This document shows, piece by piece, positions 1-34,843 of a stretch of DNA of 34,843 nt; position 1 is the first letter of the stretch; each line of letters opens with the position of its first letter. The stretch is from Hyphomicrobiales bacterium. Lineage in GTDB: Bacteria; Pseudomonadota; Alphaproteobacteria; Rhizobiales; Xanthobacteraceae. The position numbers and the translations under genes are program-made. The notes under the pieces are model-generated. The model saw only the letters and a list, made by a program, of their open reading frames with translations, was not told where the DNA came from and made no database searches. Location of the stretch: contig JAFKKL010000018.1 in NCBI GenBank assembly GCA_017305595.1, positions 1 through 34,843 of the forward strand. Reading direction: 5' to 3'.

Positions 1-237
1 TCGGGCCAGCCGTCCGGCGAGGTTTTGGCGCTCGACGGCAAAACCCTGAAGACGCTCTGGGAGTTCAACACCGGCGGCGGTGTGAATGCGCCTCCGATGA
101 CATTCACGGTCGATGGAAAGCAGTATGTCGCAATTCTCGTCGGACTCGGCGGGGCTTGGGACAAATGGTTTATCGATTCGACACCTGAGCTGAAGAAAAT
201 ACAGCCGGGATCGATGCTGTACGTCTTCTCGCTCTAG
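1..237 (+). CDS. PQQ-dependent dehydrogenase, C-terminal fragment (cut by window edge)
   Basis: The frame is open from base 1 and ends at TAG 235-237, giving 78 residues of a larger protein. The piece contains the GGGVNAPPMTF and DGKQYVAILVGLGG stretches, which resemble the last propeller blade of PQQ alcohol dehydrogenases, where an APP-x-TY-x-VDG-x-QYVA segment is usual. Such enzymes oxidise alcohols or aldehydes in the periplasm and pass electrons to a cytochrome c. A cytochrome c gene follows 62 bp downstream, which supports the call. Only the C-terminus is present, so the PQQ and metal ligands cannot be checked and the substrate class is unknown. Confidence 0.75.
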   Translation, partial: SGQPSGEVLALDGKTLKTLWEFNTGGGVNAPPMTFTVDGKQYVAILVGLGGAWDKWFIDSTPELKKIQPGSMLYVFSL

Positions 238-299
238 TATCTCGCTCGGAGGAGGGTCCGGCTGCGGCCGGACCCTGCTTCCCCTGGCACGACGGTCCA

Positions 300-860
300 A
301 TGAAGATTTCCAAGATTTGTCTCGCCGCCATCATGACGGTGGCATGCATGGTTGCGACGCTGGTGCTCTTCGAAAATGCGGCGCTCAGCCAATCGGCGAT
401 GCCCACGAATCCAACCGATGCCGGCAAACGCGTGTTTCAACGCGGCAACTGTATGGGATGCCACAAGTGGCACGGTAACGGCGGTGGTGGATATGGCGGC
501 GATGCCTTGTCGCTCCGCAAGACGCAGCTCACGCGCGAGCAGATCATCGAAACCGTCAGTTGCGGTCGGCCTGGAACCGGAATGCCGTTCTTCGTGCGTG
601 GCTCATACGACAGTGTCCAGTGCTTCGATATGTTGCGCAAGGACGCGGGCGATCTGATGCCGCCGGAAGCTAACGTCTTTTTGAGGCCAAGCGAAATCGA
701 AGCTGTGGCAGATTACGTCATCGCGCACATCAAGGGTAAAGGCGAGCCGACCTATGATGAGTGCATTGCATTCTTCTCCAAGGGTTCGCGCGTGTGCAAT
801 GTCTATAAGGCCGAGGACCATTCCGCCGGGGCCGAGCAGACCAAGAAGGCCGCGCAATGA
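300..860 (+). CDS. c-type cytochrome, likely electron acceptor of the PQQ dehydrogenase
   Basis: This 186-residue protein starts with an N-terminal export signal (residues 1-30, hydrophobic core about 7-24). It has one heme-attachment motif, CMGCH, at residues 51-55. Candidate axial methionines are Met94 (TGMPFF) and Met120 (DLMPP). Four further cysteines (88, 108, 155, 166) could form disulfides, which is unusual for a small class I cytochrome. The C-terminal third is rich in Lys and Glu. It follows the PQQ dehydrogenase fragment and probably carries electrons from it to the respiratory chain in the periplasm. The start is ATG 300; its ribosome binding site is weak. Its TGA overlaps the ATG of the next gene (ATGA), which suggests translational coupling. 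Confidence 0.85.
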   Translation: MKISKICLAAIMTVACMVATLVLFENAALSQSAMPTNPTDAGKRVFQRGNCMGCHKWHGNGGGGYGGDALSLRKTQLTREQIIETVSCGRPGTGMPFFVRGSYDSVQCFDMLRKDAGDLMPPEANVFLRPSEIEAVADYVIAHIKGKGEPTYDECIAFFSKGSRVCNVYKAEDHSAGAEQTKKAAQ

Positions 861-1492
861 AACGAATTCGTTCGTTCGCAACAATCTGTTTCTCGGCGTC
901 GTTGGCGCTTCCTGCGGTTGCCGCGACCGCGATGGCCGGTGAGCCCAACGATCTTCGCGATGTGCGTGTCGGCATGGCGGTCAGCGAACTGCCGCAAGCG
1001 GGATATGTGAATTTTTCCTGCGCTTCCAAGCCGGATCAGAAACTTGCGGGATGGAATCACTGGAAAGAATGCGCCGCCGGTGACGACGGTATGCATGCCG
1101 TCCACTTTGAATACGATCGGGCAACCAGCCGCGAAGGCACCATGGTGGCAGGGCATCCCGCGATCCTGACCGTTCTGGTCGACGATTCGGGCCGTGTGGG
1201 CGGTCTCCAGATCCAGACCGATCCGAAGGCGCGGCTCTACAAGCACAAGAAAGCGTTTCTGCTCGGAATGCAGGCCAAGTCCCGTTATGGCGATGAGGGC
1301 TGGACGTGCAGCGAAGGGCAGTCGAATGCCAAGGAGGAGCCCGTTGGTGGTGTGTATCTCAACGAGCACTGCACCAAGACCGTCAACGGTCGGGATATCT
1401 CGGTGGACAGGAAGCTGTTTCGCCGCCCGGGTCAGGACGTCAAGAGCTTTGTGGATGAGACACGCATCCGCATCCTGAAGGCGAAAGGCTAG
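857..1492 (+). CDS. secreted protein of unknown function
   Basis: This is a 211-residue protein that I do not recognise. It begins with a clear signal peptide, a basic start (MKRIR) followed by a hydrophobic stretch ending near AMA at residue 27. The mature part holds four to five cysteines (for example FSCASK, WKECAAG, WTCSEGQ, NEHCTK), so a disulfide-stabilised periplasmic fold is likely. The segment VGMAVSELPQAGYVNFSC resembles a generic small beta-rich repeat seen in bacterial lipoproteins, but I cannot assign it. The ATG overlaps the stop of the cytochrome c gene by four bases, so it is very likely made together with the PQQ dehydrogenase and cytochrome and may assist that system. Confidence 0.8.
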   Translation: MKRIRSFATICFSASLALPAVAATAMAGEPNDLRDVRVGMAVSELPQAGYVNFSCASKPDQKLAGWNHWKECAAGDDGMHAVHFEYDRATSREGTMVAGHPAILTVLVDDSGRVGGLQIQTDPKARLYKHKKAFLLGMQAKSRYGDEGWTCSEGQSNAKEEPVGGVYLNEHCTKTVNGRDISVDRKLFRRPGQDVKSFVDETRIRILKAKG

Positions 1493-1605
1493 TGCACTGT
1501 AGATGCGGCCCGGTCATGGACGTGCTCCAGTGAAGTTCTAGCCGTGTCCGAAAATCGTAATCTCGCCGTGGGCAGATGTAACGCCAAGCTTTAGATCGGA
1601 AACGA

Positions 1606-2421
1606 CTATCGTGACCGTCCCTCCTGAGGCGAGTGCGCGCATGTCGATCGCATCACCAGAAAGTCCGCGACTACTTGGTTGAACTCACGGCTCTTCGTTT
1701 CCGGATGGAAATGTCCGCCTTCCTTCAGCACGATATATTCAGCACTGGGAATCGTGGCCGCCAACTCGTCGCTCAGGAATCTGGGAACCAACAGGTCGTC
1801 ATTCGTGGCCAGAACAAGGGTGCGGTGCAAGAGACCCCTGGCTTGATCGGACACGTTTGAATCCAGAACGGCGTTGATACGCTTGATTGTGATACCCACA
1901 TCCACGGAATCCGGTGGCGTCCATAGGTCCTCGTTCTTTTCGAGATCAGATGGCCGATAGCGGAAGAAGAGACCCGCAGCGTGATAGCCCGCGAAATCGC
2001 CACGCTCCAGCAGCGATCGCCGGAATTCAAAAACGTGACGAAAATAACTTCCGGGTTTGCACCATGTCGACGACAAAATGAGCCTGTCGATACGAGTTGG
2101 CCAGCGGGCAGCCATCGTCTGTGCGATGACGCCGCCGGTCGAATGACCGACGATGGTTGCTTTTGCAATCCTCGCATGATCGAGGACCGCGATGACGTCT
2201 TCCGCCATCTGACCGATCGAGTAGTTGAACGGCATCTTGCTGCTGGATCCCGTTCCCCGATGATCAACCGTCAACACGCGGTTGCGAGGCGAGAAATGCT
2301 CTTGCTGCGATCTCCAGAACGATCCGATGCCACCGAAACCCGGCACAAAAACCAGAGGGTCCGAGCCCTCAGCGCTATCTTCGTAGTAGAGACTATGCCC
2401 TGAGCTGTTCGCGTATGGCAT
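1606..2421 (-). CDS. alpha/beta hydrolase, RutD-like
   Basis: This 271-residue alpha/beta-hydrolase has its nucleophile in GHSTGG (Ser94), an acid in TNDDLLVP (Asp208 or Asp209) and a histidine in EGGHFHPE (His237). Several stretches resemble E. coli RutD as I remember it: a GG-x-GS-[FY]-W oxyanion region, D-x-RGTG followed by YSI-x-QMA, and DDLLVP followed by S-x-EL. RutD hydrolyses aminoacrylate after the flavin enzyme RutA opens uracil, so a role on a ring-opening product is plausible here, though the substrate is unknown. It is the last gene of the minus-strand operon, 15 bp after the upstream cupin. The C-terminal tail after residue 255 is longer than usual and polar. Confidence 0.85.
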   Translation of the reverse strand: MPYANSSGHSLYYEDSAEGSDPLVFVPGFGGIGSFWRSQQEHFSPRNRVLTVDHRGTGSSSKMPFNYSIGQMAEDVIAVLDHARIAKATIVGHSTGGVIAQTMAARWPTRIDRLILSSTWCKPGSYFRHVFEFRRSLLERGDFAGYHAAGLFFRYRPSDLEKNEDLWTPPDSVDVGITIKRINAVLDSNVSDQARGLLHRTLVLATNDDLLVPRFLSDELAATIPSAEYIVLKEGGHFHPETKSREFNQVVADFLVMRSTCAHSPQEGRSR

Positions 2422-2436
2422 CGAGTTCTCTGTCGG

Positions 2437-2832
2437 TCACGCGACGTCGAAGCTCGGGGACCACCGGCGCGATATCTCGGCGCGATCCTCATAGGAAGCC
2501 TCGAAAATGCTTGCAGCAAGCGACGCACGGACATGAAGAACTTTTTGTTCGATGTTCCGGAAGCCGTGTTTGGCGCCGGCAGGGATCAATACGGATTGAT
2601 TGGCGCGAACGATCATCTTTTCCTTCTCGAGCCATATCTCCGCGACGCCATCGATCACCTCCAGAATCTCCTCGACCGCATGGATGTGTGTCGGAGCACC
2701 GAGCCCGTGGTCGCAGAACTGATCAAATACGCAAAGCTGTTTGCTTCCAAGCAAGGCCGACATCCGCATTCGTGTCATTACGCCGTCGCGCCATTTCTCC
2801 AACGGCTGATCGTCATGTATCATGGGAGGCAT
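2437..2832 (-). CDS. small cupin-domain protein
   Basis: This 131-residue single-domain cupin has motif 1 around residues 48-68 (THIHAVEEILEVIDG), which supplies His, His and Glu metal ligands. Motif 2 is around residues 84-92 (IPAGAKHG), which supplies the fourth histidine. Small cupins of this kind act as dioxygenases, isomerases or binding proteins, and the sequence does not show which. The chosen ATG at 2832 is preceded by an AGGTGG-like binding site; an in-frame ATG at 2823 is an alternative. It lies between a second cupin and the RutD-like hydrolase, all on the minus strand, so it probably belongs to the same catabolic operon. Confidence 0.75.
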   Translation of the reverse strand: MPPMIHDDQPLEKWRDGVMTRMRMSALLGSKQLCVFDQFCDHGLGAPTHIHAVEEILEVIDGVAEIWLEKEKMIVRANQSVLIPAGAKHGFRNIEQKVLHVRASLAASIFEASYEDRAEISRRWSPSFDVA

Positions 2833-2967
2833 TTTCCACCTGTTGATGAGATTGATCGTTTACAGCCCGCCTATCCCGCTCGACGCTGGCCCGTGATCCT
2901 TGAGATGCACTCTCGCAGACGGAAAGGACCGATCTTTCTACGTCATCACGGATCCAATTTCGTGCGG

Positions 2968-3345
2968 CTATGGATCGAAGTAATGAATCTCAAAAAGCAT
3001 ACAGCCATCGTTTGACTTGAACGGGCCGTGGTGGACGCCCGGCGGTCGAACGGCGTAGGTGTTCGGACCAAAGACCTCGCCACCGGCGCCCTGCTCGTCA
3101 TTCCCGACGACGAGGTCGCCGGAAATGAGATAGACTTCTTCCCAGTATTCGTGAACAAACGCCTTGGTCGTATAGACACCAGGCGCGAAGCGAAGCAGTC
3201 GTGAGCGGCTCCCTGATTTGTTCGCTTCGTCCAGCGCGCCGGACAGTATCTTTTGCTGGATCCCGGCGGGATAGCCGGCTGGCGTCTCCCATCCGCTATT
3301 CATGTCGATGGCGTGGAATTCCGTGTGGTCTTTGTTGACGGACAC
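2968..3345 (-). CDS. small cupin-domain protein, ChrR-like fold
   Basis: This 125-residue cupin starts at GTG 3345, chosen because a perfect AGGAGG sits seven bases upstream. The metal-site motif is HEYWEEVYLISGDL (about residues 65-78), with the second part around RPPGVHHGPF. The pattern recalls the ChrR/acetylacetone-dioxygenase-like cupins that often occur with catabolic genes. No export signal is visible, so it should be cytoplasmic. It lies 62 bp after the DapA-family gene and 135 bp before the other small cupin on the same strand. It may be a metal-dependent dioxygenase or a non-catalytic partner; the sequence does not decide. Confidence 0.75.
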   Translation of the reverse strand: MSVNKDHTEFHAIDMNSGWETPAGYPAGIQQKILSGALDEANKSGSRSRLLRFAPGVYTTKAFVHEYWEEVYLISGDLVVGNDEQGAGGEVFGPNTYAVRPPGVHHGPFKSNDGCMLFEIHYFDP

Positions 3346-3407
3346 TGGCTGCCTCCTGTTTCGGAGCGGTTGCTTAGGGGCGTCGGATCGATAACGGCGC
3401 AGTGGCG

Positions 3408-4364
3408 CTAATTGTCGGGTTCGGCGCCATCGACGTTGATTCGCGCCGCGGACAACGCCAGGCGTAGGCGCACGATTTCTTCGGAGGGAATCTTTGCGAG
3501 TGGCGGCCGAACATAGGCGTGCTTCAGTCGGCCTAGCAGAACGAGCGCTTCCTTCATGCGGTTATGCATGTCGACGAACGGTGGAGCGTAGAATGCCTGT
3601 TGAAGAGGAAAGAGGCGATCATTGATCTTGCGTGCCGCGAGAAGATCGCCGCGTTGGACGGCGCGGAACAGCGCAACCTGCAGATCGGCGACGACACTAC
3701 CGGCGCCTGACAGCAGTCCCTTGGCACCCATGGTGAGCGACGACATCAGCCACGAGCTTTGAGTGGTCAGAAGGTTGACGGGACGAGAGAGACTTTGGAA
3801 CGTGCGAATGTTGCGCTCGTGTGCGGCCGGTTCCGCCGTCCAGTCCTTGATCGCGCAGATGCTCGGGATTTGCTCGCACATCAGCAACAGAGTTTCGAAC
3901 GGATAGCCGAATGTCGCGAGCGGGTACTGGAAGCAGATTATCGGCAGGTCGGATGCATCGGCTATCCGCTTGAAATGGGAGATTGGCATTTCCGGGCGAA
4001 GCTGGGCGCCCATGCCAAAGCATTGTGATGGAAAAACCAGCAGAGCCGATGCTCCGCTCTGCTGCGCCATTCGTGCGATGCGGGCAGCTTCCAGACTTCC
4101 GTCCGCGAATACGCCGCAGACAACGGGTATCTTGCCGCCGACTTCCTCCAGCGAGAAGTCCAGAATGCGGCGTTGCTCGTCGAACGTACAGGCATGAACC
4201 TCCGATGCGTGTCCGTTCACGGTTACGGCGGTGACGCCGTCGACGTCGATGCAGTGGCGCAAGTGCCGGCGCGATTCTACCTCGTCAATCTCGAGGTCCG
4301 CGGTCAGGGCGAGAAGTGTCGCGGGGATCACTCCCTCGGGAACGAAACGCGGTGATGCAGCCAT
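3408..4364 (-). CDS. DapA-family (dihydrodipicolinate synthase/N-acetylneuraminate lyase) aldolase
   Basis: This 318-residue TIM-barrel protein has the Schiff-base lysine Lys173 (AIKDW) and the catalytic tyrosine Tyr147 (CFQYP). The binding loop usually read as G-T-T/S-G-E is here GHASE (residues 51-55). Family members make or break a C-C bond beside a pyruvate-type carbonyl. The altered loop and the neighbours argue against lysine synthesis and for a catabolic lyase or hydratase-aldolase that releases pyruvate or a related keto acid, but the actual substrate is unknown. The ATG at 4364 has a good GGGAGAG binding site. It is the third gene of the minus-strand operon. Confidence 0.85.
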   Translation of the reverse strand: MAASPRFVPEGVIPATLLALTADLEIDEVESRRHLRHCIDVDGVTAVTVNGHASEVHACTFDEQRRILDFSLEEVGGKIPVVCGVFADGSLEAARIARMAQQSGASALLVFPSQCFGMGAQLRPEMPISHFKRIADASDLPIICFQYPLATFGYPFETLLLMCEQIPSICAIKDWTAEPAAHERNIRTFQSLSRPVNLLTTQSSWLMSSLTMGAKGLLSGAGSVVADLQVALFRAVQRGDLLAARKINDRLFPLQQAFYAPPFVDMHNRMKEALVLLGRLKHAYVRPPLAKIPSEEIVRLRLALSAARINVDGAEPDN

Positions 4365-4442
4365 GATCTCTCCCAGGACACGATGCTTGTCGTCGTCGAA
4401 TTCGCCAGATTCAATGGTGGGATGCCGACGTATCGCCCGTGC

Positions 4443-4754
4443 TCAGCCGGCATTCTCCGGCTGGAGCACCAAGGTTGCCTGCGCGGCAAGGAGAGGGCCG
4501 TTGGCTTCGGTCTCCCGCTTGATGGCCTGCCATTCGGGATCGGTCTGGAAAGCTTTCCACGCGGCTTGTCGCGAGATGTCGTCGGCGAAGCGGGTGAGAT
4601 AGTACAGTTTCGAGAGATCGGATGGATCCGAATAGACGCCGACGATATCGATGCCATGCCTTTTGAAGAAGCGCAGTGTGTGCGTCATGAAGCGATCCTT
4701 CATCGCAGCTGCGGCGCCGTCGGCGGCTTTGTATTCTTTCCATTCAAAGATCAT
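4443..4754 (-). CDS. NIPSNAP-family small protein
   Basis: This 103-residue protein has the layout of the NIPSNAP family: an opening beta strand (MIFEWKEYKAADG), a histidine-containing helix with a GI-x-IVGVYSD strand, a YYLTRFAD segment, then AWKAFQTDPEWQAIK and a C-terminal LVLQPE strand. This is a ferredoxin-like fold similar to small antibiotic-biosynthesis monooxygenase and EthD-type domains. Bacterial members often sit in catabolic operons without a proven reaction. It lies 57 bp after the FMN reductase gene and 78 bp before the DapA-family gene on the same strand, so it is likely co-transcribed. Confidence 0.8.
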   Translation of the reverse strand: MIFEWKEYKAADGAAAAMKDRFMTHTLRFFKRHGIDIVGVYSDPSDLSKLYYLTRFADDISRQAAWKAFQTDPEWQAIKRETEANGPLLAAQATLVLQPENAG

Positions 4755-4811
4755 CGATCGTGCTCTTCCGTTCTTGTTGCGGGTCTGAGGAAACGGTGGT
4801 GACGGCGGGAT

Positions 4812-5438
4812 CTAGCTGGCGCGGGAAATGATGACGTCATCATTCCGTTGTGCGCGAAGTTTGGCCGGGACATCGGACAATGCAAAAGCCGCGACCTGCT
4901 CGGCCATGATCCTTAGTCCGGGCATCCAATCGGCGGACTGCCCTGCGCCGGACGGCTTGATATCCGTCTGGATTGCGACGCCATAGGGTGTTGGCCATCC
5001 GCGGAGCGCATGAACGATCGAGCGCATGGCGATGAGCGTTGTGCCGACGGCCTGCGCGCCGTTCGCGCAAACGATGCAGCCTGCAACCCGTCCCTCGAAG
5101 TATGGTCGCGCGTCGTTGCGCATCTCCTCGGTGTAGTCGAGGGCATTTTTAACGATACCGGAAATCGAACCGTGATAACCGGGCGAGGCGATGATGATGC
5201 CCGACGCCTTGCGGAGCGCCGCGATCATTCGGATAGCAACGGGGTGCGCGTCGGCAATACCCATCTCGAAATGCGGCAACATAAGATCAGGACCCGCGAA
5301 GGCGACGGTGTCGCAGCCGGCTTCCTCCACGATCGCCAACGCATCGCGCATGGCTCGTTCGGAGGTCGACCCTGGCCGCGTGGAGCCGCCGATGCCCACG
5401 ATGAGTGGCCGATTTTTGGATGTACTCTGCGTTTTCAC
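4812..5438 (-). CDS. NAD(P)H-dependent FMN reductase, flavodoxin-like
   Basis: This 208-residue protein has the flavin phosphate-binding loop GSTRPGSTSE (residues 18-27) and the SPGYHGSISGIVKNALDY segment (about residues 105-122), the two hallmarks of the NADPH-dependent FMN reductase family (SsuE, MsuE, ArsH relatives). The family reduces FMN and can feed free reduced flavin to a two-component monooxygenase. The LLM monooxygenase at 7569-8744 is the likely client. The start is GTG 5438 with an AAAGG binding site. It is the first gene of the minus-strand operon and diverges from the LysR gene at 5636, which probably controls the shared intergenic region. Confidence 0.85.
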   Translation of the reverse strand: MKTQSTSKNRPLIVGIGGSTRPGSTSERAMRDALAIVEEAGCDTVAFAGPDLMLPHFEMGIADAHPVAIRMIAALRKASGIIIASPGYHGSISGIVKNALDYTEEMRNDARPYFEGRVAGCIVCANGAQAVGTTLIAMRSIVHALRGWPTPYGVAIQTDIKPSGAGQSADWMPGLRIMAEQVAAFALSDVPAKLRAQRNDDVIISRAS

Positions 5439-5635
5439 CTTTTCAGCCTCGACTTCTGGTCGGGCGGAATCATTTCAGCCCGAGACATGTTCTACTTTTT
5501 GGCCGACGCGGCTGCGCCGTTGTGCGGCAAGTCGATGCAGACTAGAGGGCTTGATAGGTCGTCGCTACGTAGGCAGAACTGAAACGTCGTATTAACAATG
5601 CTGATACCTGCAGTGCAGCAAAGGTGGGGAGGCGA
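5439..5635. promoter_or_regulatory. divergent promoter region between FMN reductase and LysR genes
   Basis: This 197-bp spacer separates a divergently read LysR gene from the catabolic operon. It carries small dyads, an eight-base ctacgtag palindrome near 5568-5575 and ctgcagtgcag near 5609-5619, which are candidate LysR contact sites. No exact promoter could be assigned. LysR proteins commonly bind such a shared region to control both directions. Confidence 0.4.
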
Positions 5636-6568
5636 ATGGAAATCAAGCAAATCCGCTATTTCATGTGGGTCTATGAAGAGGGGTCGTTCAGTCAGGCCGC
5701 ACAGAAGGCGCGCGTGGCGCAACCGGTCCTCAGCATGCAGATTCGGCGCCTTGAGGATGAGTTCGGCGTGCAGTTGTTTGAGCGTCATGCGCGCGGCATC
5801 AGGCCGACGGAATCTGGCCTGGCGCTATATCGGCGCGCGGTTTCCATCGTCAACAACGTGACGGCGGCCGAGAAAGAGCTTCGGCTGCAGAACAGCGGTG
5901 AATCTCTGGTCGGGCGCCTTCATGTCGGCCTCCCCGGAATCTTCAATCGTAGCCTCCTCAAGGATGTGTTGCTTCCGTTTACGGAGGCATATCCCGGCGT
6001 CGAAGTGACGGTTTCCGAAGCCTACACCGGAACGCTGGTGGACTGGGTACGCGACGGCGTGATCGATTTCGCGCTCGGAGCAAAGCCCTTGTCAGAAGGT
6101 AACCTGGTACAAAAGCATATCTACAGCGAGCGGATCATGTTGATGAGCGGCGCTCCGATTTTCGGACCGTCGTTCTCTCCCTGCGATCTCCGATCATCGG
6201 AGCAACTCAAGCTGATACTTCCCACCGAGAAATCCGGATTTGGTGGATTGGTGCGCGATTACATACAGCGCGGCATTATCAAGGTCGGGAAGGTTCTTGA
6301 GATCAATGGCGCCGCCGGCTCCATCGCCGTTGCACAGAATTCCGACTGGGCCGTGCTTGGATCGTTCATGGCGGTGATCGCCGATCTCGATAATCCGAAC
6401 TGTTATGTCTATCCGGTTATAGCTCCCACGATCCCGTTCGACCTGTATGTCGTTTACGATCGACGGCGGCCATTGAGCGCGGCTGCGCGACGTTTCATCG
6501 ATGCCATCACACGTGAACTGCGGAAGGTCGATGAAATATGGGCGAGATCGGCGGAGCCGATAGATTAG
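5636..6568 (+). CDS. LysR-type transcriptional regulator
   Basis: This 310-residue LysR regulator has its winged helix-turn-helix in residues 1-60 (SQAAQKARVAQPVLSMQIRRLE). An effector-binding domain with two alpha/beta lobes follows from about residue 90. I chose ATG 5636 over the upstream in-frame GTG 5624 because GGGGAGG lies just before the ATG and the protein then begins MEIKQIRYF, the usual family start. It diverges from the FMN-reductase operon and precedes the hydrolase/LLM genes. It is therefore the likely substrate-responsive regulator of one or both units, with a pathway compound as co-inducer. Confidence 0.9.
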   Translation: MEIKQIRYFMWVYEEGSFSQAAQKARVAQPVLSMQIRRLEDEFGVQLFERHARGIRPTESGLALYRRAVSIVNNVTAAEKELRLQNSGESLVGRLHVGLPGIFNRSLLKDVLLPFTEAYPGVEVTVSEAYTGTLVDWVRDGVIDFALGAKPLSEGNLVQKHIYSERIMLMSGAPIFGPSFSPCDLRSSEQLKLILPTEKSGFGGLVRDYIQRGIIKVGKVLEINGAAGSIAVAQNSDWAVLGSFMAVIADLDNPNCYVYPVIAPTIPFDLYVVYDRRRPLSAAARRFIDAITRELRKVDEIWARSAEPID

Positions 6569-6789
6569 ATCATCCCATGTGTCGATCGCCGGAAAGGCCG
6601 TGTGTTCTGTGATGGCCGCGACGCGTAAAAGAAACGTGTCGCATCACGATGAATCCATCTCTCCAGTGTGCAGATGCAGCATCACGTGCCTTGATAGCAT
6701 CCATATGATATTGCCGCGTAGTCGAAGGGGACCGCCTGTGTAGATTGAGCTGATCGTTGTGACTACAAGCAACAGAAAGCGCGATCTAT
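6569..6789 (+). promoter_or_regulatory. leader region upstream of hydrolase/LLM operon
   Basis: This 221-bp non-coding stretch should hold the promoter for the plus-strand catabolic operon. A direct repeat gcatcacg occurs at 6641-6648 and 6679-6686 (38 bases apart, start to start), a possible regulator contact. I could not pick a confident -10/-35 pair. Confidence 0.35.
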
Positions 6790-7572
6790 ATGGTACCAAC
6801 TGGTCAACTCATTGAAGTTAGCGGCGTCTCCACTGGTTTGCTGAGGCAAGGCAAGGGGCCCCCGGTTCTCTTCATTCATGGAGCAAACGGTGTCGGTCCG
6901 TGGTTACCGTTCTTTGAGAAGCTCTCGACGCACTACGATCTCTTGATTCCCGATCATCCCGGCTTTGGCCGTTCCGATGTTCCTGCCTGGATCAAGAGCG
7001 TTCCGGATCTGGCGTTCTTCTATCTCGATTTCATCGAGAAGCTGGGCCTGAAAGGAGTTCACATCATCGGAACGTCGATGGGGGGCTGGATCGCGTCTGA
7101 AATCGCCATCCGCGACTCCAGCCGTCTGGCTAGCTTGACGATGGTTGGCCCGGCGGGCGTGAAGGTCAAGAACGTGCCGGTCGGCGATATCTTCGTCTGG
7201 TCCGCCGAAGAGGCGACGCGCAACATCTTCCTCGATCAGGCGATTGCGGATCGGCTTCTCTCGGTGAAGCCGACGGACGAGCAGCTCGACGTCATGATGA
7301 AGAACCGCTTCGCGGTGACGAAGTACGGCTGGCAGCCGCGCATGCACAATCCCGATCTCGAGAAGTGGCTACATCGCATTAAAATCCCGACATTCGTTGG
7401 CTGGGGTCGCGAGGACAAGATTATTCCCGCCAGCTATGCGGAGCGCTGGAAGGAGCGAATCCCCCACGCGCAAGTCGAGATCTTCGAGAACTGCGGCCAT
7501 CTGCCACATATCGAGGCATCTGATGCGCTATTCGCAAAGGTCAAGAAATTCATCGATGAGGCCGCAGTATGA
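6790..7572 (+). CDS. alpha/beta hydrolase
   Basis: This 260-residue alpha/beta-hydrolase has the HGANG oxyanion loop (residues 30-34), nucleophile Ser96 in GTSMGG, acid Asp209 in GREDKIIP and base His237 in CGHLPH. Its length and motif spacing fit the meta-cleavage-product hydrolase, lactonase and esterase group. It overlaps the following LLM monooxygenase gene by four bases (ATGA), so the two proteins are translationally coupled. That suggests the hydrolase acts on the monooxygenase product, for example a lactone or ester from a Baeyer-Villiger-type oxygenation. This pairing is inference; the substrate is not visible. The ribosome binding site is weak (GAAAG). Confidence 0.88.
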   Translation: MVPTGQLIEVSGVSTGLLRQGKGPPVLFIHGANGVGPWLPFFEKLSTHYDLLIPDHPGFGRSDVPAWIKSVPDLAFFYLDFIEKLGLKGVHIIGTSMGGWIASEIAIRDSSRLASLTMVGPAGVKVKNVPVGDIFVWSAEEATRNIFLDQAIADRLLSVKPTDEQLDVMMKNRFAVTKYGWQPRMHNPDLEKWLHRIKIPTFVGWGREDKIIPASYAERWKERIPHAQVEIFENCGHLPHIEASDALFAKVKKFIDEAAV

Positions 7573-8744
7573 AGTTCGTTCTTTTCCACCTGATGCCGTA
7601 TCGGCATCTCGATTTCGTTGAGGCCAAGAAATATCGTTCTGCGTGGACGGTGCTGCCGAACAGTATGTACGACCCCGCCAAGGGGGCTGAGGAGTATGCG
7701 TCCTATATTGAGCAACTCGTCAGTGGTGAGCGTCTCGGGTTTGACGTCATCGGCGTCAATGAGCATCACCAGACCGCCTATGGCCTGATGCCTGCGCCGA
7801 ATCTGATCGCGAGCGCGCTCATTCAGCGGACCAAGACCGTCAAGATCGGTGTCTTCGGCCGGGCCCTTCCGTTGGTGAACAATCCGCTGACGATCGCGGA
7901 GGAGTTCTCCATGCTCGACAATATGTCGAAGGGGCGCCTCGTTGTCGGCTTTGTGCGCGGTATCGGTGCTGAATATCACTCCTCGGGCATCAATCCCGCC
8001 TTCTCGCACGATCGATTCCATGAGGCTCATGATCTGATCGTCAAGGCGTGGACGCAGCCCGGACCGTTTGCGTTCGATGGCGAACACTTCTCGCTAAACT
8101 ACGCCAATCTTTGGCCTCGTCCGGTGCAGTCGCCGCATCCGCGGATCTGGATACCCTCGCAGGGATCTTCGGAGACGATTCACTGGGCTGCCGCGCCGGA
8201 GCGAAAGTATCCGTTCGTCGTGACGTTCAGTACCGCCGAAGCCGTCGAGAAGTATCTCAAGAGCTACAGCGCCGAGGCACATAACTTCGGTTATGAGGCA
8301 TCTTCCGATCAGCTTGGCTGGGCGGCGCCGATCTATGTCGCGGATACCGACGAGCGTGCGCGTGAGGAGGCCCGCGAGCCGCTTGAGCGTCTGTTCAACG
8401 ATTATTTGCCGATGCCGTGGGAAATGCTGATCCCGCCGGGCTATACGTCGCTGGCTTCGACCAAGGCGCTTGCGAAGGTGAGAACCGGGCTCGGCGTCGA
8501 GCGGCAGACGCTCGAGCAACTGATAGAGAAGGGCACCGCGATTATCGGCAGTCCGAAGACGGTTCGCGAACGCATCGAGCGGATGCGGGAGAAGACAGGC
8601 CTTGGCAACATGGTGTGTCTGTTGCAGTTCGGCACGTTATCGGACGAGCTGACCCAGCGCAACATCGAGCGTTTTGCCACCGATGTCATGCCTCATCTTC
8701 AGGACAAGAAGCTGGCCACACGCGAGGCCGTGCCCTCGGCTTAA
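7569..8744 (+). CDS. LLM-class (luciferase-like) flavin-dependent monooxygenase
   Basis: This 391-residue protein spans the full bacterial luciferase-like TIM barrel. Recognisable parts are the start MKFVLFHLMPY, the GVNEHHQTAYGLMPAPN strand-loop (about residues 58-74), GRLVVGFVRGIGAEYHSSG (about 118-136) and a C-terminal GSPKTVRERIERM segment. Members use reduced FMN or F420 supplied by a separate reductase and oxygenate ketones, amides, sulfonates or long-chain compounds. The flavodoxin-like FMN reductase at 4812-5438 is the likely flavin source. Overlap with the upstream hydrolase points to a two-step oxygenation and hydrolysis unit. The substrate is unknown. Confidence 0.88.
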   Translation: MKFVLFHLMPYRHLDFVEAKKYRSAWTVLPNSMYDPAKGAEEYASYIEQLVSGERLGFDVIGVNEHHQTAYGLMPAPNLIASALIQRTKTVKIGVFGRALPLVNNPLTIAEEFSMLDNMSKGRLVVGFVRGIGAEYHSSGINPAFSHDRFHEAHDLIVKAWTQPGPFAFDGEHFSLNYANLWPRPVQSPHPRIWIPSQGSSETIHWAAAPERKYPFVVTFSTAEAVEKYLKSYSAEAHNFGYEASSDQLGWAAPIYVADTDERAREEAREPLERLFNDYLPMPWEMLIPPGYTSLASTKALAKVRTGLGVERQTLEQLIEKGTAIIGSPKTVRERIERMREKTGLGNMVCLLQFGTLSDELTQRNIERFATDVMPHLQDKKLATREAVPSA

Positions 8745-8770
8745 ACGCCCAGCACTTCAATCGCACAAGA

Positions 8771-8798
8771 CCGCCGGCCTATCGATCACGGCCGGCGG
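8771..8798. repeat. GC-rich intergenic hairpin
   Basis: A perfect nine-base inverted repeat (ccgccggcc 8771-8779, ggccggcgg 8790-8798) surrounds a ten-base loop in the space between the LLM and MFS genes. No T-run follows on either strand, so it may be a processing or attenuation structure rather than an intrinsic terminator. Confidence 0.5.
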
Positions 8799-8885
8799 CA
8801 CGTCAATGCACAAGCATTCGGCATCGTAACCCTGAGAGAACAAAAATCATCAGGGTTCGATCATCACATATTTGGGGGAGGGGTC

Positions 8886-10184
8886 ATGGCAATCAATCAT
8901 CTGGAATACACCGCGACAGAAAAGCGAAGCGTTCTGTTCTCGACGGTTCTCGGCTTCGGGCTCGACTTCTACAACATCCTGATTCTTGCGTTTCTCATGG
9001 GCGCGATTCAGAAATCGCTCGGAATCACGCTGACGGAAGCCGGTATCATCACCACTGTCACATTGATCGGGTCTGTGGCGGGCGGCATCATCTTTGGCTG
9101 GCTGGGAGACCGGATCGGCCGGAAAATGTCGTTGCTGCTGACGCTGCTTCTCTTTTCGATCGGTGCCATCGCATCGGCATTCGCGTGGGACTTCAACTCG
9201 CTGCTGGTCTTGCGGGCAATCACCGGCATCGGCCTTGGCGGCGAATGGGGCGCCGGCATCGTTCTCTTCAACGAAGTTTGGGACAAGAACAGGCGCGGCT
9301 TTGGAAGCTGCGTGGTACAAGCGGCGTCGTCGGGCGGTATTGCTGCTGCGGCCGTCGTGTCGGTGTGGGCGCTCAGCACCTTCGGGCCCGATTGGGGCTG
9401 GCGTGTCGCACTACTCACCGGCGGTTCGCCGTTGCTGTTGATGGTCTACGTTCGCTTTTGGATGCCGGAATCCAAGATCTGGTCCGAATATGAGCGGATG
9501 CGCACCGCGGGCGAGTTGCCTCAGGAAAAGGCGAAATCCACCAATCCGCTGATCGAAATCTTCAAGGGGGCGTCGCTCGTCTATACGATTCTCGGATTCG
9601 CCGTCGTCTCCGGCTACATGTTCGCTTTCTACTCGGTGTCGGTGTTCATCCCCGGCTACATGATCAAGCAGGGCGCCAGTCCGGCGATCGTCCGCGACGT
9701 GACATTGATCTTCGCCGGCGTTCTGGCGGCGGCATTCCTGATCTTCGGCTGGTACTCGGATCGCCTTGGGCGCAAGCTCAGCATCGTGTTGCCGATGCTG
9801 CTCAGCCTGGTTGGTTTCTACGGGATCTACATCTCGAAGGACGTGACATTCCCCGGCTCGCTGTGGGTATGGCCGCTGTTCGGCTGGTATCTGGTGTGGG
9901 GGCTTGGCCAAGTGACCGCCGGGATGTTCGGCGCGTGGTTCTCCGAGCTCTATCCGGTCGAACTGCGATCTACCGCGGTCTCGACGATCTACATGATCGG
10001 ACGCGGCATCGGCAGTTTCGCGCCTTACGTCGTACCGATGGTGGCGGTGCAGACCGGCGGCAATCTTCTCAACGGCATGATGATCGGTGGGATAGCCGCG
10101 CTCGTCTGTGTGCTCGCGGCGTTATTGTTGCCGGAAACGGCGGGGCGCAACTTCGCGGTGATCGAAGCGAAAGCCCGGCAATAA
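8886..10184 (+). CDS. MFS transporter (aromatic acid / organic acid symporter type)
   Basis: This 432-residue membrane protein has about 12 hydrophobic segments. The loop 2-3 signature GWLGDRIGRK (about residues 74-83) marks the major facilitator superfamily. ERxR-type charged sites occur in loop 8-9 (GWYSDRLGRK, about residues 286-295). The layout resembles the metabolite:H+ symporter and sialate/aromatic acid symporter groups. It probably brings the pathway substrate or an intermediate across the inner membrane. ATG 8886 follows a GGGGGAGGGG binding site. It sits between the hydrolase/LLM pair and the cupin/hydrolase/SDR genes, all on the plus strand. Confidence 0.88.
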   Translation: MAINHLEYTATEKRSVLFSTVLGFGLDFYNILILAFLMGAIQKSLGITLTEAGIITTVTLIGSVAGGIIFGWLGDRIGRKMSLLLTLLLFSIGAIASAFAWDFNSLLVLRAITGIGLGGEWGAGIVLFNEVWDKNRRGFGSCVVQAASSGGIAAAAVVSVWALSTFGPDWGWRVALLTGGSPLLLMVYVRFWMPESKIWSEYERMRTAGELPQEKAKSTNPLIEIFKGASLVYTILGFAVVSGYMFAFYSVSVFIPGYMIKQGASPAIVRDVTLIFAGVLAAAFLIFGWYSDRLGRKLSIVLPMLLSLVGFYGIYISKDVTFPGSLWVWPLFGWYLVWGLGQVTAGMFGAWFSELYPVELRSTAVSTIYMIGRGIGSFAPYVVPMVAVQTGGNLLNGMMIGGIAALVCVLAALLLPETAGRNFAVIEAKARQ

Positions 10185-10215
10185 GAAATCAAACATAAGT
10201 GGAAAGGTGTCTCGG

Positions 10216-10680
10216 ATGAGCGATATCAAACGAGAGGTCGTGACAATCGGTGGCAAGAACGTCGTTCTCGCTCACAACGTCTCTCCGATCGAGAATGGGG
10301 GAGTGCTGGAAAACGCGGAGATATTCCGGATTCTGAATATCTTCGATCCGAAATTCACGCCGAGTAACATGGCCAAGGCGGATGGAACGCCCTTGCGTAT
10401 CTATTCCGCCGATCGGGTGAAGATCGACCTGTCGAAGCGCAGTAAGGAAGATATGTCGTTCTGGCATCGGAATATCGATGCGCACGAAATCATTATTTGC
10501 GTGAAGGGCGCGCTGCGCTGGGAAACCGAAATGGGGACCCGGACGATGCGCGAGGGGGACATGCTCTTCATTCCCAAGGGAATCGCGCATCGCTCAATGC
10601 TTTGCGAGGAATCCAGCAGTGAAAACGTTCTTATCGAACTCAAGATCGCTGATGATCTGGCTTACGTCGCGGAAGGCTAG
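10216..10680 (+). CDS. cupin-domain protein
   Basis: This 154-residue cupin has motif 1 at WHRNIDAHEIIICVKG (about residues 80-95) and motif 2 at MLFIPKGIAHRS (about residues 118-129). The pairing recalls the metal-binding half of homogentisate-type ring dioxygenases, but the protein is much shorter than those enzymes (over 400 residues), so a simple ring-cleaving role is uncertain. I chose ATG 10216 over the in-frame GTG 10207 because GGAAAGG ends at 10207. The next hydrolase gene begins nine bases after its stop, and AGGAG overlaps that stop, so the two are probably co-translated. Confidence 0.8.
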   Translation: MSDIKREVVTIGGKNVVLAHNVSPIENGGVLENAEIFRILNIFDPKFTPSNMAKADGTPLRIYSADRVKIDLSKRSKEDMSFWHRNIDAHEIIICVKGALRWETEMGTRTMREGDMLFIPKGIAHRSMLCEESSSENVLIELKIADDLAYVAEG

Positions 10681-10689
10681 GAGAATTTC

Positions 10690-11487
10690 ATGAAGATCGA
10701 TCTCTCCGGGCTCTCCGTCAACTACGAGCTTGAGGTTCGCAAGCCCGGCGCGCCGTGGATCACTCTTGCGCACGCACTGTCGACCAACCTGACGGTCTGG
10801 AACGATACCGTCGCGGCGCTGGCGAACGACTACAGCATTCTGCGTTACGACTTGCGCGGCCATGGCGGAAGTGCTGCCACCGAGCCGCCCTACGATTTCC
10901 CGACCCTGATCGACGATGTCATGCGACTCTGGGATGCGCTTGAGATCAAGCGAAGCCACTGGGCCGGGCTGTCGATCGGCGGCATGATGGGATACGGAAT
11001 CGCGGCATCGTCGCCGGAGCGATTGTTGTCACTGGTTGCATGCGATTCGCGGCCGGATGCGCCACCGGATTACGCGGCTTACTTCCAATCCCGCATCGAC
11101 AAGACACGCGGGAAGGGCATGGCGGGCGTTGTCGATTCCACCATCGAGCGCTGGTTCACGCCCAGCTCGGTCGCGCAGAACATTCCGGCGATCGGAAAAG
11201 TGAGGCAGATGATCCTTTCGACCGACCCCGTCGGTCATGAAGGCTGCTGCAAGGCGCTTCAGACATTGGCCTACGGCTCGAAATTGCCTGAGATTCGGGC
11301 GCCGACGCTGGTGATTGGCGGGGCCGAGGACAAGGGCGCGCCACCGGATATCCTCGCTGCGGCTGCCAAACTCATTCCGGGCGCGAAGCACGTCGTGGTC
11401 CCGGAGGCTGGGCATATCGTCGCGATCGAGAATCCCGCGGTGTTCAATACGGAACTCCTTAAATTTTTGCGGAGCGTTCCAGCCTAG
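10690..11487 (+). CDS. alpha/beta hydrolase, PcaD (3-oxoadipate enol-lactonase)-like
   Basis: This 265-residue alpha/beta-hydrolase has the triad Ser95 (GLSIGG), Asp214 (GAEDKGAPP) and His242 (EAGHIVAIE). The GLSIGGMM nucleophile elbow and the DLRGHGGS strand resemble PcaD-type enol-lactonases, which hydrolyse a lactone ring in aromatic catabolism. No other beta-ketoadipate genes are seen here, so I infer only that a lactone or ester is the likely substrate. It follows a cupin gene by nine bases and precedes two SDR genes. Three alpha/beta-hydrolases in one cluster suggest several hydrolytic steps. Confidence 0.88.
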   Translation: MKIDLSGLSVNYELEVRKPGAPWITLAHALSTNLTVWNDTVAALANDYSILRYDLRGHGGSAATEPPYDFPTLIDDVMRLWDALEIKRSHWAGLSIGGMMGYGIAASSPERLLSLVACDSRPDAPPDYAAYFQSRIDKTRGKGMAGVVDSTIERWFTPSSVAQNIPAIGKVRQMILSTDPVGHEGCCKALQTLAYGSKLPEIRAPTLVIGGAEDKGAPPDILAAAAKLIPGAKHVVVPEAGHIVAIENPAVFNTELLKFLRSVPA

Positions 11488-11546
11488 CGACGTGACGTCT
11501 GCAGTTATGCGAGGCCGTCAATCAGTCAAACATGGAGGAAGACCGA

Positions 11547-12338
11547 GTGCGGGTAGATGAAATGCTGAAGCTCGACGGCCAGGTCGCATTCGTGACCGGG
11601 GCGGCCCGTGGTCTCGGCTTTGCTTATGCCGAGGCGGTGGCGGAGCAAGGCGCCACCGTCGTGATGACGGATGTCGACGGCACTGCTCTCGACGCTGCTG
11701 CCGCAAGGCTCAAGGCAGGCGGATACAATGTCCACGCCGAGGTTCTCGACGTCTCGGATACCGACCGCGTCGCGGCGACGATCGATGGAGCGGCGAAAAC
11801 ATTCGGCCGCCTTGACATCGCGTTTGCGAATGCCGGCCTTTCCGCCGGGCCGGGTCCGCTTACCGAGCGGGGAGCCATGGCCAGTGTCGATCTGGCGCGA
11901 TGGAATACGCTGCTTAATATAAATCTGACCAGCGTATTCGTGACCATTCGCGCCGCCGCGAACCATATGTGCAAGCGGCGAAGCGGACGTATCATCGTTA
12001 CTTCTTCGGTCGCGGGTATTCGTGGCGAGCGGATGTGCGGATATGCCTATGCCGCGACCAAGGCGGCAGTGGCCAATCTCGTGCGCCAGTCGGCGATCGA
12101 ACTGTCCCAGCACAATGTCAACATCAACGCCATCGCGCCCGGTCCCTTCCTCACCAACATCGGCGAGGGGCGACTGCATGATCCCGACGTTGCCCGTCAG
12201 TTCGTGGCCGACGTGCCGCTCGGCCGGCTTGCCCAGACTGACGAGATTAAGGGGCTCGCCCTGCTGTTGGCCTCTCCGGCGTCGAGCTACATCACCGGCA
12301 CGGTCATTCCCATCGATGGCGGCGCCAGCGCGTTCTAA
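11547..12338 (+). CDS. short-chain dehydrogenase/reductase (SDR)
   Basis: This classical SDR of 263 residues has the cofactor loop TGAARGLG near the N-terminus, the NAG motif (FANAGLS), Ser in TSSVAG and the catalytic YAATK. It oxidises or reduces an alcohol/ketone with NAD(P). I prefer GTG 11547 as the start because GGAGGA at 11534-11539 sits seven bases before it. The in-frame ATG 11532 overlaps that site and would have no binding site of its own. The alternative start adds five residues. It is followed 11 bases later by a second SDR gene, so the two probably act in sequence or on related compounds. Confidence 0.85.
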   Translation: MRVDEMLKLDGQVAFVTGAARGLGFAYAEAVAEQGATVVMTDVDGTALDAAAARLKAGGYNVHAEVLDVSDTDRVAATIDGAAKTFGRLDIAFANAGLSAGPGPLTERGAMASVDLARWNTLLNINLTSVFVTIRAAANHMCKRRSGRIIVTSSVAGIRGERMCGYAYAATKAAVANLVRQSAIELSQHNVNINAIAPGPFLTNIGEGRLHDPDVARQFVADVPLGRLAQTDEIKGLALLLASPASSYITGTVIPIDGGASAF

Positions 12339-12349
12339 GGATTTCAGAT

Positions 12350-13132
12350 ATGACAAAGTCTATCGAGCAGAACGCCGGCCCTCTGGCCGGAAAAGTGGCG
12401 ATTGTGACCGGCGCGGCTCAAGGTCTCGGTGCGACTTTCGCAATCGAACTGGCCAAAGCGGGCGCCCGCCTTGTGGTGGGCGACCTCGCGGATCCGACGG
12501 CAACCTGCGCCGCGATCAAGAATGCTGGCAGCGAGGCTCTTGGCGTTTCGCTGGACGTCACGGATCCAGCGTCGGTGGCAAATATGGTCAGCGATGCTTG
12601 CGCTCGGTTTGGCGGAGTGGACATTCTCATAAACAACGCCGCGATCTCCGGACAACTTCGGCTTCAGCCGCTGACCAGCATCAGCAGTGCTGAATGGGAT
12701 CGTGTTCTCGGCGTGAATCTCCGCGGCCCGTTTGAATGCATCAAAGCGGTCGCGCCGGTCATGAAACAGCGCGGTTACGGCAAGATCATCAATCTCGCCT
12801 CCGGTACCGCGATCAAAGGGTCTCCCGGCATTGCGCATTACGTTGCGTCCAAGGGCGGCGTCATTGCATTGACGCGCGCCGCTGCGCGCGAACTCGGCGG
12901 TGATGGCATTCGCGTCAATGCGCTCGCGCCCGGCCTGACAATGAGCGAAGCGATGCTCGTCAATCCCAGTTGGACAGCCGAGATCGTCGCCAACAACATC
13001 GCGAGCCGTGCCCTGAAACGCGAGGCCGTTCCAGAGGATCTTGTCGGGACCATGCTGTTTCTGGCTTCGCCTGCCAGCGATTTTCTGACTGGACAGACGC
13101 TGTCAGTCGATGGCGGCTCGGTGATGAACTAG
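12350..13132 (+). CDS. short-chain dehydrogenase/reductase (SDR)
   Basis: This 260-residue classical SDR has TGAAQGLG (cofactor loop), NNAAISG (NAG-type motif), Ser in LASGTAIKG and the catalytic YVASK. The C-terminal DFLTGQTLSVDGG is a typical SDR end. It shares the general SDR layout with the preceding gene but differs throughout, so it is not a recent duplicate. It is followed 11 bases later by the solute-binding protein of the ABC importer, which suggests that uptake and dehydrogenation genes are transcribed together. Confidence 0.88.
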   Translation: MTKSIEQNAGPLAGKVAIVTGAAQGLGATFAIELAKAGARLVVGDLADPTATCAAIKNAGSEALGVSLDVTDPASVANMVSDACARFGGVDILINNAAISGQLRLQPLTSISSAEWDRVLGVNLRGPFECIKAVAPVMKQRGYGKIINLASGTAIKGSPGIAHYVASKGGVIALTRAAARELGGDGIRVNALAPGLTMSEAMLVNPSWTAEIVANNIASRALKREAVPEDLVGTMLFLASPASDFLTGQTLSVDGGSVMN

Positions 13133-13143
13133 GGGGACGAACG

Positions 13144-14172
13144 ATGAAAAAGTCGATTGCGCTATTGCAGATTGCCACACTCGCCGCTGTCACATGTTTT
13201 GCCAGTGCGACGGTCGCATCTGCCGAGGAAAAAGTTGTTGTCTATACGGTCATTCCTTTTCCGGAACTGAATCGGAAAATGAATGAGGAATTCACGCGCA
13301 GGACCGGAATCAAGGTCGAACTGCTGAACGTTCCAGCGGTAGGTACGCTGGCCGCGCGGATTCGCAGCGAGAAGGATAAGCCGCGCGCGGATGTGTTCGC
13401 GTCGGCGCCGGTAGATTTCCACGAGGGATTGGCCAAGGATGGTCTGCTGCTGCCATATAAATCGCCGGAATTGCCCCCCGATGCGGTGGCTAAGGGATAC
13501 GCCGATCCAAACGGAAATTGGACCGGCTGGTTTGCATCGACCACCGCCATTTTCTGGAACAGCGATCGCTACAAGAAAGACGTTGGTGAGAACGTTCCGA
13601 CGCCGAAGACCTGGGAAGATTTGCTGAAGCCGGAATTCAAGGGCAAGCTTGTCAGCGCCAATCCTCAGACATCGGCAATCGGTTTTGTTCAGCTCGCGAC
13701 GCAGATATTCCGTCTCGGCGAAGAAAAGGGCTGGGACTACCTTATCAATTTCGCCAAGAACACCGCGCAGTTCACACCCTCCGCGCCCTTGACGGTCACA
13801 TTGGTCGAGAAGGGAGAGGCGCCGGTCGGCGTCTATTGGCTCGGCGATATTCTGACGTCGAAGTTCAATCGTAATCAGCCGATCGAATATGTCGTTCCGC
13901 AGGATAATGCCGTGGTTGTGTGGGCGGGCTCGATCGTCAAGGGCGGCCCCAATCCGGAAGCCGCAAAGAAGTACATCGACTTTCTAACCTCCGAGTATGT
14001 TCAGGATAACGTTGCCAAGCTCGGCTTCTTTCATCCGCTCAATCCCAAGGTCGCCCCACCCAAGGGGGCCCCCTCTCTCTCCGACATGACTGTTGTCAAG
14101 TACGACATGGACTGGGCAACGCAGAACATGGATCGCCTACGCAAGAAGTGGGGCCAGGTTTCCGGTCATTGA
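13144..14172 (+). CDS. ABC transporter periplasmic substrate-binding protein, ferric-type (family 1)
   Basis: This 342-residue protein has a signal peptide (residues 1-27, MKKSIALLQ start, cleavage likely after ASA) and no lipobox cysteine. The mature part has the two-lobe layout of ferric/thiamine/2-aminoethylphosphonate binding proteins (VVVYTVIPFPELNRK, PRADVFASAP, GKLVSANPQTSAIGF). FbpA-type iron binders usually carry two adjacent tyrosines; here the matching region reads GVYWLGDIL, without the pair. I therefore infer an organic ligand rather than iron. ATG 13144 is chosen because the signal peptide starts there. It is the first gene of an ABC importer cassette. Confidence 0.88.
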   Translation: MKKSIALLQIATLAAVTCFASATVASAEEKVVVYTVIPFPELNRKMNEEFTRRTGIKVELLNVPAVGTLAARIRSEKDKPRADVFASAPVDFHEGLAKDGLLLPYKSPELPPDAVAKGYADPNGNWTGWFASTTAIFWNSDRYKKDVGENVPTPKTWEDLLKPEFKGKLVSANPQTSAIGFVQLATQIFRLGEEKGWDYLINFAKNTAQFTPSAPLTVTLVEKGEAPVGVYWLGDILTSKFNRNQPIEYVVPQDNAVVVWAGSIVKGGPNPEAAKKYIDFLTSEYVQDNVAKLGFFHPLNPKVAPPKGAPSLSDMTVVKYDMDWATQNMDRLRKKWGQVSGH

Positions 14173-14256
14173 GAATGGAAGTGCGTTGGCGGTGAGGAGC
14201 GTTGCTTCTCATCGCCCATAGCGTTCGACGAGAAATGGGAAAGCGGCGGAGATTCG

Positions 14257-15918
14257 ATGGCGACGCAGGTGATCCGGGGGTCTGCAAATCCACGCGCAAA
14301 GAACGGCGCGGTCCGGATCGAGCGGAGCGTCACTCTTCTCTATCTGATCGTTCTGGCTCTGCTGGTGATGTTTGTGGTCTACCCGACCCTGACGGTTCTC
14401 CGCTATCCCGGACTGGAAGACTACGCCGATATGCTGGGCCGCGTTCGTTGGCAACGCGCGGCCCTCAACACAGTCGTCATCACCGTTCTATCTACACTGT
14501 CCTCAACGCTTGTGGGGTTTGCTTTCGCATTTGCCGCGACGCGGCGCGATATCCCGGGCGCGAAGATCTTCGGGCTTTTGAGCGTACTGCCGCTGTTCGC
14601 GCCGCCGTTCATGATCGCCTTTGCCTACATTCTAATGTTCGGACGTCAGGGGCTGATCAGCCGCCATGTCCTCGGTCTCGATTTGGATATTTTCGGCTGG
14701 CACGGCCTGTGGCTGGCGCAGACCATCGCCTTCTTTCCGCTCGCCAGCATGATCTTGAAAGGTGTCCTGGAGGGCATTCATCCGAGTGCGGAGCAGGCCG
14801 CGCTGACGTTGGGCGCAACGGAAGGAGCCGCGCTCCGCACGGTCACCCTTCCGTTGGTCATGCCAGGCTTGATCGGCTCCATGCTGGTGACGGCGATCAC
14901 CATTCTTGCCGATTTCGGCAACGCCGTCGTCATCGCGGGCAACTATCCTGTTCTCGCCACCGAAGCCTGGTTCATGATGGAGGGCCTGGCGGACCTGAAA
15001 GGAGCCGCGGTGGTGGTCGGTTTGCTGCTGGTGCCGGCTGTGAGCTTGTTCCTTGTCAGTCGGAGTCTGCTCGGTCGCCGCAGCTATTCCACGGTGACCG
15101 GACGCGGCTCGACGATGGATCAGATCAAGACACCCGCTCTGCTCAAATGGTCTGTCATGGCCATCTGCAGCATTGTCAGCGGGTTTGTCGTGCTGCTGTA
15201 TGCGGGCATCGTCTATGCGGGGCTTGCGAATACGTGGGGCACGGACTGGAGCCTCACGCTGCGGCACTGGCGGGAGGCGTTGACCTATTCCGATGCATTG
15301 TGGTCGAGCATCCTGATCGGATTGTTCGCCGGTGCATTGACTGCGATTCTCGGGCAGATTGCGGCGTTTCTCAAATCGCGACACTTGCCGTTTCGCCCGC
15401 TACTGGATTTTTTGTCCGTCCTTCCTGGAGCCTTGCCTGGTGTTTTCATCGGCGTCGGCTTCGTGCTGGCCTTCAACAATCCGCCTGTTGAACTGGCAGG
15501 CACGATCTGGATCGTGGTCCTCGCGCTCGGCTTCTGGCATCTGCCGCTCGCCTATCAGGCGACGTCTTCGGCGCTAGACCAGATTCATCGCAGCATCGAG
15601 GATGCGGCGCGCGATCTCGGCGCAAGTGAATTGCGTCTCGTGAGTGATATTTACGCTCCCCTGCTGGCCCGTAGTCTGATGGCATCGTTTCTTCAGTCTT
15701 TCGTCCGCTCCGTCAGCAATATCAGTGTTGTCGTCTTTCTGGTGGCGCCCGGCAACGTCATGGTCACTTTCGTCATTCTGCAGATGATCGGCGGGACCGA
15801 TTGGAGCGGAGCCGCCGCGCTGACGACTTTCCTGCTGATCATCACCTTTCTCTGTATCGGTCTGGCTTCGCTTCTCGCCGGACGGGCGTCCACGCAATCC
15901 CGGGGATTCCAACCATGA
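14257..15918 (+). CDS. ABC transporter permease, fused two-domain ferric-type
   Basis: This 553-residue inner-membrane protein has about twelve hydrophobic segments in two halves. Each half carries an EAA-type loop that contacts the ATPase: GATEGAALRTVTLPLVMPG near residues 187-205 and DLGASELRLVSDIYAPLLA near residues 452-470. This double-permease form is typical of ferric/2-aminoethylphosphonate importers. ATG 14257 is 84 bp after the binding-protein gene. Its stop overlaps the start of the ATPase gene (ATGA), so permease and ATPase are translationally coupled. The substrate follows that of the binding protein, probably an organic pathway compound. Confidence 0.9.
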   Translation: MATQVIRGSANPRAKNGAVRIERSVTLLYLIVLALLVMFVVYPTLTVLRYPGLEDYADMLGRVRWQRAALNTVVITVLSTLSSTLVGFAFAFAATRRDIPGAKIFGLLSVLPLFAPPFMIAFAYILMFGRQGLISRHVLGLDLDIFGWHGLWLAQTIAFFPLASMILKGVLEGIHPSAEQAALTLGATEGAALRTVTLPLVMPGLIGSMLVTAITILADFGNAVVIAGNYPVLATEAWFMMEGLADLKGAAVVVGLLLVPAVSLFLVSRSLLGRRSYSTVTGRGSTMDQIKTPALLKWSVMAICSIVSGFVVLLYAGIVYAGLANTWGTDWSLTLRHWREALTYSDALWSSILIGLFAGALTAILGQIAAFLKSRHLPFRPLLDFLSVLPGALPGVFIGVGFVLAFNNPPVELAGTIWIVVLALGFWHLPLAYQATSSALDQIHRSIEDAARDLGASELRLVSDIYAPLLARSLMASFLQSFVRSVSNISVVVFLVAPGNVMVTFVILQMIGGTDWSGAAALTTFLLIITFLCIGLASLLAGRASTQSRGFQP

Positions 15919-17024
15919 CCATTCATGCCGGCATGACTGCACCGATCGCTCCCGTCGCATCGGAAGCAACGGACGCGCCTGCTCACGTCCGAATCGTTGA
16001 GGTTTCCAAGCGTCTCGGCGATTTCGCGGCGGTCAGAAATATCTCGCTCGATATCAAACGGGGAGAGATGCTGACGCTGCTGGGACCCTCCGGATGCGGC
16101 AAAAGCACCACATTGCGATTGCTGGCCGGCTTCTATCAGCCAACCGAAGGCGAGATATTCCTCGGCGATACGCGCATCACCATGCTGCCGCCGAACCAGC
16201 GGCAGATGACGATGGTGTTTCAGGAGTACGCGCTGTTTCCGCATCTCCGAATTTCGGAGAATGTCGGTTACGGCCTGAAGCGGCGACGCCTGCCCAAAGC
16301 ACAGGCCGAGGCCCGGATTGCGGAGATGCTCGAACTGGTCGGTCTCGCCACTTCCGGTGAGAAGTATCCGCATCAACTTTCAGGCGGTCAACAGCAGCGT
16401 GTGGCGCTGGCGCGCGCCCTCGCGGTCGATCCGGAAGTGCTGCTGCTGGATGAGCCGCTGTCGAACCTCGATGCGCGCCTGCGCGTGCGGTTGCGCGAGG
16501 AGATTGTTCGCCTGCAGAAGGTGCTGGGCAAAACCATGGTTTTCGTCACTCACGACCAGGAGGAAGCGCTCTCGATTTCCGACCGGATCGCGGTGATGAA
16601 AGAAGGCCGGATCGAACAGCTTGGGACGCCCGACGAGATCTACTTCAAGCCGCGTAGCCGGTATGTCGCGGAATTCGTCGGCACCGCGAATTTTCTCCCT
16701 GTCGATGTGCTGGATGCCGGAACCATTCGTCTCGGCTCAAAGAATCTGTCTTTCGCGGCGGGACGTGCGCCCGGTGCCGCGACACTGATGGCGCGGCCTC
16801 ATGCGTTGAAACTGACCGAGGGCGGAAGCCCGGCGGCAATTCCCGAACTTCGCGGTGTGATCGAGCGCAAGGCCTTCCATGGCAGTACGACGCGCCTGTG
16901 GGCGAAGACGTCGTTTGGCGACGTCATCGTTGATGATCCGAACTCCCGGGGTTGGCCGATCGGAGCCCAGATTGGAATCGAGATAGATACGAACCAGCTC
17001 CATGTTCTCGGCGCGGACGATTGA
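15915..17024 (+). CDS. ABC transporter ATP-binding protein
   Basis: This 369-residue ATPase has Walker A GPSGCGKST, Q-loop FQEYALFPH, signature LSGGQQQR, Walker B LLLDEPLSNLD and the switch histidine in VTHDQEEA. A C-terminal TOBE-type region from about residue 270 is typical of ferric, polyamine and sugar importers and may regulate activity. The start ATG 15915 overlaps the permease stop by four bases, which decides between it and upstream in-frame codons. With the preceding binding protein and permease it completes one importer. Confidence 0.93.
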   Translation: MTIHAGMTAPIAPVASEATDAPAHVRIVEVSKRLGDFAAVRNISLDIKRGEMLTLLGPSGCGKSTTLRLLAGFYQPTEGEIFLGDTRITMLPPNQRQMTMVFQEYALFPHLRISENVGYGLKRRRLPKAQAEARIAEMLELVGLATSGEKYPHQLSGGQQQRVALARALAVDPEVLLLDEPLSNLDARLRVRLREEIVRLQKVLGKTMVFVTHDQEEALSISDRIAVMKEGRIEQLGTPDEIYFKPRSRYVAEFVGTANFLPVDVLDAGTIRLGSKNLSFAAGRAPGAATLMARPHALKLTEGGSPAAIPELRGVIERKAFHGSTTRLWAKTSFGDVIVDDPNSRGWPIGAQIGIEIDTNQLHVLGADD

Positions 17025-17135
17025 ATCCTTGTTGTCTTCTCCCGGTCGGGGCGGCGCGTCGATCACGACCGCTGCCATTCCGCCGACGTGGAATTTGAAA
17101 AATCATTGATCTCGACAACGAAGAAGGGCGCTGCC

Positions 17136-17669
17136 ATGCCATTGTTTCCCAGTATCGTACAGAATGGGTTCGTCGTAGATGATCTCGACGCCGCCTTGCG
17201 GCATTGGATCGGCGATCTCGGAATCGGCCCCTTTTTTCTTGCTGATCACGTCGAGGTGGCCCGTTACGTGTGGCAGGGCGTGGAATCGAGCATTGATCTC
17301 ACTCTTGCTTTCGCGTTCGCCGGCGATGTCCAGATTGAGTTGATCTATCAGCACGACGAAGCGCCATCCTCGTTCCGTCATCATCTTGCAACGAAGGGGC
17401 CGGGCTTCCATCATGTCTGTCATCGCACGATGGAGTTCGACAAGGTGTATCAAGCGGCGCTCGCGCGTGGTTTAAAGATCGATAGCGAGGGCGAGATACT
17501 CGGCGGCGCACGCTTCTGCTATTTCGATTCCGGAAAGATCGGCTTGCCGCTGATGGAGATCGTCAGCCTATCGGAACGCGGGATCGCGATGCATGCGCGT
17601 ATTCATGAGGCCAGCGTTGATTGGAATGGCACCGATCCGGTACGATCACTGAAACTGAGTTCGGACTGA
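17136..17669 (+). CDS. VOC-superfamily protein (glyoxalase/extradiol-dioxygenase fold)
   Basis: This 177-residue protein has the beta-alpha-beta-beta-beta fold of the vicinal-oxygen-chelate superfamily. It starts NGFVVDDLDAALRHWI and has QIELIYQHDEAPS, a metal-site-like GFHHVCH and LMEIV near the end. Members include glyoxalase I, extradiol dioxygenases and methylmalonyl-CoA epimerase. A single-module protein could be an epimerase, isomerase or dioxygenase. I chose ATG 17136, with AGAAGGG upstream, over the in-frame GTG 17088, which lacks a good site. It follows the ABC importer by 111 bp and is the last gene of the first catabolic module. Confidence 0.82.
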   Translation: MPLFPSIVQNGFVVDDLDAALRHWIGDLGIGPFFLADHVEVARYVWQGVESSIDLTLAFAFAGDVQIELIYQHDEAPSSFRHHLATKGPGFHHVCHRTMEFDKVYQAALARGLKIDSEGEILGGARFCYFDSGKIGLPLMEIVSLSERGIAMHARIHEASVDWNGTDPVRSLKLSSD

Positions 17670-17786
17670 TCCAAACGGCAAAGTATTCGTATCATGTCCA
17701 TGCTTGCGACCTTTGTCGCAAATTCATGCTCCTTGAACATCGTCGAGGATTCGAGGGCAGCAATGGCTGAGCTTTAGATACCCACT

Positions 17787-17810
17787 TTCTTGGTCAAATT
17801 CTTGGTCAAA
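17787..17810. repeat. tandem 12-bp direct repeat
   Basis: Two exact copies of ttcttggtcaaa lie head to tail at 17787-17798 and 17799-17810. They sit 26 bases left of the 71-bp repeat copy. A perfect 12-mer tandem at a module boundary could be a protein-binding site, such as an integrase arm site, but that role is inferred. Confidence 0.6.
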
Positions 17811-17835
17811 AAATTCTGTCGGGGGCGGCTTCCGT

Positions 17836-17906
17836 TGCCCCTCACTCAACCGGCGAACCTGTCTCCGCTCCTTCGTGAAGAACGCGATTTTCGGCAGGGA
17901 GATGGA
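17836..17906 (+). repeat. left copy of about 71-bp imperfect direct repeat
   Basis: Aligned by eye to 25369-25439 with three gap positions, about 57 of 69 paired bases agree. Agreement includes an exact tgtctccgctcct run. The two copies lie in the same orientation and flank the module at 18.0-25.2 kb. Weaker similarity continues rightward for about 30 bases. Confidence 0.65.
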
Positions 17907-18029
17907 ACGAATTCTGGCGCTACGTCGTGCGATGTATCGGAAAATTCGATAATTAATTAGAGGAAAATATCGTTTGAACTAATCATTCAGTCTCCCCATC
18001 CTCGTGAGAGAAAGTCGAGGGAGAGATTT

Positions 18030-18533
18030 ATGAGCGTCAGCAACTTCATCCAGCCGTCAGAACTTCGGGCTTTCGCTGGCAACTTCGCTACCGGCGTGGC
18101 TGTCGTGACGACCCGGGACGCAGGCGGTCGATGTTACGGGCTGACCATGAACGCCGTGACATCGTTGTCGCTGAATCCGCCGCTTCTTCTGATCTGCCTC
18201 GACAACGCATCCAGCACTCTTCGGGCTTTGGAAGAGAGCAATCATTTTTGTTTGCACTTTCTCGCCGCCGATCAGCAGCCGATCTCGAATCTCTTTTCCA
18301 CCAAAGTCGACGACAAGTTTGCGTCGCTCACCTACTCAATAGGCGAATTCGGTAGCCCTGTTCTCTTCGGTGTCGTGGCGGCGGGCGAATGCCAAGTCGC
18401 CAGTAAGTATCCGGGCGGCGACCACACTATTGTTGTTGGCGCTGTCCGAGCGATGTCGGTCAGTGGCGGCGAACCCCTCCTCTATCATCGTGGGCAGTAT
18501 GCGAGCCTCGTCGGGCATCGTAAGTCCGCCTGA
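18030..18533 (+). CDS. flavin reductase (DIM6/NTAB family)
   Basis: This 167-residue protein begins like the flavin-reductase-domain family: LRAFAGNFATGVAVVTTRD, then GLTMNAVTSLSLNPPLLLICLDNAS and FCLHFLAADQQ. These are the FMN-binding barrel strands seen in RutF, NtaB, HpaC and similar small partners. They use NAD(P)H to make free reduced flavin for a separate monooxygenase. The NtaA-type monooxygenase at 19862-21250 in the same operon is the likely partner. ATG 18030 has a GAGGGAGAG site. It is unrelated in fold to the FMN reductase at 4812-5438. Confidence 0.9.
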   Translation: MSVSNFIQPSELRAFAGNFATGVAVVTTRDAGGRCYGLTMNAVTSLSLNPPLLLICLDNASSTLRALEESNHFCLHFLAADQQPISNLFSTKVDDKFASLTYSIGEFGSPVLFGVVAAGECQVASKYPGGDHTIVVGAVRAMSVSGGEPLLYHRGQYASLVGHRKSA

Positions 18534-18567
18534 GTTGGGCCGTCGCGGCAATTCGGCAGGTGCAACG

Positions 18568-19824
18568 ATGATGCATGATGCGGCGATTTCCCAATCGCGC
18601 ACGCACGACGTCTCGTCCATGCGGCGCGTTCAGACGTTGCTAATCATTTGCGTCTGCATCGTTCTTTCGATGTCGACGTGGTTCTCTACCGCGGCGGTCG
18701 TTCCGCAATTGCGCGTCGTCTGGCAGATCTCAGACAGCATGGCTTCCTGGCTTACGATTACCGTGCAACTCGGATTTGTCTTGGGTGCGCTGATGATGGC
18801 GATCACCGGACTCGCCGATCGTTATCCGCCGCCGGTTTTGATGGCAATCTCAGCGACCGGGGCAGCGTTCACGAATTTATGCCTATTGTGGGCTGGCGGA
18901 GCGGAGGGCGCGATCGGGCTTCGATTCCTGACGGGCATATTTATGGCAGGAATCTATCCGCCGTCGCTCAAACTGGTCGCAAGTTGGTATCTCAAGGGAC
19001 GAGGTCTCGCGCTCGGCGTCACGATTGGTGCATTGACTCTCGGATCTGCATTGCCGCATCTGATTAATGCATCAACCGGGTTGCAATGGCAGTACATTAT
19101 TGTTGCAACAAGCGTTGCGACGCTGCTTGGCGGTGTTGGTATCGCACTCCTGGTCCGAATGGGACCGTATCCATTTTCGTCGTCCAATTTTCGCATCGGC
19201 AGCTTGCGGTCAGCCTTGCTCAACCGCAAGTACGTGCTAATTACTGCCGGATACCTTGGTCACATGTGGGAGCTCTACGCAGCTTGGTCGTGGATGCTCA
19301 TCCTGGTTCGAGCACGGATCGAGCAGCACGCCGAACGCCCACAACTGGCAGCGCTCATCACGTTTCTGATCATTGCGGCCGGTGCACCTGCCTGCATCAT
19401 GGCAGGTTATCTTGCGGACAAGTTTGGCGCGATCCCAACGACGATCCTGTTCATGGCGATCTCGGGAACAGCGGCCGTCTTAGTTGGCTTTTCGTTCTAC
19501 CTACCACTCTGGGGCTTCTTGATCGTTGCGCTGCTATGGGGCGCATCGGTCATCGGCGACTCGGCGCAATTCTCCGCGCTGGTGACGACCACGATCGATC
19601 GAAGCCTCATCGGAACAGCGCTGACAGTGCAACTCGGGTTAGGATTCATGCTGACGTCGGTCACGATCTGGCTGGTCCCATGGATCGCTGCGCGAGTTGG
19701 CTGGCAATGGGCACCGCTTTGTCTGGTGCCGGGACCGGCATTGGGGATCGCCGCCATGGTCGTGCTGCGACGTACGTGGGGCAGGGATCCTTTCCTGCGG
19801 CCCGCGCCATCGACGAATCCGTGA
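18568..19824 (+). CDS. MFS transporter
   Basis: This 418-residue protein has about 12 hydrophobic segments and a weakly conserved loop 2-3 (GLADRYPPP) in place of the full GxxxDRxGRR signature. It probably moves a small organic compound, in or out, across the inner membrane. The frame is open well upstream. I chose ATG 18568, just after the flavin reductase stop at 18533, because GCAGG lies seven bases before it; ATG 18571 is also possible. Placed between the flavin reductase and the monooxygenase genes, it is likely the dedicated transporter of the second module. Confidence 0.83.
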   Translation: MMHDAAISQSRTHDVSSMRRVQTLLIICVCIVLSMSTWFSTAAVVPQLRVVWQISDSMASWLTITVQLGFVLGALMMAITGLADRYPPPVLMAISATGAAFTNLCLLWAGGAEGAIGLRFLTGIFMAGIYPPSLKLVASWYLKGRGLALGVTIGALTLGSALPHLINASTGLQWQYIIVATSVATLLGGVGIALLVRMGPYPFSSSNFRIGSLRSALLNRKYVLITAGYLGHMWELYAAWSWMLILVRARIEQHAERPQLAALITFLIIAAGAPACIMAGYLADKFGAIPTTILFMAISGTAAVLVGFSFYLPLWGFLIVALLWGASVIGDSAQFSALVTTTIDRSLIGTALTVQLGLGFMLTSVTIWLVPWIAARVGWQWAPLCLVPGPALGIAAMVVLRRTWGRDPFLRPAPSTNP

Positions 19825-19861
19825 GCCCGCTTCAGTTTCCGAAATCAACGTGAGTGAGAAA

Positions 19862-21250
19862 ATGAAAAAGCAAATCCGCCTCAATGCCTTCGACATGAAT
19901 GCCGCCAGTCATCAATCGCCTGGCCTGTGGCGCCATCCGCGCGATCGGTCCACGAACTACGCGCGCCTGGACTACTGGACGGATCTGGCTCGTACTTTGG
20001 AACGGGGCAAGTTCGATGGCATTTTCCTTGCGGACGTGATGGGCATCTATGATGTGTATGGCGGCACGCCCGACGTCGCTCTGCGAGGTGGGGTGCAAGT
20101 TCCCGTCAACGATCCATCGTTGATCGTGCCCGCGATGGCCATGGTGACCGAGCATCTCGGTTTTGGCGTTACCTGCACGCTATCCTATGAGCCGCCGTAT
20201 CCATTTGCGCGTCGCATGTCGACGCTGGATCACCTCACCAACGGCCGTATCGGTTGGAATATCGTCACCGGCTATCTCGACAGTGCGGCCAAGGGATCTG
20301 GCCTCAGCAAGCAGGCGTCGCACGATCTGCGTTACGCTGTCGCCGATGAATATATGGACGTCGTCTACAAGCTCTGGGAAGCGAGTTGGGATGACGATGC
20401 CGTCGTGGTGGACCGGGCGCGGGGAGTTTATACCGATCCCTCGAAGGTTCGTCGCATTCATCACCGCGGGGAGAACTACCAAGTCGATGCGGTTCACCTG
20501 ACTGAGCCGTCGCCGCAGCGGACACCGGTTCTCTATCAGGCCGGCGCTTCGCCGAAAGGCATGAGCTTCGCAGCCAAGCATGCGGAATGCATATTTATCA
20601 ATGGTCCGTCGAGCGTGGTGTTGTCGAAGACCGTGCGCAAGATCCGTGAGCAGATCGCCGCGCAAGGGCGTGAGCAGTCGAGCATTCTGATCTTCGCCGG
20701 CATGACCGTGATTGTCGGCCGTGACGACAAGGAGGCGGAGGAGCGATTGAACGATTACCGCAAATATATCGACCGGGACGGTGCGCTTGCACTGATGTCG
20801 GGCTGGACCGGCATCGACTTCTCTTCCTATGACAAGAACGATCGCGTTCAGCATATCCGCAACGACGCGATTCATTCCGCGGTAGATCGTTTCACCATCG
20901 CCGATCCGGACAGGGTTTGGACCATCGGTGAAGTCGCAGAGTTCGTCGGCATTGGCGGCGCCGGTCCGCTGATCGTCGGATCGCCGCAGCGCGTCGCGGA
21001 CGAATTGGAAAAGTGGATGGAAGACACCGGCGTCGACGGATTCAACCTGATGTACACCGTGATGCCGGAATGCATGACGGATTTTGTCGATCTCGTCGTT
21101 CCGGAACTTCAGCAGCGTGGCGCCTACAAGGCGGATTACACGCCGGGAACGCTTCGCGAGAAGCTTCTCGGCGGTGGCGCGCGAACGTCGTTGCCTCATC
21201 CCAGCGCGGTCTTCCGCGCTAACGCGGTCGAACTCGCAGGCGCCAAGTAA
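19862..21250 (+). CDS. flavin-dependent monooxygenase of the NtaA/SnaA/DszA family
   Basis: This 462-residue LLM protein opens with the family start (LNAFDMNAASHQSPGLWRHP) and has ERGKFDGIFLADVMG, GRIGWNIVTG and YQAGASPKG. Relatives cleave C-N or C-S bonds (nitrilotriacetate, dibenzothiophene sulfone) with reduced FMN from a separate reductase. The flavin reductase at 18030 is the partner by position. The usual GWNIVTS serine is glycine here (GWNIVTGYLDSAAKGSG), which may mark another substrate group. I chose ATG 19862 because the conserved start lies right after it; GTG 19850 is an alternative. The aldehyde dehydrogenase downstream fits an aldehyde product. Confidence 0.9.
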   Translation: MKKQIRLNAFDMNAASHQSPGLWRHPRDRSTNYARLDYWTDLARTLERGKFDGIFLADVMGIYDVYGGTPDVALRGGVQVPVNDPSLIVPAMAMVTEHLGFGVTCTLSYEPPYPFARRMSTLDHLTNGRIGWNIVTGYLDSAAKGSGLSKQASHDLRYAVADEYMDVVYKLWEASWDDDAVVVDRARGVYTDPSKVRRIHHRGENYQVDAVHLTEPSPQRTPVLYQAGASPKGMSFAAKHAECIFINGPSSVVLSKTVRKIREQIAAQGREQSSILIFAGMTVIVGRDDKEAEERLNDYRKYIDRDGALALMSGWTGIDFSSYDKNDRVQHIRNDAIHSAVDRFTIADPDRVWTIGEVAEFVGIGGAGPLIVGSPQRVADELEKWMEDTGVDGFNLMYTVMPECMTDFVDLVVPELQQRGAYKADYTPGTLREKLLGGGARTSLPHPSAVFRANAVELAGAK

Positions 21251-21320
21251 TCCCGCGACATTTCCGGTTTACCCGGGCGGCATCCATCCAACTCAACAGA
21301 TTATAAAAGGGAACTTTGAA

Positions 21321-22553
21321 ATGTTAATCGATCGGCGAAAATTCCTTGCAACAACGGGGGCGGCAGCGGGGCTCGCGGGGTTGCCGCGCATGGCGCGCGC
21401 GCAAGTCAAATCGAAGATCAAGCTGGGCATCATCAGCGATCTGTCCGGTCCGAATCGCGACAACAGCGCGCCGTCTTTGGCCTGCGCACAGCAGGCGATC
21501 GAGGATTTCGATGCGAAGAACCGGGGACTGGACGTCGAGGTGCTGGTTGCGGATCACCAGAACAAGCCGGACCTCGCATCGATTATCGCGCGCCGATGGT
21601 TTGACGTCGACGGCGTCGATTGTCTGGTCGACGTTTCGACATCGAACACAGCGCTTGCCGTCAACAGCATCGTCCGTGAGAAGAACAAGGTGATGATGGT
21701 GGTTGGCGCGGCCACTTCCGAATTGACTGGTCCGCAGTGCAGCCCCAACACAGTGCATTGGGCCTACGATACGGTCATGTATGCTAATTCGTCCGCCAAG
21801 GCGATGCTGAAGAAAGGCGGAACGAGCTGGTATTTCATTGCGGCCGACTACGCCTTTGGGCAGGCCATGCGGCGGGATGCCAGCACCGTCATTACGGAGA
21901 ATGGTGGTAAGGTCGTGGGCTCGGTTGCCTATCCATTCCCGGGCACCAGTGATTTCTCGTCGTTCCTGCTGCAGGCGCAGGCCTCTGGCGCACAGGTTCT
22001 CGGCCTCTGTCAGTCGGGTGCAGATACGTTCAACTGCATCAAGCAGATGAAGGAGTTCGGCGTTGATCGTACGATGAAGCCGATCACTCTTTTGATGTAC
22101 GCAAACGAAGTTCGCCGCATGGGACTCGAGGTGGCGCAAGGGCTATTGTTGACGGAAAGCTTCTACTGGGACCTCAATGACAGGACCCGTGCTTTCATGA
22201 AGCGCGTGCGCCCCAAGACGCCGGACAACTGGCCGACCTCGGCAAGCGCCGGCGTCTATTCAAACACGATGCACTACCTGAAGGCGGTGGTCGATATGGG
22301 CCCAGTGCAGGCGAAGGCTGACGGCGCCGCGACGGTTGTTCGCATGAAGGCGATGCCGACGGATGACGATGCTTATGGCAAGGGCAGGATCAGAGAGGAT
22401 GGCCGCAAGATGCACTCGGCTTATCTGTTCGAGGTGAAGAAACCGTCGGAAAGCACGGGAGACTGGGATCTGCTGAAACTGGCTGGCGAAGTTCCGGCCG
22501 AAGAAGCGTTCCGTCCTCTCGACAAGGGCGGATGTCCCTTCGTCAAGGCGTGA
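21321..22553 (+). CDS. Tat-exported ABC substrate-binding protein, branched-chain amino acid/amide type
   Basis: This 410-residue protein has a twin-arginine signal (DRRKFLATTGAAAGLAGLP, cleavage near ARAQ at residue 28) followed by a type I periplasmic binding fold (IKLGIISDLSGPNRDNS, AIEDFDAKN, VVGAATSELTGPQ). Such proteins bind amino acids, amides, urea or aromatic acids for a HAAT-type ABC importer. No matching permeases or ATPases lie in this window, so it is an orphan binding protein here or works with a distant transporter. AAAGGGA precedes ATG 21321. It may capture the pathway substrate outside the cell membrane. Confidence 0.88.
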   Translation: MLIDRRKFLATTGAAAGLAGLPRMARAQVKSKIKLGIISDLSGPNRDNSAPSLACAQQAIEDFDAKNRGLDVEVLVADHQNKPDLASIIARRWFDVDGVDCLVDVSTSNTALAVNSIVREKNKVMMVVGAATSELTGPQCSPNTVHWAYDTVMYANSSAKAMLKKGGTSWYFIAADYAFGQAMRRDASTVITENGGKVVGSVAYPFPGTSDFSSFLLQAQASGAQVLGLCQSGADTFNCIKQMKEFGVDRTMKPITLLMYANEVRRMGLEVAQGLLLTESFYWDLNDRTRAFMKRVRPKTPDNWPTSASAGVYSNTMHYLKAVVDMGPVQAKADGAATVVRMKAMPTDDDAYGKGRIREDGRKMHSAYLFEVKKPSESTGDWDLLKLAGEVPAEEAFRPLDKGGCPFVKA

Positions 22554-22691
22554 TACCAGAGCGCGGGACAGGTGCCGTCGGCCGATGAGGGGCGGCTGGC
22601 GCTACACGGTTAATCCGCGTCATTCCACGATTGCATCGACAGGCGCGCACCTGTCGATGCAATAATCGCGAGCCTGGAGAGGGAAAGAGGC

Positions 22692-24131
22692 ATGACATTC
22701 GATAAGCTCATGATCGGTGGCCGCTGGCGCCCGGCGACTGAGGGGCAAACGATTCCGGTGTTCGCCCCGTCCACCGGACAGCAGATATCATCGATCCCCC
22801 GAGGCGGAGAGGCAGATGTCGGAGCTGCGGTGAAGGCCGCACGCGAAGCCTTCGAAGGGGCGTGGGGCGCCATGCCTGCATTCGAGCGGGGGCGTTTGCT
22901 GAGCCGTTTTGCTGCGCGCATTCTCGATCACGCGGAAGAGCTGGCGCTACTCGAAGCGAGCGATACCGGCAAGCCGATGACGCTGGCTCGCAATGATATC
23001 AAGGCCTGCGCCCGCTATTTCGAATTCTATGGAGGCGCTGCCGATAAGATCCACGGCGAAACCATTCCATATCTGAGTGGCTATCAAGTGATAGTGATGC
23101 GTGAGGCGCGCGGCGTGACCGGGCATATCATTCCCTGGAATTATCCGGCGCAAATGTTCGGCCGCACGTTGGCGCCGGCACTCGCAGCAGGCAATGCGAC
23201 GGTATTAAAGCCGGCGGAGGAGGCTTGCCTATCGAGCTTCCGCCTTGTTGATATCGCCATGGACGTCGGATTCCCCGAAGGTGCCATCAATCTGGTATCC
23301 GGACTTGGCAGCGAAGCCGGTGCGGCATTGACCGCACATCCAGGCCTTGACCTGATTTCGTTCACCGGGTCGCCGGCGGTCGGCACGCTGGTGCAGCAGG
23401 CGGCTGCGATGAATCATGTGCCCTGCGTACTCGAACTGGGCGGCAAGTCACCGCAGATCGTTTTCGATGATGCCGATGTTGAATCCGCAAGTAAGGCCAT
23501 CACCGCCGGCATTATCCAGAATGCCGGGCAGACCTGTTCGGCCGGAAGTCGCGTATTGATTCATCAGAAGGTTTACGACCAGGTTCTGGCGGCTCTGGCC
23601 GATCGATTTTCACGCGTCGTGGCGGGCCCGCACGAACTCGATCTCGATTGCGGGCCGGTGATTTCCGCCAAGCAACAGGGGCGGGTCGAGAACTATCTTC
23701 GTGAAGGCGAGCGCGATGGCGTCACCGTCGCCGCACAGGGGCAATTGCACCCCCGCACGCAGGATGGCGGATACTTTGTAACGCCGACGCTGTTCAGCAA
23801 CGTCGCATCGACGCATCTGCTGGCGCAAGAAGAAATCTTCGGTCCGGTCTTGGTCGCACTGCCGTTCAGCGACGAGGCCGACGCAATCAGGATCGCTAAC
23901 GACACGCCATACGGCTTAATGGCGGGAATATGGACTCGCGATGGAGGGCGCCAGCTTCGTCTTGCCAAGGCAGTTCGGGCTGGTCAGATCTATGTTAACG
24001 GTTTCGGCGCAGGCGGAGGCATTGAGTTGCCATTTGGCGGGTTCAAGCGCAGCGGTCACGGTCGTGAGAAGGGGTTCGAGGCACTGCGTGAATTCACCGT
24101 GGCGAAAACCGTGATCCTCAACCACGGCTAG
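22692..24131 (+). CDS. aldehyde dehydrogenase (NAD(P)-dependent)
   Basis: This 479-residue protein has the ALDH signatures: IIPWNYP (Asn150), FTGSPAVG (about 224-231), the general base Glu248 in LELGGKSP, and the nucleophile Cys282 in NAGQTCSAGSR. It oxidises an aldehyde to the acid using NAD or NADP in the cytoplasm. Being in the same unit as an oxygenase that can release an aldehyde, it probably removes that product. A gap of 138 bp separates it from the binding-protein gene, and a LysR gene follows in the same direction. The specific aldehyde is not shown by the sequence. Confidence 0.93.
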   Translation: MTFDKLMIGGRWRPATEGQTIPVFAPSTGQQISSIPRGGEADVGAAVKAAREAFEGAWGAMPAFERGRLLSRFAARILDHAEELALLEASDTGKPMTLARNDIKACARYFEFYGGAADKIHGETIPYLSGYQVIVMREARGVTGHIIPWNYPAQMFGRTLAPALAAGNATVLKPAEEACLSSFRLVDIAMDVGFPEGAINLVSGLGSEAGAALTAHPGLDLISFTGSPAVGTLVQQAAAMNHVPCVLELGGKSPQIVFDDADVESASKAITAGIIQNAGQTCSAGSRVLIHQKVYDQVLAALADRFSRVVAGPHELDLDCGPVISAKQQGRVENYLREGERDGVTVAAQGQLHPRTQDGGYFVTPTLFSNVASTHLLAQEEIFGPVLVALPFSDEADAIRIANDTPYGLMAGIWTRDGGRQLRLAKAVRAGQIYVNGFGAGGGIELPFGGFKRSGHGREKGFEALREFTVAKTVILNHG

Positions 24132-24258
24132 GTTGATCGCAGTTGCACGCATCGTTTTATGGCGCTTTCTGGCTTGGTTCGGCTGGCAGTATGTCCTGTG
24201 ATAGACCTCGTTATGCGGGCGATGTTCGCTGACGTGACTCTGCGACCCGGCGAGGGGG

Positions 24259-25155
24259 GTGGATTTGAATCTCAGGCAACTTGAGACATTCGTGGCCATT
24301 GTTCGTTGCGGTAGTTTTAACAAGGCCGCCGACCTTCTCAACTCCACGCAATCCACCGTATCGGCGCGAATTCAGGAGCTTGAGCAGGCGCTGGGCGTCA
24401 TGCTTTTCGATCGTGCGACGCGGCGTCCGCTGCTGACCGCCAAAGGCCGCGAACTGATCGCTTATGCCGAACGCGCGATTGATCTTATGTCGGACATTCG
24501 GCTCAATGTCGGAGATAGCAAAGAATATTCCGGAGTCGTGCGGATAGGGGTTCCAGAGATCGTGGCGGTCACCTGGCTTCCTGATTTCGTCGCGACGGTC
24601 CGGGCCCATTATCCGAAGCTGGTGTTGCAACTTGAGGTCGCGCTCAATCCGCATCTGATATCAACTCTCAGAAATGGCGGTTTCGATATTGCAATTATCG
24701 CTGGCTCCGAGGCCGAACCGTCATTGGAGCGACGAGATCTTGGCGTAGTACGTTTTGCATGGATGGCGAGCGGCAACCTGAAGCTGCCGCGCAAAGTCTG
24801 GGCGCCGAAGGATCTGGCAGAGTTGCCTATGATCCATCAAGGTTCGGATTCCGCGACGCGTCAATTGATGCGTGGCTGGCTTGGCGGACAGTTCGATCAC
24901 GAGCCACATTCAATCTGCAACAGCATGGGCGCGATCGCGTCGCTCGCCGCCGCGGGCGTGGGCATCGGCTTTCTTCCGCTGGACTATCACGTCGACCGGA
25001 TCGCCTCGGGACAGCTTCAGGTGTTGCAGACTGATCCGGTCGCACCGTGTCTTCCATTCTCGATCGCGTATCCGTCGCGGCAAAATGCATCGATCGCGCA
25101 AAGGCTGGCAGATTTGGCCGTTCAGAGCAGCAGCTTCGAGTTTTCTCCCCCATGA
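24259..25155 (+). CDS. LysR-type transcriptional regulator
   Basis: This LysR regulator of about 298 residues has its N-terminal helix-turn-helix in NLRQLETFVAIVRCGSFNKAA and STVSARIQELEQ. The effector domain follows from about residue 90. The start is uncertain: GTG 24259 gives the longer form, but GAGGGG at 24252-24257 is better spaced (seven bases) for TTG 24265, two residues later. It is the last gene of the second module, read in the same direction as the genes it probably controls. Its C-terminus ends near the tRNA-proximal repeats. Confidence 0.88.
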   Translation: MDLNLRQLETFVAIVRCGSFNKAADLLNSTQSTVSARIQELEQALGVMLFDRATRRPLLTAKGRELIAYAERAIDLMSDIRLNVGDSKEYSGVVRIGVPEIVAVTWLPDFVATVRAHYPKLVLQLEVALNPHLISTLRNGGFDIAIIAGSEAEPSLERRDLGVVRFAWMASGNLKLPRKVWAPKDLAELPMIHQGSDSATRQLMRGWLGGQFDHEPHSICNSMGAIASLAAAGVGIGFLPLDYHVDRIASGQLQVLQTDPVAPCLPFSIAYPSRQNASIAQRLADLAVQSSSFEFSPP

Positions 25156-25296
25156 GGTGCTGAATTCGATCGATATCCGGTCGGTAGTGCAGTTTTGTCG
25201 AGGGCGGCGCGCTGTCTCCGCTTGGTTAGGAGCGGGATTGCTCGACGCAGGGACGAATGTCCTTTGGTCCGAATTCACTGTCTATAGAGAGGCTAA

Positions 25297-25346
25297 CAAA
25301 TTCGCAGGTATGGCACCAAGTTCGATCCCGATGAGCCGGGTGGTGG
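25297..25346 (+). repeat. left copy of 50-bp imperfect direct repeat at tRNA-Val
   Basis: It aligns by eye with 25517-25567 (one inserted base), 42 of 50 bases agreeing, including an exact tggcaccaagttc run. The two copies are about 221 bases apart in the same orientation and both end in gggtggtgg. It is a candidate attachment-site scar. Confidence 0.6.
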
Positions 25347-25368
25347 TCATGGTAGGGGTCAAACTAGC

Positions 25369-25439
25369 TGCCCCACTCAATCAGCGAACATGTCTCCGCT
25401 CCTCTGTCAGGAACGGGAATTTTCGGCGCAGAGACGGAG
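25369..25439 (+). repeat. right copy of about 71-bp imperfect direct repeat
   Basis: This is the partner of 17836-17906, in the same orientation, with about 80 percent agreement by eye. The two copies enclose the second catabolic module of about 7.5 kb. Confidence 0.65.
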
Positions 25440-25495
25440 CTGCCTTTGGCGCGAATTTGTCGGCCAGATGCGCTACCAGAGACAGGATGGGATAC

Positions 25496-25517
25496 AAAAA
25501 GCCTGCAATTTGCGGGC
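25496..25517 (-). terminator. intrinsic terminator of tRNA-Val
   Basis: On the minus strand, 45 bases after the tRNA 3' end, an imperfect seven-pair stem (25501-25517, one mismatch, three-base loop) is followed by five T residues (25496-25500). Position and shape fit a Rho-independent terminator for the tRNA transcript. Confidence 0.6.
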
Positions 25518-25567
25518 AAAATTCGCGAGTGTGGCACCAAGTTCTATTCCTATGAACTGGGTGGTGG
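25517..25567 (+). repeat. right copy of 50-bp imperfect direct repeat, reaching the tRNA-Val 3' end
   Basis: It matches 25297-25346. Its last six bases (25562-25567) are the complement of the tRNA CCACCA end, so the repeat lies in the tRNA trailer and reaches into the gene, as attachment sites at tRNA genes often do. Confidence 0.6.
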
Positions 25568-25636
25568 GCGCGACAGGGATCGAACCTGTGACCCCTACCA
25601 TGTCAAGGTAGTGCTCTCCCGCTGAGCTACGCGCCC
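25562..25636 (-). tRNA. tRNA-Val (anticodon GAC)
   Basis: Read on the minus strand, these 75 bases fold as a complete tRNA. The acceptor GGGCGCG pairs with CGCGCCC; the D-arm is GCUC...GAGC; the anticodon stem CUACC/GGUAG surrounds loop UUGACAU with anticodon GAC; the T-arm is ACAGG/CCUGU with a UUCGAUC loop; CCA is encoded. The anticodon reads GUC and GUU valine codons. The 3' end faces the accessory region to the left, the orientation expected if an element integrated at the tRNA 3' end. Confidence 0.97.
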
Positions 25637-25715
25637 GCTTGAGTCCGTTCGGTAATCTCGACCGGCGGCTCCAGCTTCGTGTTCCGGCGGCCTTGCGACG
25701 CATCCGAAACAAATT

Positions 25716-25737
25716 CCGGCGTGTTTGGGCACGCCGG
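25716..25737. repeat. perfect 8-bp stem hairpin
   Basis: The sequences ccggcgtg (25716-25723) and cacgccgg (25730-25737) form a perfect stem with a six-base loop. On the minus strand AATTTGTTT follows, so it could be a weak terminator upstream of the tRNA gene. No gene that would need it was found. Confidence 0.4.
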
Positions 25738-25889
25738 TTGGGTCGGCATCCCTATATCGGCTCCCCCGCGGCGGTGCAAGCCAAGATGTCCGAAAGTTGG
25801 CTTTCGAGACTGTCGGAAAACGGGTTTGAATGCGCCGCGCCGTCGGATAGGGCGACACGGGGAATGGGCGGCGAGGGGGCTGATCGGAG

Positions 25890-26342
25890 ATGGGGCTTGT
25901 TGAATTCCTGGGGCTGGCGGCATTCGCCGTCATCGGCGGCGGCGCCATCGTGTTCCAGGCCGCGGTCAACGCGGATCTGCGCGCGGCGCTGAATTCGGCG
26001 TCGTGGGCGGCGCTGGTCAGCTACACCGGCGGGGCGCTGGCGATGGTGGCTTTCGTCGTCCTCAGCCGGTCGTCGTGGCCGGCCGCCGCCGATCTCGCCA
26101 AGACATCATGGCTGTCGTGGACCGGCGGCCTGTTCGGCGCGGTCTACGTGGTGGCGGCGATTTTGCTGTTGCCGAAGCTCGGCGCGACGACACTGCTGGC
26201 GCTGTTCGTCGCCGGGCAGATGGTGATGTCGGTGATGCTCGACCACTACGGCATTCTTGGCGTGCCGCAGCACGCCGTCGATCTGCCGCGCCTGATTGGT
26301 TGCGGGTTGCTGGTGCTCGCGGTGGTGCTGATCCGGATCTGA
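25890..26342 (+). CDS. YdcZ/DUF606-type membrane protein (DMT-like half transporter)
   Basis: This 150-residue protein is almost wholly hydrophobic, with about five membrane segments. The repeated pattern AVNADLRAAL, SYTGGALAMVAF, WLSWTGGLFGAVYV and LFVAGQMVMSVMLDHYG is typical of the DUF606/YdcZ family, a half-size relative of drug/metabolite transporters that often works as a dimer or pair. The transported compound is unknown. The gene ends four bases before the convergent cpdR gene. It is the first protein gene on the chromosomal side of the tRNA. Confidence 0.88.
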   Translation: MGLVEFLGLAAFAVIGGGAIVFQAAVNADLRAALNSASWAALVSYTGGALAMVAFVVLSRSSWPAAADLAKTSWLSWTGGLFGAVYVVAAILLLPKLGATTLLALFVAGQMVMSVMLDHYGILGVPQHAVDLPRLIGCGLLVLAVVLIRI

Positions 26343-26346
26343 CGGA

Positions 26347-26706
26347 TCAGGCGGCCAGCAGCTTGGTCACTTCGCTGACCAGCTCGCGCAGGTGCACCGG
26401 CTTGGCCAGCACCTTGGCGTTCTTCGGCGCCGCCGAATCCGAATTCAGCGCCACGGCTGCGAAGCCGGTGATGAACATGATCTTGATGTCCGGATCGAGT
26501 TCCGACGCGCGCCGCGCCAATTCGATGCCGTCCATTTCCGGCATCACGATATCGGTCAGCAGCATTTCGAAAGGCTCCTCGCGCAGCCTCTGATAGGCGG
26601 AGAGGCCGTTGTCATACGAGGATACCTGATAGCCGGCGTTTTCCAGCGCCTTGACCAGGAACCTGCGCATATCGTTGTCGTCTTCGGCGAGAAGGATCTT
26701 GTGCAT
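26347..26706 (-). CDS. cpdR: single-domain response regulator, CpdR-like
   Basis: This 119-residue receiver domain has no output domain. Acidic residues Glu8-Asp10, phospho-acceptor Asp52 (LLTDIVMPEMDG), Thr80 (FITGF) and Lys102 (LAKPVH) are all present, so phosphorylation should work. In Caulobacter, CpdR steers the ClpXP protease to cell-cycle targets when unphosphorylated, and it ends in two alanines linked to its own turnover. This protein also ends LLAA. Adjacency to an N-formylglutamate amidohydrolase gene fits the arrangement I know from other alphaproteobacteria. The orthology is inferred. Confidence 0.8.
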   Translation of the reverse strand: MHKILLAEDDNDMRRFLVKALENAGYQVSSYDNGLSAYQRLREEPFEMLLTDIVMPEMDGIELARRASELDPDIKIMFITGFAAVALNSDSAAPKNAKVLAKPVHLRELVSEVTKLLAA

Positions 26707-27003
26707 GGCGGTTGATTATCGAATCCGGTGAGAGAAACCTAGGCGTTCAGTTAGCCAGAGGTTTGGTAAATTTCGGGTGAAGGTTAAGGACGCAAGCCAC
26801 AATCCCATACCCTTTTCCAAGGGGGACGATTGGGTCGCTGCAACCGGGGAACGTTGAACCCGTCGACTGGACCTATTCCAGACGAAATGCCGGAAACGCC
26901 GTTTTTTCACTTGGCAGGCTGATGGCAAATCCTGACAATGACGGTCGGGCCAGCCTTGATGCCCGGCCGTTCGCCGCGCTCATTTTCAGGACAGCATGCG
27001 CCA
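26707..27003. other. intergenic region between cpdR and N-formylglutamate amidohydrolase
   Basis: This 297-bp divergent spacer presumably holds the promoters of both genes. I found no clear operator. A ggttaagg at 26782-26789 loosely recalls half of a CtrA site but lacks a well-spaced second half. Confidence 0.4.
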
Positions 27004-27891
27004 ATGACCCAGTTTGCCGGCGAACTGTCGCCTCCGTTCACCATCGTCGAGCCGGCGGTCTGGCGCGCGCCGATCATTTTCAACTCGCCGCATTCCGGCT
27101 CGGTCTATCCGCAGGCGTTTCTGGCGGCGTCGCGGGTCGATGTCGCAGCCTTGCGTCGCTCCGAGGATTCGTTCGTCGACGAGTTGATCGCGGGACTCAG
27201 CGCGCAGGGTTTTCCGGTGGTCAGCGTTCACTTCCCGCGCTCCTATGTCGACGTCAATCGCGAGCCTTACGAACTGGACCCGCGGATGTTCAGCGGGCGG
27301 CTGCCCAGTTTCGCCAACACCCGTTCGATGCGGGTGGCAGGTGGCCTCGGCACCATTCCGCGCGTGGTCGGTGATGGCCAGGAAATCTATCGCGAGCGTC
27401 TCGATGTCGATGATGCGCTTGGCCGCATCGAGGCGCTGTACAAGCCCTATCATCGGGCGCTGCGCCGCCTGATCTCCAAGGCGCATCTCGCCTTCGGCGC
27501 GGCGATCCTAGTGGACTGCCATTCGATGCCCTCGGTCGGCGTCTCCCGCGAGGAGCCGCCGCGCCCGGATGTGGTGATCGGCGACCGTTACGGCACCAGT
27601 TGCGCGGCGGTGCTGCGCGATCGCGTCGAGCAGACCTTCGCGGCGTTGGGCTATTCGGTGGGGTGCAACAAGCCTTACGCCGGTGGCTTCATCACCGAGC
27701 ACTACGGCAATCCGGCCAGCGGATTGCACGCCGTTCAGATCGAGTTAAACCGCGCAATCTATATGGATGAGCGCCGTCGCGAGCGTCGGCCGCGGTTTGC
27801 CGCAGTCGCCGAGGATTTCTGCCGGCTCGCCGAAGCTCTGACTGCGTTGCCGTACGGTGATCTCGGGCCATTCGCCGCCGCCGCCGAATAG
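27004..27891 (+). CDS. N-formylglutamate amidohydrolase family protein
   Basis: This 295-residue protein has the family landmarks: IIFNSPHSGSVYP near the N-terminus, RSEDSFVDELIAG, FPRSYVDVNREPYELDPRMF, VDCHSMPS and NKPYAGGFITEHYG. These provide the metal-binding histidine and acidic residues of a zinc amidohydrolase. The family hydrolyses N-formyl-L-glutamate in histidine breakdown or related N-formyl amino acids. Other hut genes are not here, so the substrate is open. I chose ATG 27004 because the conserved part follows closely and AGGACA is upstream; ATG 26938 would add 22 residues. Confidence 0.85.
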   Translation: MTQFAGELSPPFTIVEPAVWRAPIIFNSPHSGSVYPQAFLAASRVDVAALRRSEDSFVDELIAGLSAQGFPVVSVHFPRSYVDVNREPYELDPRMFSGRLPSFANTRSMRVAGGLGTIPRVVGDGQEIYRERLDVDDALGRIEALYKPYHRALRRLISKAHLAFGAAILVDCHSMPSVGVSREEPPRPDVVIGDRYGTSCAAVLRDRVEQTFAALGYSVGCNKPYAGGFITEHYGNPASGLHAVQIELNRAIYMDERRRERRPRFAAVAEDFCRLAEALTALPYGDLGPFAAAAE

Positions 27892-27953
27892 TCGGCAGGT
27901 GCGGAGAATGTCGGTGCATTCCGCTTGAGGGATCGCGAAGCAGGAATGCGGGC

Positions 27954-27988
27954 AAAGAAAAAGGGCCGCTCGCAAAGGCAAGCGGCCC
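27954..27988 (-). terminator. strong intrinsic terminator (minus strand)
   Basis: An eight-pair outer stem (27963-27970 with 27981-27988) plus two inner pairs around one mismatch is followed on the minus strand by TTTTTCTTT at 27954-27962. It ends the candidate small RNA. Confidence 0.75.
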
Positions 27989-28075
27989 AAGTCTAGGGAG
28001 GAAACGCCCAAGGAGGGCAGCGATAACGCAAGGCGTTACCGCACCGCATCAATATGCGGCCGCAGCGCACAAAAC
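27954..28075 (-). ncRNA. candidate small RNA with anti-Shine-Dalgarno motifs
   Basis: Read on the minus strand, the region forms three stem-loops. They are a six-pair stem at 28044-28059, a six-pair stem at 28024-28038, and a final GC-rich hairpin at 27963-27988 followed by TTTTTCTTT (27954-27962), an ideal intrinsic terminator. Between the last two lie single-stranded-looking CCCUCCUU (28010-28017) and CCUCCCU (27995-28001), both complementary to Shine-Dalgarno sequences. This layout resembles CCUCC-motif riboregulators known from alphaproteobacteria. The 5' end is a guess near 28075. No minus-strand gene upstream would otherwise need the terminator. Confidence 0.6.
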
Positions 28076-28624
28076 GCAAGGTTTTTTCGTCGTTTTTGCA
28101 TGCGGATTTTGCATATCTGTTCCTGTGAACCATGCATTCCAATTTTTAGATTTATCATTAAAAACAATGACTTGATGATATGTGGCGAAACTGTGGAGCC
28201 GTCATATAGTGAATAATGATTCAATCTTACAGCCAAGAGCCTCGTTTTGCCGCCGGAGCGGGTATCGTCCGGACATCGTCAAACGACTCGATTCACCTCG
28301 GAGGAAGCCGGCGCTCAAGTGAATGCGGTCGTGTCTGCGGCGGGCGTACCGGAGTACAGATGAGTAGCGGCCTTCGTGGGCGCGCGGGCATGCTTTGCAC
28401 TTCTCGAAGCGAAAATTCGGACTGCTTCATCCATGCAGGGCGATCATGGGTAGGCGGTCTCAGGCCGGGCTATCTTGGGCCGGGTCGTCGCCACTGGATG
28501 TCTCGCCAGCCGAGATGGGCGGTCGATAGAACGAACTGACCGACGCATCGCCGTCATGGCGGATTGGTTTTCTTGATCCAAACCGTTAATCACTTCGGAT
28601 TCGCGTAATCGAAGGAGACGCCTT

Positions 28625-29407
28625 GTGACGGTCGTTGATTTTACCGCTTTCATTGACCGCCTGGCGACCGCCTCCGGCGAAACCATCCTGCCGTTTTTCC
28701 GTACCTCGCTCGGTATCGAGGACAAAAAATCCAAGCAAGGCTTTGATCCCGTCACCGAGGCCGATCGTGGCGCCGAGGCGGTGATGCGACGGATGATCCA
28801 GGCAAGCTTCCCCCAGCACGGCATCGTCGGCGAGGAATTCGGCAACGAGCGCGAGGATGCCGATTACGTCTGGGTGCTCGATCCCATCGACGGCACCAAA
28901 TCCTTCATCTCCGGCTTTCCGATCTGGGGCACGTTGATCGCGCTGATGCATCGTGGCGCGCCGGTCTACGGCATGATGCACCAGCCATACATCGGCGAGC
29001 GGTTTACCGGCGACAACCGCTCGGCCACCTATCGCGGCGACGGTGGCCAGCGCACGCTGTCGGTACGGCGTTGCGAGAGCCTTGGCGACGCCACGTTGTT
29101 CACCACCAGTCCGCTGTTGATGAACGAGTCAGACCGCGCAGCCTTCACCCGGGTGCAGGATGAAGTGCGGCTCGCGCGCTTCGGCGGCGATTGCTATTCC
29201 TACTGCATGCTGGCGGCTGGCCACGTCGATCTGGTGATCGAGACGGAGTTGAAGCCTTACGACATTGCCGCGCTGATTCCGATCATCACCGGCGCGGGCG
29301 GTATCGTCACCACCTGGGAAGGCAAGCCGGCGCAGCAGGGCGGCCGCATTATCGCCGCCGGCGACCCGCGCGTGCACGAGGAAGCCTTGAAGGTACTGGC
29401 CGGCTGA
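28625..29407 (+). CDS. hisN: histidinol-phosphatase, inositol-monophosphatase-like (HisN)
   Basis: This 260-residue protein of the inositol monophosphatase superfamily has the metal-site residues Glu70-Glu71 (VGEEFGNE), Asp86 and Asp89 (LDPIDGTKSF) and the C-terminal PYDIAALIPIITGAGG. The DPIDGTKSFISGFPIWGTLIAL segment is typical of the HisN type, which dephosphorylates histidinol phosphate in histidine synthesis. A generic inositol or PAP phosphatase is less likely. The start is GTG 28625, with a strong GAAGGAGA upstream. It stands alone on the plus strand. Confidence 0.88.
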   Translation: MTVVDFTAFIDRLATASGETILPFFRTSLGIEDKKSKQGFDPVTEADRGAEAVMRRMIQASFPQHGIVGEEFGNEREDADYVWVLDPIDGTKSFISGFPIWGTLIALMHRGAPVYGMMHQPYIGERFTGDNRSATYRGDGGQRTLSVRRCESLGDATLFTTSPLLMNESDRAAFTRVQDEVRLARFGGDCYSYCMLAAGHVDLVIETELKPYDIAALIPIITGAGGIVTTWEGKPAQQGGRIIAAGDPRVHEEALKVLAG

Positions 29408-29434
29408 TTAAGGCGCGATGTCTTTAGCCTGATC

Positions 29435-29465
29435 CGTCATGCCCGGCTTTATGCCGGGCATCCAC
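29435..29465. repeat. short GC-rich palindromic element
   Basis: The stretch reads cgtcatgcccggc then gccgggcatccac around a small loop and can form a stem of about eight pairs. It closely resembles the elements at 33787-33818 and 33843-33874, so it belongs to one dispersed intergenic palindrome family. Confidence 0.7.
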
Positions 29466-29510
29466 GATCTGAGAGGCCACGCAAGTTCAAAGACGCGGAT
29501 GGCCGGGACA

Positions 29511-29582
29511 TAGGCGAGCGAAGCGACGCCGTTCTTCGAACGGCTATAGGCGAGCGAAGCGACGCCGTTCTTCGAACGGCTA
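29511..29582. repeat. tandem duplicate of a 36-bp unit nested in a palindrome
   Basis: Two exact copies of a 36-bp unit lie at 29511-29546 and 29547-29582. Each contains a seven-pair hairpin (gccgttc, loop ttc, gaacggc). The pair is enclosed by ggatggccgggacata on the left (29497-29512) and tatgtccggccatgacg on the right (29581-29597), which are near-complementary. The whole is one palindrome whose tip has been duplicated. Confidence 0.8.
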
Positions 29583-29668
29583 TGTCCGGCCATGACGACG
29601 ATGTTGATTCAATCTCTTCATTCCGCTCCTCGCAATGAAGAGAGGTAGACCGTGATGCGTCCGTTCAG

Positions 29669-31312
29669 CTACTTCTTCGTAATCTTGTAGATCGCGTTCT
29701 CGATATCGGACGTCATGTAGATCGTCCCATTCGCGCCGACGGCCACGCCGGTCGGCAGGTTGGTCGGCGGCAGTCCCGGCGCGGCTTCGAGGCCGATCGG
29801 CAGGTTGCCCGCGATCTCCGTCAGCTTGCCGTCCTTCGGATCGATGGCGACAATGCGCTTCGCGCCGACTTCCGCGACGATCAGCGTGCCATCGCTCGCA
29901 ACCGCAAGGCCCTCCGGCATCTTCAGATCTTTCGCCACCACGGTCTTCTCGCCGTTCGACAGCTTCACCCGCAGCACCTGTCCGGTGAAGGCTTCGGTGA
30001 GATAGGCGGTGTCGGCGTCGGTCACCACGAGTCCCACCGGGCCCTTGAGATCGGCGGCGATCACCTTGCGGTCCTTGCCGTGCTCGCCGGACAGCCGTAC
30101 CAGCGAGCCGGTGCCGAGTTCGTTGACCAAAAGGCTGCCGTCATCGAGCCGCACCGCGTCGTAAGGCGCCTTCAAGCCATGGATCATCTCCAGTGTCTTG
30201 CCGGACTTGCGGTCGATCACCTGCACGGTGCCGGTGAACCAGCTCGACAGCACGACATGATCGCCTTTCGCCGTGGCGCTCATGGGATATTCCAGCGTGG
30301 TGCCGGCGGCGTGCATGCGGGCGTGTTCGGTGACTTCGCCGGACGCGCCATCGACGCTGCGATAGGCGAAGACGTCGGCGACGTGCAGCGTGTCCTTGCC
30401 GCCCTCCGATATCACCGCGAGCCCGCCGGGATCGGCCAGCTTGCCGATGATGACTTGCTTGATTGAACCGGTCGCGGGATCGACCTCTTGAATGCCGTTG
30501 TCGGCCATGTTGGAGACGAAGATGTGATCGTTCTTGTCGATGGCGAGGTTGTCGAGCGAGGGCTTCAGCGTTGTCACCGTGGTCTTGGCGCCGGACTTCG
30601 GATCGACGCGCACCAGTTCGCCGGTCGCGGTGTCGACCACCCAGAGTTGACCCTTGGAATCGAAGTTGACCGCGGCCGGCACCTTGAAGCCGTCCGCGAC
30701 CACGGAGAGTTCAGCCTTGTCGACATCGACCTTCACCACCTGGCCCTTGAACCATAGCGGCCCGTAGAGATGATCGTCGGCGCCGAACTCGAAGCCGTTC
30801 AAGCCGCCCATCTTCTCCATGATCTTGCGCGGCGGCTTCTCGCCGGTGGCATCAATCTCGTACAGCGCATCGCCGAGGAAGACTTGCGTGGCGTAGAGCC
30901 GGCCGTCCTTGCGATAGGCCAGTGAATTGATGCCGGGCAGGCCGGAGGCAAGTTTCCTGATCGGCCCGTCGCCTTTGCGCGCGTAGATGTCGCCAGTGAG
31001 GAAGGCCGTCCACGCCATCGTACCATCGGGCGCGAAGGCGATATCGTCGGCCATGCCTTGCGGGATCGGCACCGCCACCTTCGCGGTGCCGGCGGCGCGA
31101 TCGACTTCGTAGAGCGCGGCACCGGCAACGCTGCCGGCGAACAGCCGGCCGGAAGAATCGATGCCGAGGCCGTGGACGCCATGGAACGCGGAGCCGGGCA
31201 CCAGTTTCGTCACCTCGTAGCCATCGGCGCGGGCCGGTATGGCGGTAAGCGACACGGCAAGCGCGAAAGCCGCGGACGACAACAACGCGGCCGTCAAAGA
31301 CATCCGTTTCAT
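29669..31312 (-). CDS. secreted beta-propeller protein (SMP-30/NHL/Vgb-like)
   Basis: This 547-residue protein has a signal peptide (residues 1-29, cleavage after ARA). It is followed by repeated beta-propeller strands such as GVHGLGIDSSGRLFAGS, LAIDKNDHIFVSNMADNGI, PEGLAVASDGTLIVAEVG and PTGVAVGANGTIYMTSD, typical of SMP-30/gluconolactonase, NHL and virginiamycin B lyase-like folds. Two propellers may be present, given the length and about ten repeat units. Activity is unknown; such proteins act as lactonases, lyases or binding scaffolds in the periplasm. GGGAGG precedes the ATG. It follows a LysR gene by 87 bp in the same direction. Confidence 0.83.
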   Translation of the reverse strand: MKRMSLTAALLSSAAFALAVSLTAIPARADGYEVTKLVPGSAFHGVHGLGIDSSGRLFAGSVAGAALYEVDRAAGTAKVAVPIPQGMADDIAFAPDGTMAWTAFLTGDIYARKGDGPIRKLASGLPGINSLAYRKDGRLYATQVFLGDALYEIDATGEKPPRKIMEKMGGLNGFEFGADDHLYGPLWFKGQVVKVDVDKAELSVVADGFKVPAAVNFDSKGQLWVVDTATGELVRVDPKSGAKTTVTTLKPSLDNLAIDKNDHIFVSNMADNGIQEVDPATGSIKQVIIGKLADPGGLAVISEGGKDTLHVADVFAYRSVDGASGEVTEHARMHAAGTTLEYPMSATAKGDHVVLSSWFTGTVQVIDRKSGKTLEMIHGLKAPYDAVRLDDGSLLVNELGTGSLVRLSGEHGKDRKVIAADLKGPVGLVVTDADTAYLTEAFTGQVLRVKLSNGEKTVVAKDLKMPEGLAVASDGTLIVAEVGAKRIVAIDPKDGKLTEIAGNLPIGLEAAPGLPPTNLPTGVAVGANGTIYMTSDIENAIYKITKK

Positions 31313-31399
31313 CGAAGCCTCCCTGTATGATCGTTTGGGCGATCATCTTGACGTGCTCTGATTACTTGGCAAGCGCCGTCGCGTCGCAGGAAAGTTGAA

Positions 31400-32290
31400 T
31401 CAAATACCGTCGCCGCGCAGATGCGCCACCAGTTGTTGCGCCGGGCGCGGCAGTGCTTTCAGGTTGCGCACGCAGATCGCAAGCCGTCGCGTCGCCCACG
31501 CATCGCGAATCCGCACCGGTTTGATCGCCATCACGCGCGCGCAGCGTTTCGCGGCGGCTTCCGGAATTACGGCGATGCCGACGCCGGCGGCGACCAGGCG
31601 GCACACCGCATCGAAGTCGCGCAACCTTGCGCGAAATCGCAAGCGCGCGCCGAGCCGCGCCGCCTGCGTCGCGAGATGAGTCTGCAATGCGCTCGTGGTG
31701 GAGAGCCCGACGAAATCGCGCGTTGTCACCGCGCCGAAATCGACGACGCGGCGATGGGCGAGATCGTTCTGCATGGAGACGACAAGCACCAGCCGGTCGT
31801 CGCGAAACGGAAAGCGTTCGATGCCTGATGGTAGTGCCTGCTCCACCGCGATCCCGATATCGGCGCGGCCCGCCGCGATGGCTTCGGCGATGCCGATGCT
31901 TTCCAGTTCCTCCGCATCGATATTCACTTGCGGATGATCGCGCAAAAACGTCGCCAGCGCGTGCGGCAGGTGTTCCGACAGGCTCGATGTATTCGCCAGC
32001 ACATGGATGCTGGTCTTGATCCCGCGCGCGTAGCCGGCGAGATCGCCGCGCAGGTTATCGGCGGCTGCCAGCACCACGCGGGCATGATCGAGCAGGCTTT
32101 CGCCGGCGTCGGTGAGCGTAACGCCATGGCGGCCGCGCCGCAGCAGCGTAACGTCGAGCGCAGCTTCCAGCATTTTGATGCGCTCGCTGGCCGACGCCAG
32201 CGCCAGATTGGCGCGTGCCGCGCCGCGGGTGATGCTGCGCGCTTCCGCCACCGCGACGAAGACTTGAAGATCGACGAGATCGAACCGCAT
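31400..32290 (-). CDS. LysR-type transcriptional regulator
   Basis: This 296-residue regulator has a helix-turn-helix in residues 1-60 (LQVFVAVAEARSITRGAARANLALASASERIKMLE) and a full effector domain with the HVLANTSSLSEHLP and FVGLSTTSALQTH segments. It diverges from the TauE/SafE-type permease gene at 32380 with a spacer of 89 bp. By the common LysR arrangement it probably controls that permease; the propeller gene downstream on its own strand may be co-transcribed with it. Confidence 0.9.
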   Translation of the reverse strand: MRFDLVDLQVFVAVAEARSITRGAARANLALASASERIKMLEAALDVTLLRRGRHGVTLTDAGESLLDHARVVLAAADNLRGDLAGYARGIKTSIHVLANTSSLSEHLPHALATFLRDHPQVNIDAEELESIGIAEAIAAGRADIGIAVEQALPSGIERFPFRDDRLVLVVSMQNDLAHRRVVDFGAVTTRDFVGLSTTSALQTHLATQAARLGARLRFRARLRDFDAVCRLVAAGVGIAVIPEAAAKRCARVMAIKPVRIRDAWATRRLAICVRNLKALPRPAQQLVAHLRGDGI

Positions 32291-32379
32291 GACGCCTCCG
32301 ATCTGACTTCGGATGTCCCGAAGGCTATTTCCGGAACCTCCAGATTGCGCCGCGCGCGCGGTTCGGTCAATCTGCCGCC

Positions 32380-33132
32380 ATGTCAGAACCCAGTCTCTTT
32401 CTCATCGTCGCCGTGTTTCTACTTGCCGGATTCGTCAAGGGCGTGATCGGCCTTGGCCTGCCGACGGTCGCGATGGGTTTGCTCGCGACGCGGATGGCGC
32501 CGGCGCATGCGCTCGCCATCGTCATCGTGCCGGCAATCACCACCAACATCTGGCAGACTTTTGTCGGACCTTACTTCTACGGTCTGGTGCGCCGCTTGTG
32601 GCCGATGCTGGTCGGGTTGTTGTTCGGCATCTGGTGCGGTTCGGGCCTGATGGTCGGGCCTTATGCGCGCTACGGCACGCTCATCCTCGGCGTTCTCCTG
32701 ATCATTTATGGCATCATCGGTCTGCGGAAGGTTCGCTTCCATGTCCCGCCCGCGAAGGAGAAGTGGATCGGCGGCATTGTCGGCGTCATTACCGGCGCGG
32801 TGTCGGCGGTGACCGGCGTACAGGTGATTCCATCGATGCCGTTCATGCAGGCCATCGGGCTCGAGAAGGACCAACTGGTGCAGGCGCTCGGCGTGTTTTT
32901 CACCACGGGGACCCTCGGCCTGATGCTCGGCCTTGCCGATGCGGGGTTGCTGACGGTTTCGGTCGCGGTGCCGGGATTGGTGGCGCTGGCGGCGGGGTTC
33001 TTCGGCATGTTCATCGGCCAGAAAATTCGCACCCGGATGCATCCGGACGCGTTCCGCCACTGGTTCCTGATCGCGATGATCGGGCTCGGCATCTACCTTG
33101 GCATCGAAGCGATCCAAAAGATCGCGGCGTGA
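32380..33132 (+). CDS. TauE/SafE-family membrane permease (TSUP)
   Basis: This 250-residue protein has about eight hydrophobic segments and the family pattern FVKGVIGLGLPTVAMGLL near the N-terminus, with a related repeat ITGAVSAVTGVQVIPSMPF in the second half. TSUP proteins move small organosulfur compounds or organic anions such as sulfite, sulfoacetate or taurine breakdown products. The ligand is not shown here. The ATG at 32380 lies 89 bp from the divergent LysR gene, its probable regulator. Confidence 0.88.
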   Translation: MSEPSLFLIVAVFLLAGFVKGVIGLGLPTVAMGLLATRMAPAHALAIVIVPAITTNIWQTFVGPYFYGLVRRLWPMLVGLLFGIWCGSGLMVGPYARYGTLILGVLLIIYGIIGLRKVRFHVPPAKEKWIGGIVGVITGAVSAVTGVQVIPSMPFMQAIGLEKDQLVQALGVFFTTGTLGLMLGLADAGLLTVSVAVPGLVALAAGFFGMFIGQKIRTRMHPDAFRHWFLIAMIGLGIYLGIEAIQKIAA

Positions 33133-33134
33133 AT

Positions 33135-33770
33135 TCAGCGCGCGTCCATCAGCGCGACGCGGATGCCGAGGTAGACGAACAGCGCGCCGATGCCGCGATT
33201 GATCCAGCGCATCAGGGCTCCGGACTGTCGCATCTTTCGTGCGGCGATGGCGGCGAACGCGGCGACGCCGAGGCACCATAGCGTGCCGTTGGCGACGAAG
33301 ATGACGCCGAGCACCAAGAGCGCCAGCGACAGATGCGGCGCGCCGGCATCGACGAACTGCGGCAGGAAGGCGAGGAAGAACAGCGCGATCTTCGGATTGA
33401 GAATGTTGGTCAGCGCGCCCTGCCAGAACACCTGCCACAACGTCACCGGTTTGGCGACGGCCTGTTCGCCATCGCTGTTACTATCGCGCGCGAGCAGCAT
33501 GCGGATGCCGATGTAACAGAGATAGGCACCGCCGATCAGCTTCACCGCCGTAAAGGCGGTGGACGATGCCGCGAGCAGCGCCGACAGTCCGACCGCGGCG
33601 GCGAAGACGTGCACGAGACAGCCGCAACCGATACCGATAGCGGCCACCGCGCCGCCGCGCCAGCCGAGTTGCAGGCTGCGGCCGGTGATGTAGGCGTTGT
33701 CGGGCCCCGGCGTGATGTTGAGCAACAGGCCCGAGACGATGAACAGCCAGAGATCGTGAATGCCGAGCAT
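33135..33770 (-). CDS. LysE/RhtB-family amino-acid exporter
   Basis: This 211-residue inner-membrane protein has about six hydrophobic segments and the family signature NITPGPDNAYITGRSLQLGWRGG in the first 40 residues. Family members export amino acids such as lysine, threonine or homoserine lactone. Two bases separate its stop from the stop of the TSUP gene, so they are convergent. The central loop (LLARDSNSDGEQAVAKP) is polar and likely cytoplasmic. Confidence 0.9.
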   Translation of the reverse strand: MLGIHDLWLFIVSGLLLNITPGPDNAYITGRSLQLGWRGGAVAAIGIGCGCLVHVFAAAVGLSALLAASSTAFTAVKLIGGAYLCYIGIRMLLARDSNSDGEQAVAKPVTLWQVFWQGALTNILNPKIALFFLAFLPQFVDAGAPHLSLALLVLGVIFVANGTLWCLGVAAFAAIAARKMRQSGALMRWINRGIGALFVYLGIRVALMDAR

Positions 33771-33786
33771 GTGCCGCCGTTGAGTA

Positions 33787-33874
33787 CGTCATGCCCGGAC
33801 TTGATCCGGGCATCCATCATTTCATTCAAGACTCATTTCGAAGATGGATTGCCGGGTCAAGCCCGGCAATGACG
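33787..33874. repeat. pair of inverted 32-bp palindromic elements
   Basis: The elements at 33787-33818 and 33843-33874 are inverted copies of each other. Each is itself a short palindrome built on cgtcatgcccgg/ccgggcatcc, like the one at 29435-29465. The pair can form one long cruciform with a 24-base tip. It lies between two minus-strand genes and may act as a transcript-end or mRNA-stabilising structure. Confidence 0.75.
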
Positions 33875-33890
33875 GGAGCAGATGATGCTG

Positions 33891-34829
33891 CTATTTCGAG
33901 CCCGGCACGAACGCATCGAACGCCGCCCAGAATTGCGCGCGGTAGCGGTTCTGCTCTTGCAAGATCTCGTGGCGCGAGCCCGGGACCACCAGATGCGAGC
34001 CGCCGCGCAGGTGATAGGCGAATTCCTCGATCGCCGGCGTCGAGACGATGGTGTCAGCACCTGCCGCCAGCATCAGGATCGGCTGGCGGATCTGTGACGG
34101 ATAATGCGTGGCGCGGAAGCCGTGCATGGTGCGGAACGCGGTGTCGGCCCACGCCACCGTCGGCGAGGCGATGCCGACGCTCGGGTCTTCCGCGAGGATT
34201 GCAGCGTTGCGGGCGTAACGCACCGGATCGCTGGTGAGAGGATTGTCGGCGAACGGCGCTTCGCCGACCAGCACATCATTGCCGCCGGGCACGTAGTTGC
34301 CGCCCATGCCGGCGTACCGCATCGCGCGCAGCAGCGTGCGCGCCGGCCACGACGTGGTGCGGCCGGGCAGGTCGATCATCGGCGCCGACAGCACGATGCG
34401 GTCGAACCAGCGACGCCCGGCGTGCGCCACGCGCAGCATTACCGCGCCGCCCATCGAATGCGCCAATGCGAAGTAGGGCGGCGGACAATCCGGCAGCACC
34501 ACTTGGCGATAGAACGTCTCGACGTCGATCTCGAAGTCGGCGAAGTCGCGCACGTAACCTTTGCGCGCGTCGCTCAGGCCACGCGCGGAGCCGCCCTGGC
34601 CGCGCCAGTCCAGTGCCGCGACCGCGAAGCCCCGATCCTGAAGATCGCGCACCGTCTCGAAATATTTTTCAATCTGCTCGCCGCGCCCGGTGAAGATGCA
34701 GACGGTGCCCCTGCGGCCCGGCGGCGGCGCGAAGCGCGCGTAGCGCAGCCTGACGCCGTCCGGCGTGGTGATGGTGCCGCTGACGGCACCGTCGGGAACC
34801 GGATTGGCGGGAATCGAAACCAGGGACAT
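33891..34829 (-). CDS. alpha/beta hydrolase, lysophospholipase (PldB)-like
   Basis: This 312-residue alpha/beta-hydrolase has the monoacylglycerol-lipase/lysophospholipase pattern: FTGRGEQIEKYFETV (oxyanion region), DWRGQGGSARG, nucleophile Ser in AHSMGG (about residue 145), acid in AAGADTIVS and His in GSRHEILQE near residue 288. It probably cleaves an ester of a fatty acid or phospholipid. No signal peptide is seen, so it is cytoplasmic or peripheral. The start ATG 34829 is close to the window end, and its binding site is weak. Confidence 0.88.
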   Translation of the reverse strand: MSLVSIPANPVPDGAVSGTITTPDGVRLRYARFAPPPGRRGTVCIFTGRGEQIEKYFETVRDLQDRGFAVAALDWRGQGGSARGLSDARKGYVRDFADFEIDVETFYRQVVLPDCPPPYFALAHSMGGAVMLRVAHAGRRWFDRIVLSAPMIDLPGRTTSWPARTLLRAMRYAGMGGNYVPGGNDVLVGEAPFADNPLTSDPVRYARNAAILAEDPSVGIASPTVAWADTAFRTMHGFRATHYPSQIRQPILMLAAGADTIVSTPAIEEFAYHLRGGSHLVVPGSRHEILQEQNRYRAQFWAAFDAFVPGSK

Positions 34830-34843
34830 GCAGGAACCGGTTA

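Follow-up and report, generated by a model that had tools for sequence, protein, structure and literature searches.

The minus strand of the window, a 34,843-nucleotide stretch of a Hyphomicrobiales genome, carries an element that is close to certainly the alpha-r8 small RNA of this genome (RF00519, also called suhB, MmgR or SisA). The RNA is predicted to be ~89 nt long (28042 to 27954, minus strand), as judged by an Rfam match, the start of a conserved hairpin and a T run. In the account that best explains the observations, and that is very probably right as a whole, this alpha-r8 RNA would be controlled by PhaR and would use its seed to repress mRNAs encoding solute-binding proteins and phasin. 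The RNA itself is ordinary: it clearly belongs to a known family that is widely conserved, has been described since 2005 and acts by blocking ribosome-binding sites. What the present analysis adds are signs, in this group, of a double PhaR binding site and of a restraint that the RNA may place on nutrient-uptake genes.

Family assignment and genomic neighborhood

The element matches RF00519 at 28025-27949 at 70.7 bits, the gathering score being 41 (E = 7.4e-13, Rfam), and the match spans model positions 1-77 of 77. The Rfam title of the model is 'Makes More Granules Regulator RNA (mmgR)'; MmgR is the Sinorhizobium meliloti member and SisA-D are the Caulobacter crescentus members (PMC12559287). 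A suhB RNA has already been listed for the related Oligotropha carboxidovorans (PMC3091675), and further literature on the subject is found in PMC2245857, PMC2873474, PMC5596092 and PMC5082802. The first-pass annotation of this DNA had described a candidate small RNA on the minus strand, suggested to be a conserved chromosomal one, with anti-Shine-Dalgarno sequence exposed. The family was not recognized there, and an Rfam search was proposed; the resulting match, together with the synteny and covariation described below, supports the description. Ten matches to RF00519 were found in this genome at E ≤ 1, and only this one lies above the cut-off. Across 41 genomes, i.e., this one and 40 relatives, RF00519 was found above the cut-off in 32 and at E ≤ 0.001 in 36, with no match in five. 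Weak cmscan matches to NmsRb, RcsR1, SNORA76, SorY and sbrA were rejected, each being below its own gathering score.

The next-best RF00519 match in the genome, at 29.2 bits, lies on another contig (L002, G000:C143:7947-8012, minus strand) and has GCGTTTCCTCCCCAGACTTGG and a GC-rich hairpin, then TTTTT. It gave no blastn match among the collected loci, and is possibly a diverged paralogue of the alpha-r8 RNA. Two same-genus genomes have second RNA copies (L056, G004:C1, 56.4 bits; L059, G006:C191, 50.2 bits), which carry the same GCCCTCCTTGGGC hairpin and a different terminator.

On one side of the RNA lies an N-formylglutamate amidohydrolase family gene on the plus strand (26938-27891, PF05013; its score is under the cut-off of the stricter NCBIfam HutG model), and on the other a plus-strand gene for a HisN-type histidinol-phosphatase of the inositol monophosphatase superfamily (28625-29407). 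Beyond the amidohydrolase gene are a minus-strand CpdR response regulator gene (26347-26706) and a minus-strand tRNA gene (25565-25636; RF00005, 68.3 bits). In a tblastn comparison of 30 loci of ~3 kb each, including the window's own, the amidohydrolase was found in 29, CpdR in 27 and the phosphatase in 26, some of the misses being due to a contig end or the end of the retrieved stretch. A pattern scan gave 14 further loci in Afipia, Tardiphaga, Xanthobacteraceae and Hyphomicrobiales MAGs, partly from the same genomes as the 30-locus set; the amidohydrolase is present in 13 of the 14, and the amidohydrolase, phosphatase and CpdR are all absent from L049. Judged by gene order, this conserved neighborhood is the published position of the RF00519 family. 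Most species have a single alpha-r8 copy adjoining the N-formylglutamate amidohydrolase gene (PMC12559287), a usual though non-obligatory placement that is found here too, with the amidohydrolase gene adjacent and the RNA on the opposite strand. In S. meliloti, sm8, which is suhB, is located between SMc04042 and SMc04043, antiparallel to both (PMC2573895), and the suhB element was described as probably a small RNA, encoded on the strand opposite the suhB gene, with a motif that is not bound to specific neighbors (PMC1273637).

Extent, fold and covariation of the RNA

The minus strand from 28075 to 27954, the 122 nt that the first-pass annotation took for the RNA, has a better predicted fold than any of 200 dinucleotide-shuffled versions (z = -4.9). 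Three stem-loops had been read in it. For covariation analysis, 34 of 40 distinct sequences were aligned and trimmed to the start of the 5' hairpin; a truncated copy (L027) and close relatives (L026, L029, L040, L041 and L047) were left out. In the 5' hairpin (28042-28020, minus strand), 8 of 10 pairs are changed on both sides among the 34 sequences and 93.3% of cells are paired; its ascending arm falls outside the Rfam match. A short GCCC/GGGC hairpin with a UCCUU loop (28018-28006, minus strand) is part of the RF00519 model. With 98.5% of cells paired, it is almost invariant in the 34 sequences, and because it hardly varies it gives no evidence of covariation. The terminator lies exactly where it had been placed, with an 11-pair stem (27988-27963, minus strand) in which 7 of 11 pairs are changed on both sides, directly followed by the T run TTTTTCTTT (27962-27954, minus strand). 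Over the whole structure, 80 cells are changed on both sides versus 20.0 (sd 4.8) in shuffles, none of 500 of which scored as high. Relatedness of the sequences can beat shuffles even without structure, and slid partners served as a second control: sliding brought the paired cells from 94% down to at most 55%. Thus, stems and loops are conserved in relatives, a check that had been called for with the original description.

The stem formed by 28060-28043 behaved differently. Pairing there involves 81.6% of cells compared to 80.5% in shuffled versions, with 241 of 500 shuffles as high, and is above the slid versions (seven sequences in both cases). This stem sits on the predicted -10 region and was rejected as a part of the RNA: it is promoter DNA without covariation, as far as seven sequences can tell. 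Of the three stem-loops first read, the hairpin at 28042-28020 and the terminator are therefore borne out by covariation, whereas the stem at 28060-28043 is lost to the promoter, and the RNA is predicted to run from 28042 to 27954 instead of over the full 122 nt. Its predicted 3' end is the T run; the 5' end was derived from the distance between PhaR site and transcription start in S. meliloti, together with the start of the covarying hairpin.

No minus-strand gene that could use the terminator is evident upstream, as had been noted: up to 28625 there are only short open frames without signs of being genes. Alternatively, the stretch might hold no RNA gene at all, the stem-loop being a product of chance and the terminator either spurious or a read-through one. 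Terminator-like sites do arise by chance (two found versus 1.0 expected in shuffles). The family match, the covariation and the synteny speak against a chance origin, which is refuted by conservation and keeps a negligible probability.

Between the GCCC/GGGC hairpin and the terminator lies the seed UUUCCUCCCU (28004-27995, minus strand), an anti-Shine-Dalgarno sequence that is single-stranded, with a mean unpaired probability of 0.98. The 10-mer published for the family has exactly this sequence. The seed is also invariant in the alignment, but the copies were gathered by a 12-base pattern that covers nine of its bases. Two exposed CU motifs had been proposed, and only one holds in full: UUUCCUCCCU is fully open, whereas in CCCUCCUU the CCC is taken up by the GCCC/GGGC stem, so that half of the motif is buried and only the last five bases, UCCUU, are open. 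The element thus has the architecture by which the alpha-r8 family is defined (PMC12559287), i.e., an open 10-mer UUUCCUCCCU following a weak hairpin, then a terminator. Other small RNAs share the anti-Shine-Dalgarno motif. NfeR1 (alpha-r14) has three identical motifs and validated targets that are solute-binding proteins (PMC8844928), and SmelA075 has three hairpins with a CCUCCUCCC loop on each (PMC3927594). The motifs are repeated in these RNAs, whereas here there is one open seed, located between hairpins and not in a hairpin loop. Membership among the CCUCCUCCC-loop RNAs was rejected by this anatomy, with one seed and no identical loops, and Rfam alpha-r14 gave no above-cut-off hit in the window.

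Predicted promoter and PhaR-type operators

Upstream of the RNA we predict a -35 element, CTTGCG (28080-28075, minus strand), which is conserved upstream of the copies, and a -10 element, GCATAT (28057-28052, minus strand), separated by a 17-nt spacer. The upstream regions of the copies have in common a CTTG box and an ATAT-type box; a generic sigma-70 scan found no promoter-like site in the region. Two PhaR-type operators were recognized with the S. meliloti consensus (PMC12542648), here as matches of sequence only. Operator 1 (28075-28055, minus strand) has its core TGCGCTGCG at 28069-28061 and agrees at 9/9 core and 19/21 consensus positions; operator 2 (28054-28034, minus strand) lies over the predicted start, has its core TGCGGTGCG at 28048-28040 and agrees at 9/9 and 20/21 positions. 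The two cores are spaced 21 bp.

Repression by PhaR and its binding at mmgR have been published (PMC7143759, PMC12542648), as has activation of mmgR by NtrC in S. meliloti (PMC7143759). The bound PhaR site in the S. meliloti mmgR promoter is 13 nt from the start (PMC12542648). A similar distance from the window site leads to position 28042, where the covarying hairpin begins, and by this analogy we infer that transcription starts near there. A PhaR site in the promoter is a likeness to the alpha-r8 family, and a candidate site of the MmgR type, between -35 and -10, is present with a 9/9 core match to PhaR (AniA). In contrast to S. meliloti mmgR, for which one PhaR site is listed, there are here two PhaR-type cores 21 bp apart.

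A single core is weak evidence: at least one perfect core is present in 33 of 35 copies, and ~20% of simulated regions also have one. Among 40 distinct upstream regions, at least one core occurs in 38, and pairs of cores 20-21 bp apart occur in 26 (20 bp in 5, 21 bp in 21) versus 0.14% in a Markov control; that control breaks relatedness, and the 26 are not 26 independent events. Fourteen of the 40 regions have no core pair, and nine of these 14 are among the 10 copies from two-copy loci. The double PhaR-type site is, as an observation on the DNA, strong. In the two-copy loci of relatives (L013, L015, L021, L027 and L030), the two RNA copies lie ~170-610 bases apart, and 9 of the 10 are without a PhaR core pair.

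The genome encodes PhaR and three phasins. A PhaR-type core also precedes phaR itself, and a site matching at 21/21 positions stands before the phasin gene at L073 (G000:C112), whereas the other two phasin loci are without such a site. The 21/21 site suggests a direct link from PhaR to phasin in this genome.

Candidate targets and a possible circuit

The mode of action would follow from family membership. Compensating mutations have proven for Caulobacter that this 10-mer represses a leader by pairing with it, and the mRNAs repressed by SisA there form a broad set (PMC12559287). Publications on MmgR deal with phasins and a PHB phenotype (PMC7143759, PMC8401924); the RNA is linked to Hfq in S. 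meliloti (PMC7143759), and the accounts in PMC7143759 and PMC12559287, as far as available, give no direct mRNA target as known.

The seed complement AGGGAGGA stands 3-12 bases before an ATG at 21 places in the genome, compared to one place for the reversed pattern. After dropping L076 (13 codons), 20 frames of at least 60 codons remained, and all were scanned: 13 encode solute-binding proteins (L077, L106, L107, L108, L110, L111, L114-L119 and L123; nine Peripla_BP_6, two NMT1, one SBP_bac_5 and one Peripla_BP_4), one encodes a phasin and six encode other proteins, three of these six having long open frames upstream and possibly being internal. The genome has 82 Peripla_BP_6 matches in total, 79 of them over the cut-off. 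The canonical strong ribosome site AAGGAGG served as control and occurs at 44 places (reversed pattern, 11). Of the 32 places examined, 20 had frames of at least 60 codons; all 20 were scanned and none encodes a solute-binding protein. The difference between 13/20 and 0/20 gives a Fisher p of 1.3e-5, or 1.6e-4 when only the 14 likely-gene control frames are kept, values that are only indicative because the AGGGAGGA pattern was picked after one hit (L077).

The longer AGGGAGGAAA is found at 65 places in 25 genomes, and its reverse at two. Of the 63 places outside this genome, 28 were retrieved and 20 scanned, the eight left out being a 197-residue cytochrome-like frame and seven that were short or doubtful. 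In 12 of the 20 scanned, or 12 of 28 if every left-out frame is counted as a miss, the product is a solute-binding protein belonging to an ABC, TRAP or tripartite transporter. Four of the 12 have 82-99% identity to predicted targets here. Three come from genomes poor in RF00519, two from G029, which has no match, and one from G033, which has a weak match of 28.8 bits, so that something else may lie behind the leader motif. The AGGGAGGA motif before the 13 solute-binding genes could be due to the alpha-r8 RNA or to another regulator. From these leaders we infer, with moderate support, a solute-binding regulon of alpha-r8, and the predominance of solute-binding proteins among the predicted targets is unlike what is published for other members. 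Our literature search, incomplete for MmgR, found no paper that ascribes a solute-binding regulon to the alpha-r8 RNA of this group, and no priority is claimed.

Regulation of this kind is the known work of AbcR RNAs, whose CU-rich seeds block the ribosome sites of solute-binding protein mRNAs (PMC7143759, PMC8844928, PMC5461406). AbcR (alpha-r15) is partly homologous to RF00519 and has three stem-loops, with two CU-rich motifs (PMC7143759), and the predicted targets here would suit an ABC-transporter regulator with CU motifs in the first hairpin loop and between stems. The element differs from AbcR1 and AbcR2, however, in its neighbors, its promoter and its first hairpin: the neighbors are of alpha-r8 type and not lsrB, and the first hairpin is without a CU loop. 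The likeness lies in a CU-rich seed that is predicted to act on ribosome sites of solute-binding protein mRNAs. No match to RF02345 (alpha-r15) was found in this genome at E ≤ 1, and none was above the cut-off in the 41 genomes, with one weak match in G034; 14 control genomes were likewise unmatched and provided no positive control for this search. Membership in AbcR/alpha-r15 was rejected for want of an RF02345 match, and AbcR proper is a very improbable identity for this RNA.

Two roles for an alpha-r8 RNA then have to be weighed. It may keep to the narrow MmgR role in phasins and PHB, with the AGGGAGGA leaders reflecting another regulator or a translation preference. The published MmgR phenotype (PMC7143759, PMC8401924), the one seed-complementary phasin leader and the long-motif solute-binding leaders in a genome that RF00519 does not match all favor this reading, which we regard as a credible one that stops short of being probable. 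Against it, none of the 20 AAGGAGG frames encodes a solute-binding protein, so that the leaders are not accounted for by a general bias toward strong sites, and Caulobacter SisA represses a broad mRNA set (PMC12559287). Alternatively, in Hyphomicrobiales without AbcR, alpha-r8 may have taken over the AbcR role, with a double PhaR operator and a broad solute-binding set plus a phasin; we put this forward tentatively, as something that could well be so while falling somewhat below an even prospect. We offer an AbcR-like function of alpha-r8 in this setting as a proposal, drawn from the leaders, that can be tested.

In the mechanism that we propose for the alpha-r8 RNA, PhaR would repress the RNA gene until storage polymer draws PhaR off. 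Transcription would then start near 28042 and yield the ~89-nt RNA, probably acting with Hfq, and the seed UUUCCUCCCU would pair with ribosome-binding sites of the AGGGAGGA type and stop translation. The likely targets would be mRNAs for transporter solute-binding proteins and one phasin mRNA, and the RNA would tie both nutrient uptake and granule coating to carbon/PHB status. The possible importance lies in this circuit, by which storage-polymer status would reach nutrient uptake in a group where no AbcR RNA was found above the cut-off; if true, stored carbon would set nutrient uptake directly, through translation.

Among the three phasin leaders, one has a seed complement (L075/L121, 8 bases, -15.6 kcal/mol with the seed); the leader of L073 gives -7.9 kcal/mol, and that of L074 ends in AAAAGGGG. 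Duplex energies between the whole RNA and leaders ignore the RNA's own folding and are given no weight. For the best 30 Peripla_BP_6 loci, the leaders rely on guessed starts and were set aside as overly start-dependent. The window itself has a Peripla_BP_6 solute-binding gene on the plus strand (21414-22439), the guessed leader of which has AAAAGGGA and not the long seed complement.
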